A DNA stretch of 64,000 nucleotides from Marinobacter halotolerans (GTDB lineage Bacteria; Pseudomonadota; Gammaproteobacteria; Pseudomonadales; Oleiphilaceae): assembly GCF_008795985.1 (NCBI RefSeq), contig NZ_VMHP01000003.1, positions 62,001 through 126,000 of the forward strand, in the 5' to 3' direction. A program made the position numbers and the translations under genes. This document shows, piece after piece, positions 1-64,000 of this stretch; position 1 is the first letter of the stretch, and each line of letters opens with the position of its first letter. The notes under the pieces are model-generated. The model was not told the DNA's origin. It made no database searches and saw only the letters and a list, made by a program, of their open reading frames with translations.

Positions 1-630
1 GTGGTGGTGTACTTCGATTTCCAGACCCATGGATTCCATGGCAGCACACATCGCGCCACGCAGGTCGTGCAGGCTGTCTACTGGCGGAACCGGGAAGTAG
101 CCGCCTTTAACGCCAGGGCGGTGACCAATGTTGTTACGCTCGAAGTCGTCGCCGGATACCCAGGCGGCTTCTTCAGAGTGGATTTCGTACATGGCGCCTT
201 GCATGTCGACTTTCCACTTCATGGAGTCGAATACAAAGAACTCGGGCTCAGGGCCGAACAGTGCGCTGTCCGCGATACCGGTAGATTTCAGATATTCTTC
301 CGCGCGACGTGCAACAGAGCGGGGGTCTCGCTCATAGCCCTGCATGGTCGAAGGCTCGACGATGTCGCAGGTCAGGTTGAGGGTGGTTTCCTCGGTGAAC
401 GGGTCCAGAACGGAAGTGCTGTCGTCCGGCATAAGAATCATGTCGGATTCGTTGATGCCTTTCCAGCCAGCAATAGACGAGCCGTCGAACATCTTGCCGT
501 CAGCGAAGAAGTCTTCGTCGACTTCAGAGGAAGGCAGGGTCACGTGCTGCTCTTTACCGCGGCTGTCGGTGAATCGAAGGTCGATCCATTTGACTTCGTG
601 TTCTTTGATCAGATCAATCGTTTTGGACAT
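1..630 (-). CDS. glnA: glutamine synthetase type I (3' part cut by window edge)
   Basis: Makes glutamine from glutamate, ammonia and ATP; cytoplasmic dodecamer and entry point of ammonia assimilation. The visible 210 N-terminal residues begin [20 protein letters not shown], contain the beta-grasp segment ([12 protein letters not shown]) and the metal-binding [10 protein letters not shown] stretch, and are collinear with the bacterial type I enzyme. The ATG at 628-630 is the obvious start. The C-terminal half, including the adenylylated tyrosine, lies outside the window. The upstream region to typA carries NtrC-like sites and a sigma54-like promoter, so nitrogen-limitation control is expected. 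The adenylyltransferase that modifies this enzyme (glnE) is encoded about 7.6 kb away. Confidence 0.97.
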
Positions 631-804
631 TGTACATGCTCCGTCTGTTATCCCGCCGGGCGGGCCATTTCTGTGTAGATGCGTGCCGGATCGTTCAGCA
701 TTACTGAAGCCCGATCTTTTTCAGGTCTGGCAGCTTATCAAAAGCTATCGCCAGTTACCTACAAATTCGGCTGCTGGAATCGAAGCAATAGGCTTGCCAA
801 TTTC

Positions 805-820
805 TGCTACAGGTGTGCTA
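805..820 (-). promoter_or_regulatory. sigma54-type promoter for glnA
   Basis: On the minus strand this reads TAGCACACCTGTAGCA, close to the -24/-12 pattern TGGCAC-N5-TTGCA, with the usual 10-base gap between the -24 AG (consensus GG) and the -12 GC. It would place the transcript start near 794, about 165 bases before the glnA ATG. The -24 GG is AG here, a weak point. Position relative to the NtrC-like sites fits enhancer control. Confidence 0.6.
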
Positions 821-907
821 AGTGCGCCAGAACTGCGCAATCAGAGGGGTTTCGGGCGTTTTTAGAGCGAGCGCACCAATCTGCATCCCGCTTTCGCCCT
901 GTTGTGG

Positions 908-954
908 TGCGTTAGTTTGGTGCAGATTTGCTGACAATGCACCAATTAAGAGCA
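908..954 (-). promoter_or_regulatory. paired NtrC-binding sites (glnA enhancer)
   Basis: Two 17-base elements resemble the NtrC consensus TGCACCAAAATGGTGCA: 908-924 (TGCGTTAGTTTGGTGCA, strong right half) and 938-954 (TGCACCAATTAAGAGCA, strong left half). A further half-site, GCGCACCAAT, lies at 871-880. Their centres are about 120 and 150 bases upstream of the predicted glnA start point, similar to the glnA enhancer of enteric bacteria. The rest of the 450-base glnA-typA gap shows nothing else definable. Confidence 0.65.
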
Positions 955-1079
955 AACGGTTTTCCTCTCAGCTTCGTATCATTGTTCATATAAACATCAC
1001 TCCTATTGCTATATACTGCGCGCCACTTATTTTCACCCCATTTTTCACCCCCGTTGGTGCATTCTGCAGGAATAAAGTT

Positions 1080-2891
1080 GTGATTGAGAAACTTCGTAAT
1101 ATCGCCATTATCGCCCACGTTGACCATGGCAAGACCACCCTCGTCGACCAGTTGCTGCGTCAGTCCGGCACGCTGGACCGCAAAGAGCTCGAGAGCGAGC
1201 GCGTCATGGATTCCAACGACCAGGAAAAGGAAAGGGGCATTACCATCCTGGCCAAGAACACGGCGCTTAAATGGCACGACTACGATATCAACATCGTGGA
1301 CACCCCCGGCCACGCGGATTTCGGCGGGGAAGTCGAGCGGGTCATGAGCATGGTGGACTGTGTACTGTTGGTAGTTGATTCCATCGACGGCCCCATGCCC
1401 CAGACCCGCTTTGTGACACAGAAGGCTTTCGCGGCCGGTTTGCGCCCGATCCTGGTGGTTAACAAGATTGACCGCCCCGGTGCCCGGCCCGACTGGGTTG
1501 TGGATCAGGTGTTCGACCTGTTCGATAACCTGGGTGCCACGGACGAGCAGCTGGATTTCCCGATTGTATTCGCCAGCGCCCTGAACGGCATTGCCGGTAT
1601 GGACCACGAGAAACTGGACGACAACATGGACGCTGTATTTCAGTCCATTGTTGACCATGTGCCAGCCCCGAACGTTGACCCGGACGGCCCGTTCCAGATG
1701 CAGATTTCCCAGCTGGATTACAGCAGCTTCCTGGGTGTAATCGGTATCGGACGGATTGCCCGCGGCAAGGTGAAGACCAACTCGCCGGTCACCGCGATTG
1801 GTGCCGACGGCAAAAAGCGTAACGGCCGTATCCTCAAGATCATGGGCCATTCCGGACTGCATCGCGTCGAAGTCGATCAAGCTCAGGCGGGCGATATCGT
1901 CTGCGTCAGCGGCATGGACTCGCTGTTTATCTCCGATACGCTTTGTGACCAGTCCAATGTTGAGGCTCTTCCTCCGTTGACCGTTGACGAACCCACCGTT
2001 TCCATGACCTTCCAGGTGAACGATTCCCCGTTTGCCGGCCGAGAAGGGAAGTTTGTGACCAGTCGGAACATCAAGGAGCGGCTGGAAAAAGAGCTGCTAC
2101 ATAACGTTGCGCTGCGCGTGGAAGAAGGTGAATCGGCGGACAAGTTCAAGGTTTCCGGCCGTGGTGAACTGCACCTGTCGGTACTGATTGAGAATATGCG
2201 CCGTGAAAACTTCGAGCTGGCGGTGGGGCGCCCGGAAGTGGTGATCCGCGAGATCGACGGTGTGAAGCAGGAGCCCTACGAAAACGTAATCGTGGATATC
2301 GAAGAGCAGCATCAGGGCCCGGTGATGGACCAGATGGGTCTGCGCCGGGGTGATATGACCAACATGGTTCCGGATGGCAAAGGCCGTATGCGCCTGGATT
2401 ACACCATCCCGGCCCGTGGTCTGATCGGCTTCCGCAACACCTTCCTGACCATGACCTCCGGCAGCGGCATACTGACGTCCACCTTCAGCCATTACGGGCC
2501 CATCAAAGTGGGTGACGTGACCAGTCGCCAGAACGGTGTGCTGGTCTCCATGGCCACCGGCACGGCGCTGACCTATTCTCTGGAAACCCTGCAGAGCCGC
2601 GGCAAGCTTTTCCTTGACCCGGGCCAGGAAATCTACGAAGGACAGCTTTGTGGGATCCACAGTCGGGAAAACGACCTGGTGGTCAACCCCACCAAGGGTA
2701 AGAAGCTCGATAACATGCGCGCTTCCGGCAAAGACGAAGTAATTGCACTGGTGCCGCCCATCAAGCATACCCTTGAGCAGGCACTGGAGTTCATTGACGA
2801 CGACGAGCTGGTTGAAGTGACGCCCAAGTCACTGCGACTGCGTAAAAAGCTGCTCACTGAAAACGAGCGTAAGCGCGCCAACAAGAAGTAA
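1080..2891 (+). CDS. typA: ribosome-associated GTPase TypA/BipA
   Basis: Translational GTPase of the EF-G/LepA superfamily that binds 70S ribosomes and acts in 50S assembly and stress adaptation. The 603 residues show the G1 motif AHVDHGKTT, the switch I region with RGITI, the G3 motif [16 protein letters not shown]4 NKID, then domain II, EF-G-like domains III and V, and the BipA-specific C-terminal domain ending [17 protein letters not shown]. The start is the GTG at 1080, giving the family N-terminus [16 protein letters not shown] and preceded by an AGGAAT ribosome-binding site; the reading frame stays open further upstream but without homology. Divergent from glnA, a common gammaproteobacterial arrangement. 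A terminator follows. Confidence 0.97.
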
Positions 2892-2914
2892 CAGGCAGCC
2901 GTTGGCTGACTAAT

Positions 2915-2950
2915 AAAAGGGCAGATCCTGAGAAGGTCTGCCCTTTTTTT
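2915..2950 (+). terminator. Rho-independent terminator after typA
   Basis: Inverted repeat AAGGGCAGA / TCTGCCCTT with an 11-base loop, followed directly by a run of T, 24 bases after the typA stop. Classic intrinsic terminator. Confidence 0.9.
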
Positions 2951-2998
2951 GTGCCAGTCAGCTAGACTTTCCTTACATCCTCTTTCACGGAGCGTCTG

Positions 2999-3967
2999 AT
3001 GCTGACCCTCTATCCTGAAATCAGTCCCAATGCCCAGCACCGGATTGCGGTGGATCCGCCCCATGAACTTTATATAGAAGAAAGCGGTAACCCGGAGGGG
3101 ATTCCTGTTCTGGTGGTGCATGGCGGGCCGAGAGGCGGCTGTGAGGATTCGCACCGGCGATTTTTCGATGCCGAGCGCTATCGCATCATTCTGATGGACC
3201 AGCGTGGCGCTGGTCGGTCCCGGCCGCTGGCAGAACTTGAAGGAAACACTACCCAGGCGTTGGTTGCGGATATGGAAGTGGTGCGCAATTTTCTGGGCAT
3301 TGATCGATGGATCCTGTTTGGCGGAAGTTGGGGCTCGACACTTTCACTGGTTTACGCTCAGGCTCACCCGGAGCATGTGTCTGGCCTGGTGCTCAGGGGT
3401 ATATTTCTGTGCCGGCCCCAGGACATCCAGTGGTTCTATCAGCACGGTGCCAGCCGCGTTTTCCCGGACTACTGGCAGGATTTCCTGGCGCAGATTCCTG
3501 AGGACGAGCAGGGTGACTTGGTAAGCGCCTATTACCGCAGGCTGACCAGCGCCAATGATCTGGAACAGATTCAGGCAGCCAAAGCGTGGTCAATCTGGGA
3601 AGGTCGCTGTGCCACGCTTCATCCCAATCCCCGGGTGGTGGAGCACTTCGGTCATCCGCATGTGGCAATCGCCCTGGCGCGGATTGAATGCCATTACTTT
3701 ATGAACCACTCCTTTCTTGCGCCGGATCAGATCATCCGTGATGCGGGAAAACTCAGGGATATCCCCGGAATCATCGTTCACGGGCGCTACGATATGGTCT
3801 GCCCGTTGGATAATGCCCTCGCACTCAGCAAGGCCTGGCCCGAAGCGGATCTCAGAATCATCCGCGACGCGGGCCATTCCGCTTCAGAGCCCGCCATTGT
3901 GGATGCGCTGATGCGTGCGGTGGACGAAATTGCCGAGCGGGCCGAAGACCTTGCGAACCCGGATTGA
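2999..3967 (+). CDS. pip: proline iminopeptidase (alpha/beta hydrolase, S33)
   Basis: Cytoplasmic serine peptidase that removes N-terminal proline from peptides. 322 residues, the usual length. The nucleophile elbow GGSWGS holds the catalytic serine, the acid is probably the Asp in GRYDMVCP and the base is the His in DAGHSASEP; DQRGAGRS is also family-typical. The oxyanion loop reads HGGPRGG where most relatives have HGGPGGG. The ATG at 2999 follows a CGGAG-type site. It stands alone after the typA terminator, with dtd 52 bases downstream on the same strand, so the two may be co-transcribed. Confidence 0.9.
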   Translation: MLTLYPEISPNAQHRIAVDPPHELYIEESGNPEGIPVLVVHGGPRGGCEDSHRRFFDAERYRIILMDQRGAGRSRPLAELEGNTTQALVADMEVVRNFLGIDRWILFGGSWGSTLSLVYAQAHPEHVSGLVLRGIFLCRPQDIQWFYQHGASRVFPDYWQDFLAQIPEDEQGDLVSAYYRRLTSANDLEQIQAAKAWSIWEGRCATLHPNPRVVEHFGHPHVAIALARIECHYFMNHSFLAPDQIIRDAGKLRDIPGIIVHGRYDMVCPLDNALALSKAWPEADLRIIRDAGHSASEPAIVDALMRAVDEIAERAEDLANPD

Positions 3968-4019
3968 CGGGGATAGACTTCGTTGAGTTTTGCACACGCT
4001 CCGTTCTTTAAGGGTATTG

Positions 4020-4469
4020 ATGAAAGGGCTTATCCAGAGAGTCAGCGATGCCAGTGTTACCGTTGACGGTGCCCGAATAAGTCAGATCGGGCAGGGAATG
4101 CTGCTCTTCCTCGGTGTTGAAAAACAGGACGACGCCGACAGCGCCAAGCGCCTGTGTCAGCGTGTGACCCGTTATCGTATTTTCCCCGATGAGTCCGGCC
4201 GGATGAATCACAGTGTCGCCGATGCGGCAGGTTCACTGCTGGTGGTTCCCCAGTTCACGCTGGCGGCGGATACCCGGTCCGGAAACCGTCCGGGTTTCTC
4301 GGTCGCCGCCGATCCTGAGAAAGCGCAGTCCCTCTACAAAGCATTTGTCGAAGAGGCCCGGTCAATTCTGGGTTCCGCTAATGTCGCGACAGGCGAATTC
4401 GGGGCCGACATGCAGGTTTCGCTGACGAACTGCGGGCCAGTCACTTTTCTGCTGGAGACCGCCAAGTGA
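4020..4469 (+). CDS. dtd: D-aminoacyl-tRNA deacylase
   Basis: Hydrolyses D-aminoacyl-tRNAs, and wrongly made glycyl-tRNA(Ala), keeping D-amino acids out of translation; cytoplasmic dimer. 149 residues from the ATG at 4020 (MKGLIQRVSDASVTV), which matches the family N-terminus; an in-frame start 30 bases earlier lacks homology. The second signature is present as NCGPVTF. The first, SQFTL in most homologues, is PQFTL here around residue 77. Neighbour pip lies just upstream on the same strand. Confidence 0.93.
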   Translation: MKGLIQRVSDASVTVDGARISQIGQGMLLFLGVEKQDDADSAKRLCQRVTRYRIFPDESGRMNHSVADAAGSLLVVPQFTLAADTRSGNRPGFSVAADPEKAQSLYKAFVEEARSILGSANVATGEFGADMQVSLTNCGPVTFLLETAK

Positions 4470-5005
4470 TACGATGGTCGAATACTTGCCCTTCGATGAT
4501 GCGCTATAGTGGGCCCTGTCCGGTTGTGGTGCGCGAGGCGCAGTTTTACCGGAACGAAAAAACGAGAATAAAAAGAACATTGCCAGCAATTCATTGTTTA
4601 TTAACAAATTAATGCTTATTGGCCTCAGATTTGAAGGGTTTTCCTTTAAGCTGAGTGTTCGGAGTCAAACGAGCAGTGTTGTCATAAAACGTTGCATTAT
4701 TGCTTCAAAATGAGCTAAAAAGAGTTCAACGGAAGTTTGCAATAACGACTTTCCTGTATTAAAAAGAAGCAAATGCAGTTTGTGAACAACAATCTGTAAG
4801 TGATTGAAGGGAAAAGACGCTCTGCGTTCATTACCTGACAATAGAATGAAGAACACAAAAACGAAAAGTCTGGTGAATGGCGTGTCATAAAATTGTCACG
4901 CTCTTTGCACAGGATAGGGTTCAACCAGTTCGCCTGGTGAAATCTGAAGACCGGGAATATAACCCGTCGCTAAAACCTGAGTTAACTCAAAAAGGAAGAC
5001 GCAAC
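4470..5005. other. AT-rich 536-base intergenic region before the porin
   Basis: No convincing gene. The middle part (about 4560-4870) is clearly richer in A and T than the flanking genes. It probably holds the porin promoter and a long leader. One possible -35/-10 pair is TTGTCA (near 4893) and TAGGGT (near 4915), but it is not strong. A GGAAG ribosome-binding site lies at 4994-4998. No clear riboswitch or small RNA is recognised. Confidence 0.4.
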
Positions 5006-6031
5006 ATGAAAAAAACGCTCCTCGCTTCTGCAATCGCTGCCGCGACCTTCTCCGGTGCTGTTGCTGCCCAAGACAGCAACATGCCGAGCTTCTACGGCAA
5101 CATTCAGTATGTATATACCTACTCTGACAGCGACGTAAACGGCGCTGCCGGCGAGCACGCTGACAACGGCACAACCGTTGGTCTGACGCACAGCCACGCC
5201 ATCACTTCAGGCATCGAAGGCTTCATGAAGATCGAGCTGGAAGTGGCTTCTGCCGAAGAGAAGGGCGCTGGTAACGGCCTGGTGGATCTGGACGAGGCGT
5301 ACATCGGTGTTAAAGGCGACAGCTTCGGCCAGGTATGGATTGGTTCAGACGACTCCATCTACGAAACTCAGCTGGGTGACTATGGCAACTGGGTATTCGA
5401 ATACGCAGGCTTGAATCCCTATGCCAGTGCAACCACGGGTGAGGGCGATCTGCTCCAGTACATGTCGCCAAGCTTCGGTGGCCTGACCCTGATGGGTGCG
5501 GTTCAGGTAAACGGTGAAGGCGAAGGCTTCGCTGAAGAGTCCTATCCCTACCAGTTGGGTGCGACCTACAGCATGGGCGGCCTGACAGCGTCGCTGATTA
5601 TGGACTCCAACGACGGTGACAGCACCTACAGCGGCGGACCTGGATCCCCCGATTTCAGCAATGAGAACAGCTACGGTGTTGCATTTGAATACACCATCGA
5701 CGCGCTGGTTCTGGATGCGTATTACGACATGCGTTCAGCTGCAGACGGCGCAACTGACAACGGTGACTTCACCTTTGACGGAAGCGAAGGCCGTAGTCAG
5801 ATCGGTGTAATGGGTACCTACAACCTGGGACCGAACACCTTCCGCCTGGCCTACGAGATGGCTGAAACTGATGCCGAAGGCCTTGAGGTTGACGTGCTGA
5901 CCATTCAGGCGCTGCACAACGTGTCCAGCAACCTGTATGTCTACACTGAGCTGGCTCAGCGCAACAACGAAAACGGTGCGGCTGAAGAAGAAATCAACCA
6001 GATCAACGTTGGTGGTGTTTACTACTTCTGA
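5006..6031 (+). CDS. outer-membrane general porin (Gram-negative porin family)
   Basis: Trimeric beta-barrel porin for passive uptake of small solutes. 341 residues: signal peptide MKKTLLASAIAAATFSGAVAAQ with cleavage after AVA-A, then a mature part that starts with a short strand (SFYGNIQYVYTY), shows alternating hydrophobic strands rich in Gly, Asp and aromatics, and ends with the outer-membrane signature NQINVGGVYYF with terminal Phe. The start at 5006 is chosen for the signal peptide and the GGAAG site before it. A strong terminator follows, so it is a single-gene unit. Substrate preference cannot be told; the many acidic residues may suit cations. Confidence 0.88.
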   Translation: MKKTLLASAIAAATFSGAVAAQDSNMPSFYGNIQYVYTYSDSDVNGAAGEHADNGTTVGLTHSHAITSGIEGFMKIELEVASAEEKGAGNGLVDLDEAYIGVKGDSFGQVWIGSDDSIYETQLGDYGNWVFEYAGLNPYASATTGEGDLLQYMSPSFGGLTLMGAVQVNGEGEGFAEESYPYQLGATYSMGGLTASLIMDSNDGDSTYSGGPGSPDFSNENSYGVAFEYTIDALVLDAYYDMRSAADGATDNGDFTFDGSEGRSQIGVMGTYNLGPNTFRLAYEMAETDAEGLEVDVLTIQALHNVSSNLYVYTELAQRNNENGAAEEEINQINVGGVYYF

Positions 6032-6057
6032 TCTCTGAATCGGAATAAAGTAAGCTG

Positions 6058-6088
6058 AAAACCGGCTCCCTTGGGAGCCGGTTTTTTT
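6058..6088 (+). terminator. Rho-independent terminator after porin
   Basis: Perfect stem AAACCGGCTCCC / GGGAGCCGGTTT with a very short loop and a T run, 27 bases after the porin stop. Confidence 0.93.
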
Positions 6089-6133
6089 ATGCCTTTTTGA
6101 AAAGGCAAAACCCATTGATCAGAAAGGAACGGA

Positions 6134-7024
6134 ATGCCAATGGCAGACGATGCAAACGTCGAGCTTGAAATCAAACTGGCGTTGGAGCCTGACGCCCTCG
6201 CCAGGGCGCGGAAACTGCTGGTGAGTCAGTCTGGTGAAGCCGGGGCTGAGCCAGTGACGCTCCGGAACATCTACTTTGATACAGCCGATTCTGCCCTCAA
6301 CCAGCAGCGTATGGCTCTGCGCGTGCGCCAGAAAGGCTCGCGTTTTATCCAGACGCTGAAAACCCAGGGCGAGTTTGTTGATGGCGGGCATCGCCGGCTA
6401 GAGTGGGAGTGGCCGCTTGAATCAGCAGAGCTGGACCGGTCACTGCTCGAAAAAACGCCGCTGGCGGACCAGACGGACCTTGGCCGTTTGCGGCCTGTGT
6501 TTGAGACTAACTTTGAACGGCAGGTGGTGATGGTGAAGGAATCCGAAGCCGGTGGTGAAACCCTGGTGGAGGTGGCCATTGATCAGGGTCGAATACTTAG
6601 TGGGGAGCGATCAATCCCCTTGTGCGAAGCCGAATTCGAGCTCAAGTCAGGAAATCCAGCGGTCTTGAGGCAGTTGGCTGTGCGGCTCGCCGAATCAGTA
6701 CCGGTATTTCTGAACGTACTGAGCAAAGCTGAACAGGGCTATTACCTGGCAGGGATTCTGTTTCCGGAGCCGGATTTGGCTGCGACGCCGGACGTCTACA
6801 AGTTTTTTCGCTGTCTGAGTGCCTGCTGGTTGCGGCAAGTGCCTTTCCCAGACAAGGGTGCGGACTTCTCGTTGATCCGCAGCGCAGCGCAGTCCACCGG
6901 GGTCTCAGAGGAGCTGGAGCAGCTTCTGGGTATGCTGCTGGCGGGGCAGTCAGTCAACTCACTGATCAGCAATGGTCTGCTTGGGCGCGTTCAGCTGGCG
7001 CTTGCCGGTGTTTCACCGGACTGA
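6134..7024 (+). CDS. CYTH-domain inorganic triphosphatase (YgiF-like)
   Basis: Member of the CYTH superfamily, which hydrolyses inorganic triphosphate or related substrates in a metal-lined tunnel. 296 residues. The N-terminal ExExK signature is present (VELEIKLAL), followed by an RxRxK-like stretch (ALRVRQKG), and acidic and basic strands as in E. coli YgiF (EVAIDQG, EAEFELKSG). YgiF has a C-terminal CHAD domain; here only about 100 residues follow the CYTH part, with no clear histidine array, so this is a short form. Start ATG at 6134 behind AAGGA; an ATG two codons later is possible. Its 3' end overlaps the opposing channel gene by 34 bases. Confidence 0.83.
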   Translation: MPMADDANVELEIKLALEPDALARARKLLVSQSGEAGAEPVTLRNIYFDTADSALNQQRMALRVRQKGSRFIQTLKTQGEFVDGGHRRLEWEWPLESAELDRSLLEKTPLADQTDLGRLRPVFETNFERQVVMVKESEAGGETLVEVAIDQGRILSGERSIPLCEAEFELKSGNPAVLRQLAVRLAESVPVFLNVLSKAEQGYYLAGILFPEPDLAATPDVYKFFRCLSACWLRQVPFPDKGADFSLIRSAAQSTGVSEELEQLLGMLLAGQSVNSLISNGLLGRVQLALAGVSPD

Positions 7025-8169
7025 TCCTTTGCGGCCTGCTCATCCTGCAAGGCGTGCCATTTCCGGATGAACTCCCGGTAGTGCGCCAGCGCTTCTTCTA
7101 CCACTTCAACGGTGGGCGTATCGATGGATTTGACCAGTACAATCAGTCCTTTGCCCTCGATTCCTTTGTCGGTAGGAGGGTGACAGACAACCTCATTGTT
7201 GTCGTCAATATACGCCAGCGCGGTTCCTATGCCATGGCGTATCAGGGCGCTGACAATGTCGGCCCAGGAAAGGTCATCAAGCTCGATATCATAGCGATGA
7301 GGATGGTCGTGCTCATAGTTGAACAGGTCCTCCAGTACTTTTTCCGATCCCGGGGCGACCACCGACCGCACCATGATCTCGGGATAGGTACGGACCGGCC
7401 GAATGATGGTTCTTACCCCCAGTGCCTGGAACCGGGCCCGGTTCTCGTCCCTGACGCACTCCACTGTGGCATGGTAGCCAAGATTTGACTCGCTCAGTCT
7501 GTGGGCAATATCAAACGTCAGGCTATCCGAGGTCGGATCAGCCTCATCCGCAGCAAGTACGATAATGTGGCGTGCACCGCCCACATGGACGGCTTTGAGA
7601 GCCGCCGGGTCGCTGCCTGAGCCATGGAAGTGCACCAGTCCGGTATCGGACAGTTCTGTCGGCAGGCCGTTGGGGAAGTTCTGGGTCAGAATCATGATCG
7701 GAATGGCTTCATAGCCAGGTATCGCTCTGACCTGTGACGCAAAGCGCGCAAAATACTGCTCGCCCCCGGTCTGGGGCGTGTTGATGATTACGATATGGTC
7801 CTGCATTTTATATATCCAGCGTCCGGTTAATATGCGTTCCCGGCGGTAAAACCGGTATTCGATGTAGTCGCTGACGATCAGTGTCATCACGGTAATGGCA
7901 GAGACGAACATCAGTGCGATGGTGCTGAGCCGTCCAATGGTGGTTTCCGGTGCGAAATCACCGTAGCCCACCGTGACCAGCGTCGTCATGGTCATCCAGG
8001 CGGATTCGAAAAAGGTGAGGTCCTCAACGCTCCAGATCAGCAGAACCTGGAAGAGCAGAAGCCCGGCAAGAATGGCGAACAGCCGCTGGATCCGCGCCCG
8101 GATCATGCCAGCCATCGGCAGATGCGAAAGCTGGTGTTCCGGATTCAGCGGCTTGCGGTATCTCGGCAT
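6991..8169 (-). CDS. potassium channel protein with RCK/TrkA-N domain
   Basis: Two-transmembrane K+ channel subunit of the inner membrane. 392 residues: TM1 around residues 28-46, pore helix and selectivity filter TLVTVGYGDF, TM2 around 80-100, then a cytoplasmic RCK (TrkA-N) ligand-binding domain with a beta-alpha-beta start (DHIVIINTP) and a C-terminal part. Unlike Kch it has only two TM segments, as in MthK. Ligand not predictable. It is divergent from glnE (81 bases between starts) and convergent with the CYTH gene, overlapping it by 34 bases. The start at 8169 is the first ATG; a start at residue 19 or 22 would also precede TM1. Confidence 0.9.
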   Translation of the reverse strand: MPRYRKPLNPEHQLSHLPMAGMIRARIQRLFAILAGLLLFQVLLIWSVEDLTFFESAWMTMTTLVTVGYGDFAPETTIGRLSTIALMFVSAITVMTLIVSDYIEYRFYRRERILTGRWIYKMQDHIVIINTPQTGGEQYFARFASQVRAIPGYEAIPIMILTQNFPNGLPTELSDTGLVHFHGSGSDPAALKAVHVGGARHIIVLAADEADPTSDSLTFDIAHRLSESNLGYHATVECVRDENRARFQALGVRTIIRPVRTYPEIMVRSVVAPGSEKVLEDLFNYEHDHPHRYDIELDDLSWADIVSALIRHGIGTALAYIDDNNEVVCHPPTDKGIEGKGLIVLVKSIDTPTVEVVEEALAHYREFIRKWHALQDEQAAKDQSGETPASAS

Positions 8170-8250
8170 GTAAGTCCCCGGAGCGGTTCAGTCGGCGCGG
8201 TGTTCGGTATACAGTACGGGAAATATAACAGAGACACAGGGGTTTGCATT

Positions 8251-11172
8251 ATGTCCGAGCCGTGGCGCGCTTTACCACAACCGCTGGCGGACGAGGTTGC
8301 CGGCATCTGGCCATCGGTTTTTCCCGCCGGTGTTCCCGATTTTCTGGCGGAGAAGGGCGGCATTTCCGAGGCCGACGCCGCACAGGCTCTCGCACGCAGT
8401 GTTTTCCTTCGGCGCACCATCGAGGCTCATCCGGAACGCGTCGAGGCCCTTTGCGTTTCCTTGCCCTTAACCGAGCGCACCACCGAGGGCTATCTGCGCC
8501 AGCGTTGGGGCGAATTCCTGGGTGCCGTCACCAGCGAGACCGAACTTCAGGCCGCCTTGCGCCAGTTCCGGATGGAAACCCAGTTCCGCATTATCTGGCG
8601 GGATCTGATGCGCTGGTCTGATCTGGCGGAGACCATGGCGGCTACTAGTGATTTTGCCGATGTGTGCCTGCAGGGCGCACTGGATTGGCTCTACGAGGAC
8701 TGCTGCGGCCAGTACGGCACGCCCTGGGGTGTGAATCCGGCGACCGGCAGGGAAGAAGCGCAGCCTTTGATTGTGCTGGGTATGGGCAAGCTCGGGGGCC
8801 ATGAGTTGAACGTGTCTTCCGATATCGACCTCATTTTTGCTTATCCGGGTAAGGGCGAAACACGGGGCGCCCGCCGCGCCATTGATAACCAGCAGTTCTT
8901 TACCCGACTGGGCCAGCGGCTGATTCAGGCGCTGGATCAGATTACCGCCGATGGCTTCGTGTTCCGGGTTGATATGAGATTGCGGCCTTATGGTCAGAGC
9001 GGCGCTCTGGCCCTGAGTTTTGCTGCGCTGGAAACCTATTACCAGGACCAGGGGCGGGACTGGGAACGCTACGCCATGGTCAAGGCCCGGGTGGTGGCCG
9101 GTGACCAGCAGGCTGGGCAGGTGCTGATGGACAGCCTGAAGCCTTTTGTCTATCGCAAATACATTGATTTCAGTGCCTTCGAATCCCTGCGCAGCATGAA
9201 GTCCATGATCAGCCGTGAAGTCCGGCGCAGGGGACTGGAAAACAACATCAAGCTCGGTAGTGGTGGTATTCGTGAAATCGAGTTTGTGGTGCAGGCGTTT
9301 CAGCTGATCCGGGGTGGCCGCGACCGGGAGCTGCAGCAGCGGGAACTGCTGACGATTCTGCGGGAACTTGAGGCGCTGGAACTGTTGCCATCGGTGGTGG
9401 TGAACGAACTTGCGGCCGCCTATACCTTCCTGCGAAACCTTGAACATGCGCTGCAGGGTATGGAGGACAAACAGACACAGTTGCTACCGGACAACGATGC
9501 CGACAGGGCGCGGGTAGCATTGATTATGGGCTATGACGACTGGCCGGCCTGTCAGGAAGCCCTGGATGGTCATCGACAGCGGGTTGCGACCCATTTTGCC
9601 GATATCATTGCCACAGAAGAGGAGGATGGCGACCGAGTCGATATTGACGAGGAATGGCAGGAACTCTGGATGGGAGAGATGGACGAGGAGGCCGCTATCA
9701 GCTGGCTGGCGGAGCATCAGTTCGAGTCTCCTGAATCCAGCTACCGGGAACTGGACACGCTGCGAAGCTCCCGCACCGTGCAGTCTCTCCAGACCCAGGG
9801 GCGCCAGCGCCTGAACCGCTTCATGCCGGTGTTGCTGGAAGCGCTCTGTCACGTTGATGAACCCTCCCAGACGCTGAGTCGGGTGCTGCAACTGGTGGAG
9901 GCTATCCTCCGTCGTACCGCTTATATGGTTCTGTTGCTGGAAAACCCCGGTGCACGGGCACAGCTGGTGAAGCTTTGCAGCGAGAGTCCCTGGATTGCCA
10001 CTCAGCTTGCGGAAACCCCGTTGCTGCTGGATGAACTGCTGAACGCTGAAAGTCTGTACAAGCCGCCGGCGAAGGAAGAACTGCGGGACGACCTCCGGCA
10101 ACAGATGCTGCGTATTCCGTTCGAGGATCTGGAAGAGCAGATGGATACCCTGCGGCACTTCAAGAAGGCGCATATCTTGCGGGTGGCGGCGTCAGAGCTG
10201 CGCGGCACGCTGCCACTGATGAAGGTAAGCGATTACCTCACCTGGATTGCCGAGGTGGTTCTGGATCATGTGGTGGACGTGGCTTTTGCCAACCTGATCA
10301 GCCGCCATGGCTATCCCGGGCGAAAGGAGGGTGCTGCAGAAGACACGGATTTTGCGGTGATTGGCTATGGCAAGCTGGGGGGGATCGAGCTTGGCTATAC
10401 GTCGGATCTGGACCTGGTGTTTATCCATGGCGGCGACCCCGAACGTTCGACCGACGGTGAAAAGCCCATCGACAACGCGATTTTTTTTACCCGTCTGGGG
10501 CAGCGCATCGTTCATATCCTGAATACCCAGACCCCCGCCGGGCAGCTCTACGAGGTGGATATGCGCCTGCGGCCTTCGGGCAATTCGGGTCTGCTTGTCA
10601 GCACCCTAACCGCCTTTGAGAAGTATCAGCAAAGCGATGCCTGGACCTGGGAGCATCAGGCTCTGGCTCGAGCTCGGGGAGTGGCCGGTTCCGCCGATAC
10701 GCGGAAAGCCTTTGAGGCGATCCGCCACTCGATCCTGTGCCAGCCCAGAGACCGCCAGGCACTGCGCGAGGAGGTGATCGCCATGCGTGAGAAGATGCGC
10801 TCCGCGCTGGGTACCTCGGCAAGGTCCGGCCAGGCGCCGGAGGTGTTTCACGTCAAGCATGACAATGGCGGGATCATTGATATCGAATTCATGGTCCAGT
10901 ACCTGATGCTTGCCTATTCCTCGGAGTTTCCGGAACTGACCCGTTATTCCGATAATATCCGGCAAATGGAAGAGTTGGGGCACGTGGGCGTGATCCCGGT
11001 GGAGGATGCCCAGGGATTGCGGGAAGCCTACATCACCTTGCGTTCGACCATTCATCGCCGGGCGTTGCAGAACCTCAACAGTCAGGTGGCGGAGGACGCT
11101 TTCCGGGAGGAGCGTGCCTACATTCAGGCCATGTGGAACCGTGTGATGTTGGACGACCCCGGCTCCTCGTAG
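8251..11172 (+). CDS. glnE: bifunctional glutamine synthetase adenylyltransferase/adenylyl-removing enzyme
   Basis: Adds AMP to, or removes it from, a tyrosine of each GlnA subunit in response to PII and glutamine. 973 residues with two nucleotidyltransferase domains: the N-terminal deadenylylase motif GMGKLGGHELNVSSDIDLIF near residue 175 and the C-terminal adenylylase motif GYGKLGGIELGYTSDLDLVF near residue 704, each followed by a helical PII-uridylyltransferase-like region. The ATG at 8251, preceded by AGGGG, gives the family N-terminus; the open frame upstream has no homology. Its substrate gene glnA is at the start of this window. ilvE follows after 68 bases. Confidence 0.97.
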   Translation: MSEPWRALPQPLADEVAGIWPSVFPAGVPDFLAEKGGISEADAAQALARSVFLRRTIEAHPERVEALCVSLPLTERTTEGYLRQRWGEFLGAVTSETELQAALRQFRMETQFRIIWRDLMRWSDLAETMAATSDFADVCLQGALDWLYEDCCGQYGTPWGVNPATGREEAQPLIVLGMGKLGGHELNVSSDIDLIFAYPGKGETRGARRAIDNQQFFTRLGQRLIQALDQITADGFVFRVDMRLRPYGQSGALALSFAALETYYQDQGRDWERYAMVKARVVAGDQQAGQVLMDSLKPFVYRKYIDFSAFESLRSMKSMISREVRRRGLENNIKLGSGGIREIEFVVQAFQLIRGGRDRELQQRELLTILRELEALELLPSVVVNELAAAYTFLRNLEHALQGMEDKQTQLLPDNDADRARVALIMGYDDWPACQEALDGHRQRVATHFADIIATEEEDGDRVDIDEEWQELWMGEMDEEAAISWLAEHQFESPESSYRELDTLRSSRTVQSLQTQGRQRLNRFMPVLLEALCHVDEPSQTLSRVLQLVEAILRRTAYMVLLLENPGARAQLVKLCSESPWIATQLAETPLLLDELLNAESLYKPPAKEELRDDLRQQMLRIPFEDLEEQMDTLRHFKKAHILRVAASELRGTLPLMKVSDYLTWIAEVVLDHVVDVAFANLISRHGYPGRKEGAAEDTDFAVIGYGKLGGIELGYTSDLDLVFIHGGDPERSTDGEKPIDNAIFFTRLGQRIVHILNTQTPAGQLYEVDMRLRPSGNSGLLVSTLTAFEKYQQSDAWTWEHQALARARGVAGSADTRKAFEAIRHSILCQPRDRQALREEVIAMREKMRSALGTSARSGQAPEVFHVKHDNGGIIDIEFMVQYLMLAYSSEFPELTRYSDNIRQMEELGHVGVIPVEDAQGLREAYITLRSTIHRRALQNLNSQVAEDAFREERAYIQAMWNRVMLDDPGSS

Positions 11173-11240
11173 CCCTTCGTACCCATGATTTTTCCTGCTA
11201 GAATGCCGGATTCCGTTAAGCGCGCTTAGGAGCAAGAACA

Positions 11241-12164
11241 ATGTCGATGGCTGATCGTGATGGCCTGATCTGGATGGATGGCGAGATGATCCCCTGGCGG
11301 GACGCCAAAACCCATGTGCTGACGCACACCCTGCATTACGGACTGGGCTGCTTCGAGGGCGTGCGCGCCTACAGCACTCCCGAAGGTGCGGCGATTTTCC
11401 GGCTGCAGGATCACACAGACCGCCTGTTCCGCTCCGCCCATATTCTGAACATGAAGATGCCCTTTACCAAAGAGCAGCTGAATGCGGCCCAATGCGCCGC
11501 CGTGAAGGAAAACGGGTTGGACGAAGCCTACCTTCGCCCTATGGTGTTTTACGGATCCGAAGGCATGGGTCTGCGTGCCGATAACCTGCAGGTGCACGTC
11601 ATGGTCGCGGCCTGGAGCTGGCCGTCCTATATGTCCCCCGAAGCCAAGGAGATGGGCATCAAGGTTCGCACCTCTTCCTACACCCGCCATCACGTGAATA
11701 TCACCATGTGTAAGGCCAAAGCCAACGGCAACTACATCAACTCCATGCTGGCGCTGAACGAGGCCATCGCCAGTGGCTGCGAGGAAGCGCTGCTGCTGGA
11801 CAACGAAGGCTATGTGGCAGAAGGGTCCGGCGAGAACATTTTCGTGCTGCGTAACGGCGTACTGCATACACCCGAGCTCACCTCCTGCCTGGAGGGCATT
11901 ACCCGCCAGACCATTCTCGACTTTGCGGCAGAGCTGAATGTGCCGGTGCGCGAGCGCAGGATCACCCGTGATGAAATCTACATCGCCGACGAAGCTTTCT
12001 TCACGGGCACTGCGGCCGAAGTGCTGCCGATTCGTGAACTGGATGGCCGGGTGATCGGCGCCGGCAAGCGCGGCCCGCTGACGGAAAAACTGCAGGGCAT
12101 GTATTTTGATGCGGTGAAGGGCAAGTCGCCCGGGCACAGCCGCTGGCTGACGCAGGTCAACTAA
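11241..12164 (+). CDS. ilvE: branched-chain amino-acid aminotransferase
   Basis: PLP enzyme of fold type IV making Val, Leu and Ile from their 2-oxo acids with glutamate. 307 residues, as in E. coli (309). Visible signatures: THTLHYGLGCFEGVRAY at the N-terminus, the active-site lysine within CKAKANGNYINSMLALNEA, EGSGENIF, and FFTGTAAEVLPI near the C-terminus. AGGAGC precedes the ATG at 11241. It sits between glnE (68 bases upstream) and kdkA (6 bases downstream), so the three could be one transcript. Confidence 0.96.
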   Translation: MSMADRDGLIWMDGEMIPWRDAKTHVLTHTLHYGLGCFEGVRAYSTPEGAAIFRLQDHTDRLFRSAHILNMKMPFTKEQLNAAQCAAVKENGLDEAYLRPMVFYGSEGMGLRADNLQVHVMVAAWSWPSYMSPEAKEMGIKVRTSSYTRHHVNITMCKAKANGNYINSMLALNEAIASGCEEALLLDNEGYVAEGSGENIFVLRNGVLHTPELTSCLEGITRQTILDFAAELNVPVRERRITRDEIYIADEAFFTGTAAEVLPIRELDGRVIGAGKRGPLTEKLQGMYFDAVKGKSPGHSRWLTQVN

Positions 12165-12170
12165 AGTCCC

Positions 12171-12890
12171 GTGGGGAACGGCTACGAAAGACATCTGAGG
12201 GCCGGCGGGGGCTATCTTGTCGCCCGGTCTTTCGGTGAGATTTTCCGGGAGGACTGGTTTGATCCGGGTTTCTGGGGCGACCGCGCTTCGCCTGTTACCA
12301 CGGGTGGCCGCGGTTCGGCCTGGTTTATTCGGTCGGAGGTCGGCGATCTGGTGCTTCGGCACTTCTGCCGGGGCGGCATTCCGGGGCGGTTTATCCGCCG
12401 CGATTATGTGTTCACCGGGCGAGATGCCGTCCGCTCCGTAGCTGAATTCCGCTTGCTGCATGAGCTTTTCCATCGGAATTTTCCGGTACCGGAGCCCGTC
12501 GCGGCCGGTTTCAGCCGGCGCGCTCTTCTGCTATACCGGGCTGCACTGATCATCCGCCGCATTCCCGATGCAACACCTCTCTCTGATTTCACCGATCTTG
12601 CTCACAGGCAAACATGGCGCGAGGCCGGCGGTTGTGTGCGCCGGTTTCACGATGCCGGCGTATTTCACGCGGATCTTAACTGCATGAATATTCTGGTTGC
12701 GGATCAGGTCTATCTGATTGATTTTGACCGCGGCCGGATAATGCCTGGTCAAAGTAATGATGCCTGGAAAGCCGCCAACATCAGCCGCCTTGAACGTTCG
12801 GTCAACAAACTTCTGGCTGGAGTGGAGCCGGGGTCAAGGGAAGCGCTCTGGCAGGCGTTTCTGGACGGTTACAACCGGACCGATCAGTAG
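12171..12890 (+). CDS. kdkA: 3-deoxy-D-manno-octulosonic acid kinase
   Basis: Phosphorylates Kdo of the LPS inner core at O-4 using ATP; cytoplasmic face of the inner membrane. 239 residues with a protein-kinase-like fold: N-terminal RGSAWFI (glycine loop equivalent), catalytic loop HADLNCMNILV and metal-binding IDFDRGR. The GTG at 12171, six bases after the ilvE stop, is the best start though no strong ribosome-binding site is seen, suggesting translational coupling. A single-Kdo, phosphorylated core (as in Haemophilus or Vibrio) would fit; waaA is in the same region. The last codons overlap the opposing acyltransferase gene by 7 bases. Confidence 0.92.
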   Translation: MGNGYERHLRAGGGYLVARSFGEIFREDWFDPGFWGDRASPVTTGGRGSAWFIRSEVGDLVLRHFCRGGIPGRFIRRDYVFTGRDAVRSVAEFRLLHELFHRNFPVPEPVAAGFSRRALLLYRAALIIRRIPDATPLSDFTDLAHRQTWREAGGCVRRFHDAGVFHADLNCMNILVADQVYLIDFDRGRIMPGQSNDAWKAANISRLERSVNKLLAGVEPGSREALWQAFLDGYNRTDQ

Positions 12891-13822
12891 ACGGATTTTT
12901 CCCCGGGGGCGGTGCGACGGAAGCGTTTGTACTCCCACTGATACTGAGCAGGTACGTCTGCAATGCAATTTTCCACCGATTGGTTCAGGGCGGTCAGGGA
13001 TTCGGTCATATCCCTGGACGCCATGGCAGGTCCTACCTCACGAATGACGATCCTGAACCCCCGGCCATCGGGCAGCCTCTGGGCGTAGGTCACCAGAGGT
13101 CTCGCTCCGGTTTTGTGCACCAGCTTCGAAGCCAGGGTCATGGTAATGGCGGGGATGCCAAAGAAGGGTGCAAATTCACCGCCTTCCCGTCGAGGTGTCT
13201 GGTCCGGCAGGATGCCCACAACGCCACCCTCGCGCAGGATGCTGAACAGCCGCATGATGCCGCGCCGGTCGGTGGCGACCAGCTCTGAACCACTGCGGCT
13301 TCGCACAGACTTCATGTAGGCCTCGAAACCAGGCTGGTTGGGCGGGCTGTAAAGCGCCGCCATGCTGTAGCGGGACGCAAAGAAAAGCCCTGCCAGTTCC
13401 CAGTTTCCCAGGTGGGGCGCCAGCAGCAACAGACCCTGTTTGCCGGCCTTGTACTCTTCGAGCAGTTCCTCCCCTTCGATTTCCCGGATCAGCCCAAGAC
13501 AACGTTCAACCGGCCACTCCCACATCAGGGGAATCTCCAGGGCGGTGGCGCCGGTTTCCTGAAAACTCCGGCGGCCAAGGGCTTCCACTTCGTCGGGGTT
13601 GAGGTCCGGGTAGCAGGCAAGCAGGTTTTTGCGAGTGGTATCCACGGAACGCCCGCCCAGCTTCCAGGCAGCCGTACCCAGCAGGCGGCCGAGGCGCTGA
13701 GCGCTTTTCAGGCTGAGCAGTGACAGTATTCGGAATGCCAGTCTGATGAGTTTGCCGGTCACAAAAACCATCCAGTCGGGAGGTAACAGGGCCGAAAAAA
13801 GTACCATTGTCGTCAAACGCAC
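12884..13822 (-). CDS. LpxL/HtrB-family lipid A acyltransferase
   Basis: Late acyltransferase moving a fatty acyl chain from ACP to Kdo-lipid A; inner membrane, cytoplasmic face. 312 residues: N-terminal hydrophobic anchor (residues about 6-40), the HxxxxE catalytic motif in APHLGNWELAG, and PDQTPRR-x-GEFAPFFG typical of the family. The frame opens with GTG at 13822; an ATG at 13807 (MVLFSALLPPDW) is equally plausible since neither has a good ribosome-binding site. A second LpxL-type gene lies at 28024-29004; which is the lauroyl and which the myristoyl-type enzyme cannot be told. Confidence 0.88.
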   Translation of the reverse strand: MRLTTMVLFSALLPPDWMVFVTGKLIRLAFRILSLLSLKSAQRLGRLLGTAAWKLGGRSVDTTRKNLLACYPDLNPDEVEALGRRSFQETGATALEIPLMWEWPVERCLGLIREIEGEELLEEYKAGKQGLLLLAPHLGNWELAGLFFASRYSMAALYSPPNQPGFEAYMKSVRSRSGSELVATDRRGIMRLFSILREGGVVGILPDQTPRREGGEFAPFFGIPAITMTLASKLVHKTGARPLVTYAQRLPDGRGFRIVIREVGPAMASRDMTESLTALNQSVENCIADVPAQYQWEYKRFRRTAPGEKSVY

Positions 13823-13922
13823 ACAAGGTGATTGATGGTTTGTAACGGCCAGACGGTCTGCTTTTGATCAGGCGCCATGGTAGAATTCGCGAGCTTTTAT
13901 TGATTGGGTCCGGGCAACAATT

Positions 13923-14822
13923 ATGTGGAATCTGATACAGCTGGTGTTTTTCCGGTTTGCAGCGGGTGGCTGGATACCTGCACGGTGGTTCGAGCCCGAC
14001 CTTCCGCCAGAAGGCAAGCGCTCAGCCAGAACCGGCCACCTCAAGCTTGAAGTCGTCAGCCATTGCTGGAATTACTCTCACTTTCTGGTCTATCAACTGA
14101 GTTCTTTGGTACTTTTCCCCCCGAAGAAGCTCGATGTCACCATGACGGTTTTCTACAGCTCGGAAGATACCCGCACCGGGGAACTGCTGGCTTTTTTCGA
14201 GAGCCAGACGGTGCCCGGCGTTAACTGGAACTGGCAGCCGGTGCCGAAGCAGGAGCTGTTCCGCCGTGGTATTGGGCGGAATCGCGCAGCTCTGGCTACT
14301 GAAGCTGATTGGGTCTGGTTTACCGATTGCGACCTGATGTTCCGCGAGGGTTGCCTCGACGCTTTGGCTGATGTGCTGCAGGGTCGACAGGATGCGCTGC
14401 TGTTCCCCGAGCATGAGCACACCACAGATCTGCTTGCCGAAGATAACCCCATGCTTCGCGCAGGTACGAGCGAGCCCCAGGTTCTGGATATCGACACCAG
14501 CTCATTCACCACCCGTCAGATTTCCAAGGCTACCGGCCCGTTGCAGATTGCCCATGGAGATGTGTGCCGGGCCGTGGGTTATTGCCGCAATATCAGCCTT
14601 TACCAGCAGCCAGTGGAAAGCTTCGCCAAATGCCACGAGGACCGGGCATTCCGCTGGTTACTTCGCAGTCACGGCCAGCCAGTGGATGTGCCGGGAGTCT
14701 ATCGGATACGCCATGTGTCCAAGGGGCGGTATAGCAAAAATACTCTCCGCAGCCGACTCAGAACGCGCCTGCGGCTTTGGCAGTCCAAGGCTCGGGACCG
14801 CAAGCCGGGCGAATCCTTATGA
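13923..14822 (+). CDS. glycosyltransferase, GT-A type (family 2-like)
   Basis: 299 residues with a GT-A sugar-nucleotide domain: SVVSHCWNYSHF-like start, a strand with YSSEDTRT, and the metal-binding FTDCDLMF (DxD) in the middle. Probable LPS core or O-chain sugar transfer; donor and acceptor unknown. First gene of a run on the plus strand that goes through waaL; its TGA overlaps the ATG of the next gene (ATGA), so translation is coupled. A short hydrophobic N-terminus may tether it to the membrane. Confidence 0.75.
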   Translation: MWNLIQLVFFRFAAGGWIPARWFEPDLPPEGKRSARTGHLKLEVVSHCWNYSHFLVYQLSSLVLFPPKKLDVTMTVFYSSEDTRTGELLAFFESQTVPGVNWNWQPVPKQELFRRGIGRNRAALATEADWVWFTDCDLMFREGCLDALADVLQGRQDALLFPEHEHTTDLLAEDNPMLRAGTSEPQVLDIDTSSFTTRQISKATGPLQIAHGDVCRAVGYCRNISLYQQPVESFAKCHEDRAFRWLLRSHGQPVDVPGVYRIRHVSKGRYSKNTLRSRLRTRLRLWQSKARDRKPGESL

Positions 14823-15772
14823 GTGGCGAACCTCGAATAGTCTTCATTACGCCCACCTGGGCAGGCGACTTTGAGCATTTCCGGGTGATGCGCGCCTCTC
14901 TGGAACATTCTCCTCTGGCCCGGTTTCTGCACTATGTGGTGGTTCAAGACGAAGATCTTTCACTGTTCGAGGAGTTTCGCGATCGGCCCGGTTTGACACT
15001 GCTGTCCACGCGGGATGTATTACCTGTAGATGTGGAGCGTCGGAGGGTGAAGGCAAGGCGGCTATCCCAGCGCCTGGGGCGCAATTTGACCCGAATCTGT
15101 GGAAGCCTCAAGCGGGTCGTTTCATGGCCGGCATGGCCGTCCTACACTGGCTGGCATACCCAGCAGCTTTGCAAGCTGAAGCTGGCCAGTGAGCTGGACT
15201 GTGACCTGGCAGTCGTCATTGATTCCGATGTGGTCGTAACGCCGAACGCAATGGCTGATGATTTTTCAGCGCAGTCCGGTGTTCTGTGTTACGCCCAGTG
15301 GCAGAGGCGGTCGGAACTTCGTGGCAAGGTAAAGCACTGGCTGGAGGAATCGGAAAGACTGCTTGGGGTCGAGCCGGATTCTGAACGGGTTAACGTGTAT
15401 TTTGATACGCCGTTTGTATTGGACAGAGCGGTTCTTAACCAGGCCTTGAGGGAGCTCGAGGCAAAACAGGGTAAGCCCTGGTGGGATGCGTTACTGAGCC
15501 GGCCTCCGCGTCGCTGGTCCGAATTTGGCGTTTACAAGGCATTCCTCGCAAGCCGGCAAAACGAGTTGAAACCTGAGTGGCGTGAGCCTGCTTTTTTCCG
15601 GTATCTGTACGATACACGGGACCCTGAAACTGTTGTGAGCCAGGTAAAATCCTTTATGCACGACCCGCAGGTTCACTATGTCACCATTCACTCCCAGGCC
15701 AGTGGCCGACATGAATGGCCTGCTGAAGATTTTCTGGTGCCGATTCTTTCTGATCTGAAATCGACGGCATGA
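14819..15772 (+). CDS. DUF6492-like putative glycosyltransferase
   Basis: 317 residues. FITPTWAGDFEHFRVMRASLEHS at the start and VVIDSDVVVTP (DSD, metal-binding DxD equivalent) near residue 140 suggest a GT-A fold of the DUF6492 kind; this family assignment is from recall. A basic, arginine-rich stretch follows residue 75. The ATG at 14819 overlaps the preceding stop, which fixes the start. Likely works with the upstream glycosyltransferase on the same saccharide. No signal peptide or TM segment, so cytoplasmic or peripheral. Confidence 0.65.
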   Translation: MSGEPRIVFITPTWAGDFEHFRVMRASLEHSPLARFLHYVVVQDEDLSLFEEFRDRPGLTLLSTRDVLPVDVERRRVKARRLSQRLGRNLTRICGSLKRVVSWPAWPSYTGWHTQQLCKLKLASELDCDLAVVIDSDVVVTPNAMADDFSAQSGVLCYAQWQRRSELRGKVKHWLEESERLLGVEPDSERVNVYFDTPFVLDRAVLNQALRELEAKQGKPWWDALLSRPPRRWSEFGVYKAFLASRQNELKPEWREPAFFRYLYDTRDPETVVSQVKSFMHDPQVHYVTIHSQASGRHEWPAEDFLVPILSDLKSTA

Positions 15773-15831
15773 AAAAAGACTCTGACTCACTCTCTGGCGG
15801 ATGTTTTTCCGACTGATAAAAGGCATTGGCA

Positions 15832-16761
15832 ATGACGGACCATCCAATCACTTTTTGCATCTTTTCGTATAATCGGGGCGATTTCCTCAGGAATTGCGTC
15901 GAGTCGGTAAAGATCTGTCTGCCACAGGCTGAAATTATCATTCTTGATGACAACAGCACGGACGCCGAGACCCGGAAATACCTCTCGGAGGCCGCCTCGT
16001 TCTGCCGCGTGGTGGGTCCTGAAAAAGAGGGATTTATCAAGCATGGGGGTCTTTATCACAATATGAATACGGCGCTTCGGCTCTGCGCCGGGAAACCGCT
16101 TGTCTGTTTCCTGCAGGACGACACACAGGTTGTCCGCCCGGTGTCGAATTCCGAGCTGGAAAGCATGGCGAGCCTTTTTGAAAAGAACCCGAGGCTCGGG
16201 TTTCTGCATCCCTGTTTCATCCGGGGCGTCGCCTTGAGGAAGCAACGGGTGACCCCTCTTGAAGGCCCCGATCCCGCCTATTTTTACAGGCAGGATACCG
16301 GGCAGAGTGCCGGGATCCATTACTCGGATCTGGTCGTCTTTAATCCCGCCAGGCTGCTTGAGGCGGGCTGGCAGTTCCGCCAGTCGGAACCGGACAATGA
16401 CCGCCAGGCGAGAGAACTTTTCGGGATGATGGCCTACATCTGGCTGCCCTTTGCCATGTGGCTACCGGAAGTGCCTGCCTACCGGGGTAAACAGAAAACG
16501 ATAGGGCTGAAACTGGCGGAGCGTAAAAAGCAGGTGGGCTTTTATCCGTTCCGTATCTGGTCGCCCGAGGCAGTTGCCCAGGCTCAGCAGAAAGCGGGGC
16601 ATGCATTGCCTGTCGCCGAGGACTGGCTGGAGTGCGTGCCGAATAATCCATCAAAACCGTGGACCTACAATCCGCTCACGGGCCTGAGGTTCTACAAGCA
16701 GTTGAACAACGTCGAAGTCATTCTGCGACGTTTGCTCAGGCGGTTAGGCTGGAAAGGCTAG
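15832..16761 (+). CDS. GT-A glycosyltransferase, paralogue A
   Basis: 309 residues. The N-terminus FCIFSYNRGDFLRNCVESV, the DDNSTDAETR loop and the metal-binding FLQDDTQVV are GT2-like. It is clearly paralogous to the product of 18178-19092: shared segments include FSYNRG, QDD-x-QVVRP, FLHPCF, PFAMWLP-x-VPAYRGK and LKLAER. ATG at 15832 is chosen because AAAAGG lies 8 bases before it. The pair flanks waaL, pointing to O-chain or outer-core synthesis; exact sugar unknown. Confidence 0.78.
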   Translation: MTDHPITFCIFSYNRGDFLRNCVESVKICLPQAEIIILDDNSTDAETRKYLSEAASFCRVVGPEKEGFIKHGGLYHNMNTALRLCAGKPLVCFLQDDTQVVRPVSNSELESMASLFEKNPRLGFLHPCFIRGVALRKQRVTPLEGPDPAYFYRQDTGQSAGIHYSDLVVFNPARLLEAGWQFRQSEPDNDRQARELFGMMAYIWLPFAMWLPEVPAYRGKQKTIGLKLAERKKQVGFYPFRIWSPEAVAQAQQKAGHALPVAEDWLECVPNNPSKPWTYNPLTGLRFYKQLNNVEVILRRLLRRLGWKG

Positions 16762-16817
16762 AACCGGTATACATAAAAACCTTTGCGGCAGAAGGCCGCC
16801 CTGGATCGGAGATCTGG

Positions 16818-18104
16818 ATGCAACCTCAAACGATGGATAAGACAACACCAGGTACGCTAAACCTTATTGTGTCGGTGATTCTGCTGGCGATTCCGGTACT
16901 TCTTCTACTGGTTTCCAGCGGCGGAAGCACGCCCTATCACATTGCGGCGGTGATCGGCCTGGCTTGCCTGGCCATCCGTCGGCCCCGGATGCCGCGAGCC
17001 CTCGATGCGGATGAGCGTATGGCCTGCCTCGGGTTCGCTGCATTCACTGCGGCAGTCCTGATTTCCCTGGTTGAGACCGGCTTCCGTCGAGACTCCGTGC
17101 GTGAACTTGACGTGCTGCTCAGGCCACTATGGGCGATACCGATTCTGTTCCTCTTTATTCGGGTTCGCATGGCCGAATCCCTGCTTTGGTTCGGTGTTGC
17201 TCTTGGCGCGATCGCCGTCGGTTTGAGCGCACTTTACGAGTACTTGATGGTCGATCATTACGTCCGTGCAGACGGAGCGACCAGCGCGGTCACCTTCGGC
17301 AATACAGCGCTGTTGATGGGCATCATGTCAGCGATCGGTATTCCATACTTCAGAAAGCTCGGAAAGCCCTGGATCATCCTTCCTGCCGTTGCGTTGATGC
17401 TGGGTCTTTTGGCAAGCCTGCTCTCGGGTACGCGAGGTGGTTGGGTGGCTTTGCCTGCGTTGGTGCTGCTGTTGTTATGGCATTTCAGCAGAACGGGTTA
17501 TGCGAAGGCATCGCTGACAACCGCTGTTATTCTTGCGATCGGTATTGGTTCAGTGTTGTTGTTGCCCCAGACAGGTGTGACGGACCGGGTAGAACTGGCC
17601 GTCACCGAGTTCAACCGGTATGTCGATGATCCGATGGAACATGGCGACACTTCGGTCGGGACACGGCTGGCACTCTGGCACGCATCCTGGAACATGTTTC
17701 TGGAGCAGCCGGTTTTCGGTGGCGGTATTGGTCATTCCTTTAACGCCTATCTGAAGGAACAGGTCGCCCTTGGCAACTATCATCCAACGCTAGTGAAGCA
17801 GACCATGCCACACAACGTATTCCTGGACACGCTTGCTTTGCAAGGGATTGTCGGACTTGCCGGACTTTTCGGTTTATGGGGCGCGCTGGGAATGGTTTTT
17901 GTAAAAGCAGTCTTTGCGCAAGCAACTGAACTGCGAACGCTGGGCGCGGCAGGGTTGGCGCTGCTGGTTGGTTATGCCCTTTTCGGGCTCACCGACTCGG
18001 TGATGGGCTACGGGCCTCCGCTGGTTTTTTTCTGCCTTTACGCCGTTTTGATTGTTTATCTTATTGCCGAGGTGCGCCAGAAGGGAATGGAGCGCGCCGT
18101 TTAA
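16818..18104 (+). CDS. waaL: O-antigen ligase family protein (WaaL-like)
   Basis: Multi-pass inner-membrane protein of the Wzy_C family; WaaL members join undecaprenyl-linked O-antigen to lipid A-core in the periplasm. 428 residues with about 10-12 hydrophobic segments, the conserved SGTRGGW helix start near residue 200, and a large periplasmic loop with GTRLALWHASW and the ligase-type MPHNVFLD containing the conserved His. ATG at 16818 follows GGAG. O-antigen polymerase (Wzy) is a related alternative; lying among core glycosyltransferases with waaA nearby favours ligase. No Wzx or Wzz is seen in the window. Confidence 0.78.
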   Translation: MQPQTMDKTTPGTLNLIVSVILLAIPVLLLLVSSGGSTPYHIAAVIGLACLAIRRPRMPRALDADERMACLGFAAFTAAVLISLVETGFRRDSVRELDVLLRPLWAIPILFLFIRVRMAESLLWFGVALGAIAVGLSALYEYLMVDHYVRADGATSAVTFGNTALLMGIMSAIGIPYFRKLGKPWIILPAVALMLGLLASLLSGTRGGWVALPALVLLLLWHFSRTGYAKASLTTAVILAIGIGSVLLLPQTGVTDRVELAVTEFNRYVDDPMEHGDTSVGTRLALWHASWNMFLEQPVFGGGIGHSFNAYLKEQVALGNYHPTLVKQTMPHNVFLDTLALQGIVGLAGLFGLWGALGMVFVKAVFAQATELRTLGAAGLALLVGYALFGLTDSVMGYGPPLVFFCLYAVLIVYLIAEVRQKGMERAV

Positions 18105-18177
18105 TTTCAGAACACCGTGAGTGACATTGGGTGTGGCATAAAGGCTGACCATTGATCCTCCTACCGGATTCCGAATT

Positions 18178-19092
18178 ATGTCTGACAGGCTTCTTTTTTG
18201 CGTTTTTTCCTACAACCGGGGCAGGTTTCTCGAAAACTGCGTGGCTTCCATTGAAACCTGCGTGCCAGACGCCGATGTCGTTGTTTTTGATGACGACAGT
18301 AACGATGCCTATACACGGGAAGTACTGGAGCGCTTGTCTGAGCGCATGGAGGTGGTGCAGCCGGGAAACCAGTCTTCCCACAAGCTGGGCGGTTTGTACG
18401 GCAATATGCAGTCGGCGATTGAATATGCCAGTGAGCGCAACCTGGTCTGTTTTATCCAGGACGACATGCAAGTCGTAAGACCCATGAAAAAGGAAGAAAT
18501 TACCAAACTGGACCGGATTTTCGATAACCATCCGGACGTCGCGTTTCTGCACCCATGTTTTCTGAAAGGCCTGAACCGTGAGCGGGACGAGGCAACCCTG
18601 ACCTATGACGCCTCTTTGGATGCGTTTCGTCGACGGGCGACGGACCAGAGCGCAGGTCAGTACTTTTCGGCCATTCTGATTACCCGGCCTTCCCGACTGT
18701 TAGAGAAAAACTGGCGGTTCCGGCCATCAGAGCCTGCCAACGATCTTCAGGCCCGCGAATATTTTCACACCATCGGACACCTGTTCACGCCCTTTGCTAT
18801 GTGGTTGCCCGACGTGCCGGCCTATCGAGGCAAGAGGAAAACCCTGGCACTGAAGCTGGCTGAGCGTTGGAGAAGGTGCGGATTCTTCCCCTATGAGATT
18901 CTTAGCGAGAGCCAGGTTGAGCAGCTTCGTGATCGCCCGAAAGACGTCCTACCGTTTGCCGAGGACTTTCTGACCTGTGTTAACAAGGACCTGGACAAAC
19001 CCTGGGGTTATTACCCGATGCAGGGCAGCCGCTTTCTCAAGAAGCTGAACAGCCTTGAGCTGGCGATACGAAAGCTTTTTCTGGCCCGGTAG
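18178..19092 (+). CDS. GT-A glycosyltransferase, paralogue B
   Basis: 304 residues, start ATG 18178. GT-A signatures FCVFSYNRGRFLENCV, DDDSNDAYTR and FIQDDMQVVRP. Closely resembles the 15832-16761 product over its whole length, so the two arose by duplication and now flank waaL. The C-terminal part (PFAMWLPDVPAYRGK, LALKLAERWRR) is shared only with that paralogue among the genes here. Probably adds a related sugar in the same chain; specificity unknown. The next gene starts 8 bases downstream. Confidence 0.78.
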   Translation: MSDRLLFCVFSYNRGRFLENCVASIETCVPDADVVVFDDDSNDAYTREVLERLSERMEVVQPGNQSSHKLGGLYGNMQSAIEYASERNLVCFIQDDMQVVRPMKKEEITKLDRIFDNHPDVAFLHPCFLKGLNRERDEATLTYDASLDAFRRRATDQSAGQYFSAILITRPSRLLEKNWRFRPSEPANDLQAREYFHTIGHLFTPFAMWLPDVPAYRGKRKTLALKLAERWRRCGFFPYEILSESQVEQLRDRPKDVLPFAEDFLTCVNKDLDKPWGYYPMQGSRFLKKLNSLELAIRKLFLAR

Positions 19093-19099
19093 ATTAATC

Positions 19100-20353
19100 A
19101 TGAGCAGCGCAGGGGATTCAGGAGCAAACCAGTCCGTCCGACCTATCCACATCGTAATCGTGGAGCTACACCATCACAGCGAGCTAATCCAGAACCTGAT
19201 CAATATACTTGAGATGGAACGCTTCCGAGTGGCTATAGTGACGATACCGGAGGTTCTTGAGCGCGTAGACGTTGACTGGGATCAGAAAGCGGATTGGCTA
19301 GACGCTCACTGCAAGCGCTCGGATGAGAGTGTTGCGGGATTTATCGAACGAATGGCACCGATCTTCGAGTCGGCAGACATCCTGTACTTCAATACTGTCC
19401 GCCACTTTTGGGCAGAGCTATGCGAAATTCCTTTCGCGGCACCTTCGATCCTACGGGTTCATAACGCCCATGCGGATCTTGCCCCGGCCAGTCATTTCTA
19501 TCGTCCATTGATGAAATTCCCCGCCATCCTTTCTCATCTTATACGCAAAGTTCTGATTGCTGGCGAGTGGCGTCAGCGGAGGCAATTCCTGGCCCACATC
19601 AATTATTTTATGTTCCCCAACCGCGCGATTTCCAATTATGTTGCTGAACAGGGTTGGGTTGGCAGCGAAAGAATACTGCCACCTGTCATGCCCTTCGGAT
19701 TTCTGGGCGAAACACACTCGTCGGAAAAACTCACCGGACAAAAGCAGTGCATAACTATCGCGATTACCGGCAAAGTCACCAATGCGAAAAAGGATTACGA
19801 CCTGGTCTATCGGGCATTACGTCAGTGCCTGGGGCAGTTGAAACTGCCGCTCAAGCTTATTCTACTAGGGAAGGCGTCGGGTAAACAGGCCGAGCGCATC
19901 GTCCAAAAGTTCGCTTCTCTGGAATGCGCACAGTTTTCGCTGGACTACAGCCGCGACTACGTCAGCTCTGAGGACTTTGAGCAGAAGGTCTCTGAAGTGG
20001 ATTTTCTGCTGGCACCGATCAAGATCGAGACGCACTTTAGGAAGTACCGGGAGGTGTACGGGAAGAGTAAAATGTCAGGCATCGAAAATGACGTTTTGCT
20101 GTATCGGAAACCGTCACTGGTGACTGCCCGCTACCGGATTCTCGATGATATCGACCGGGTCGTCGAGTATTTCGAGCCAACTCCGGAAGCCCTGGCGGCT
20201 GCTTTGAAAAGCTGGGTAAAAGACCAGAAATATCTGGATCTGCAGGCATCGTTTGGGGCAATGAGCCAGTATCGTCCGGCCACGGTGGCTCGGGAATTCC
20301 ATCAATTGTGTGAGCAGCTAATGGCCGTAACCCGATCTGAATTGGAAAACTGA
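19100..20353 (+). CDS. hypothetical protein, possible GT-B glycosyltransferase
   Basis: 417 residues from the ATG at 19100. IHIVIVELHHHSELIQNLINIL looks like the first beta-alpha unit of a GT-B enzyme, and TIAITGKVTNAKKDYDLVYRAL followed by LKLILLGKASG resembles the start of the second Rossmann domain of GT4 proteins. The usual E-x7-E donor site is not obvious (SKMSGIENDVLLYRKPSLV may replace it). Base composition is lower in GC than its neighbours, hinting at separate origin. It follows glycosyltransferase paralogue B by 8 bases and overlaps the opposing FkbM gene by 36 bases. Function inferred mainly from context. Confidence 0.55.
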   Translation: MSSAGDSGANQSVRPIHIVIVELHHHSELIQNLINILEMERFRVAIVTIPEVLERVDVDWDQKADWLDAHCKRSDESVAGFIERMAPIFESADILYFNTVRHFWAELCEIPFAAPSILRVHNAHADLAPASHFYRPLMKFPAILSHLIRKVLIAGEWRQRRQFLAHINYFMFPNRAISNYVAEQGWVGSERILPPVMPFGFLGETHSSEKLTGQKQCITIAITGKVTNAKKDYDLVYRALRQCLGQLKLPLKLILLGKASGKQAERIVQKFASLECAQFSLDYSRDYVSSEDFEQKVSEVDFLLAPIKIETHFRKYREVYGKSKMSGIENDVLLYRKPSLVTARYRILDDIDRVVEYFEPTPEALAAALKSWVKDQKYLDLQASFGAMSQYRPATVAREFHQLCEQLMAVTRSELEN

Positions 20354-21199
20354 GTTCATCTTATTGCGACCAACCAGCGAGTAACCGCGAGACTGGATGG
20401 TCTGGAAAAGATCGGTTTTCCACTGTTTCTCTGAGTTCTCAATGATCAGAAGACGCGGAAGCAAAGCGTCCGGGGCCGCATCTAGAAACGGAGTGAGCGC
20501 CAGATCTTCTGCCCCTTCAATATCAATCTTCAAAGCATCTATTCGATCAATTCCAAGCTCGGATAGAACAGGGAGCAATGGCCTGCATCTAATGTTTACG
20601 CCTTGCCGGCTATTGCCCGGGTGTGGCACCGTTTCAGGCCCCGAGTCAGAACCTCTTATGCTGCTTTCTCCCAGATTCCCTGCATTAAGATGAAGAAAGA
20701 AACTGGTTTCTTCGTCAGCAATACCATGGTCCAGTACCCGGATATTACTCTGCTCGAATTGCGGGTTTGCCTCAATATTGAACAAAAGGCGCGTCAGGGT
20801 GACGGGGTTCGGCTCGAAGGCAATGATCCTTCCCTTGTCGGAACCCATCGCGGCGATGGCTGTGAGGGTATACAGCCCCACATTGGCCCCAATATCGATG
20901 AAGGTTCCGCCATTGGCGAGAGCCTGACTGAGTATTTGCCGCTCGGCTCGGTCATAGCGCCAGGGCGTAAAGACGAACTTTTTTTCTGAATAATTGTCGG
21001 TGAACTGGCACCGGAGGTTGATGCCTTCCACCTGAATGTCGATTGGCAGGCGGGATGTCTGTTTTATCAGGGCCTTGCGGGTCAGGGGGGCTAGCAGGCG
21101 GCTGACGATTCCGCCCTTGTTGTCGTGGCACAGAGTTATCAGCACCTGCCAGAGTGCCGAAGGCTTCCGGCTTCCGAACGTCTCTTGTCCTGATGTCAT
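20318..21199 (-). CDS. FkbM-family methyltransferase
   Basis: SAM-dependent methyltransferase, usually O-methylating a sugar. 293 residues with motif I FIDIGANVGLYTL, IIAFEPNP and the FkbM motif LKIDIEGAE. Probably decorates the LPS sugar chain. Start ATG overlaps the stop of the upstream glycosyltransferase gene (21196-21199), so pbgA-like, GT2 and fkbM genes form one minus-strand operon. The C-terminus overlaps the 3' end of the opposing gene by 36 bases. Confidence 0.85.
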   Translation of the reverse strand: MTSGQETFGSRKPSALWQVLITLCHDNKGGIVSRLLAPLTRKALIKQTSRLPIDIQVEGINLRCQFTDNYSEKKFVFTPWRYDRAERQILSQALANGGTFIDIGANVGLYTLTAIAAMGSDKGRIIAFEPNPVTLTRLLFNIEANPQFEQSNIRVLDHGIADEETSFFLHLNAGNLGESSIRGSDSGPETVPHPGNSRQGVNIRCRPLLPVLSELGIDRIDALKIDIEGAEDLALTPFLDAAPDALLPRLLIIENSEKQWKTDLFQTIQSRGYSLVGRNKMNSVFQFRSGYGH

Positions 21200-22053
21200 T
21201 TCACGGCTTCCTGATGAGTCCTGGTAGGGGCTTCTGACAAGGCCAACTGCTCAATACCATGCTCTGTACGTGTTTTGCGCTGCTTCTCACTATCTACCCG
21301 CAATGCCTTGTTGGCAGCGACCAGCTCGGGGTCTTTGTAGCCACGCTTGTGGTCAAGGTGAATGACAATCGCATTGTATCGAACGTGTTTTGGTTTCACG
21401 CCCGAGTTTGCCAGTCGTACCCCAAACTCCCGATCCAGCCCACCCCAGGGCATACGTTCGTCAAAGCCGTTGACCGCAAGAATATCTTTCAGCCAGGCTG
21501 AGCCGTTCGATCCTTTGAAATTACAGGCCGTGGGGGTGAGGGCGTTAAATACGGCGGCCCTGAGCGGTCCGGCAGTGAGCTTGCTGTTTTTGTAGCTTTT
21601 TTTCAGGCCGTGAGCCTTGAGCCAGTCGAGCTGAAAACACCGTCCCGAGACAATATCGTCGCGGGTGATGGTCTCGCTGGTGCTCATCGGGAGCTTGTGA
21701 TAGCCACCGGAAAGATAGGTGGAAGGTCTTGCCTCCTTCGCATGCACTTCGAGGAAATCTGCTCGGGGAATGCAGTCGCCATCGGTAAAGACCACATAAT
21801 CAGATTCGACCTCCAGGATCGACTTGTTCAGTATCCGGCACTTGCGGAAACCCTTGTCTTCCTGCCAGACATGTTTGATGGTCAGCCCTGTTTCGCTTCT
21901 CAGGCGGTCAATGACGTCCCTGGTTTCTCCGGTTGAGCCGTCGTCACCGATAATAATCTCGAAGTCTTTGTGGGTCTGGACGCTATACCCCCACAATACT
22001 TTCTCGAGCCATTCCGGTGAGTTGTAGGTCGTCATTATGACTGAAAGTTTCAT
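21196..22053 (-). CDS. glycosyltransferase family 2 with GT7-type C-terminus
   Basis: 285 residues. MKLSVIMTTYNSPEWLEKVL and GDDGSTGETRDVI are GT2 donor-site signatures; FTDGDCIPRADFL holds the DxD; the later GFDERMPWGGLDREFGVRLANSG is the galactosyltransferase-like (Glyco_transf_7C) acceptor segment seen in many LPS and capsule enzymes. Second gene of the minus-strand operon, 20 bases after the PbgA-like gene and overlapping fkbM by 4 bases. Sugar not predictable. Confidence 0.87.
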   Translation of the reverse strand: MKLSVIMTTYNSPEWLEKVLWGYSVQTHKDFEIIIGDDGSTGETRDVIDRLRSETGLTIKHVWQEDKGFRKCRILNKSILEVESDYVVFTDGDCIPRADFLEVHAKEARPSTYLSGGYHKLPMSTSETITRDDIVSGRCFQLDWLKAHGLKKSYKNSKLTAGPLRAAVFNALTPTACNFKGSNGSAWLKDILAVNGFDERMPWGGLDREFGVRLANSGVKPKHVRYNAIVIHLDHKRGYKDPELVAANKALRVDSEKQRKTRTEHGIEQLALSEAPTRTHQEAVK

Positions 22054-22073
22054 TCAGGCGGTCCTGTCAAAAA

Positions 22074-23924
22074 TCACTGGTAGAAGCGGGAAAGCTCGCG
22101 TAAAACTTCCGCTGTGATGCCGGGCTTAAGCTTATAGCCTGATACAGGCTCAAGCTCACTGTCGAGGACATCAACCGAGCCCGAAGCATTCTTTACTATC
22201 TTAATGTCGTTCACCAGCAGAGCATAATCCATGTAACTGTGGGCAATACTCCACGGATGTTCTCCGGGTGTAAATAGCCCGTTGCCGGTTGCGTAGGTTT
22301 CGACTGGTGTCTGGCTGCACCCCAGTGCGTTTTTCATCAGCGTTGGGGCTACGTCGAAATTCTCGGTTCTGTGACTGATTCGTTGCGCTTCTTTGCCCGG
22401 CCAGTGCACCACCATAGGCACTCTCAGCTGATACTGGCCGAAGTTACTGCCATGACCCCAGTAATTCTTGCCGTATTCGTTGAACTCCTGACCGTGGTCC
22501 CCGGTAATCATGACGATGGTGTTGTCGAGTATCTTCCGGTTTCTCAGGTCATCCAGCACCCGGCCAACCTGATTGTCCACGTAGTGCAGGGTTGATTTGT
22601 AGTTGTTCTTGATCAGTTCCGGGTTGAAGTCGTTGTCCAGCTCCAGTTTATTGACCGACTCCCAGTAGGGCTGGAATTTGACCGGGTAGTCGTCCGGTAC
22701 GCGGTGGTTATGGGGCGTGTCGTAGAACAGGAATCCGAAAAACGGCTGCTCGGGTTTGCGCCCTGATTCGGTGAAATCAAGCCAGTCTTTGGTGATCTGT
22801 ACGTCCCGGTCCCAGGGTTCTTCGCCCGGTGTTTTCAGGCGAAGATCGGGAATGGATGAGAATACATTCTGATCGAAGGCGGGGCTAACCAGCGTCGCTG
22901 AGCCCAGTACCTTTGTCTGATAGCCCAGCTCCTGCATCCGGTTTATTGCTACCGGTGGTTCTTTGACGGCGGTGAAGGCGTCCCAGTAGCTGGCAGGTAG
23001 CGAATACAACAGGGTGAATATGCCGGGCTTGGTGGCATTGCCGTTGCTGTAGTGATTCTCGAACACAATGCTGTTTTCTGCGAATTGATGAATGTTGGGC
23101 ATCCAACGGGGGGCTAGCATGTCCCAGCGCGCTCCGTCTATTACGATCATCAGCACGTTGGGTTTGCGGTCCGGCTGTGAACAACTCAGCGGCTGAGTAG
23201 GGTAGTTCAGTTGGCTTCCACCACTGGCATCGCCCAGCAATCGGGCAGGCTGGTTTTGCCGGACTTTCTGCGGGTCAACCAGGCCTACTTCGTTCATAAA
23301 GCGCTTAGCGGTGGCGGCATAATAGAGGGGAACATGGCGGGTGACGCTGGTGATGCGTGTGTCATAATTTGCATCGGCCCATGCGTGCCAGCCGTGGGCA
23401 ACCGCCTGCAGGCTGATCATGACCACAAAGGCCCCGCTCAGCCAGCGTGCCTTTGGACGTTTCCGCCAAAGCAGGAAGGCCACTGCACTTTCGATAACCA
23501 GAATGCCGGCAAAAACCAGGGCGGCGGTTGCCCATAGCTGCCAGGAAAATGAGAAGGTGTCGGTTCCGCTGCCCAGCGCCAGTTCCAGCACAAAGGACGA
23601 GAGGTGAAACCGGTAAAGGGAATAGGCGACCGTGTCCAGAACAATCAGCGCAATGCCCACACTGGCATAGAAAACGGCCAGGGTCGCTAGGCTTCGTCTA
23701 AAAGGCAGAAAAACAGAAAGGGCGAGCAGCGGCAGCGATGTCAGCCACGCCAGAACCGCAAACTGGCCGGGATAGAGTAGCGTGACGTAAGCGGCCGTCT
23801 GCGTGTCAGGAATGTTCATCCAGGGCAAATAGCGCAGGCCCACCATCAGGGCGATCAGCCCGTTGGCGAAGATGAACCAGGATAACCAGGCCGTCCGTTG
23901 CCCGAGCGTAGTGCTTCGTTTCAT
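22074..23924 (-). CDS. PbgA/YejM-like inner-membrane sulfatase-fold protein (LapC family)
   Basis: 616 residues: an N-terminal five-helix membrane domain (DUF3413 type, residues about 10-190), a linker, then a periplasmic alkaline-phosphatase/sulfatase-fold domain starting VLMIVIDGARWDML with GITGDHGQEFNEYG-like metal-site sequence (MITGDHGQEFNEYG) further on. In E. coli this protein binds LPS and restrains LapB/FtsH turnover of LpxC, so it sets LPS output; it is not a true sulfatase. The catalytic Cys/Ser of sulfatases is not visible at the expected site (NATKPG). First gene of a three-gene operon with a GT2 and FkbM gene. Its place inside an LPS cluster fits this role, but an EptA-like transferase activity cannot be excluded. 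Confidence 0.82.
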   Translation of the reverse strand: MKRSTTLGQRTAWLSWFIFANGLIALMVGLRYLPWMNIPDTQTAAYVTLLYPGQFAVLAWLTSLPLLALSVFLPFRRSLATLAVFYASVGIALIVLDTVAYSLYRFHLSSFVLELALGSGTDTFSFSWQLWATAALVFAGILVIESAVAFLLWRKRPKARWLSGAFVVMISLQAVAHGWHAWADANYDTRITSVTRHVPLYYAATAKRFMNEVGLVDPQKVRQNQPARLLGDASGGSQLNYPTQPLSCSQPDRKPNVLMIVIDGARWDMLAPRWMPNIHQFAENSIVFENHYSNGNATKPGIFTLLYSLPASYWDAFTAVKEPPVAINRMQELGYQTKVLGSATLVSPAFDQNVFSSIPDLRLKTPGEEPWDRDVQITKDWLDFTESGRKPEQPFFGFLFYDTPHNHRVPDDYPVKFQPYWESVNKLELDNDFNPELIKNNYKSTLHYVDNQVGRVLDDLRNRKILDNTIVMITGDHGQEFNEYGKNYWGHGSNFGQYQLRVPMVVHWPGKEAQRISHRTENFDVAPTLMKNALGCSQTPVETYATGNGLFTPGEHPWSIAHSYMDYALLVNDIKIVKNASGSVDVLDSELEPVSGYKLKPGITAEVLRELSRFYQ

Positions 23925-24050
23925 AGACTGAGGATCCGGTTAAAGGGCGCTGAATACGCTGCGCGCAGAGCTATAGATTACTGTTTGATGACGCGCCGTT
24001 AGAATCCGTGGTTTCCGTGGTATCGTTTTTACCGACTCAAAGGACCCGCA

Positions 24051-24848
24051 ATGAAACTGCCCTTATCCGTTTACTACATCACTCTGAACGAAGAGCTGCG
24101 ATTGCCGGAATCACTGGCGAAAGTGGCTGGGTGGGCAGATGAAATCATCGTGGTCGATTCCGGAAGCACTGACAGAACCCGGGAGATTGCCGAGGCTGCA
24201 GGTGCCCGGTTTGTCCACAATGACTGGGAAGGCTTTGCCTGCCAGAAAGCGTTTGCCGCCAGTCTCTGCCGGAACGACTGGGTGCTGGATCTTGATGCGG
24301 ATGAAGTCCTTTCTGACAAGCTGGTTCGCACTGTCAAAGAGGTTTTCTCAAAGCCCGTGGATGCCGATATTGCAGGTTTCCGGATGCGCTGGGTGCTCTC
24401 GCAGCCCGACTCCCGGCATCCCTTTCGGCACGATAAGTCGAAAAAGATTCTCAGGCTCTACAATCGGAAGATGGCGGCCATCGAGGCGCAGAAAGGCAGC
24501 AATGACGACCGGCCCCGGGTAAAGTCCGGGCGGGTTGTGGATCTGGAAGGCGACGTGCTGCATCGCACCCTGATTTCACTGGAGCAGATGGAGCGCAAGT
24601 ATTGCCAGTTGTCCTCGGAGCAGGCCCGTTTTATGGCGGAAAAGGGGCGAAAGATTTCCAGCGCGCGGTTGTTTGTGGAGTTTCCTCTGAAGTTTCTAAA
24701 ATATTACCTGCTGCACCGACAGATACTGAACGGCTGGTTTGGGCTGAGCGTTGCAATCACCGCTGCCAATCGCAATTTTATGCGACTGGCCAAGGCCAGG
24801 GAGCTTCAGATGCTGGCTGCGCTGGATAAGGAACGCGCTCGCAAGTAG
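24051..24848 (+). CDS. LPS core glycosyltransferase, WaaE/KdtX type (GT2)
   Basis: 265 residues. YYITLNEELRLPESL, WADEIIVVDSGSTDRTREIA and VLDLDADEVLS are the hallmark start of WaaE/KdtX-type enzymes, which add glucose to heptose I of the inner core. The C-terminal RHPFRHDKSKKILRLYNR and LLHRQILNGWFGL are also seen in that group. It is divergent from the PbgA-like gene (126 bases between starts) and faces the GT4 operon. Inner-core sugar transfer is the best guess; no membrane segment beyond a C-terminal amphipathic helix. Confidence 0.83.
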   Translation: MKLPLSVYYITLNEELRLPESLAKVAGWADEIIVVDSGSTDRTREIAEAAGARFVHNDWEGFACQKAFAASLCRNDWVLDLDADEVLSDKLVRTVKEVFSKPVDADIAGFRMRWVLSQPDSRHPFRHDKSKKILRLYNRKMAAIEAQKGSNDDRPRVKSGRVVDLEGDVLHRTLISLEQMERKYCQLSSEQARFMAEKGRKISSARLFVEFPLKFLKYYLLHRQILNGWFGLSVAITAANRNFMRLAKARELQMLAALDKERARK

Positions 24849-24861
24849 CTATGCGCCTGCC

Positions 24862-25926
24862 TCACGCTGGCGGACTCGAAACCAGTGCGTCGTAGTAAAG
24901 CGCCTCGGTTTGTGCCGCCATGGCCTGCAACGTCAGGTTGCTGGCGGCGAAGGCCATGGCCGACTGTTCGGCCCGGTTCAGGTCCGCCAGATCGGACAGG
25001 GACCGGGTGAGCAGGCGCGCAAGGTCCTCCTCGTTATGGCCTTTGCTGATGGCTGCGGCTGGCAGAATATCCCTGGGCCCGGATACCGGTGTGGACACAA
25101 CCGGGCAGCCTGCCAGTAGGGATTCCATCAGCACGTAGGGGAACCCTTCGCGCTGGGAGCTGATCACCGTCAGCTGTGCCTGCTTATAGGCCGGAGTCAG
25201 ATCCTGGCGGAAACCGGCCAGGGTCACTCGCTCTTCCAGCCCTGATTGCCGGATCAGCCGTTCCAGTGACCGTCGCTGGCTGCCATCGCCGAAAATGGTC
25301 AGATGGCAGGGGACAGCAGAGGTATCAAGTCTCGACCAGGCCCTCACGAGCGTATCGAACCCCTTCACGGGTTCCAGTCTACCCGCTGCGATCACGTTAA
25401 CGGTTCTTTGCGGAAGAACCGGATCGACGTTTTCAGGCATGCCCTGGCGATTCGTATCCACGCCGTTATAGATAAGTTGCTTGCGAGGATGAGTCAGTGC
25501 TTCGAAAATCTGCGGGCTGACGGCAATAACCCGATCGAGGCGGTCGAATGCCCTGTGGCTGGATTTGATGCCATGAACTGTGCCGGTCGTGACCTTTGCC
25601 AGCCTGCGGGTTGCGCTGGCCATCTGCGCCGCCTTGTTGCCCTGGGCGTGCAGAACGTCTGGCGACAACCGTTTCAGGCAACGGTGAAAGGCCAGCTTCA
25701 GCCAGGGATGGCGGCGCCCCAGTTGAACAGGAAGTGCATGAAACGTTGTTCCCGCCGAGAACCTTTCCCGGTAATGCGAATGGCCAAGCACATGAACATG
25801 GTGCCCCAGCCCGGACAGCGCAGTGGCCAGATCGGAGGTGTGTTGTTCCATGCCGCCCCAGGCAGTGCCGGGTGTAGCCAGCAGGAATGCAATGGTCAGG
25901 CGTGCGGGCGGGTTCGTGTCAGTCAT
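24862..25926 (-). CDS. glycosyltransferase family 4, LPS
   Basis: 354 residues with GT-B fold: IAFLLATPGTAWGGMEQHTSDL at the start, linker IAVSPQIFEAL, second domain AAGRLEPVKGFDTLVRAW, and donor-site REGFPYVLMESLLAGCPVV (E-x7-E). Retaining sugar transfer, probably LPS core. Last gene of the minus-strand operon acyltransferase, ELM1-like, GT4, GT4; its ATG overlaps the stop of the preceding GT4 gene by 4 bases. Donor sugar unknown. Confidence 0.87.
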   Translation of the reverse strand: MTDTNPPARLTIAFLLATPGTAWGGMEQHTSDLATALSGLGHHVHVLGHSHYRERFSAGTTFHALPVQLGRRHPWLKLAFHRCLKRLSPDVLHAQGNKAAQMASATRRLAKVTTGTVHGIKSSHRAFDRLDRVIAVSPQIFEALTHPRKQLIYNGVDTNRQGMPENVDPVLPQRTVNVIAAGRLEPVKGFDTLVRAWSRLDTSAVPCHLTIFGDGSQRRSLERLIRQSGLEERVTLAGFRQDLTPAYKQAQLTVISSQREGFPYVLMESLLAGCPVVSTPVSGPRDILPAAAISKGHNEEDLARLLTRSLSDLADLNRAEQSAMAFAASNLTLQAMAAQTEALYYDALVSSPPA

Positions 25927-27029
25927 GTGGGTTGTTGCAGCAAGGTCTGGTATATACCCAGAGTAGCTTCCGTCTGCGCTTCCAACCTGAATCGATGGGG
26001 AACCTCAATAGCGGGTGGGCCGGCGTTCAGCTGGCGGGAAACTGCCCGGGCGAAGGCTTCGATGTCGTCCGGTGGCACCAGGCCTTCCCTGAAACAGGCC
26101 TGCAGGGTTTCAGCGGCTCCTCCCCGGTTGTAAGCAATCACCGGGGTGCCGGAGGCCAGGGCTTCGGTCACCGTCCGGCCGAAGGGTTCCGGTTTGGTGC
26201 TCATATGGCAAACCACGTCGGCCAGCAGGTACAGGGTGGTCATGTCATTGCGCTGGCCCAGAAAACTGACCTTGTCAGTGAGATCCAGGCGCGCACGCTC
26301 TTTTTCCAGCTCCTCAAGAAAATGCTCCTTACCTGGCTCAGCGCCGCCGGCAATAATGCCATGGCAGTCGGGTCTTTCCTGAACCAGCTCCGCCATCATG
26401 GCCAGAAAATCCATCTGGCCTTTCCAGCGCGAAATCCGCCCGGGCATCATAATGATTTTTCTATCGGCCAACTGCGGGTAATGTCGGAACCAACGGTCGA
26501 GCCATTGTCTGCTGAGTTCCCGCTGGCGGAAGGCATCCACGTCTACTCCACGCTGGATGACGGTCAGCCTCTCCTCTGGGACCGGAAAGTTTTTCAGAAC
26601 ATAGTCCCGGACACACTGGGATACCGCAATGACATGGTCGGCCCGGGTCATGATGGCGCTGTAGGGATTGACCGAGTACATGCCATGAAAGGTGGATACA
26701 ACAAGAGGGCGTGCGTTAGTCGGGAGGCTTTTCATGGCAAGAAAAACGATCCAGGCCGGCATGCGGGAGCGGACATGCACAATGTCCGGTTTCAGCTCCA
26801 GCAGCAGTCTTCGCATCGGCAGAATCTGCCCGAAAGAGGCCGGGTTCTTCCGGTGGATTGGCATGAATATGTGTTTGGAGCCCTGGCCCCGTAGCTGTTC
26901 TGCCATGGGGCCGCCTCTTGAAACGACGAAGGATTCATGGCCGCGTTTAACCAGTTCGGCGGCGAATTCCACCGTGCCACGCTCAACGCCGCCGCTGTAA
27001 AGTGCTGGCAGGGCCTGAAGAATCCTCAA
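25923..27029 (-). CDS. glycosyltransferase family 4, LPS
   Basis: 368 residues, GT-B fold: MRILQALPALYSGGVERGTVE (glycine-rich acceptor loop), VIAVSQCVRDYV, MMPGRISRWKGQMDFL and the donor-site stretch PEPFGRTVTEALASGTPVI (E-x7-E). This layout is typical of LPS core GT4 enzymes of marine gammaproteobacteria. It overlaps both neighbours by 4 bases, so it is translationally coupled to the ELM1-like gene upstream and the second GT4 downstream. Confidence 0.9.
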   Translation of the reverse strand: MRILQALPALYSGGVERGTVEFAAELVKRGHESFVVSRGGPMAEQLRGQGSKHIFMPIHRKNPASFGQILPMRRLLLELKPDIVHVRSRMPAWIVFLAMKSLPTNARPLVVSTFHGMYSVNPYSAIMTRADHVIAVSQCVRDYVLKNFPVPEERLTVIQRGVDVDAFRQRELSRQWLDRWFRHYPQLADRKIIMMPGRISRWKGQMDFLAMMAELVQERPDCHGIIAGGAEPGKEHFLEELEKERARLDLTDKVSFLGQRNDMTTLYLLADVVCHMSTKPEPFGRTVTEALASGTPVIAYNRGGAAETLQACFREGLVPPDDIEAFARAVSRQLNAGPPAIEVPHRFRLEAQTEATLGIYQTLLQQPT

Positions 27030-28018
27030 AGCTTTGCCTCCCTGCTCTGGCGTTGAACAGGTTTGTGATGGTGGGGCAGGAGCCCCTGTTCAAGCACCCA
27101 GAGGGCGGCGCGATTGGCTTCCCACAGGGTGTCGGCTCTAGTGACGTTGCCAGACATAACCCTTGAATGATCGCGGAATAGCGCAACGTATCCCCCCTTT
27201 CTCAGCCGGCCTACGCCCTCGGCAACACGGCTTCCGGCTTTTGCCGGGATCTCGAACAGCCCGGTGGGCACGCCCGAGGTTGCCGCTTCACACACCATCG
27301 ACATGCTGTCGGGTGTTACCCAGACGGCCCGGGATGCAGCAAGCTTGTGGCTGAGCCAGTCCTGATAAGTTTGCTCGGGGTGCACAACGGCAACCCGCGA
27401 CCCGGCGAGCTGATCCAGTCGATCCTGCAGTGCCCTGGGAGTTCGCCGGGAGCTGCTGATGGTCCAGCCCCAGTCCGGATACCGGCTGATCAGTTCCGAG
27501 AGCTGCTCCAGAATCGCGTCATCTTTCCAGTCAAAGTGGGGCGATGGCCCTCCCAAAAGCACCAGCGCTTCCTGTTTTTCCGTGATTCTTGCCAGTGGTG
27601 TGATGGCATTTACAACACCTTCGGTGACCAGGACGCGTGAAGAGGGCGGCACACGGTCATGGGCGGGAATCATGGCGGCGCTGATCAACCTGACTGGAAA
27701 GTCCGGCTTCATCATCACCAGTGTTCTGGCTTTTTTGAATTTTCTCAAGGCAAGTAAAAGCCGATGAGTGCTGGAACCGGCCGCGATAATGAGATCCGGA
27801 TCCGGGAGCTCCGGGTCTTGCAGGGGCGGCGGCCTGGTCAGTAAAACCCGCCAGAAAGGAACTTTGGTCAGCGACGCGTCGACCCAGTGCAGGCTAGCCC
27901 CGGCCAGCACCCGAAGCCTGTTGCCAAGGCCTTTGAGCTGGCTACGGTGGCCCGGCTTGTTGTCGGTCAGAAGCCAGATGACCGGCGCTTCTGCAGGCTG
28001 CTTAGAGTGCTCAGGCAT
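27026..28018 (-). CDS. ELM1/GtrOC1-family protein (putative nucleoside-diphosphate-sugar enzyme)
   Basis: 330 residues. Opening WLLTDNKPGHRSQLKGL is the signature of the family named after plant mitochondrial fission protein ELM1; bacterial members sit in LPS gene clusters and are thought to be GT-B-like. Further marks are LIIAAGSSTHRLL, LLGGPSPHFDW and WVTPDSMSMVCEAATSGVPTG, the last resembling a sugar-nucleotide donor site. No biochemical role is established to my knowledge. It sits between an LpxL-type acyltransferase (5 bases upstream) and a GT4 gene (4-base overlap). Confidence 0.78.
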   Translation of the reverse strand: MPEHSKQPAEAPVIWLLTDNKPGHRSQLKGLGNRLRVLAGASLHWVDASLTKVPFWRVLLTRPPPLQDPELPDPDLIIAAGSSTHRLLLALRKFKKARTLVMMKPDFPVRLISAAMIPAHDRVPPSSRVLVTEGVVNAITPLARITEKQEALVLLGGPSPHFDWKDDAILEQLSELISRYPDWGWTISSSRRTPRALQDRLDQLAGSRVAVVHPEQTYQDWLSHKLAASRAVWVTPDSMSMVCEAATSGVPTGLFEIPAKAGSRVAEGVGRLRKGGYVALFRDHSRVMSGNVTRADTLWEANRAALWVLEQGLLPHHHKPVQRQSREAKL

Positions 28019-28023
28019 GCTTT

Positions 28024-29004
28024 TCAGGTGCGGTCATAAAGACTGGGATCCCCGGGGTTGGGGCGCGTTTTGAATCGGCGATGCATCCAGAGGTATTGGT
28101 CCGGCTGTTTGCGGATTTCATTTTCGATGGTCCTGTTTACCAGTGTGGCATCGGCCAGGTCATCGCCGCTGGGGAAGTTCTCCAGTGGCGCCTGGAAGAA
28201 AATGTCGTACCCCGGGACGTCCGTTCGACGGAAGTGACTGAAAGGTACCACGGCGCAGCCACTGCTCTTCGCTATGCGGGACGTAGCGGTAATGGATCCC
28301 GCAGGCACATCGAAGAAGGGCGCGAATACGATGTCCTTGCGGCCGTAATCCTGATCGGTTGCGTACCAGACAATGCGGTTCTTCTTGAGCTGTCTGAGCA
28401 GGCCACGCAGGTTTCTGGCATCCAGCACCTGGCCATATCGGCGCTCCCGGGCACGGGTCATCACGGCGTTGATCAGCGGGTTATTGTGGTCTCGTTGCAT
28501 GACGTCTGCATTGATGTACTCGGTCACCAGGCTGCCGCCCAGATCCAGTGTACTGTAATGTCCGCCGAGCAGCAGCACGCCTTTGCCTCTGGCCAGTGCT
28601 TCATCCAGATGCTCCAGCCCGTATACATTGGTCATTGGCAGGTAAGATGCCGGGTCCCGGAACCAGGCCAGCCCCAGTTCCATGACGCCGATGCCGTTGG
28701 CCCGGAAGGATTGCCGCACCAGGGCCTGTTTCTGGTTTTCCGTTAGCTCGGGAAAACACAGGCGAATGTTTACATCGGTGATGTGGCGCCGTTTTGATGC
28801 AAAGCGCCAGGTCAGTTCCCCAAGTTTTTCCCCCAGCCACCACTGCCACCGCAATGGAAGCCTTGCAGCCGCCCACATAATAAAAATGGCTAGCCAGGTG
28901 GGCCACCAACGAGGATGCAGGTAGTGTGTGTATCGGGTATCCCGACCCCGTTCTCGTGCTTTTGTCACTAATCTTTCACTCTCTTTGCTAAAGAATGAAA
29001 CCAA
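28024..29004 (-). CDS. LpxL/HtrB-family lipid A acyltransferase
   Basis: 326 residues. N-terminal amphipathic and membrane segment (WWPTWLAIFIMWAAARLPL), catalytic HxxxxD in GGHYSTLDLGG, DQDYGRKDIVFAPFFDVPA and the C-terminal YLWMHRRFKTRP all fit LpxL/LpxP-type enzymes, which acylate Kdo-lipid IVA. Compared with the acyltransferase at 12884-13822 this one has the more canonical LpxL layout. First gene of the four-gene minus-strand operon; divergent from waaA with 116 bases between starts. Confidence 0.92.
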   Translation of the reverse strand: MVSFFSKESERLVTKARERGRDTRYTHYLHPRWWPTWLAIFIMWAAARLPLRWQWWLGEKLGELTWRFASKRRHITDVNIRLCFPELTENQKQALVRQSFRANGIGVMELGLAWFRDPASYLPMTNVYGLEHLDEALARGKGVLLLGGHYSTLDLGGSLVTEYINADVMQRDHNNPLINAVMTRARERRYGQVLDARNLRGLLRQLKKNRIVWYATDQDYGRKDIVFAPFFDVPAGSITATSRIAKSSGCAVVPFSHFRRTDVPGYDIFFQAPLENFPSGDDLADATLVNRTIENEIRKQPDQYLWMHRRFKTRPNPGDPSLYDRT

Positions 29005-29120
29005 GTTTAGCAGGGCCGAAGACAGTGCCTAAAGCAGCATTTCCCGCAACCCGCTGCCCGGCAGACGTTCCGGGCAGCTTTCTGTAGAATGTCCTCGGTC
29101 CGAGCCTGCCCGGGGAAATA

Positions 29121-30416
29121 ATGCTTCATTTTCTGTACTCACTGTTTTTTCGTATCGCGCTGCCGTTCGTGATTTTCCGCCTGTGGTGGAACGGGCGAAA
29201 GAATCCCGATGCATTTGTGCACTGGCAGGAGCGGCTGGGCTACGTTGACGAGGCTAGCGAACCGGTGATCTGGGTGCATGCGGTATCAGTCGGCGAAACG
29301 ATTGCCGCAGCGCCGTTGGTGAAGGCGCTGTTGCGGCGTAATCCAGGTATTCCCGTCCTGATGACGGCAATGACCGCAACCGGCTCTGCCCGGGCCAAAG
29401 CCCTGTTCGGGGATCGGGTGCTTTACGCGTTTTCCCCGTACGATACCCCTGGCGCGGTCAGGCGGTTTGTGGACCGGGTCAGGCCGCGGGCACTGGTGAT
29501 CATGGAAACCGAGCTCTGGCCGAATATGATCTCCCTCAGCAAGCGGCGGAATGTGCCCATATTTCTGATTAATGCCCGCTTGTCCGAGCGCTCCGCCCGA
29601 GGGTATGAACGGGTGTCGTCACTGGTGAAGCCTTTGCTGCGAAGCATCCGGTGGATCGCGGCCCAGGCTGAGGAAGACGCCAACCGCTTCCTGAGAATCG
29701 GCGCCACTCCGGCATCGGTGTCGGTCACCGGCAGTATCAAGTTCGATGTGGATATTTCCGACCGGATACGATCGGAGGCGGTTGCTCTTCGCCAAAGGCT
29801 GGGGTTGGATCGGTCGGTGTGGATTGCTGCCAGTACCCATGAAGGCGAGGACAGGGAAATTCTGGAAGCCCACCGGGCGGTGCTGGCGCGCCACCCAGGT
29901 GCGCGTCTGGTGATTGTTCCCAGGCACCCGGAGCGGTTTGCAGCGGTCGCGTCCCTGATCACCTCCATGGGGTTCACCTTGAAGCGCCGGTCTGACGAAT
30001 CCGCGCCGTCCGGTGGCGGGCAAGCGGATGACGTAAACATCCCTGATGAGGAGTTCGAGGTATACCTGGGTGACACCATGGGCGAATTGCTGATGCTTTA
30101 CGGTGCGTCCGACCTTGCCTTCGTCGGCGGCTCCCTGATCGAGCGCGGTGGTCATAACCCCCTGGAGCCGGCGGCATGGGGATTGCCGGTTCTGTCAGGG
30201 CCTCATATCTTCAATTTCGAGACGATTTACAGCCAGCTGTCGGACGGGCAGGGCGTTTTTATGACGCCTTCATCCCAGTCACTCGCGGAGTGTGTAATCC
30301 GCCTGTTCGACGATCAGCCCTCTGCCATTAAAGCCGGACAGAACGCATTGGCCGTGGTGAACGCCAATCGTGGAGCACTGGAACGGGTAGTTGACGGGAT
30401 TATCGAAAGGGTTTGA
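29121..30416 (+). CDS. waaA: 3-deoxy-D-manno-octulosonic acid transferase
   Basis: Adds Kdo from CMP-Kdo to lipid IVA at the inner membrane. 431 residues: N-terminal membrane anchor (LHFLYSLFFRIALPFVIFRL), IWVHAVSVGET with the catalytic Glu of the next segments, METELWPNM, NARLSERS, GSIKFD, STHEGED, VPRHPERF and GGSLIERGGHNPLEPA, all signature blocks of WaaA/KdtA. Together with kdkA in the same cluster this suggests a phosphorylated single-Kdo core, an inference. It faces tolC; a GC-rich inverted repeat lies between the stops. Confidence 0.96.
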   Translation: MLHFLYSLFFRIALPFVIFRLWWNGRKNPDAFVHWQERLGYVDEASEPVIWVHAVSVGETIAAAPLVKALLRRNPGIPVLMTAMTATGSARAKALFGDRVLYAFSPYDTPGAVRRFVDRVRPRALVIMETELWPNMISLSKRRNVPIFLINARLSERSARGYERVSSLVKPLLRSIRWIAAQAEEDANRFLRIGATPASVSVTGSIKFDVDISDRIRSEAVALRQRLGLDRSVWIAASTHEGEDREILEAHRAVLARHPGARLVIVPRHPERFAAVASLITSMGFTLKRRSDESAPSGGGQADDVNIPDEEFEVYLGDTMGELLMLYGASDLAFVGGSLIERGGHNPLEPAAWGLPVLSGPHIFNFETIYSQLSDGQGVFMTPSSQSLAECVIRLFDDQPSAIKAGQNALAVVNANRGALERVVDGIIERV

Positions 30417-30424
30417 TGCTGGCA

Positions 30425-30448
30425 GCCGGGAAGCGGTCGCTTCCCGGC
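30425..30448. terminator. inverted repeat between convergent waaA and tolC
   Basis: Stem GCCGGGAAGCG / CGCTTCCCGGC with a 2-base loop in the 39-base gap between the two stops. No long T run on either side, so termination efficiency is uncertain; it could serve both genes. Confidence 0.55.
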
Positions 30449-30455
30449 GCCCCCC

Positions 30456-31835
30456 TTACTGAACCGGGTTGTCGAGCGTGTCATCCTCATCCGCCAGGGC
30501 CTGGATGCCCGGTGCTTCGGCACTCAGCCAGTTGTTCAACTGAACCAGATCTTCCGGGCTCAGAGTGCCTGAAGCCTGCTTTAGCTGCAGGGAATTGACG
30601 ATGTAGTCATACCGAGCATTGGCAAAATCCCTCAGTGCCACAAAGTAGTTTCTCTGGGCATCCAGTACTTCCACGATGTTGCGGGTGCCTACTTCGTATC
30701 CTGCCCGGGTTGCATTCAACGCGCTACGACGGGAAACGATGGTTTGTGACAGGGCCGATGCTGACTGGATGTTGGTGTTTACGTTGCTGTATAAGCTCCG
30801 GGTGTTCACCCGGATATCCCGCCTGATGGTTTCCAGCGACTGCTCGGCGGCAATTACCAGCGATCTTTGCTGGCGAACACCGGCCTGGGTGCCGCCACCC
30901 ATGTAAAGCGGGACATTGAGCGTAATGCCAATCTGGGCTTCGGTGGTCGTGCCATCCCGCTGGCTTTGCAGTGTGGCTGCCTGCTCCAGACCGCTGATGT
31001 CTGTTTTTCCGTAGGAAGCGTTCAGATCAAGCGTTGGCAGGTGTCCTGATTTAGCGGTTCTAAGATTGGCTTCGGTGGCATTGAGCTCAAAAAGGGCCGA
31101 GCGGATCTGCCAGTTCTGATCAAGTGCGGTTTCTGCCCAGACTGCCGGATCCGTTGGCTGAGGTTGGCTGAGCGGGAAGTTGCGCCGAAGGTTTTCCAGT
31201 TCCTCGTCGTAGTCGCCGGTCAGTCTCGCAAGCTGTTCACGGGCAATGGCAAGCTCGCTTTCCGCGGCTATCCGCTGGCTTTTGCTGGCGTCGTAGGTGG
31301 CGCGAGCCTCGTAGACTTCAGTAATTGCGATCAACCCTACGTCAAAGCGCTCCTGAGCCTGCTCGTACTGGCGCTGGAAAGCCGCTTCGGCTGATCGTGC
31401 CACGGTGAGATTGTCCGCCGCGCGCAAAACACCAAAGTAGCCTGACGCCACATCCAGAATCAGCTGCTGCTGAGCAAGGTTGTATTCGGCACGCGCTGCC
31501 TCGGTCTGGAACTGGCTGGCGTCATAACGGAACCACTCTTCGGCGCGGAACAGGGGTTGGGTCAGTCGCACGCCATAGGCCAGGGTCTCGTAACTTACAT
31601 CCTGGCTTGGACCGTCTGAATCGGTGTAATTTGCCTCGCCGAAGCCGACGATCTGCGGCAAAAGGGCGCTGCGGGTTACGTCGCTGGCGGCCTGTTGAGC
31701 CTCAAAGGTGGCCCGGGCGGTGGCGATTCCGGAATCGTAGGAGATTGCTTTCGTGTAGGTCTCCACCAGATCCATGGACAGAGCAGGCTGGGCCGCAAGC
31801 AGGCCGATGAGCCCGGAAAGCAGTCGTTTCTTCAT
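30456..31835 (-). CDS. tolC: TolC-family outer-membrane efflux/type I secretion channel
   Basis: 459 residues: signal peptide MKKRLLSGLIGLLAAQPALS, then two OEP repeats of long coiled-coil helices rich in Ala, Gln and Arg, with the TolC-type SLVIAAEQSLETIRRDIR and EVLDAQRNYFVALRDFANARYDYIVNSL-type second helix pair (given in parts). Forms the trimeric exit duct for RND/ABC pumps and type I secretion. The start is the ATG at 31833-31835 because AGGAGA precedes it and it gives a clean signal peptide; upstream open frame is not coding. Stand-alone, so it is the shared TolC rather than a pump-specific OprM. Confidence 0.92.
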   Translation of the reverse strand: MKKRLLSGLIGLLAAQPALSMDLVETYTKAISYDSGIATARATFEAQQAASDVTRSALLPQIVGFGEANYTDSDGPSQDVSYETLAYGVRLTQPLFRAEEWFRYDASQFQTEAARAEYNLAQQQLILDVASGYFGVLRAADNLTVARSAEAAFQRQYEQAQERFDVGLIAITEVYEARATYDASKSQRIAAESELAIAREQLARLTGDYDEELENLRRNFPLSQPQPTDPAVWAETALDQNWQIRSALFELNATEANLRTAKSGHLPTLDLNASYGKTDISGLEQAATLQSQRDGTTTEAQIGITLNVPLYMGGGTQAGVRQQRSLVIAAEQSLETIRRDIRVNTRSLYSNVNTNIQSASALSQTIVSRRSALNATRAGYEVGTRNIVEVLDAQRNYFVALRDFANARYDYIVNSLQLKQASGTLSPEDLVQLNNWLSAEAPGIQALADEDDTLDNPVQ

Positions 31836-31949
31836 GATGTCTCCTAACGTTAACGCGCGTCGAAACCGCATTATGGACAATAATCCGGGCGACCTCTACA
31901 CTTGTCATTGGCACTGATTGACAGTGTCACCTAATTGAATTCGCGTCTT

Positions 31950-32042
31950 GACGGGGTGCTGGCATCAGTTTTCTGATTTGCCGGCTGAGATTGCAACGCA
32001 GAACCCGCGACCTGATCCGGATAATACCGGCGTAGGGATTAA
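31950..32042 (+). promoter_or_regulatory. TPP riboswitch (THI element) before thiC
   Basis: The conserved blocks are readable in order: ACGGGGTGCTGGC opening, CCGGCTGAGATTGC (the CUGAGA pyrimidine-sensor), GAACCCGCGACCTGATCCGG (ACCUGAUC) and ATAATACCGGCGTAGGGATTA (the pyrophosphate-sensor end with GCGTAGGGA). A hairpin TCACGC-GCCTA-GCGTGA at 32059-32075 may be part of the expression platform. It would switch off thiC when thiamine pyrophosphate is plentiful. Confidence 0.95.
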
Positions 32043-32070
32043 GACTTTCGATTGTGTGTCACGCGCCTAG

Positions 32071-34002
<1,932 letters not shown>

Positions 34003-34026
34003 GTTGGTTTCCTAGCCTGCTCGGTT

Positions 34027-34057
34027 GGGTGCAGGCGCCCACCGTGGCCCTGCACCC
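34027..34057 (+). terminator. possible terminator hairpin after thiC
   Basis: Nine-base stem GGGTGCAGG / CCTGCACCC around a 13-base loop, 24 bases after the thiC stop. No T run follows, so it is only a candidate; a second, partly similar GCAGGC/CTTGCAG region lies just behind it. Confidence 0.35.
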
Positions 34058-34146
34058 GAAAGGCAGGCCCGGGGGTAGGCTTGCAGCCCAACCCAACTAC
34101 CGGCTATCGTTCAAAGTTGATCCGCTGATCCATAGCCAGGTGCAGT

Positions 34147-34764
34147 ATGACCAGACCATTCCAGTTCAAAGCGAACGACGTCAAAGTCGAGAAACGCGAA
34201 ACCGTCTTCCAGGGTTTCTTCCGCATGGACAAGCTCTGGCTGAGACACCCACGATTTGATGGCACGGAAATGCCCACCTTTACCCGCGAGCTCTTCATCC
34301 GGGGGGATGCCACCTGCGTATTACCCTACGACCCTGATCGGGACGAAGTGGTTCTGCTGGAGCAGTTCCGCCTGGGCGCCATTGGCCGTGACCAGTCACC
34401 TTGGCTGCTCGAACTCGTGGCGGGCATGAATGAAGAGGGCGAGTCGCCGGAAGAGGTTGCCCAGCGGGAAGGCCAGGAGGAAGCAGGGCTGACCTTCACA
34501 CCCCTGGAAAAAATCTGTGATTATCTTGTCTCGCCTGGAGGAACCACGGAACTGGTGCACCTTTATTGCGGTCGTATCAGCACCGAGTCTGCTGGCGGTC
34601 TGTTTGGCATGGAAGACGAGCACGAAGATATCCGTGCCCACGTATTCAGTGCCGACGACGCCATCGCAATGATTTATGATGGACGAATAAATAACGCTGC
34701 GGCCATTATCGCCCTGCAGTGGTTACAATTGAACCGCCCGCGCCTGCGGGAAGGCTGGAGTTAG
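34147..34764 (+). CDS. nudF: ADP-ribose pyrophosphatase (Nudix)
   Basis: Splits ADP-ribose into AMP and ribose-5-phosphate; cytoplasmic dimer. 205 residues. The Nudix box is complete in spacing: G-x5-E-x7-REGQEEAGL, with Gly where a bulkier residue is common. The N-terminal swapped strand and the C-terminal NAAAIIALQWL helix match NudF. It heads the conserved nudF, yqiB-like, cpdA order known from enteric bacteria; the next gene starts one base after its stop. Confidence 0.93.
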   Translation: MTRPFQFKANDVKVEKRETVFQGFFRMDKLWLRHPRFDGTEMPTFTRELFIRGDATCVLPYDPDRDEVVLLEQFRLGAIGRDQSPWLLELVAGMNEEGESPEEVAQREGQEEAGLTFTPLEKICDYLVSPGGTTELVHLYCGRISTESAGGLFGMEDEHEDIRAHVFSADDAIAMIYDGRINNAAAIIALQWLQLNRPRLREGWS

Positions 34765-34765
34765 A

Positions 34766-35248
34766 ATGACCGAATGGGTGATGAAGCCCCGCCGCTATGT
34801 GCCGGACCTGAGGCGGTTTGGTGCGCTGTGCGACGGTAATTACATGCGCCTGCACCGCCTTCGTAAACTCGAAGCTGGCGGGCAGCCGGTCTGTGAATTT
34901 GAACTCCACCGGCAGGACCAGTACCTGGGAAGGGTTCGAATCCAGGTTCTCCAGGTTGCGAAGTTCACGGAGACCCTGCTTCTCGAGCAGATCCACAACG
35001 CTGGCCGATGGCTGAATAACCCGCAACTGACGGTTCGGGTCTATCACGATGCGGCCATGGCCGAGGTCATCAGTTGTTACCGGGACAGCCAGATCGCGCC
35101 GGTTAACGACTACCCCAACCGATTCATGCACCATCCCGACGAAAAGGTTCAGGTGAACAGTTTTCTGGCCGACTGGCTGGATTACTGTCTAAAGTTCGGC
35201 CACCTGCCTATGGAGCATTCCGTGTGGACCGGTGAGGGCGTGGACTAA
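34766..35248 (+). CDS. DUF1249 protein (YqiB-like)
   Basis: 160 residues, no signal peptide. KPRRYVPDLRRFGALCDGNYMRL and the C-terminal VNSFLADWLDYCLKFGH are typical of DUF1249, the E. coli YqiB family found between nudF and cpdA. Function unknown; position suggests a link to nucleotide signalling. It starts one base after nudF stops, so the two are translated together. A 197-base gap with no recognisable gene follows before cpdA. Confidence 0.88.
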   Translation: MTEWVMKPRRYVPDLRRFGALCDGNYMRLHRLRKLEAGGQPVCEFELHRQDQYLGRVRIQVLQVAKFTETLLLEQIHNAGRWLNNPQLTVRVYHDAAMAEVISCYRDSQIAPVNDYPNRFMHHPDEKVQVNSFLADWLDYCLKFGHLPMEHSVWTGEGVD

Positions 35249-35445
35249 GGTTGAATGTCGGCGCTCTCGCGTCTGCCATAGGATTGTGCGGGTTGGAGTG
35301 TGTCGAAGTTGTCAAAATCGGCAATTTGAAGCAGTGGTCTGGATGGAATGTGACGGAATTCGGGACCTTAGGGCCTATTCCCAATAATCTGTAAGGCATT
35401 CTTCTTTGGATTGCTCAATTTGAGAGCCCTGAAACCAAAAGTGTC

Positions 35446-36252
35446 ATGACAGAAAACGATCCCCAAAAGCCTCTTCGGGTGCTACAGATCACCGATCCTC
35501 ATCTCATGGCCGACCCTGACGGGGCGCTTTTGGGCGTTAACACCAGAGATAGCCTGGATGCGGTCATCGCCCAGGTGCTGAAGGATCATGGCCAGCCTGA
35601 TCTGATTCTGGCTACCGGGGATATCGCACAGGATGCCTCTGAAGAGGCTTACCGCCTGTTTGGTGAAAAGCTGAGGGCTTTCAATTGCGAATCTGTCTGG
35701 ATAGCTGGCAATCACGACGATGCGTCGGTTCTGATGCCGATAGCCACCGAACTTAACGCCAGCCATCGTCATGTCGTCAGGGGCGGCTGGCAGTTTGTGC
35801 TTCTGGACACGTCAGTGCCGGGCAAAGTTCACGGCCATCTTCCTGAATCAGAGCTGGATTTTCTTGAAAAGACGCTTAGCGATAATCCAGACAGGCCTGC
35901 TCTCATTGCCCTGCATCACCACCCGGTGGATATTGATACGCGCTGGATGTCGGCCATCGGCTTGCAGAACAACGACGATTTCTGGCGCATTGTGGATCGC
36001 TTTCCCCAGGTGAAAACCGTTCTCTGGGGCCACATCCATCAGGAATACGATGAATATCGCAAGGGCGTCAGATTGCTGGCAACACCGTCAACCTGCATCC
36101 AGTTTACAGCAGGTTCGTTGAAGTTCTCGGTAGAAGAGAAGGCACCCGGTTACCGTTGGTTCGAGATGAAACCCGACGGCGAGTTCACCACGCACGTGAA
36201 ACGCTCGGAAGGCTTCGTGTTCGAGCTGGATATGGACAGCACTGGCTATTGA
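35446..36252 (+). CDS. cpdA: 3',5'-cyclic-AMP phosphodiesterase CpdA (class III)
   Basis: Metallophosphoesterase that hydrolyses cAMP, lowering Crp/Vfr activity. 268 residues with all metal-site motifs: DPHLM (near residue 17), ATGDIAQD, AGNHDD, LHHHPVD and GHIHQEYD. The order nudF, yqiB-like, cpdA is shared with enteric bacteria, where yqiA and parE usually follow; here the type VI island starts instead. Confidence 0.93.
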   Translation: MTENDPQKPLRVLQITDPHLMADPDGALLGVNTRDSLDAVIAQVLKDHGQPDLILATGDIAQDASEEAYRLFGEKLRAFNCESVWIAGNHDDASVLMPIATELNASHRHVVRGGWQFVLLDTSVPGKVHGHLPESELDFLEKTLSDNPDRPALIALHHHPVDIDTRWMSAIGLQNNDDFWRIVDRFPQVKTVLWGHIHQEYDEYRKGVRLLATPSTCIQFTAGSLKFSVEEKAPGYRWFEMKPDGEFTTHVKRSEGFVFELDMDSTGY

Positions 36253-36382
36253 ATCGCGATGACAGGGCCCCAGGCGATGGACGGGTAGATGCTGTTATCT
36301 GCCGGGTAACCTGTATATAATTTCCGGCGGCCCAGGAATGGCGCCCAAGCAAAAGCCATCAGGATCTTCAAGGACCGAAGAC

Positions 36383-38506
36383 ATGCCCCAGGCAAGTGGA
36401 CTGCAGTTCACCGCCACCATTGGCGGACTCCCCCGGGATTTTTTCACCGTTGTCGGCTTCGAGCTGACGGAAACCCTGTCGAGCCTGTTCCAAGGACGGC
36501 TGAACCTGGCCAGCACCTTCTCGGATATTTCAGCGTCTGACGTACTGGAACAACCAGTCGATCTGGTGGTGTGGCAGCACGGCGAACCCCTGCGCCGCTT
36601 CACCGGCGTGATCAACGAATTCGCCCGGGGCGACACCGGCCACCGCCGCACCCGCTATGAAGTCATCATCCAGCCGCCCTTATGGCGCCTTGGGCTGATG
36701 CACAACAGCCGCATCTTCCAGACCCAGTCCACCGACGCCATCGTCAAAACCCTGCTGGAAGAGCGGGGCATCATCGATACCACCTTCGACCTGAAACGCA
36801 CCCCCATCGAGCGGGAATACTGCGTCCAGCATCGGGAAAGCGACTTATCTTTCATTAAGCGCCTTTCTGCCGAAGAAGGCTGGCATTACCGCTACAGCCA
36901 CGGTGACGTCAACGGCGAAGAACAGCCGCAACTGATCATCGCCGACCACCACGGCGACGCCCCCAGACTGGCGCCGGCCGAATACAACGCCAAAGCCGGC
37001 GGCAGCACGAAGCACCCGGCCATCTTCCGGTTCCGTTATCAGGAAAGAGTCCGCGCCGCCTCCGTGGCCATGAAGGACTATACCTTCAAGAATCCCGCCT
37101 ATGCCCTGATGCACGAGCACCAGGCCGACAAGTTGGAAGCCCAACGGGAAGACTACCAACACTACGACTACCCCGGCCGCTTCAAGGCCGACGCCAGCGG
37201 CCAGCCCTTTACCGAAGCCAGACTGGACGCACTCAGAAATGATGCCAGCACCGCCACCGGCAAGAGCAACCGCCCGGATTTCACCGTCGGCGCCAAAACC
37301 GAACTGACCGAACACGACAACCAGACTCTGAACAGGGAATGGCTGTTCACAAAGATCACCCATACCGGCCAGCAGCCCCAGGCCCTGGAAGAAGAAGGCG
37401 GTAGTGGCCCCACCACTTACCACAACGACTTCCAGGCCATTCCGGCCGACAGAACCTGGCGGCCAAACCCAAACACCATTAACCGTCCCATCATGGACGG
37501 CCCCCAGATCGCCATCGTCACCGGTCCGGAGGGTGAAGAAATCCACTGCGACGAACACGGGCGAGTCAAAGTAAGGTTCCCGTGGGACCGCTACTCAAAG
37601 AATGATGAACACAGCAGCGCCTGGCTCAGAGTCAGCCAGGGCTGGGCCGGCGGCCAGTATGGCTTTATGGCTCTGCCCAGAATCGGCCACGAAGTCATCG
37701 TGTCTTTCCTGGACGGCGATCCCGATCAGCCGATCATCACGGGCAGAACCTACCACGGCGCCAACACACCGCCCTATGCGCTGCCGGAACACAAAACCCG
37801 CACCACCCTCAAAACCCAGACCCACCAGGGCGAGGGCAGCAACGAACTGCGGTTCGAAGATGAGGCCGGCAAAGAGCAGATCTATGTTCACGCCCAGAAA
37901 GACCTGGACCTGCTGACCGAAAACAACCGCACCGAAGTTATCAGAAATGACAGCCACCGCACCACAGAGAACAACGACTTCAGCCATATCAAAGGCAACG
38001 AGCACAGTACTGTGGATGGCGAGAGGCGGGAGTCTATCGGCGGGGATTACAGCCTTACCGTCAACGGCAGCTACCACAACAAACAGGGCAAAAACCAGCT
38101 CATCGAAGCCGGCAGCGAAATTCACCATAAGGCCGGTATGAAAATCGTGATTGAAGCCGGTGCGGAAGTGACTCTGAAGGCTGGTGGTAGCTTTGTGAAG
38201 GTGGACCCAAGTGGTGTGACGGTATCTGGGCCTATGGTGAAGATGAATTCCGGGGGTGGGCCGGGGAGTGGTTCGGGCGTGTCGGGTAAGGCGCCGATAC
38301 TAGCTCAGTTGCTTGATCCAGCGGGAAATCGGATTGCTCCGACTGAGCTTGCGGAATTAGAGCAGCGGGGTAATTACGAAAGCCAGGCCGCATCTACAGA
38401 AAAACTGAAAAGGGCTGCCCAGCAAGACCAAGCGTTTGTTGCGCAGTGTCATCGCAGTAATGATGGAACTTGCCCGCTGGAGACCTGCAATTGTGAGTCG
38501 GCATAG
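36383..38506 (+). CDS. vgrG: type VI secretion tip protein VgrG
   Basis: Trimeric spike protein at the tip of the T6SS tube. 707 residues: gp27-like base (about 1-370), gp5 OB-fold (about 375-450, with [11 protein letters not shown] and [15 protein letters not shown]), then the beta-helix repeats ([13 protein letters not shown] region, [12 protein letters not shown]) and a C-terminal extension after the [11 protein letters not shown] block that ends in a Cys-rich tail (CPLETCNC). The ATG at 36383 follows AAGGA; an earlier ATG at 36338 is less likely. No enzymatic domain is fused, so it should carry its cargo by adaptor. Composition drops in GC near 38.2 kb. No T6SS sheath or membrane genes are in the window. 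Confidence 0.93.
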
Positions 38507-38521
38507 AGGCGGGAGATTAAT

Positions 38522-39331
38522 ATGAACACTTTATTCCCCGAAGAGCAGTCCCAAAAGACGTTCATCGTTTTGGACGGTGCGCTCATAAATGCGCCGCTGT
38601 TGGCATACAAATATGATGACGACCCCTGGTTTGATCAGTTATATCGTGGCACGAGACACGCTGGAGCTATAGAGGTCAGTCCTTGCCTGATTCGCCCTTC
38701 TGGGAATTCTCGATTTTGGGAACATCAAACTGAATGGGGATCTTTCGGGGTTGGTATAAAGACCAGAGTTTCAGCAGAAAAGCTGATTGGTCATTTGCGC
38801 AGCCTTATCAGCGTGCGACTCCCGAATGGCCAACAAAGCTACTGCAGGTTTTATTCTAATAAACATTTGGCGCTGTTGCTGGATGTATTCTCGGACCATG
38901 AGGCTCGTAGTTTCTCTGGTCCAATATTCAGCTGGTTTAGCACCCATCCGACAGCACCATTTGATGAAATTCAGCTTGATGGATGCGGGGAGTGCCGCAA
39001 TCGTGACAACGAGGGATGGTTTCAGTTGAGCAGCAAACATCTGGATGCTCTCAGTCACATTCGTGAAACGGAGTTTAGTCGCAAGCTGTGCCAACACCTC
39101 GGCCTTCAGACTGACGGGAAAACGATTGATGCTATCAAGCGTTTGAATCTCCAGGCACAGCAGTACGGCTTTATTTCTGAGCGCGAGGTCGCGACCTTTG
39201 TTGAGTTAGCCTGGGGGCAAGATGAGCACATTCATTCTTCAGCATGCCAGCGAATTCTGAATGATGGGGGCGAAACCGCTTATCAGAAGCTGACAGCGCT
39301 TGACCGCCAGATTGCATATGGAGATGCATAA
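38522..39331 (+). CDS. DUF4123 T6SS effector adaptor (Tap/TEC-like)
   Basis: 269 residues. DUF4123 proteins are chaperones that load a specific effector on the VgrG tip. Family features seen: FIVLDGALINAPLL near the start, a mid-region FYSNKHLALLLDVFSDHE, and the C-terminal helix SEREVATFVELAWGQDEH. It lies 15 bases after vgrG and its stop overlaps the start of the putative effector (TAATG), the standard vgrG-adaptor-effector order. Lower GC than chromosomal neighbours. Confidence 0.87.
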   Translation: MNTLFPEEQSQKTFIVLDGALINAPLLAYKYDDDPWFDQLYRGTRHAGAIEVSPCLIRPSGNSRFWEHQTEWGSFGVGIKTRVSAEKLIGHLRSLISVRLPNGQQSYCRFYSNKHLALLLDVFSDHEARSFSGPIFSWFSTHPTAPFDEIQLDGCGECRNRDNEGWFQLSSKHLDALSHIRETEFSRKLCQHLGLQTDGKTIDAIKRLNLQAQQYGFISEREVATFVELAWGQDEHIHSSACQRILNDGGETAYQKLTALDRQIAYGDA

Positions 39332-41466
39332 TGCCAAACCAGTATCAGGTTAAGTCGGGTGACGTGCTTGGGATGATTGCGAACAAGTACGGTACAACCG
39401 TGTCGCGACTTATGAGAATGAACGAAGGGACGATAGATCACCCTGACAAGATCTATCCTGGTCAGTGTCTCAACGTACCGGCGAACAGCGAATCCTCGTC
39501 ATTTTCATCCGCTCCAGCGTCTAGCGTTGTAGATCGAGGCGATTGTCAGGAAGACTTTGTTGAAATCATCCATATCACTGGAACCGACGAGCTGTTTTTC
39601 TTAACGCAAAGTGATCTGACGGAAATCGAGCGGGAAGAGAAACTGGTTTGCGCACCTATTGGTCGTCTCTATCGGGAAATTAAGGCGGGTAACAATGATG
39701 GTATGTGCAAGATTGATCAGCCCGGTGAAATGGTTGGTCAGGCGATTTCCCCTCTCCAGAAGACAAAGCTGGAGGTTGTCTCAGAGCTAGAGGAAATGGG
39801 CGTTGTGGGGACCAGTATGCAGAGCACGCCACCTTTGACTGAGATCAAGCGCTTGAAAGGCAACAAGCACTATACGTACGTTCGGTCTGACAAAATCGCA
39901 AACCACTGGCGTAGCTATAAGATGACGGCGCAGGACCGGAAGCGCAGTGCTGGTTGGATGAGCCAAAAAGGTATTGATGGCAACAAGCTGAAAGAGGCTG
40001 TTGAGAGTGACTTTGGTATTAAATTCAAGGCAGATCTGTGGAAGCTTGATCCGGATAGCAATCTGAGCAAGTCGCTAAACCAGTTTTATGATGAGGTTAG
40101 TTGGTCTGTTTGGGGCGACAAGGATGCGCAGGCGAAAAACCGTAACGAAACTGGTTTTGATGCCTCCGCAGAGGCTCAATTAATGCGATTTGCAGCCGGC
40201 GCTGAGGCATCGGGCGAATTCACTCCAAGCGAAGGTAAGGTGCATCTACAAGCCAAAGCCGATGCACAATTCAGTTTGGCCCAGGGTAAGGCGTCCATAG
40301 AGCAGGCGTTTCCTGCTAACGACTACTCAGAAATTCGAATCTATTACCGTGTTGGTGGCTGGGATGGTAAGCGAGCATACGCAACCTTGGGCCATTTTCA
40401 GGCCCGCCTTACTATCACCGCGAGCGGATACGCAGGCGCATCAGCCATGCTTGCCGCCAATGTCAAAGTTGATTGCTCGGAAGGTGTGCCCAGTATTAAA
40501 GGCATCGCAGCTGGCGATTCGGATCAAGGGGTTAATGCGGAGGCAGGGGCTTTTGCGGGGGTTCGGGGCGGATGCGAGCTTCTCGGTGCGCTTTACTGGA
40601 CTGACGTGCTCTCAAAACAGTCTGATTGGAAAGCGCTTTGTCAGATCGGGCCCAAAGTTGAGGGGGCTGCGGGAATCGGGGCTGACGTCTACTTGAAGCT
40701 AGCCTTCAGTGAAAAAACAGGCAAATTTCTGTTGAAAGCACATGCAGGGCTGGTGTTGGGATTGGGAGCGAGTGGCAGTTTCCTACTTGAAGTGAGTGCT
40801 CAGGAAATGCTTGAAATGATTCATTTTGTGTACAACAGTCTTCTGAAAGTTGATTTCCGTTACGTTGAGCTGTTTGACCGCCAATCAAAGGCTTTTGAGC
40901 GCTACGTACAAGTTTCATTGTTTGCGTTGTCGAGGGGTGTGGAATATGCGGTTGCCGCAACTGAACTTGCAACGTCGGGGTTCGATTATATGGAGCGAGA
41001 GGTGATTGCGTTTATTAGCGCTCAGCGAGAGGGTTTGGCCAAAGAAAACGACGTCGAAATACTTGCTGAAAATCTCATCAAAGACATTGCCAGAAATGAA
41101 AAAAGTGTTTTTCGACACTCTCCACCTGAAGTAAAAGGCGTAGTTCTATACAAGCTGACATACGACCATTGGCTCACGCCACAGCTCTTTGATGGAACTT
41201 TTACCAAAGTTAAAGCAATCGGCGAAGTATTGAAAACGTTCCAAGGCTGGCGTGACTTCAATGAAACCATGCTTCGCATGAATCCAGATGGTGAGGCAGA
41301 GGCTGGAGTAGGCGAAATAAATGCAGAAAAACTCTTTAAGTTTATAGGCAAAAACCGGTTCGACTATCTCATGTTCAAAAAAACTCTTGAGGCTCGCTCC
41401 GCTATTGCCGATAGGCCCGTCGAGCTTGATCCTTATAGCGCTTGTCATAATTGTGGCATTGTTTAA
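39331..41466 (+). CDS. LysM-headed putative T6SS effector
   Basis: 711 residues. Residues about 5-50 are a LysM domain (YQVKSGDVLGMIANKYGTT), which binds peptidoglycan and also occurs at the head of several secreted cargo proteins. The rest has no toxin domain I recognise. Residues about 270-400 show alternating small and polar residues (SAEAQLMRFAAGAEASGEF); residues 440-490 contain a glycine-rich hydrophobic stretch (AHAGLVLGLGASGSFLLEV); the last third is helical and charged, ending HNCGIV. No signal peptide, as expected for T6SS cargo. It follows vgrG and DUF4123 with a 1-base overlap and precedes a lipoprotein. Effector role rests on position; a pore-forming or envelope-acting toxin is possible. 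Confidence 0.6.
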   Translation: MPNQYQVKSGDVLGMIANKYGTTVSRLMRMNEGTIDHPDKIYPGQCLNVPANSESSSFSSAPASSVVDRGDCQEDFVEIIHITGTDELFFLTQSDLTEIEREEKLVCAPIGRLYREIKAGNNDGMCKIDQPGEMVGQAISPLQKTKLEVVSELEEMGVVGTSMQSTPPLTEIKRLKGNKHYTYVRSDKIANHWRSYKMTAQDRKRSAGWMSQKGIDGNKLKEAVESDFGIKFKADLWKLDPDSNLSKSLNQFYDEVSWSVWGDKDAQAKNRNETGFDASAEAQLMRFAAGAEASGEFTPSEGKVHLQAKADAQFSLAQGKASIEQAFPANDYSEIRIYYRVGGWDGKRAYATLGHFQARLTITASGYAGASAMLAANVKVDCSEGVPSIKGIAAGDSDQGVNAEAGAFAGVRGGCELLGALYWTDVLSKQSDWKALCQIGPKVEGAAGIGADVYLKLAFSEKTGKFLLKAHAGLVLGLGASGSFLLEVSAQEMLEMIHFVYNSLLKVDFRYVELFDRQSKAFERYVQVSLFALSRGVEYAVAATELATSGFDYMEREVIAFISAQREGLAKENDVEILAENLIKDIARNEKSVFRHSPPEVKGVVLYKLTYDHWLTPQLFDGTFTKVKAIGEVLKTFQGWRDFNETMLRMNPDGEAEAGVGEINAEKLFKFIGKNRFDYLMFKKTLEARSAIADRPVELDPYSACHNCGIV

Positions 41467-41496
41467 TTCTTCGAAAGCGAAAAGTGTGGTTAGCCA

Positions 41497-42444
41497 ATGC
41501 AAAGACTTTTGATCTTGATATCAACCTTGACTTTTGGTGGTTGCTTTGGCAATTCCAATGTAACGTCCAATGAAGTAAGCATTGTCACTGAGAAGGCTTT
41601 GAGTAATATGGTTTTCGTTGAAGGCGGAACCTTCCTTCTTGGTGATATCGGCGTCTTGCGAGGCTCTGCATACACTACGTTGCAGGACAATAACAAACCA
41701 CCAGTAGAGGTCACACTTAATAGTTTTTCTATTTCAAAATATGAGACGACATGGGGTGAGTTCGTCGTTTACTTAAAAGAAGTAGGAAGGCTTGAGCAAT
41801 ATACCGTTGAGTCTGGCTTTGTGATGGCAAACAAGCTGCCAATTTCCTCGGAAAAAGATCCTCAATCGCCAAACTTTTATCAGAAGCCTGCGCGGAGCCC
41901 AAATTATAGTGAGGCCGAGGGTTACTGCCAGTGGCTTGCAACAAAGACTGGGCTGCCGATTTCATTGCCTTCAGAGGCTCAATGGGAGTACGCAGCACGC
42001 AATCGCGGAGAAGATGTACCTTACGCTACAGATGATGGGCGCATGCAAAATGACACATATTTGCAGCGTCCAGATCAATATATTGATCCCGAAACGCCAC
42101 CATCCGGCAATGCTCTGAGTCACTCATCAATGACAACTGAACGTCGCGCTGTCGGCAGTTATCCTCCGAGTCCGCTTGGTTTATATGATATGACTGGCAA
42201 TGTCGCGGAATGGACTAAAGATTGGTATGCATCCGATGCTTATAGGCATATTCAGGGTAAGAATCCATCTGGTCCCGAACAACCTGAAAATACGGACAAA
42301 CCTGAAAAAGTTGTTCGCGATTGGGCTGGTCGCGGCGAGCATTTCGGTGGTGGGGGGACCGTTTTTGCTCGTGCTGGAAGCGCAGTCTCCAGTTCCAATA
42401 ATGGTTTTCGTTGCGTGGTCAATCGGACAGAACCACTCAGCTAA
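41497..42444 (+). CDS. SUMF1/FGE-domain lipoprotein, possible immunity protein
   Basis: 315 residues. Signal peptide with lipobox TFGGC (Cys near residue 16) indicates a lipoprotein exported to the periplasmic side. The rest is a formylglycine-generating-enzyme-type fold: MVFVEGGTFLLGD, FSISKYETTWGEFVVYL, LPSEAQWEYAARNRG, LYDMTGNVAEWTKDWY and SNNGFRCVV. The paired cysteines of true FGE are not seen, so catalysis is doubtful. Lying 30 bases after the putative effector, with matching low GC, it is best explained as a periplasmic immunity or accessory protein. A regulatory TagR-like role is the alternative. Confidence 0.7.
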   Translation: MQRLLILISTLTFGGCFGNSNVTSNEVSIVTEKALSNMVFVEGGTFLLGDIGVLRGSAYTTLQDNNKPPVEVTLNSFSISKYETTWGEFVVYLKEVGRLEQYTVESGFVMANKLPISSEKDPQSPNFYQKPARSPNYSEAEGYCQWLATKTGLPISLPSEAQWEYAARNRGEDVPYATDDGRMQNDTYLQRPDQYIDPETPPSGNALSHSSMTTERRAVGSYPPSPLGLYDMTGNVAEWTKDWYASDAYRHIQGKNPSGPEQPENTDKPEKVVRDWAGRGEHFGGGGTVFARAGSAVSSSNNGFRCVVNRTEPLS

Positions 42445-42564
42445 TTCTCTAATATCAGTAAAGCGGGACGGCTACAGAGGGCTTGTGCTCGCTGTATAAC
42501 TTTCGCCCCGGCGACAGGCTGTTGCCGGAATTCATGGATGAACGATAACTGCAAAGGACATGCT

Positions 42565-43263
42565 ATGCGTACCTATAATCTTCTCAAGTACATTTTCGCT
42601 CTGCTGGGCGCGGCCCTGCTTGTGGGCGCGTTTTTCTCATACCAGAACACCGCCAACTTTATCGAAGAAGCCGTGGAGACCCAGGGGACGGTCACTGGTC
42701 TGATCTACTCCCGCTCTGACGACTCCGTCAGCTATTACCCAGTCGTGGAGTTCCAGTCGGCGAGCGGTCGGTTGGTTGAATTTCAGTCGTCATCGGGAAG
42801 CAATCCGGCGTCCTATGACGTTGGTGAAAGAGTATCGGTTCTTTACCGCGTGGATGAGCCATTCAGTGCCCGCATAAACGGCTTCTTTTCGCTTTGGGGC
42901 CTGTCACTGATTCTGGCCATCATGGGCGGTGTTTTCTTTTTAGTGGGCGCACTGATGATACTGGTGCCCCTGATCCGCCAGGGTCGTGGAGCAAAGCTGC
43001 GGGAGACCGGCCAGCTTGTGGTGGCCAGGCTCCAGAGTGTGGAGAAGAACAAGGGCCTGGTGATGAATGGCCAGAGCCCGTTCCGGATCGTGACGCAGTG
43101 GCAGGATCCAGCAACGGCAACCCTCCATGTATTCCGCAGCGATAATCTCTGGTTTGATCCCACCGACCATATCCCGGGCGAGTCGATCAATGTCTATATC
43201 CGCCCAGACAACCCCAAGCGTTACTGGGTGGATACGTCGTTTCTGCCAAAGATGGCGTCCTGA
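42565..43263 (+). CDS. DUF3592 membrane protein
   Basis: 232 residues. TM1 at residues about 8-26, TM2 at about 113-138, and two soluble parts: the first (VETQGTVTGLIYSRSDDSVSYYPVVEF) carries the DUF3592 pattern, and VGERVSVLYRVDEP precedes TM2. Start ATG at 42565 follows AAAGGA. GC content is back to the chromosomal level, so this marks the end of the island. Function unknown. A bidirectional hairpin separates it from metE. Confidence 0.78.
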   Translation: MRTYNLLKYIFALLGAALLVGAFFSYQNTANFIEEAVETQGTVTGLIYSRSDDSVSYYPVVEFQSASGRLVEFQSSSGSNPASYDVGERVSVLYRVDEPFSARINGFFSLWGLSLILAIMGGVFFLVGALMILVPLIRQGRGAKLRETGQLVVARLQSVEKNKGLVMNGQSPFRIVTQWQDPATATLHVFRSDNLWFDPTDHIPGESINVYIRPDNPKRYWVDTSFLPKMAS

Positions 43264-43269
43264 TCGCAG

Positions 43270-43301
43270 CCGGGGAGCGCCACGGCATTGCCGCTCCCCG
43301 G
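43270..43301. terminator. bidirectional hairpin between DUF3592 gene and metE
   Basis: Ten-base GC-rich stem CCGGGGAGCG / CGCTCCCCGG with a 12-base loop, fills the 43-base gap between convergent stops. No T run, so strength is uncertain. Confidence 0.6.
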
Positions 43302-43306
43302 TCGCA

Positions 43307-45580
43307 TCAAGCCTCCCGTAGCGCCCTCGCTGCCGCTACCATTCCTTCGAGTGCTGGTACTACCTCATCCCAGGACCGGGTCTTCAACCCGCAGTCCGGA
43401 TTGATCCAGAGTCTCTCTGCCGGAATGCGTTCTGCGGCTTTATGCATTAGCGAGACAATCTGTTCGGTGGCGGGAACGTTGGGCGAGTGAATGTCATACA
43501 CGCCCGGCCCTATGTCGTTGGGGTAGCTGAAGCCTTTGAAGGCGTCCAAGAGCTCCATGTCGGACCTGGAGGTTTCGATGGTGATCACATCCGCGTCCAT
43601 TCTGGCGATGGCTTCGATAATGTCGTTGAACTCCGAATAGCACATATGGGTGTGTATCTGGGTCTCGTCCTTCACGCCATTGGCGGTAATCCGGAAGGCT
43701 TCGATCGCCCAGTCCAGATAGGACTGCCAGTCGCTCTGGCGCAGTGGCAGTCCTTCCCTCAGTGCGGCCTCGTCAATCTGGATAATGTTTACACCGGCCG
43801 CCTCAAGATCCAGTACTTCCTTGCGGATGGCCAGCGCCAGTTGCAGGCAGGTGTCTTTGCGGGGCTGGTCATCGCGCACGAAAGACCAGTTGAGGATGGT
43901 AACCGGGCCGGTAAGCATGCCTTTCAGAGGCTTGTCGGTCAGCGACTGGGCGTAGCGAATCCAGTCCACGGTCATGGCACTGGGCCGGGAGATATCTCCG
44001 AACAGAATGGGTGGCTTTACGCAGCGCGAGCCGTAGGACTGAACCCAGCCAAAGCGGCTGAATACGTAACCTTCCAGTTGCTCGCCGAAGTACTCCACCA
44101 TGTCATTGCGTTCTGCCTCACCGTGAACCAGTACGTCTAACCCGAGGTCTTCCTGTTTGCGGACGCATTGACGGATCTCCTCCCGGATCAGGTTTTGGTA
44201 TTCATCCTGACCCAGCTCGCCTTTGCGGAACTTGAGCCGAGTCTCGCGGATTTCCCGGGTCTGGGGGAAGGAGCCGATGGTGGTAGTGGGATACCGCGGT
44301 AATCTCAGATGCCTGGCCTGCAGGGCAGAGCGCGTCTGGAAATCGCTGTTTCGTCGGCCCATCGCGGGAGTGATTGCAGCAACGGAGCGGCGCACTTCAG
44401 GGTCAGTAACTCGCGTAGAATCTTTGCGGCTGAGGACCGCGCTCGCGTTGCTAGCAAGTTCGTTGGCGACCACTTCACGGCCTTCATCAAGGGCTCTGGC
44501 CAATAGTTGCAGCTCTTTCAGTTTCTGCCGCGCGAAGGCCAGCCAGGTGCGGATTTCCGGGTCCATGGTGGTTTCGCTGTTCAGGTCCACCGGTACATGC
44601 AGCAGTGAGCAGGATGGGGCAAGCCAGAGCCGTTCACCCAGTTTCTGATGGAGGGGTTCCAGCCAGTCCAGGGCTGCACTCAGGTCCGTCTTCCAGATAT
44701 TGCGTCCATCGATTACGCCCAGCGAGAGCACTTTGTGGCCCGGCAGCCAGTCGGTTATTCGGGCAACTTCATTAGGGGCGCTGATGACGTCAAGGTGCAG
44801 GCCGGCCACTGGAAGCTCACAGGCTAGTTGCAGGTTATCCCGCAGCTGCCCGAAATAGGTAGTCAGAAGCAGCTTGACCGGGCTGGCCTTGAGGCTGTGG
44901 TAGGCCCTGTTCAGGGCATGCCGCCATTGGCTGTCCAGCTCTGTCACCAGAATGGGTTCGTCAATCTGGATCCATTCCACGCCTTCGTCTGCAAGACGCT
45001 GCAGTAATTGACCGTAAACGGGCAAAAGGTCATCCAGCAGGCTGAGCCTGTCGGTGCTGTCTTTGGATTTACCAAGCCAGAGATAAGTGACCGGGCCGAT
45101 GATGACGGGCTTGGCGTTCACGCCTGCTCTTATTGCTTCTGCCAGTTGCGTCAGCAGCCGTGTCGAGTCGAGGGCGAAACGGGTGTTGGCGTCGAATTCC
45201 GGGACAATATAATGGTAGTTGGTGTCGAACCATTTGGTCATTTCGCCGGCATGGACCCCGCAGCAGTTGCTGTCCGCCGGTGAGCGGCCCCGGGCGATGC
45301 GGAAATACCGGTTGAGCTCGTTTTCATCACTCTCGCCGGCGCGGACCGGCAGGTTACCAAGGGTTGAGCTCATATCCAGTACCTGGTCATAGAGCGAGAA
45401 ATCGCCAACCGGTGCCAGTGTCAGTTGTTGTTGGTCACGCCAGTGCCTGTTGCGAAGCCCGGTTCCGGTCTCCTGTAAGGCAGCCTCATTTAGTTCGCCT
45501 TTCCAGTAGCTTTCAAGGGCAAATTTCAGTTCCCGGCGTTCGCCGATCCTGGGAAAACCCAGATTATGGGTAGTCACCAT
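43307..45580 (-). CDS. metE: cobalamin-independent methionine synthase
   Basis: Transfers a methyl group from 5-methyltetrahydropteroyltriglutamate to homocysteine. 757 residues, full length (E. coli 753). N-terminal domain [19 protein letters not shown] and [17 protein letters not shown]-terminal catalytic domain with zinc ligands in [11 protein letters not shown] (His, Cys) and [11 protein letters not shown] (Cys), plus [21 protein letters not shown] precedes the ATG. No cobalamin riboswitch is seen; control should be by MetR, whose gene is divergent and whose box lies between. Confidence 0.97.
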
Positions 45581-45668
45581 GGTGCGTCTCCTGTTCGTTG
45601 TTAGTCGTCAGGCACCAAGGCTATCCAGGATCCGCTATGAAAAATAATGGTATTATCTCATCAAACCA

Positions 45669-45681
45669 TGAAGTTTATTCA
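45669..45681. promoter_or_regulatory. MetR-binding box
   Basis: TGAAGTTTATTCA matches the MetR consensus TGAA-N5-TTCA exactly, within the 115-base metE-metR gap and 14 bases before the metR ATG. Likely serves activation of metE and metR self-repression. Confidence 0.75.
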
Positions 45682-45695
45682 AGTTAGGGTAAGCG

Positions 45696-46592
45696 ATGAT
45701 CGAGCGCAACCACCTGGAAATTGTTCGGGAAGTGGAGCGATGTGGCTCGCTGACTGCGGCGGCTGAGGCTCTGTTTCTGACCCAGTCAGCCCTGAGTCAT
45801 GCCATGAAAAAGCTTGAGCAACAGCTCGGCACCGCCGTCTGGGTTCGTGAAGGCCGGAAGCTGAGGCCGACCCAATCCGGCCTCTACCTGCTTTCCCTGG
45901 CCAATCGGCTATTGCCACAGTTTGAACATGCCGAGGAGCTGGTCGGGCAGATTGCTCGGGGCCAGCGGGGAACTCTACGGATCGGGATGGAATGCCACCC
46001 CTGCTATCAATGGTTGCTAAAGGTGGTCGGGCCCTATCTGGAGCAGTGGCCGGGCGTGGATGTGGACGTGAAGCAACGCTTCCAGTTTGGCGGTATCGGC
46101 GCGTTATTCGGCTACGATATCGACGTGCTGGTGACGCCGGATCCGCTGCATCGTAAGGGGCTGGTGTTCGAGCCGGTGTTTGATTACGAGCAGGTGCTGG
46201 TGGTGTCCAGTCATCATCCGCTGGCGGGCAGGCCCTGGGTGGAACCGTCAGACCTGGAGAGCGAGACTCTGATCAGCTATCCCGTCGATGCGGAGCGACT
46301 GGATATCTATACCCGCTTCCTGGTGCCGGCCTATGCCAGCCCGGCGCGCCACAAGACCATTGAAACCACAGATATCATGCTGCAGATGGTGGCGGCGGGG
46401 CGGGGTGTGTCGGCTTTGCCGCGATGGCTGGTGGAGGAATACGCCCATCAGATGCCTATCACGCCGGTCAGGTTGGGCCGAAACGGAATCGACAAGCAGA
46501 TTTTTCTGGGGCTGCGGGAGCGGGACGCCGGTGTGGAGTATCTGCAATCGTTTTTGACCATGGCGCGTACAACAACCTGGGAGCTGACCTGA
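45696..46592 (+). CDS. metR: LysR-type regulator MetR
   Basis: Homocysteine-responsive activator of metE. 298 residues: N-terminal winged helix-turn-helix (LEIVREVERCGSLTAAAEALFLTQSALSHAMKKLEQQLG), here split as its two helices, then a LysR substrate domain starting RGTLRIGMECHPCYQWL, a block shared by MetR proteins. Divergent from metE with a perfect TGAA-N5-TTCA site between them. Confidence 0.93.
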   Translation: MIERNHLEIVREVERCGSLTAAAEALFLTQSALSHAMKKLEQQLGTAVWVREGRKLRPTQSGLYLLSLANRLLPQFEHAEELVGQIARGQRGTLRIGMECHPCYQWLLKVVGPYLEQWPGVDVDVKQRFQFGGIGALFGYDIDVLVTPDPLHRKGLVFEPVFDYEQVLVVSSHHPLAGRPWVEPSDLESETLISYPVDAERLDIYTRFLVPAYASPARHKTIETTDIMLQMVAAGRGVSALPRWLVEEYAHQMPITPVRLGRNGIDKQIFLGLRERDAGVEYLQSFLTMARTTTWELT

Positions 46593-46684
46593 GCTGGCTT
46601 TTCGGTGTCTCTTTCACCGGGATGTTCGCCGGGGCCCACTTCTTCGGTTAAAATGCGCGAAATTATCCATCAGGGAGCCTGACC

Positions 46685-47077
46685 ATGAGCGAGACCCCTC
46701 CAGATCTCAAGTACATCGAAACTCACCAGTGGGCGCGGGCGGCCGATGATGGCACGGCGACCGTGGGTATTACCGATTTTGCGCAGGATCAGCTGGGTGA
46801 TGTGGTTTACGTGGGCGTTCCAGAGGTAGGCGCGACGGTTAACGGCGGTGAGGAGGCCGGTGTGGCCGAGTCGGTCAAATCCGCTTCTGATGTGTTCAGC
46901 CCGGTGACCGGTGAGGTCATCGAGGTGAACGAGGCCCTGGAAGAGGAGCCGGAGCTGGTCAACGAAGATCCTTATGGGGATGGATGGCTGTTCCGGGTGC
47001 GGCTGAAGGATCAGGGCGAGCTTGAAGGCCTGATGGACGCCGACGCCTACGCTGCACACGTTGCTGATGCCGACTAG
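46685..47077 (+). CDS. gcvH: glycine cleavage system H protein
   Basis: Lipoyl carrier that shuttles the aminomethyl group between GcvP, GcvT and Lpd. 130 residues; the lipoylated lysine is Lys65 in AESVKSASD, and the YIETHQWA start and [13 protein letters not shown] end are typical. AGGGAGC precedes the ATG. gcvT and gcvP are not next to it. Its TAG stop shares CTAG with the TAG stop of the opposing wax ester synthase gene. Confidence 0.95.
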
Positions 47078-48453
47078 TCCTGGCTCAGCGTATGCCGCTG
47101 AAGCTCTCTCAAACTCTGCTCAAAGTCGCGGGTTACCTGACTGGGGTCCTGCATCATCTGACTGTCGGCAATGACCCCAAACTGAACTGAACCCGCGTAG
47201 CTCAGGATGCTGAACCCGACTCCCAGGTGTCCGGACTGGGGCACCCAGACCAGCGGCTGAAGAATACGCGCCCCGGCAATGCTCAGTGGCGTTTCTGGCC
47301 CGGGTACATTGGTCATGACCAGTGATGCCTTGTCGCTGAGCGTGTCCAGCGCGAACTTCTCAATGCCCGCTGGCCCCTTGCCCAGCAGGTTCAGCAGGCC
47401 GAAGGTAACCTGGGGTTGGGCAGAGTTCTTCAGGTTGGTCATCGCCTCACGAACCTGGTGGTACCGCTTCAGTGAATCAGGTTCGTTGACCGGAAGCCGA
47501 ACGATAACCAGTCCGAACTGATTGCCCAGAGTGGTGATTGCCTGATCACGTGGGCGCAGGCTGAAGGGCACTGCAACATGTATGTCACTTTCGATATCGT
47601 CATCGACATCAATCAGAAATTGCCTAAGCGCGCCTGCCGCACAGGTCATCAATACGTCGTTGACCGTACCCCTGAGCTGGTGGGCGGTCTCCTTCACTGC
47701 AGCGAGCTCAAGTGGCTGGGCCCAGGCAATACGCTTGCGCCCAGCCAGGCGGGCGTGCAGATGTGTTTCCGGGTCATGCGGCAGTAGGCCGATTCGCATC
47801 AGTTCTTCAGTGATATGCTCGGCCTCCTGAACCCATTGGCCTAACTTCTCGGGGTGTTGCGCCAGCTCCGCCACTTCACTTATCAGGTCGTGGGCCAGGT
47901 GGGCACCGGTTTCGGCCACCCGCCTGAAAGGGCGGGTAAGGCGTTCTGGCAGCGACCCCTCTCTTCGTAGATGATCCTGTGTGTGGGGGTCCCAGGCCTC
48001 ATCTGCCAGTGACATCAGTACCTGAACCAGAGCCAGGCCATCGGCGATGCAGTGATGGATACGTGTAATCAGCGCTGCGCCACCTTCGTAGCGATCAACC
48101 AGATGGAACTGCCAGAGCGGATGGTGAAAATCCAGAGGTTCCGACGCCAGGTCTGCGACCATCTCCTGCAACTCTGCCTGGCCTGCCGGAGCCGGTAGGC
48201 CGATTCGGTGTAAATGGTTGTCCAGATGAAAATTCGGATCCGTTTCCCAGTAAACCCTGCCATTGCGTTCAGTTACTCTTTGCCGGAAGCGGGCAAAGCG
48301 TAACAGGCGGGTCTCCAGCAGTTTCTTGAACCGGTTGCGGTCAACCGGCCTGTCCAGCACCAGGACGCCGGTAATCATCATATGGTTGGCGTCCTGATCC
48401 ATATGCAGCCATGCGGTATCCACACGGCTCATCGGTTCAATGGACTGTGTCAT
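47074..48453 (-). CDS. wax ester synthase/acyl-CoA:diacylglycerol acyltransferase (WS/DGAT)
   Basis: Joins acyl-CoA to a fatty alcohol (wax ester) or diacylglycerol (triacylglycerol). 459 residues: [12 protein letters not shown] start, [10 protein letters not shown], the catalytic HHxxxDG as HHCIADG with His133-His134, the ND block [15 protein letters not shown] and the C-terminal NVPGPETPL. The ATG at 48453 is preferred because GAGG lies 8 bases before it; an in-frame ATG at 48507 has no such site. Divergent from the acyl reductase-like gene. Two FNR-like boxes lie in the shared region. Marinobacter strains are known for several such enzymes. Confidence 0.93.
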
Positions 48454-48549
48454 TGGCAGAGCCTCACGGGTTTCTGTTGTTGTGCCCTGTTTCCCTGGTG
48501 ATTTCATTTATTGCTTAAAAGAGTTTGAGATACCAAGGTTAGATTAAAG

Positions 48550-48563
48550 TTGACGCAGGTCAT
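48550..48563. promoter_or_regulatory. weak FNR/Anr-like box
   Basis: TTGACGCAGGTCAT matches TTGAT-N4-ATCAA at 7 of 10 positions. Centre about 104 bases upstream of the wax ester synthase start. Lower quality than the second box at 48600. Confidence 0.4.
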
Positions 48564-48599
48564 GCCGCTTGTCTCGGGTTCGGAAAATCTGCTGTCCGC

Positions 48600-48613
48600 T
48601 TGATTCACGTCAA
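48600..48613. promoter_or_regulatory. FNR/Anr box in wax synthase/reductase divergent region
   Basis: TTGATTCACGTCAA matches the FNR consensus TTGAT-N4-ATCAA at 9 of 10 positions. It is about 142 bases upstream of the reductase ATG and about 153 bases upstream of the wax ester synthase ATG, in the 294-base gap. The anr gene itself is 2.3 kb away. Confidence 0.6.
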
Positions 48614-48747
48614 TTAACGGCTGCTATTTCAACGGCTGTTGCCATGTAGCATTAGTCAGGCTCTTGTGGTTCAGGCAGCTCTTGAGAAATGGCGGTCAGG
48701 CAGAGTTGTTTTGGATTCAGCACGATAACAGCAGGAAAAGGCCGGAT

Positions 48748-50802
48748 ATGAAAACCATTTTCAGTGTCAGCCAGGGATCCAGCCAGCACGATTACGATCT
48801 GGAAACCGTGTTTCTGGGCCAGCCCTTTCGCATTATCCGCATTGGCTCAGATGGCGACCTGAACAGGGCGGAAGCAGTGCTTGAATCGGTTCGTGACAAG
48901 GCCGATGCCATCGGCCTGAGCATGATTCATGATCACTACCAAGTGGGCCGGGAGCAGCTTGAGCACCCCAGCACAGCGCGGCTGGAAGCCTGCGTTCCGG
49001 ACAAGTCGGTGACAACCGGTCGGGGACTGCGGGCTATTCTCCAGGAATGGGCGGTTCGTCATACCCAATCCGAACTGGGTCATTTCTTCGACAACGCCCG
49101 CGTTTTGTTCCTGAACGGCCAGGCTGGTTATCGTATTGCGCGCGCCTTGTCAGAGCACACCGGTAACCTTTTCTTTGCCGACCCCTACACCGATTTTGGC
49201 GTACCCCGCCTACTGACCTCGCTCAAGCAACTGGAAACCTACACCTCTCTGACAGCGCCGGTGATGTTCCGACCGAGGGCGGTAAAAGCCGTTGAAACAA
49301 TCCTCCACTCGCCGCTCTATCGTCTTGGTGAGAAGCTTGTCAGGGGCTCCCTGCACAAGGCTGTTTCGGATGCCCATGTTATCGTTTCCACAATTGACGA
49401 TCTGAGGCAGTTCACCCGTGAAGAGCTGGACGGAAAAACTATTATCACCTCCCGGGCAACGGATGCCGCGCTGGACTGGATGCGGTCCCGCCGAATCGCC
49501 ATGGTGGTGGACTACAGCCCGTGGCTAGAAGGCCGTCCGGTCGGTGTTAACGTGATGGAAGCCATGATCAGCGCGTCGCTTTCCCGGACACCGGATCAGC
49601 TGGGTCCGGATGATTATCTGGATGTTATCCAGAACCTGGGAATTGAACCGAGAATCCTTTATCCGGATGGTTATCGCAGGGTTAACCGCTTCGCTTTCGT
49701 GATTCACCCTCTGTCCCAGCAGTATCTGACCAAAACCTCGCCTCTGGACTGGATTGCCAATGTGTCGCCTCCCCTGGTGATGAATCTCGTGGAGAAGGCC
49801 GTGGCCTATTCGCCGCCATTCATTTACTCGAAGGTGTCCGGCGTCCGGTCGCCTACCGGTGACGAGGTTGAAGGCTGGCTGATTACGGTTGGTGGCACAC
49901 CCAAGGAAATCATGGCCCACGATCCCGAGTTTACCTATGCGCGCCTGCTTCAGGCAGCGGAACTGGCGAAGAAACTGGGCGCCCAGATCATGGGCCTTGG
50001 TGCATTCACCAAGGTGGTGGGTGATGCAGGTATCACCGTGGCCAAGCGGGCACCGCTGCCGATTACCACTGGCAACAGCTACAGTGCCTCTGGTGCCCTC
50101 TGGGCGGCCCATGATGCCATGAAGCGCATCGGTCGCGTTGGTATAGGTCGCAGTGGCAAGGCGGCCGGTAAGGCCATGGTGGTGGGTGCTACCGGCGCCA
50201 TCGGCTCTGTCTGTGCGAGGTTATTGGCAAAAGCCGTGGATGAGGTGTATCTAGCGGCGCCGGAACCGGCAAAGCTGCTTGCCCTGAAGGAAAGCATCGA
50301 GCAGGAAACACCGGGGGCCATTGTTCATGTGGCCGGCGCTGCAGACAGGGATCTGGAAGATATGGACATGATTGTCACCGCTACCTCCGGGGCCGGCAAG
50401 CGCATACTGGACATCATGAAGGTGAAGCCGGGCTGTGTAATCACCGATGTTGCCCGGCCCCTGGACATATCAGCGGAGGATGTGGCCAGGCGGCCTGACG
50501 TATTGGTGATCGAATCCGGCGAGATACAATTGCCCGGAGATGTCCGGATGAAAGATATCGGCCTACCCCAGGGCATTGCCTATGCGTGCCTGGCGGAAAC
50601 CATCGTACTTGCGCTTGAGGCGCGGTTTGAAAACTTCACGCTGGGTCGGAATATTGAATGGGAAAAAGTTCGGGAAGTATACAAGCTGGGGCTGAAGCAC
50701 GGCATGAAGCTGGCGGCTATATCAGGCGTTAACGGGACCTTCACCGAAGAGGATTTCGAGCGGGTACGGACCCTGGCGGCCAGCAAGGAGAGCCCGCAAT
50801 AG
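48748..50802 (+). CDS. two-part dehydrogenase with acyl-ACP-reductase-like C-terminus (COG5322 type)
   Basis: 684 residues. The C-terminal half (about 311-684) resembles cyanobacterial long-chain acyl-ACP reductase (AAR): MGLGAFTKVVGDAG, ITTGNSYSA, the NADPH motif VVGATGAIGS near residue 478, VITDVARPLD, and YACLAETIVLALE with Cys614 where AAR has its acyl-accepting cysteine, then FTLGRNIEWEKV. Residues 1-310 form a second domain absent from AAR; it contains FLNGQAGYRIARALSEH and GKTIITSRATDAALDW, perhaps another nucleotide-binding fold. ATG at 48748 follows AAAAGG. The divergent wax ester synthase suggests it makes fatty aldehyde; a predicted amino-acid dehydrogenase role is the older annotation. 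Confidence 0.72.
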   Translation: MKTIFSVSQGSSQHDYDLETVFLGQPFRIIRIGSDGDLNRAEAVLESVRDKADAIGLSMIHDHYQVGREQLEHPSTARLEACVPDKSVTTGRGLRAILQEWAVRHTQSELGHFFDNARVLFLNGQAGYRIARALSEHTGNLFFADPYTDFGVPRLLTSLKQLETYTSLTAPVMFRPRAVKAVETILHSPLYRLGEKLVRGSLHKAVSDAHVIVSTIDDLRQFTREELDGKTIITSRATDAALDWMRSRRIAMVVDYSPWLEGRPVGVNVMEAMISASLSRTPDQLGPDDYLDVIQNLGIEPRILYPDGYRRVNRFAFVIHPLSQQYLTKTSPLDWIANVSPPLVMNLVEKAVAYSPPFIYSKVSGVRSPTGDEVEGWLITVGGTPKEIMAHDPEFTYARLLQAAELAKKLGAQIMGLGAFTKVVGDAGITVAKRAPLPITTGNSYSASGALWAAHDAMKRIGRVGIGRSGKAAGKAMVVGATGAIGSVCARLLAKAVDEVYLAAPEPAKLLALKESIEQETPGAIVHVAGAADRDLEDMDMIVTATSGAGKRILDIMKVKPGCVITDVARPLDISAEDVARRPDVLVIESGEIQLPGDVRMKDIGLPQGIAYACLAETIVLALEARFENFTLGRNIEWEKVREVYKLGLKHGMKLAAISGVNGTFTEEDFERVRTLAASKESPQ

Positions 50803-50813
50803 GTTGCGGGCTC
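50790..50813 (+). terminator. hairpin spanning the reductase stop codon
   Basis: Perfect ten-base stem GAGCCCGCAA / TTGCGGGCTC with loop TAGG; the stop codon TAG lies in the loop. No T run follows, so it could be a weak terminator or an mRNA-stabilising 3' end. Confidence 0.45.
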
Positions 50814-50868
50814 ATCTGCGTGATGGCGCCTGCCCAGGTTTAGTGCACCCGGCTACCAGGGGGGGCAA

Positions 50869-51609
50869 CTAACAGGGAGAGTCGTAGTTGTGCACGATAT
50901 TTTTCAGTTGGTCTATGTTAACCAGAGTGCAGTTGCGTCCCTGAATATAAACAAGTTCCTGTTTCTGGAATCGTGTAAGCACCCGGCTGACGGTTTCCAC
51001 TGCCAGGCCAAGGAAGTTGGCGATATCGTTCCGGGCCATGGGCAAACGGAAATTGGTTCCGGACAGGCGCCGTCGGCTGAACCTTGTGGACAGCGACAGC
51101 AGAAATGTCGCCAGGCGCTGCTCCGCATTTTTCCGGTTAAGCAGTATCGCCATCTGCTGGCTGCTCTGGATTTCGCGGCTCATCAACTGGAAAAAGTGCT
51201 GCTGCAGGCTGGGAATCTGTGCTGCCAGTTCTTCAAGGCGGTGCAGGGGAATTTCGCAAACGCTGCTGCGCTCAAGGGCTTCGGCCGAGCACGAGTAGTG
51301 ATCAGTATTGACGCTGTCCAGGGCAACCACTTCGCCCGGCAGATAGAACCCTGTCAGCTGCTTGTCACCATCTGCACTGACAAAATAGGTTTTGATGGCG
51401 CCGGCCTGAACCGCGTAGCAGGATCGGAAAGGGTCATGCTGATTGAAGACCATTTCCCCGCGATCAAGAATTCTCCCCTGGTTGACCACGGCCTCCAGGC
51501 GGTAAAGGTCGTCATGACTGACCGCCATTGGTAGGCAGACATTGCTCAGGCTGCATTGTTCGCAGGAATTGCGAGCCGCCTGTGCTTTGAGGGAAATTGG
51601 CTCGCCCAT
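50869..51609 (-). CDS. anr: FNR/Anr-type oxygen-sensing transcription regulator
   Basis: 246 residues. N-terminal cysteines C16, C19, C25 (NSCEQCSLSNVC) and C118 correspond to the four FNR ligands of the oxygen-labile [4Fe-4S] cluster. A cyclic-nucleotide-type beta roll, dimer helix and winged HTH follow; the recognition helix has VETVSRV (E205, S208, R209), the residues that read TTGAT. It should activate genes under low oxygen. Start ATG at 51609. An FNR box (51648-51661) 40 bases upstream suggests self-regulation or control of the divergent gene. Confidence 0.93.
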   Translation of the reverse strand: MGEPISLKAQAARNSCEQCSLSNVCLPMAVSHDDLYRLEAVVNQGRILDRGEMVFNQHDPFRSCYAVQAGAIKTYFVSADGDKQLTGFYLPGEVVALDSVNTDHYSCSAEALERSSVCEIPLHRLEELAAQIPSLQQHFFQLMSREIQSSQQMAILLNRKNAEQRLATFLLSLSTRFSRRRLSGTNFRLPMARNDIANFLGLAVETVSRVLTRFQKQELVYIQGRNCTLVNIDQLKNIVHNYDSPC

Positions 51610-51647
51610 GATCTTACCCCAGGGTGAAGAAACGCGGACTTCAGGAA

Positions 51648-51661
51648 TTGATCCAGGTCAA
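51648..51661. promoter_or_regulatory. FNR/Anr box between anr and acetyl-CoA hydrolase
   Basis: TTGATCCAGGTCAA matches TTGAT-N4-ATCAA at 9 of 10 positions in the 152-base divergent gap. With the possible -10 TAAGAT at 51714-51719 of the downstream gene it would be centred near -71, a known class I spacing; for anr itself it is close to the gene. Confidence 0.65.
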
Positions 51662-51761
51662 GGATATATCCTAAAAGTTCCGGGCAGGTCGGGCAAGCCG
51701 AATCATGCATAGCTAAGATAGGTTAATAGACAAGTCAGAACAAACCGCGAGCGGGGCACCC

Positions 51762-53918
51762 ATGGAGCAATTTCACGAAGTGGAAGTGTGTGTCGACCGG
51801 GTAATCGACACCGTCGGCAAGAATATCGTGCTCGGGCTGCCCCTGGGGTTGGGTAAACCCAACCAGCTGGTCAACGCGTTTTACGACCGGGCAGTTGCCG
51901 ACCCCGGTCTGTCATTGCGCATCATTACCGCACTTTCCCTGGAAAAGCCCACCCCACAGAACGAGACCGAAGCCAGGTTCCTGGGGCCCTTCGTGGAGCG
52001 ACTTTTCGGGGACTACGAAGAGCTACGGTATACCTCGGCAATTCGCAACAACACCCTGCCGGACAACATCACGGTATCCGAGTTCTATTTCAAGGCCGGT
52101 GCCATGAAAAAGGTCGGCAGCGCCCAGCGCAACTATATATCGAGTAACTATACCTTCGTTGCCCGGGATCTTATGCTTAACGGTGTCAATGTTCTGGCTC
52201 AGTTGGTCAGCGAAAAAGAGGTGGACGGTGTACGGAAGCTAAGCCTCAGCAGCAACACCGATGTCACCCTGGATGTCATGCCCATTATCGAGCAGGAGCG
52301 CAGAAAAGGGCGCACTGTCGTCACCCTTGCCCAGGTTCATGAAGACCTTCCGTTCATGTACAACAAGGCCATGGTTTCGCCGGATTATTTTGACATGGTG
52401 GTGAAAAACAGCGCCTACGCCACCACTCTGTTCGCGCCGCCTAACATGTCGGTGCCGAATGCGGATTATATGGCGGGATTCTATGCCAGTACGCTGATCA
52501 AGGATGGCGGAACCCTGCAGATCGGTATTGGTTCGCTGGGCGATGCTATCGTATACGCCTGCCAGCTGAGGCATCAGCACAACGACCTTTATCGACAGCT
52601 TGTTGAGCAGATGGGCGCAGACAAAAGCCTGATACGTGAATACGGCGGAACGGATGTGTTCAGCGAGGGGCTTTATGGCTCCAGCGAAATGTTCGTAAAC
52701 GGCTTTATGCACCTTATTAAAAGTGGCATCGTCAAACGCTGCGTCTATGACGACCTGAATCTCCAGCGCTTGCTGAATGCCGGGCGGATCGGGGAAGAGG
52801 TTTCCCGCCAGACCCTGGAATGTCTGTTGGAAGAATCCGTCATCCAGCCACGACTGAATGGTTCTGTTGTCACGTACCTGAAGCGCTGGGGCATTTTTAA
52901 AGACTCAGTGAGCTGGACCGATGACGGGCTGCTGGTGAATGGCGAACTCCTGAGTGCGGATCTGGAAAACCCGGAGAATCTGGCCCGCGTTGCGGAACTG
53001 TGCCTGGGTGACAAGCTTAAAGGTGGCTACATGCACGGTGGGTTTTTCCTCGGCCCCCGGGACTTCTATCAGGCCCTGCGCGATATGACCCGGGCAGAAA
53101 GTGAGAAAATCTGCATGTCCAGCGTCGGCCTCATCAATCAACTGGCCTACAATCGTGATCTGCTCAGTGCCCAGCGACGGCATGCCCGCTTTATCAACAC
53201 CGGCATGATGGTCACGGTCAGCGGCGCGGTGGTATCGGACGGACTGGAAGACGGCACGGTCATCAGTGGTGTTGGCGGCCAGTACAACTTCGTTTCCATG
53301 GCCCATGAACTGCCCGACGCCCGCTCCATCCTGTGTGTGCGAAGCACCCGGGGCAGCGGCAAAAATCTCAGGTCCAATGTTGTCATGCACTACGGGCATA
53401 TCACCATCCCGCGCCACCTTCGGGATATCATCGTGACTGAATACGGCATTGCCGACCTTCGAGGCAAAACAGATGAGCAGATTGCCATTGCGCTGCTGAA
53501 AGTCACAGATTCCCGGTTCCAGGAAGAACTGCTTGTGGAAGTCAAAAAAGTCGGCAAGGTAAGGCAGAGCTACCAGATCCCCCAGCAGTATCGGGAAAAT
53601 TACCCGGAAAAACTGGCAGGCCGCATCAAGGCCTTGCGTGATGAGGGCTTCTTCCCGCCATTCCCGTTGGGGACGGACTTCACTGACGAAGAAATTGCAC
53701 TGGGCAAAAGCCTGAAGGACATTAAGGCACTGATGGAAAGGCCCAAGGAAATGATCCGTGCGCTGATACGATCTTTTGTGCACAAAGTCGATGCAAAGGA
53801 GGCTCATCCCTTCCTGGAACGGCTGAGCCTGGAACATCCTGACACACCCCGGGACAAGATCCTGCAGCATCTGCTTCTGCTGGAACTTGAAGAAAACGGT
53901 TACCTGAAGCCGATGTAG
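51762..53918 (+). CDS. acetyl-CoA hydrolase/transferase family protein
   Basis: 718 residues, longer than the roughly 430-500 residues of usual family members. It starts CVDRVIDTVGKNIVLGLPLG, has LQIGIGSLGDA, then the C-terminal CoA-transferase block ISGVGGQYNFVSMAHEL, SNVVMHYGHITIPRH and IIVTEYGIADLRGKT, which is family-typical. The N-terminal extension of residues about 30-200 and a C-terminal helical tail set it apart. Probable CoA transfer between acetyl-CoA (or another acyl-CoA) and a free acid. Divergent from anr with an FNR box between, so low-oxygen acetate or acyl-CoA metabolism is suggested. Confidence 0.82.
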   Translation: MEQFHEVEVCVDRVIDTVGKNIVLGLPLGLGKPNQLVNAFYDRAVADPGLSLRIITALSLEKPTPQNETEARFLGPFVERLFGDYEELRYTSAIRNNTLPDNITVSEFYFKAGAMKKVGSAQRNYISSNYTFVARDLMLNGVNVLAQLVSEKEVDGVRKLSLSSNTDVTLDVMPIIEQERRKGRTVVTLAQVHEDLPFMYNKAMVSPDYFDMVVKNSAYATTLFAPPNMSVPNADYMAGFYASTLIKDGGTLQIGIGSLGDAIVYACQLRHQHNDLYRQLVEQMGADKSLIREYGGTDVFSEGLYGSSEMFVNGFMHLIKSGIVKRCVYDDLNLQRLLNAGRIGEEVSRQTLECLLEESVIQPRLNGSVVTYLKRWGIFKDSVSWTDDGLLVNGELLSADLENPENLARVAELCLGDKLKGGYMHGGFFLGPRDFYQALRDMTRAESEKICMSSVGLINQLAYNRDLLSAQRRHARFINTGMMVTVSGAVVSDGLEDGTVISGVGGQYNFVSMAHELPDARSILCVRSTRGSGKNLRSNVVMHYGHITIPRHLRDIIVTEYGIADLRGKTDEQIAIALLKVTDSRFQEELLVEVKKVGKVRQSYQIPQQYRENYPEKLAGRIKALRDEGFFPPFPLGTDFTDEEIALGKSLKDIKALMERPKEMIRALIRSFVHKVDAKEAHPFLERLSLEHPDTPRDKILQHLLLLELEENGYLKPM

Positions 53919-53997
53919 CCAATCCATAATCTCTGAAGTCGTTGCCGGAGAAAGCGCAAGGCGATACCCTTTGGCGTTTCTTCAGACGGTTATTTTT

Positions 53998-55194
53998 ATG
54001 GATTTCCCGGTTCTATACCTCCGCAAAGGCGCCGAGCGCAGGCTCAGGGCAGGTCATTTGTGGGTTTACAGCAATGAAGTAGACATCCGCCGCTCACCGC
54101 TCACCGATTTCGAAGCCGGTGTGCAGGCGGAATTGCGTGCATCTAACGACAAGCCCATGGGCACGGTGTTCGTGAATCCCCATGCATTGATCTGCGGCCG
54201 CCTGATCAGCCGTAACGCCGCCCATGGCATGACACCACAGCGTCTGACCGAACGTATGGAAACAGCTCTGGCGCTCAGGGAGCGGTTGTTCGACAAGCCG
54301 TTCTATCGCTGGGTGTTCGGTGACAGCGACGGGCTATCCGGGCTTGTGGTTGACCGGTTTGATGATGTGGTCGTGGTTCAGATTTCTACCGCGGGCATGG
54401 AGCAGATGAAAGAATCAGTCGTCCGGGCGGTTCAGCGGCTGGCGCATCCGCGGGCGATCATTCTGAAGAACGACGGCAAGATGCGGAAGGTTGAGGGGCT
54501 GGAGACCTATGTCGAGCAGGCCCACGGCCCGGAGATTGATCTACTGACGGTGGAAGAGAACGGGGTGCGTTTTGAGGTGCCCATGGATGGTGGCCAGAAA
54601 ACCGGCTGGTTCTACGATCACCGCATGAACCGCCAGCGTCTTCAGGCCTATTCGCCCGGCAAGCGGGTGCTGGATGTGTTCAGCTATGTAGGTGGCTGGG
54701 GTATCCAGTCAGCCTGCGCCGGGGCAACGCAGGTGACATGCGTGGACAGTTCCGCAGGGGCCATCGAATCGGTTCATCACAACGCCAGGATCAACGGGCT
54801 CGACAACATCGAGACCATTGAAGGCGATGCGTTTGACGCGCTCAAGGCTCTGGCAGAAGAAAAGGAAAAGTTCGACATTGTGGTGCTGGATCCGCCGGCG
54901 CTGATTCCCCGGCGTCGGGATCAGAAGGCCGGAGAAGAGGCTTATGCGCGGTTGAATCAGCTTGGCTTGCGGCTGCTGGATCGGGATGGTCTGCTGGTGT
55001 CCGCTTCCTGCTCCATGCATCTGTCACAGGAAAAATTGACGGACATTATTCGCAGCAGTGGGCGGAAGATTGACCGGTTTGTGCAGCTTCTGGAGCAGGG
55101 CCATCAGGCGCCGGATCATCCGGTTGTGCCGGGGATTCCGGAGACGGATTACATTAAAAGCTGCTTTGTGAGGTCTTTGACTGGGTTTCTGTGA
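53998..55194 (+). CDS. rlmI: 23S rRNA m5C1962 methyltransferase RlmI
   Basis: 398 residues from ATG 53998, the start giving the family N-terminus DFPVLYLRKGAERRLRAGHLWVYSNEV. PUA domain (residues about 5-75), then DGLSGLVVDRFDD, TGWFYDHRMNRQRL, SAM motif VLDVFSYVGGWGI and the catalytic-type VVLDPPALIP and SASCSMHLS. Fits RlmI/YccW, which methylates C1962 of 23S rRNA. No strong ribosome-binding site is seen before the ATG. It faces the HAD phosphatase gene. Confidence 0.9.
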   Translation: MDFPVLYLRKGAERRLRAGHLWVYSNEVDIRRSPLTDFEAGVQAELRASNDKPMGTVFVNPHALICGRLISRNAAHGMTPQRLTERMETALALRERLFDKPFYRWVFGDSDGLSGLVVDRFDDVVVVQISTAGMEQMKESVVRAVQRLAHPRAIILKNDGKMRKVEGLETYVEQAHGPEIDLLTVEENGVRFEVPMDGGQKTGWFYDHRMNRQRLQAYSPGKRVLDVFSYVGGWGIQSACAGATQVTCVDSSAGAIESVHHNARINGLDNIETIEGDAFDALKALAEEKEKFDIVVLDPPALIPRRRDQKAGEEAYARLNQLGLRLLDRDGLLVSASCSMHLSQEKLTDIIRSSGRKIDRFVQLLEQGHQAPDHPVVPGIPETDYIKSCFVRSLTGFL

Positions 55195-55198
55195 GCTG

Positions 55199-55254
55199 GG
55201 TTGTCGGATTACGCTTTGCTCATTGTGCCGTTCACCGGTAAATCCGACCTACAG
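55199..55254. repeat. REP-like palindrome remnant
   Basis: GGTTGTCGGATTACGCTTTG and, after a loop, AATCCGACCTACAGGT form an imperfect inverted repeat (GTCGGATT / AATCCGAC). This GTCGGATTACG...ATCCGACCTACA pattern is the general shape of dispersed palindromes in many gammaproteobacteria. Only one copy is in the window. It could act as a terminator between the convergent rlmI and HAD genes. Confidence 0.45.
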
Positions 55255-55265
55255 GTAACAAAGAC

Positions 55266-55922
55266 TCAGCCTCGGAGGCTCATTACAGGCCAACCGTTTT
55301 CCCTGGCAACGGCTTCCAGATTCGGGTCCGGGTCCACGGCAACCGGGTGGTCAACTTGGCGCAGTAGCGGCAAATCGTTATGGGAGTCGCTATAGAACCA
55401 GGCGCCTTCCAGGGATTCGCCGGTGCTTGCCAGCCAGTCGTCCAGGCGCTCCACCTTTCCGTTCTGAAAGCTTGGGATCCCTGCAATTCCGCCGGTAAAA
55501 CGGCCATTTACCAGCTCGGGCTCGGTTGCAATCAGATGCTCGACGCCCAGCAGTTCTGCAATCGGCTCGGTCACAAACCGATTGGTTGCAGTGATGATCA
55601 TGAGCGTGTGTCGCTGCTCCCGGTGATAGTCCAGCAGGTCCGTGGCCTTGCGCTGCAACATGGGGCGAATCTTTTGCTCCAGAAACTGGTCGCGCCAGAG
55701 CAGTAGTTCGTTCATATCGTGGCGGGCGAGGGGCTGCAGGGCAAAATTCAGGTACCGCATGATATCCAGCTCGCCATTCAGATACTCCTGATAGAAGCGA
55801 TCATTGGCCCGTTGATATTCCCCGGCATCCACGATGGCTTCTTCCACCAGGAATTCGCCCCAGGCGTGATCGCTGTCCCCTGCTAACAGGGTGTTATCAA
55901 GATCGAATAGTGCGAGCGTCAA
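55266..55922 (-). CDS. HAD-IB family phosphatase (phosphoserine-phosphatase-like)
   Basis: 218 residues with motif [16 protein letters not shown] (nucleophile Asp and the following DxD), motif II TATNRF, motif III Lys in FQNGKVERL and motif [13 protein letters not shown]. It belongs to the HAD-IB group near SerB, CicA and similar housekeeping phosphatases; substrate not known. The start is the TTG at 55920-55922, which gives the family N-terminus MTLALFDLD and has GGAGGG 6 bases before it; an upstream in-frame ATG at 55964 is less likely. Confidence 0.85.
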
Positions 55923-56092
55923 CGTCTGTCCCTCCGATGGCCTGCGCCGGAAATAAAAGGCCACATTCTACCACGACATGCCGCCATCGGCTCCGTTTGC
56001 CGTACCCTTGGGTTTCTGTAAGAATGAAGGCAACTTGGACAATTCTGGCCGGTCGATTACGTACCGGCCAACCGACATATAAGGACTGTGCC

Positions 56093-56623
56093 GTGATCGA
56101 CTCAGACGGTTTCAGACCCAACGTCGGAATCATTCTGGCCAATCACAGGGGGGAAGTCCTCTGGGCAAGGCGAATAGGGCAAGACTCCTGGCAGTTTCCT
56201 CAAGGTGGCATAAAGCAGGATGAATCACCGGAAGAGGCGCTTTACAGAGAGCTGGGAGAAGAAATTGGTCTTGTGGCCAGCGACGTGGAAATCGTCAGCT
56301 GTACCCGCGGCTGGTTGCGTTATCGCCTCCCTCGCAGGATGGTGCGGCATAACTCGCATCCGGTTTGCGTGGGACAGAAACAAAAATGGTTCCTTCTGAG
56401 GATGTTATCGCCGGACGCGCAGGTTCGCGTAGACGGCACGGATTCACCGGAATTCGACGGCTGGCAGTGGGTCAGCTACTGGTACCCGTTGGGTCAGGTT
56501 GTTTCTTTCAAGCGGGAAGTCTATCGACGGGCGCTGAGAGAACTGGCCCCGCGATTGTTCCATAACATGGAGCAGTGGCACCGGGTCGAAAAATCAGGGC
56601 GCACAAGCGACCAACAGAGGTGA
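56093..56623 (+). CDS. rppH: RNA pyrophosphohydrolase (Nudix)
   Basis: Removes pyrophosphate from 5' triphosphorylated RNA, starting 5'-end-dependent mRNA decay. 176 residues: [27 protein letters not shown] start, SWQFPQGGI, and the Nudix box with full spacing (G-x5-E-x7-RELGEEIGL). The start is the GTG at 56093, with AAGGA 7 bases before; the ATG-started longer frame upstream is not coding. ptsP follows 15 bases after its stop, the common rppH-ptsP pair. Confidence 0.95.
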
Positions 56624-56638
56624 CGGATTGAAGCCACC

Positions 56639-58963
56639 ATGCTGAGCATACTGCGAAATATCGTACAAGAAGTGAACAGCGCCCGTGATTTGCAGGAGGC
56701 GCTGGACGTTATCGTTTCTCGTGTCCAGAAGGCGATGGACACAGAAGTATGCTCTGTTTATCTGCTGGATCCGGCTACTAACCGCTATATTCTGATGGCC
56801 ACCGAGGGACTGTATCAGCAGGCCGTCGGTCAGGTGAGCCTGGGTTATTCCGAAGGTCTGATTGGCCTGGTTGGCTCCCGCGAAGAGCCGATCAATCTTG
56901 AAGATGCCCCCTCCCATCCGCGCTACCGTTATTTCCCGGAAACCGGTGAAGAACGTTTCAGTTCATTCCTGGGTGTCCCGATTATTCACCATCGCAGGGT
57001 CTTGGGTGTGCTCGTTGTACAACAGCGGGAGAGTTCGCGCTGTTTCAATGAGGGCGAAGAGGCGTTCCTGGTAACCGTATCGGCGCAACTTGCCGGGGTC
57101 ATTGCCCACAGTGAGGCCACGGGGGCCATCAGCGGTCTTTCGCTCACGGGTGAAGAGGCGAAAGACGTCAGCTTCAGCGGCGTGCCCGGCTCCCCGGGTG
57201 TGGCTATTGGCAAGGGCGTGGTGGTCTACCCGGCGGCAGATCTGGATGTGGTTCCGGAAAAGCCCACGGAGGATATTGAGGGTGAGCTGGCCCTGTTCGG
57301 TGGTGCGGTGACGGCTGTTCGCGAAGACATCGAACGGGTGGCGGAGCGGCTGGCCTCGCAGCTTCGCCCGGAAGAGCAGGCGTTGTTTGATGTCTATTTG
57401 CGCATGCTGGGCGATGACGCCATGCCGGGCGAGGTTTCCAACCGCATTCGAGAGGGCTTCTGGGCCCAGGGTGCGTTGAAGCAGGTCGTCCAGCAGTACA
57501 TCCGCCACTTTGAAATGATGGACGACCACTACCTGCAGGAACGGGCGGTGGATATCCGCGATCTCGGTCGCCGACTGCTGTCCCATCTGCAGGAAGGTGA
57601 ACAGAAGGATCTGGTCTACCCGGAGCGAACGGTACTGGTCAGTGAAGAGCTCACCCCTGCCATGCTGGGTGAGGTGCCCAAGGGGCAACTGGTTGGGTTG
57701 GTGTCTGTCAAAGGGTCCAGCAACTCTCACGTCGCCATTCTTGCCCGGGCCATGGGCGTGCCCACGGTTATGGGAATGGTGGATATTCCGGTCAACCAGC
57801 TTGATGGCCGTGACCTGATTGTGGATGGTTTCGAGGGGCAGATCTTTGCGTCTCCGTCCGTGGAACTGTTGGCGTATTACCAGGAAATCTGTGACGAAGA
57901 GGACGAGTTGGTCCGTGGCCTGGAAGCGCTGCGGGATCTTCCCTGCGAGACCACAGACAATCACCGGGTCTCGCTGCTGGTTAACACCGGACTGATGACC
58001 GATGTTGTTCGCTCCCTTACTCATGGTGCCGAGGGTATCGGGCTTTATCGCACCGAAGTGCCGTTCATGATCAAGGACCGGTTTCCGTCAGAGCAGGAGC
58101 AGCGGGAATATTACCGCGAGCAGCTCGAGGCCTTCGCCCCCAATCCGGTGACCATGCGTACCCTGGACATTGGCGGGGACAAGGCGCTGAGCTATTTTCC
58201 GATCCAGGAAGAGAATCCGTTTCTGGGATGGCGTGGGATTCGCGTAACATTGGATCATCCGGAGATCTTTCTGGTTCAGGTCCGGGCCATGCTGAAAGCC
58301 AGTGAGGGGCTGAACAACTTGCAGATCATGCTGCCCATGATCAGCAATATTTCGGAGGTAGAAGAATCCCTCCATCTGGTTTATCGCGTGTATCACGAAG
58401 TTCGGGAAGAGGGTTTCAATATCCACATGCCCAAGGTCGGGGTGATGATAGAGATTCCCGCCGCGGTCTATCAGATAAGGGAGCTGGCGGATCGGGTAGA
58501 TTTTCTGTCCGTGGGTTCCAACGACCTGACCCAGTACTTGCTGGCGGTGGACCGAAACAATCCCCGTGTAGCCCAGCTCTATCATTCCTATCACCCGGCG
58601 GTTCTGCAGGCGCTGGTCAGAGTGGCACAGGACGCCCACTCGGTTGGCAAGCCCATTGGCATCTGTGGCGAGCTGGCGGGGGACCCGGGCGGCGCGCTGC
58701 TGTTGATGGCCATGGGCTATGATTCGTTGTCCATGAACGCCGCGAGTCTGCCGAAAGTGAAATCTGTTATTCGTAGCGTCAGCCGGGAATGGGCCATGCA
58801 GCTGCTGGAAGACGTGTTACTGCTGGATTCTCCCCATGTTATCAAAAGCTGCGTGGATCTGGCGTTGCGCAATGCCGGTTTCGGGCGTTACCTGAGGCCT
58901 TCCAAATCTGCCAGCGTGATTCGCGGCGAAAAGGCAACTACAGCCAACGCACCTGTTGTCTAG
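56639..58963 (+). CDS. ptsP: phosphoenolpyruvate-protein phosphotransferase of the nitrogen PTS (EI-Ntr)
   Basis: 774 residues: N-terminal GAF sensor (about 1-165, senses glutamine and 2-oxoglutarate in E. coli), a linker, the EI phosphohistidine domain with His364 in GSSNSHVAILARAMG, and the C-terminal PEP-binding barrel with TMRTLDIGGDKAL, MIEIPAA, SVGSNDLTQYLLAVDR and Cys in GICGELAGD. It phosphorylates NPr, which in turn acts on EIIA-Ntr. Follows rppH by 15 bases. Confidence 0.96.
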   Translation: MLSILRNIVQEVNSARDLQEALDVIVSRVQKAMDTEVCSVYLLDPATNRYILMATEGLYQQAVGQVSLGYSEGLIGLVGSREEPINLEDAPSHPRYRYFPETGEERFSSFLGVPIIHHRRVLGVLVVQQRESSRCFNEGEEAFLVTVSAQLAGVIAHSEATGAISGLSLTGEEAKDVSFSGVPGSPGVAIGKGVVVYPAADLDVVPEKPTEDIEGELALFGGAVTAVREDIERVAERLASQLRPEEQALFDVYLRMLGDDAMPGEVSNRIREGFWAQGALKQVVQQYIRHFEMMDDHYLQERAVDIRDLGRRLLSHLQEGEQKDLVYPERTVLVSEELTPAMLGEVPKGQLVGLVSVKGSSNSHVAILARAMGVPTVMGMVDIPVNQLDGRDLIVDGFEGQIFASPSVELLAYYQEICDEEDELVRGLEALRDLPCETTDNHRVSLLVNTGLMTDVVRSLTHGAEGIGLYRTEVPFMIKDRFPSEQEQREYYREQLEAFAPNPVTMRTLDIGGDKALSYFPIQEENPFLGWRGIRVTLDHPEIFLVQVRAMLKASEGLNNLQIMLPMISNISEVEESLHLVYRVYHEVREEGFNIHMPKVGVMIEIPAAVYQIRELADRVDFLSVGSNDLTQYLLAVDRNNPRVAQLYHSYHPAVLQALVRVAQDAHSVGKPIGICGELAGDPGGALLLMAMGYDSLSMNAASLPKVKSVIRSVSREWAMQLLEDVLLLDSPHVIKSCVDLALRNAGFGRYLRPSKSASVIRGEKATTANAPVV

Positions 58964-59076
58964 CGGGCCTGATTAAGGGGATTAACCTGAATGTAGGGTG
59001 TGAACTCTAAATCCGGCTGCTAACGTAAAGTTATGATCAACCAGAACCCGGACCATTACCCGGAAGGGAAGACTGA

Positions 59077-60321
59077 ATGACGGCAACGACCACGGCAATC
59101 AAGCCCGGCCCCCGAATCGGCCTCGCCCTCGGTGGCGGCGGCCCGCTCGGCGGCATCTATGAGATCGGTGCCTTGCGGGCGCTTGATGAGGCGCTGGATG
59201 GCCTGGATTTCAATAATATTGATGTCTATGTGGGCGTCAACGCCGGTTCCTTTGTCGCTGCCAATCTGGCAAACCAGATGACCACTGCCCAGTTGTGCCG
59301 GATATTTGTCCGCAACGAGGCCGAGGTTCATCCGTTCCACCCTGAGGTTTTCTATCGGCCGGCCTTCCGCGAAATCGGCGGGCGCCTGTTGGCGGTACCC
59401 GGCCTGGTGTCCACGGCCCTGCGCCGGTTCATAAATAACCCTTATGACCAGAGCTTTCTGGAGGCCATGACCATTCTGGCCCAGGCGGCTCCTGCCGGCT
59501 TTTTCGATAATGAAGGGCTGCACGAATATCTGCACCGGGCCTTTAACATGCTTGGCCGCACCAACGACTTCAGACAGTTGCGTCGCAGCCTCTATATCGT
59601 GGCTGCGGATGTCGAAAGCACTGAAGCGGTCTGTTTCGGCGCGCCCGGCTTCGACCACGTTCCCATATCAAAAGCGATCCAGGCCAGCACCTCCTCGCCC
59701 GGGCTCTATGTGCCAGTGAACGTGGACGGTCGCTATTATGTGGACGGCACCCTGCGCAAGGGGCTGCATGCGTCGGTGGCTTTCGAGGATGGTGCTGATC
59801 TGGTGTTTGCGGTAAATCCTCAGGTGCCTATCGATGCCAGCGCCGCCGTGCGCGCCGGCAGCATGGCGCCGGGCGATCTGACCCGCTCCGGCATGCCCAA
59901 CCTGCTGTCGCAGATGTTCCGCACCATGGTCTATTCGCGGATGCAGTCCGGTATCGCCCAGTACGCGCGGGATTATCCGGATAAGGACATTCTGTTGTTC
60001 GAGCCGACTCGCGATGATGCCAAGCTGTTCTTTTCGAACGTGTTCAGTTTCCAGTCGCGGCGCATGGTGTGTGAGCACGCCTATCAGATGACCCGCCGGG
60101 ATCTGCTCAATCGCGCGGACGAGCTGGAGCCGAAGCTGGCGAAATATGGTATCCGGTTACGCCGTGATCGCCTGGAAGACGAGCAGCGCACCATCAGTAC
60201 CAGTCTCTATGGTGAGATGCTGCCACTGTATGTGGCCAAGGGTCGCAAGAAGCGGGCACAGCGGGGCAGGATTGCGTCGGGGCTGGAAAACGTCACTGAT
60301 CTGTTCAGTAAAGCGCTCTGA
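59077..60321 (+). CDS. patatin-like protein without the canonical nucleophile serine
   Basis: 414 residues. The fold is patatin-like: oxyanion loop LALGGGGPLGGIYEIGAL (residues 16-33) and the second-site Asp in YYVDGTLRKG near residue 223. The nucleophile elbow should be GxSxG but reads GVNAG (residues 53-57), so Asn55 stands in the serine position; Ser58 is the next serine. Either a different residue acts, or the protein is a non-enzymatic lipid-binding relative. No signal peptide. It faces hslU. Confidence 0.8.
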   Translation: MTATTTAIKPGPRIGLALGGGGPLGGIYEIGALRALDEALDGLDFNNIDVYVGVNAGSFVAANLANQMTTAQLCRIFVRNEAEVHPFHPEVFYRPAFREIGGRLLAVPGLVSTALRRFINNPYDQSFLEAMTILAQAAPAGFFDNEGLHEYLHRAFNMLGRTNDFRQLRRSLYIVAADVESTEAVCFGAPGFDHVPISKAIQASTSSPGLYVPVNVDGRYYVDGTLRKGLHASVAFEDGADLVFAVNPQVPIDASAAVRAGSMAPGDLTRSGMPNLLSQMFRTMVYSRMQSGIAQYARDYPDKDILLFEPTRDDAKLFFSNVFSFQSRRMVCEHAYQMTRRDLLNRADELEPKLAKYGIRLRRDRLEDEQRTISTSLYGEMLPLYVAKGRKKRAQRGRIASGLENVTDLFSKAL

Positions 60322-60325
60322 AAGA

Positions 60326-60349
60326 CTCCGGGCCATGGCTGACCCGGAG
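60326..60349. terminator. hairpin between convergent patatin-like gene and hslU
   Basis: Seven-base stem CTCCGGG / CCCGGAG with a 10-base loop in the 44-base gap. No T run; possible two-way terminator. Confidence 0.45.
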
Positions 60350-60365
60350 CATCCACATCGTCATA

Positions 60366-61694
60366 TCAAAGGATATACCGGCTCAGATCTTCATCTTCGG
60401 CCAGTTCACCCAGTTTCTCGTCAACGAACTCTGCTGTTACTTCAAACGCCTCGGTGACCTGGTCGCCGGCCTCATAGGACAGGCTCTCCAGCAGCCGCTC
60501 CAGCACGGTGTGCAGGCGCCGAGCACCGATGTTCTCGGTGGTTTCGTTGACCTTGTAGGCCACTTCGGCAATCCGCGTGATGGCCTCGTCCGAAAAGTTC
60601 AGTTTGACGCCTTCTGTGCCCATCAGGGCCACGTACTGCTGAACCAGTGAGGCACTCGGTTCGGTTAGAATGCGCTTGAAATCCTCGGGCGTCAGCGCAT
60701 GCAGCTCAACGCGAATGGGCAGCCGGCCCTGCAGCTCCGGAATCAGGTCCGAGGGCTTGGACAGATGGAAGGCTCCAGAGGCAATGAACAGGATGTGATC
60801 GGTCCGCACCGAGCCGTACTTCGTGCTTACCGTGCTGCCTTCGATCAAGGGCAGAAGGTCACGTTGAACGCCTTCCCGTGACACGTCTGAAGAGGTGTTC
60901 TCCGAGCGTTTGGCTACCTTGTCTATCTCGTCGATAAAGACAATGCCATTCTGTTCCACGGTGGTGATGGCTTTTTGCTTGATCTCTTCTTCGTTTACAA
61001 GCTTGGCGGCTTCTTCTTCGCGCACCTGCTTGAATGCGTCTGCCACTTTCATTTTGCGGGTCTTGCGCTTGTCCGCCGACATGCTGGAAAACATGTTCTG
61101 CAACTGGCTGGTCATCTCTTCCATGCCGGGAGGCGCCATGATCTCGACACCGGCGCCGGAGTTGCGCAGGTCAATCTCGATTTCCTTGTCGTCCAGTTCG
61201 CCTTCACGGAGTTTTTTCCGGAAAAGCTGGCGGGTGGTCGAACCATCCGTGCGCTGGCTGTCTTCTTTCAAATCCCGTGGCGGCGGCAGCAGGGCGTCCA
61301 GAATGCGCTCTTCCGCGGCATCCATTGCCTGGTATTCGTGCCGCTTCATTTCCTTTTCTCGCAGCATCTTGATGGCCATATCCGCCAGATCACGAATAAT
61401 GGATTCCACGTCGCGGCCGACATAGCCCACCTCGGTGAACTTGGTGGCTTCCACTTTCAGAAACGGCGCGTCGGCCAGTTTGGCCAGCCGCCGGGCAATT
61501 TCGGTTTTACCAACACCAGTGGGGCCGATCATCAGGATATTTTTGGGGGTGATCTCGTCCCGCAGATCGGAATCCAGCTGCATCCGGCGCCAGCGGTTTC
61601 TAAGGGCGATGGCGACCGAGCGTTTTGCCTCTTCCTGGCCGACGATGTGTTTGTTGAGCTCGTGAACAATTTCACGGGGGGTCATAGCAGACAT
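60366..61694 (-). CDS. hslU: ATP-dependent protease ATPase subunit HslU
   Basis: AAA+ unfoldase that feeds proteins to HslV. 442 residues: [21 protein letters not shown] start, Walker [13 protein letters not shown], the inserted I-domain (about 110-240), Walker [10 protein letters not shown], sensor regions [12 protein letters not shown] and [10 protein letters not shown], and the C-terminal LSRYIL that docks into HslV. The ATG at 61694 gives MSAMTPRE; 11 bases after hslV. Shares the heat-shock promoter in front of hslV. Confidence 0.97.
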
Positions 61695-61705
61695 GGGGGC
61701 TCCGG

Positions 61706-62236
61706 TTATTCGTTGGCAGAGAGCGATTCGAGGGTGCGGTTGTGGTTTGTATAGATACAAATGTCAGCCGCGATATCCAGGCCTTTCTCCACAATCTCCG
61801 TGGCGCCCAGCTCGGTATTTTCCAGCAGCGCCCTGGCCGAGGCTTGCGCAAAGGGGCCGCCAGAACCGATGGCGATCAGACCCTGCTCGGGCTCGATCAC
61901 GTCACCGTTACCGGTAATGATCAATGAGGCCGTCTTGTCGGCGACGGCCAGCAGGGCTTCGAGTCGTCGCAATGCCCGGTCGGTCCGCCATTCCTTGGCC
62001 AGTTCAACGGCGGCTCTGGTCAGGTTGCCCTGATGCTTCTCCAGCTGCGCTTCGAAGCGTTCGAACAATGTGAAGGCGTCAGCAGTGCCGCCAGCAAACC
62101 CGGCCAGCACCTGGCCGTTATAGAGACGGCGAACCTTGCGGGCGTTGCCTTTCATGACGGTATTGCCAAGGGATACCTGGCCGTCGCCGCCCATGGCGAC
62201 GTCATCACCGCGTCGAACAGAAAGTATGGTAGTCAT
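61706..62236 (-). CDS. hslV: ATP-dependent protease proteolytic subunit HslV
   Basis: Proteasome-like threonine protease, a double hexameric ring. 176 residues; the N-terminal [20 protein letters not shown] exposes the catalytic threonine after Met removal, and [17 protein letters not shown] is conserved. Preceded by GGAG. First gene of hslVU, behind a sigma32-like promoter. Confidence 0.97.
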
Positions 62237-62274
62237 TCTGGCTCCACTTGCCTGATTTAGAACGTATCCTCAGG

Positions 62275-62302
62275 TAATGGAGGCAGGCTTCGGGTTTTCA
62301 AG
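62275..62302 (-). promoter_or_regulatory. sigma32 (RpoH) promoter for hslVU
   Basis: On the minus strand CCCTTGAAA (-35, core CTTGAA at 62297-62302) and CTCCATTA (-10, at 62275-62282) with 14 bases between, against the consensus CTTGAAA-N13/14-CCCCATNT. It lies in the gap between the SPOR gene and hslV, so hslVU can respond to heat apart from argS and the SPOR gene. Confidence 0.75.
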
Positions 62303-62324
62303 GGTCCGGGGCAGGGCGGGCCGC

Positions 62325-62921
62325 TCACTCTGACTTGGGAGTGTCTTTGGGGATCTTTTTGACCAGGGGTTCGATGTTTATCGACACGAGCCTGTCAACC
62401 GCCGAATTCATCTGGCTGCGGGAGTCGAACGGCCCGACGTTGACCCGGTACCAGGTGCTGCCGCTTTCCAGGTCAATGCGGCTGACGTAGGCACGCAATC
62501 CCTGGAAAGCGATCTGTGCGCGCTGTCGTTCGGCGTCCGCCTGGGTTCTGAAGGAGCCGGTCTGGACCAGGTAGTCAAAGGTGGTCTGCGCCGGGCCGGG
62601 GGTGTATTCATTGACCTTGGGCGGGACCACTTCCGAATCCGGCAGCATGTCGTAGAACTTGAAGCCGGGCTTTTTCTCGGTCGGTGCCTTCGTTTTTGAC
62701 TCTGTTTCTGTCTTTGCCTGATTTTCCTGCGCCGGCGCGCGAGCCTGGTCAGGTGCAGGCAGGGAATTCAGGTAGACGATAAACCCGATGAAGCCTCCCA
62801 CTGTGGCCAGTGAGAGGATCCATTTCAGGGAAAGTCCGCCACGCTGGGATTTCGCTACCGACTGGCGCTTGGGACGGGCCTCACTCTTTCGCTCGGGTTT
62901 GCGGGCATAATCCTTGGCCAT
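62325..62921 (-). CDS. SPOR-domain membrane protein (FtsN-like)
   Basis: 198 residues: basic cytoplasmic tail (residues 1-30), one TM helix (WILSLATVGGFIGFIVYL), a Pro/Lys/Glu-rich linker (about 55-90) and a C-terminal SPOR domain (about 112-190) starting FDYLVQTGSF with WYRVNVGPFDSR. SPOR binds denuded peptidoglycan at the division site. This layout and the place between argS (2 bases upstream) and hslV resemble the ftsN locus of other gammaproteobacteria, so it may be the FtsN counterpart, but the essential FtsN segment cannot be recognised. Confidence 0.85.
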   Translation of the reverse strand: MAKDYARKPERKSEARPKRQSVAKSQRGGLSLKWILSLATVGGFIGFIVYLNSLPAPDQARAPAQENQAKTETESKTKAPTEKKPGFKFYDMLPDSEVVPPKVNEYTPGPAQTTFDYLVQTGSFRTQADAERQRAQIAFQGLRAYVSRIDLESGSTWYRVNVGPFDSRSQMNSAVDRLVSINIEPLVKKIPKDTPKSE

Positions 62922-62923
62922 GG

Positions 62924-64000
62924 TTACATCTCTTCCGGCGCACTGACACCCAGCAGGTCAAGGCCGTTGGCGATAACCTGGCGTATGGCCAGATAGAGTG
63001 ACAGTCTTGCGTCCCGCACCGCGGTATCTTCGATCAGTACTTTGTGGGCGTTGTAATAGGTGTGGAACTGGCCGGCCAGTTCACGCAGATAATGGGTCAG
63101 GTGATGAGGCTCGCGCTGCCTGGCCGAGTTTTCGATCAGTTCCGGGTAGCGGGCCAGCTGGTTGGCCAGATCTTTTTCCTCATCCAGGGTTAGCAGTGAC
63201 AGGTCTCCGAGGCTTTCATTCCTGCCCCGTGTGGTGCCTTCTTGCTCAAGCTTGCGCAACACGCTGCAGATCCGGGCGTGAGCATACTGGATGTAGTAGA
63301 CCGGGTTTTCGTTGGTCTGGGAGCGGGCCAGGTCAATATCGAACGTCAGTTGAGAATCCACCCGTCGGGCTGCCAGGAAGAACCGGGTGGCGTCGCGGCC
63401 TACTTCGTCGATCAGGTCCCGCACGGTGACGTAACTGCCCGCACGCTTGGAGATTTTTACTTCCTGTCCGGAGCGGGTCACCATCACCATCTGGTGCAGC
63501 ACATAATCCGGCCAGCCCTCAGGGATTCCGGCCTTGAGTGCCTGCAGGCCGGCGCGCACACGAGTGACCGTTGAGTGGTGGTCCGCCCCCTGCTCGTTGA
63601 TAACGGTGGTAAAGCCCCGTTGCCATTTGTCCAGATGGTAGGCCACGTCTGGCAGGAAGTAGGTGTAGCCTCCATCCTGTTTGCGCATGACCCGGTCCTT
63701 GTCGTCGCCGAACTCTGTGGTTTTCAGCCACAGGGCGCCATCCTGCTCATAGGTGTAGCCATTGGCCTGCAACTGCTTGACGGTGGCTTCAACCTTGCCT
63801 TCCTCGTATAGGGAGGATTCCAGGAAATACACATCGAACTGAACGCCAAATGCCTTGAGGTCCAGATCTTGCTCGCGCCGCAGGTAGGCCACGGCAAACT
63901 CCTGGATTGCGGCCTGATCTTCAGGGTCCGCTTTCGCGGTAACTTCACGGTCGTCGGCTTTTACCGTTTCGCCGGCAAGATAGGCCCTGGCGACATCGAC
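62924..64000 (-). CDS. argS: arginyl-tRNA synthetase (5' part cut by window edge)
   Basis: Charges tRNA-Arg. The 359 C-terminal residues are in the window; the frame runs off at 64000. Class Ia marks: [27 protein letters not shown], the KMSKS-like [15 protein letters not shown], and the DALR anticodon domain with [19 protein letters not shown]. The HIGH motif and Add-1 domain lie beyond the edge. Its stop is 2 bases before the SPOR gene, so they are co-transcribed. Confidence 0.96.

Follow-up and report, generated by a model that had tools for sequence, protein, structure and literature searches.

FNR-like sites before probable wax ester genes suggest storage at short oxygen in a small group of Marinobacter

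Could Marinobacter store wax esters in response to falling oxygen? Bacterial wax ester storage is usually tied to excess carbon together with nitrogen shortage, and no link of Anr, FNR or low oxygen to wax esters was found in the literature searched. The question is raised by four genes in a 64,000-nucleotide stretch of Marinobacter halotolerans DNA (referred to as the window), where genes for a wax ester synthase (WES), a reductase (RED), an Anr-type regulator (ANR) and a CoA-transferase/acyl-CoA hydrolase (ACH) lie together with FNR-like boxes. As a whole, this observation was confirmed (Table 1).

Results

Genes of the block

Family scores and the HHCIADG motif upheld the identities given by the first-pass annotation, namely a wax ester synthase, a reductase with an acyl-ACP-reductase-like C-terminal half, an anr/fnr gene and a long acetyl-CoA hydrolase/transferase. 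WES scored 394.6 bits against TIGR02946 (cut-off 309.95) and carries its HHxxxDG motif in the above form; its wax ester synthase activity is putative. The methionine M19, at 48453, is probably its true start, being the first invariant residue in an alignment of the window protein with two relatives.

Divergent from WES, RED encodes a protein of 684 aa (counted from the ATG), and both the acyl-ACP reductase (AAR) and the PigE models match its C-terminal half below their cut-offs, with 72.1 vs 449.7 bits needed for the AAR equivalog TIGR04058 and 170.1 vs 850 needed for the PigE equivalog NF053554. As in cyanobacterial AAR and PigE, with which this half aligns over about 300 residues, the catalytic Cys is present: Cys614 corresponds to the residue given as Cys294 in AAR and Cys296 in PigE in an excerpt of PMC8341465, and is invariant in 22/22 aligned sequences. 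Unlike these enzymes, RED stays far under both equivalog cut-offs and has an extra N-terminal half of ~340 residues; moreover, the C-terminal aminotransferase of PigE was not found in RED, in which nothing follows the reductase half. For the known wax ester routes of Marinobacter, fatty acyl-CoA reductases have reportedly been described by Lenneman in 2013 and Willis in 2011, both cited in PMC10351704. RED would be like them in the precursor supply expected for a wax ester synthase, and presumably belongs to another enzyme family.

ANR reached 256.9 against the Fnr model NF008365 (cut-off 228). In Fnr/Anr regulators, four cysteines serve the cluster and an ExxSR helix serves recognition, and Cys16, Cys19, Cys25 and Cys118 as well as the ETVSR helix of ANR align with those of solved Fnr. 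It is the only close Fnr/Anr-type regulator of the genome, the two other matches being remote (27% and 23%). ACH, finally, scored 131.3 against the acetyl-CoA hydrolase/transferase C-terminal domain PF13336 (cut-off 23.7) and 28 to 36 bits against four butyryl-CoA:acetate/succinate CoA-transferase models, the cut-offs of which are at least 500. It is the second paralogue in the genome of the window (G000), the other copy (G000:C2:166359) matching at 47%.

Table 1. Genes, boxes and promoter-like strings of the block, with positions in the window
Feature	Position	Strand	Description
WES	47074..48453 (open frame to 48507)	-	wax ester synthase/diacylglycerol acyltransferase family; TIGR02946, PF03007, PF06974
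Possible WES -10	48522..48527	-	CAAACT; 22 nt from box A
Box A	48550..48563	-	TTGACGCAGGTCAT, 7/10; read towards WES ATGACCTGCGTCAA
Box B	48600..48613	+	TTGATTCACGTCAA, 9/10
Possible RED -10	48647..48652	+	TAGCAT; 33 nt after box B; weak
RED	48748..50802	+	uncharacterised N-terminal half plus acyl-ACP-reductase/PigE-like thioester-reductase half with conserved Cys614
ANR	50869..51609	-	Fnr/Anr-type [4Fe-4S] regulator; NF008365
Box C	51648..51661		TTGATCCAGGTCAA, 9/10; between ANR and ACH
ACH	51762..53918	+	718-aa CoA-transferase/acyl-CoA hydrolase; PF13336

FNR-like boxes and their conservation

The boxes claimed earlier at 48600 and 51648 (9/10) and a weaker one at 48550 were all recovered, the last scoring 7/10. 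Of 5000 shuffles made for each gap, 1.3% contained a site with at most one mismatch in the case of the 294-bp WES/RED gap and 0.26% in that of the 152-bp ANR/ACH gap. Weak sites mean little, because enrichment over the whole window is only slight (34 sites with at most two mismatches vs 23 expected; 2/100 shuffles as high). In the 3.78-Mb genome, the pattern TTGATNNNNRTCAA occurs at 8 distinct sites, two of them in the gaps of the block. One other lies between a universal-stress-protein gene (PF00582) and a narK-type gene (a call for which TIGR00886 remained under its cut-off, in a frame truncated where the locus ends), and the remaining sites comprise one in another gap and four inside open frames (one at window 39835).

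Box A is separated by 22 nt from a -10-like string in the genome of the window (CAAACT), in Marinobacter sp. CHS3-4 (G100; CAGACT) and in a further Marinobacter genome (G014; CAGAGT), a spacing that would fit a class II site (-41.5). Box B sits at about -52 relative to the only visible RED -10, which is not a standard FNR distance, and no -10 was found 22 nt from box C.

A Marinobacter-wide block was not borne out: the complete block occurs in 2/124 genomes of the genus, that of the window and CHS3-4. Conservation of the block across the genus was rejected, as the WES type (>70% identity) is confined to these two and G014 among the 124 genomes, and the ACH type (>60%) to the window genome and CHS3-4. 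With the full block limited to two genomes, box conservation rests on one comparison. In that comparison, boxes A and B keep their sequence and 50-bp spacing while their surroundings diverge: CHS3-4 has ATGATCTGAGTCAA at the place aligned to box A, TTGATCCAGGTCAA at that aligned to box B, and TACCAT at the distance matching the possible RED -10. A box pair of that quality at 50 bp was seen in 0/5000 shuffles of the CHS3-4 gap. Box C has no conserved counterpart in CHS3-4: the best site there has 2 mismatches, a level that 28% of shuffles reach. Of the boxes of both gaps, those between WES and RED are thus shared with this relative and the one between ANR and ACH is not. The claim of an oxygen-type signal for all genes of the block is supported in part: at the WES/RED promoter it is backed by the kept boxes, by the class II spacing of box A and by the FNR-like element before RED across the genus (below), and it is weakened by box C, by the 7/10 match of box A, by the distance of box B, by the right half-site of the genus-wide element and by a DNR-like protein.

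These boxes could also be read mainly by DNR, an NO-responsive relative of Anr, in which case the block would answer to denitrification instead of oxygen itself. A 249-aa Crp/Fnr-family protein (PF00027, PF13545) with the string PETFSR is encoded near the apparent end of narI (judged by eye); it looks like DNR and could read the same boxes, since Anr and Dnr are described as having one common consensus in parts of PMC6588701 and PMC6152468. We regard control mainly by DNR as quite improbable, however, as the only close anr of the genome sits in the block itself. Moreover, in G014, where no anr was found (search at E 1e-20), box A is degenerate and box B missing. That WES and RED nevertheless stay together in G014 counts against control of the pair by Anr.

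A promoter element before RED across the genus

RED is present in 85 genomes, more commonly in those with anr (83/112 vs 2/12; Fisher p 1.5e-4, kinship ignored). Next to the genome of the window, 79 relatives gave an upstream region, while G048 (remnant only) and G082, G085, G089 and G092 (short contigs) were left out of the promoter counts. In the rest of the genus, RED usually stands divergent to a class I aldolase gene; of the 79 long RED-bearing loci from Marinobacter genomes other than that of the window, just two have RED near this WES. As a side observation, RED proteins of M. nauticus that are 84-85% identical are on record.

Scanning the 400 bp before RED with TTGATNNNNATCAA revealed a site with at most one mismatch in only 2/79 loci (L047 and L107), and in 72/79 the best site in the scanned stretch had at least three mismatches to the Anr consensus. 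What does recur before RED is an element with the consensus TTGAYCTGNGCTAA, present in 75/77 loci (L107 and L039 having been set aside), the whole consensus being exact in 47/75. As the element was found by anchoring on its left half, by which the first eight bases are given in advance, the evidence consists of the frequency of the left part TTGA[TC][CG]T[GA] (75/77 loci vs 94/15400 base-shuffled segments), of the later columns, and of the -10, a TAnnCT exactly 22 nt beyond the element in 73/75 loci. The right half is conserved as GCTAA and not as ATCAA. These data suggest a genus-wide, class II-like promoter of FNR-like type, the right half-site of which is not canonical for Anr.

The GCTAA half might in turn indicate a site of another activator, with the 9/10 boxes incidental and the genes of the block brought together fortuitously between gcvH and an rRNA methyltransferase gene, in a gap prone to insertions. 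That gap holds different gene sets in three genomes, and in one other family five RED loci keep only the left part of the element; in element-bearing RED genes of other families, TAnnCT was not found at 22 nt. Another activator nevertheless seems unlikely to us, given that the length (14 bp), the left half (TTGAY) and the spacing (exactly -41.5) are those of the CRP/FNR type, that box A read leftward differs from the TTGAYCTGNGCTAA consensus in just three bases, and that the gaps of the block contain two of the 8 strict boxes in the genome.

Origin of the block

The window genome, CHS3-4 and G014 lack anr and fabB at the usual place of these genes. The tree put the block anr in another clade, outside the canonical group, where it joins 15 near relatives and stands beside a Tamilnaduibacter-type sequence. 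A mere move of the usual anr is doubted on account of this placement outside the canonical group; because the branches are long, fast evolution after a move may also account for it. RED of the three genomes forms a clade within Marinobacter (FastTree, support 0.994).

Import of the whole block as a unit from outside the genus was rejected, as ANR, RED and WES were not found (tblastn, stretches of 10-20 kb) beside ACH relatives in 9 non-genus genomes. These neighbourhoods cover relatives at 57-70%, with 12 family members of about 50% ACH identity left out, and in G159 ACH stands at a contig end with one flank unseen. The species collection yielded 91 WES-type loci, of which 80 were kept including CHS3-4; in the fetched stretch of the other 79, RED, ANR, PhaC and PhaZ were not found, and one had an ACH-like piece some 9 kb away. 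Separately, an ANR/ACH pair is suggested on two further environmental contigs of 122006 and 32741 bases.

In CHS3-4, an acetoacetyl-CoA reductase gene adjoins WES, with class I phaC and phaZ beside and a phasin-like protein also encoded around WES. This surrounding favours a block that is Anr-controlled, as in our preferred reading with which it overlaps as to control, while it yields mainly something other than wax ester: WES would make triacylglycerol or another ester, the aldehydes of RED would go elsewhere, and the block would be the remnant of an Anr-controlled PHB cluster like that of CHS3-4. The window genome has six WS/DGAT genes, and RED mostly lies apart from this WES elsewhere, both in the 79 long loci and in 13 loci of other families, where no WES of this type was found within 1.5 kb of RED. 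Such a different product appears rather doubtful, though not far-fetched, since WES and RED stay together in the window genome and in G014, in neither of which a full PhaC was found (a shorter protein matched in part).

Discussion

Switch-like sites before probable wax genes suggest that a small Marinobacter group stores wax when oxygen is short. With modest confidence, we favour a storage-lipid block under oxygen control, assembled in one lineage, in which Anr activates WES and affects RED and wax ester is the product. When oxygen falls, Anr would regain its Fe-S cluster and dimerise; bound to box A, in class II position, it would activate WES, and from box B it would influence RED. The RED enzyme may use a nicotinamide cofactor to reduce fatty acyl thioesters to aldehydes; once a further enzyme had turned the aldehyde into alcohol, WES would esterify this with acyl-CoA, and the resulting wax ester would store both carbon and reducing power. 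As to the order of assembly, RED would have left its usual place beside the class I aldolase in one Marinobacter lineage and joined WES; a foreign-type anr with ACH would have joined both, and in that lineage anr and fabB are missing from where they usually lie.

The genus-wide element allows a broader reading, possible but tentative and somewhat less likely than not. RED and the back-to-back class I fructose-bisphosphate aldolase gene would share one FNR-family class II element (TTGAYCTGNGCTAA) across Marinobacter, by which low oxygen would link fatty aldehyde and wax ester formation with central carbon flow. One lineage would have rebuilt this arrangement: there RED would have moved next to a wax ester synthase and, in CHS3-4, to a PHB cluster as well; anr and fabB would have disappeared from where they normally stand, and an anr of foreign type inside the storage block would now be the only close Fnr-type oxygen regulator of the genome.

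Control of PHB by Anr is known in Pseudomonas extremaustralis, and a Fnr-type regulator is needed for full PHB synthesis at short oxygen in P. extremaustralis and Herbaspirillum, whereas Azotobacter shows the opposite sign, loss of cydR advancing PHB accumulation (all from sections of PMC9049629). The present block resembles the P. extremaustralis system in combining a Fnr-type regulator with genes for a reduced storage compound, and that of CHS3-4 even has phaC and phaZ. It differs from the Anr/PHB systems in that the genes behind the boxes encode a wax ester synthase plus an acyl-thioester reductase, and in that anr lies inside the block. Hypoxic triacylglycerol of the DosR type is familiar from Mycobacterium. 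Storage lipid under anaerobiosis or stress is further described for Euglena wax ester fermentation and for wax ester of dormant Mycobacterium tuberculosis (portions of PMC5647427 and PMC3522743). Only the proposed physiology is alike in Euglena and Mycobacterium; the regulators and gene sets are unrelated.

With a RED promoter found throughout the genus, the oxygen idea can be tested outside the rare lineage that carries the block. If it holds, another kind of reductase would enter the Marinobacter pathway. The oxygen switch would offer a handle on wax ester production, and marine hydrocarbon degraders could park electrons in wax when respiration stalls.

Genes of the block

The block in the window lies between gcvH and an rRNA-methyltransferase-like gene and runs WES (–), RED (+), ANR (–) and ACH (+). 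Models and motifs confirmed the first-pass annotation of a wax ester synthase gene (WES) divergent from a gene for a reductase whose C-terminal half resembles acyl-ACP reductase, AAR (RED), followed by an anr/fnr gene (ANR). WES, one of six WS/DGAT genes in the 3.78-Mb genome, scored above the WS/DGAT subfamily cut-off and carries the HHCIADG motif; alignment with two relatives placed its start at residue 19. No Pfam family scored above its cut-off in RED, and its C-terminal half resembled AAR and the thioester-reductase domain of PigE, under both equivalog cut-offs. Counted on the alignment, Cys614 of RED corresponded to Cys294 of AAR. Both Cys294 and its PigE counterpart, Cys296, are described as carrying the acyl group (PMC8341465).

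ANR scored above the Fnr model cut-off, with the cluster cysteines and recognition helix retained, and was the sole close Fnr/Anr-type protein of the genome. Two further matches were remote: a Crp/Fnr-family protein of 249 aa, which we read as DNR, and a 217-aa protein, read as the CRP homologue. ACH, encoding a CoA-transferase/acyl-CoA hydrolase, is a second paralogue with 47% identity to the common copy.

Distribution of the block and origin of its anr gene

RED was present in 85 of 124 genomes of the genus, a few copies being in pieces (two or three frames in L084, L085 and L086 of G088, G077 and G065, respectively) and one a mere remnant (L087 of G048), reflecting either decay or sequencing errors. 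Among 80 long loci compared, 79 of them with RED, this gene was adjoined by WES, ANR and ACH only in Marinobacter sp. CHS3-4, and by WES alone only in the relative G014. In M. halotolerans, CHS3-4 and G014 alike, the genes sit between gcvH and a methyltransferase-like gene. In CHS3-4, a phasin-like gene, which scored under its cut-off, comes first, followed by class I PhaC, PhaZ, WES and acetoacetyl-CoA reductase (–), RED (+), ANR (–) and ACH (+), the acetoacetyl-CoA reductase scoring above its subfamily cut-off and under the PhaB equivalog cut-off. PhaC gave only a partial match, in a shorter protein, in M. halotolerans and G014. In nine genomes outside the genus, ANR, RED and WES were not found in the 10–20 kb around ACH relatives. 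A gene seemingly related, by eye, to the tandem pair beside the CHS3-4 block (see table) adjoins the G014 block.

The usual place of anr, as seen in three other Marinobacter genomes, is between a beta-ketoacyl-synthase (fabB-like) gene, whose name was confirmed, and one of RmlD type; a ribosome-binding-GTPase gene is close by. In M. halotolerans, G014 and CHS3-4, the RmlD-type and GTPase genes adjoin with neither anr nor the synthase gene between them; the fabB-like gene is missing from this place together with anr in all three (L272, L273 and L274). No anr was detected anywhere in G014 at E 1e-20. A tree of 123 proteins joined the window ANR with 15 near relatives, that of CHS3-4 among them, in a clade (100/99). 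This clade was separate from the 52-row group holding the canonical Marinobacter Anr (100/90), and its neighbour was a group of three rows that contains a Tamilnaduibacter sequence (99/95). The RED proteins of the three genomes likewise formed a single clade inside the genus (0.994). Gene order and both trees together therefore indicate one lineage without anr at its usual place, two members of which carry a different anr in the storage block.

FNR-like boxes in the block

The three FNR-like sites of the first-pass annotation were present as described (boxes A, B and C). Loose matching was uninformative, with 34 sites in the window against 23 expected. Genome-wide, the strict form TTGATNNNNRTCAA occurred at eight distinct sites. 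Two of them are boxes B and C, one lies between a universal-stress-protein gene (name confirmed) and a narK-type gene, one falls in another gap, and four are within open frames. Universal-stress-protein and narK-type genes are classic Anr targets. With the pattern reversed as a control, the two strands had 1 and 2 matches, versus 5 and 6 for the strict form, and shuffling yielded a site with nine of ten matches in 1.3% of cases for the WES/RED gap and 0.26% for the ANR/ACH gap. The third strict box of the window, within a LysM-type open frame, is probably without function.

Coordinates of features (window positions unless a locus is named)
Feature	Position	Strand	Remarks
WES start	48453		residue 19
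Box A	48550-48563		WES/RED gap
Box B	48600-48613		WES/RED gap
Box C	51648-51661		ANR/ACH gap
Third strict box	39835-39848	–	TTGATCTCAGTCAA; LysM-type open frame
RED-type motif, one mismatch	12147-12160		TTGACCTGCGTCAG; within end of branched-chain aminotransferase-like gene (named by eye)
Tandem pair of 290-aa genes	L135:3677-5586		beside CHS3-4 block; first 120 residues very similar

The expectation that the boxes be kept in relatives was borne out in CHS3-4 for A and B, which align with those of M. halotolerans at a shared spacing of 50 bp, within sequence that otherwise aligns poorly, but not for the ANR/ACH gap of CHS3-4, where the best site has two mismatches, a score reached in 28% of shuffles. 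In the direction of WES, box A reads ATGACCTGCGTCAA in M. halotolerans and ATGATCTGAGTCAA in CHS3-4, followed 22 nt further on by CAAACT and CAGACT, respectively. Judged from this spacing to a candidate –10, the centre of box A would lie at –41.5, a class II position. In G014, AGGATCCCCATCAA likewise precedes CAGAGT by 22 nt, and box B is missing. In the direction of RED, the sole shared –10-like string (TAGCAT in M. halotolerans, TACCAT in CHS3-4) lies 33 nt from box B, placing the latter at about –52.

The RED promoter in the genus and beyond

In 70 of 79 loci, a class I fructose-bisphosphate aldolase gene (PF00274, 454.5 bits for the single gene tested) lies back to back with RED, under 400 bp separating RED from its start. 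The string TTGA[TC][CG]T[GA] was found 74–104 bp upstream of RED in 75 of the 77 loci outside the block lineage, being absent in L081 and L083, and in 94 of 15400 base-shuffled segments. It forms the left part of an element with the 14-bp consensus TTGAYCTGNGCTAA (exact in 47/75), and TAnnCT follows exactly 22 nt after it in 73/75. Mean pairwise identity was 86% in the 14-mer, whose first eight bases served as anchor, 63% in the –10 region, which did not, and 29–40% in three flanking stretches. On the aldolase side of the element, 48/75 loci have TA[CT]A[ACT]T in leftward orientation at a distance of 23 nt. The exact pattern occurred once each in 75 of 274 collected loci, all of them RED loci, a count that is no measure of specificity because most loci were chosen for RED and several genomes were included twice. 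Within the genus, the arrangement looks like a CRP/FNR-family class II promoter. Its left half is FNR-like, and its right half, GCTAA, differs from the Anr consensus, so that we assign the element to no single regulator. RED occurred in 83 of 112 genomes with anr versus 2 of 12 without (p 1.5e-4, kinship ignored).

Twelve full-length RED genes from other families carried the element in three cases (L260, with CTA for CTG, L263 and L266, none with TAnnCT at 22 nt), only the left part in five, all from one genus, and neither in four, among which L259 has another FNR-like site. In several genomes of one other genus (L261, L262, L264, L265 and L267), RED lies between polyphosphate kinase and exopolyphosphatase genes (named by eye). 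An SDR/FAR-like reductase gene adjoins RED in L268 and L263 (by eye), a hint of fatty aldehyde/alcohol metabolism.

A possible role in storage at low oxygen

In the simplest reading, active Anr would raise WES and RED when oxygen is low, and acyl groups would then be reduced and stored as wax ester; Anr binding, the sign of its effect and the wax ester product are what we infer here. DNR could share the boxes with Anr, and WES could make esters other than wax ester. Wax ester formation under anaerobiosis or stress is described for Euglena (PMC5647427) and M. tuberculosis (PMC3522743), and an FNR-type cascade with TTGATN4ATCAA boxes has been proposed for Marinobacter denitrification genes (PMC6152468). 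Among the open-access papers listed on wax esters in connection with Anr, FNR, low oxygen or Marinobacter, or on Anr in Marinobacter, no title or abstract beginning describes wax ester genes as controlled by Anr or FNR. A survey of the neighbourhoods of WS/DGAT genes reports PHA genes close to some, its main text mentioning neither Fnr nor Crp (PMC10351704). Anr has been linked to PHB in a known system (PMC9049629). This link and the pha genes of CHS3-4 favour a storage role at low oxygen, though not wax ester as such.
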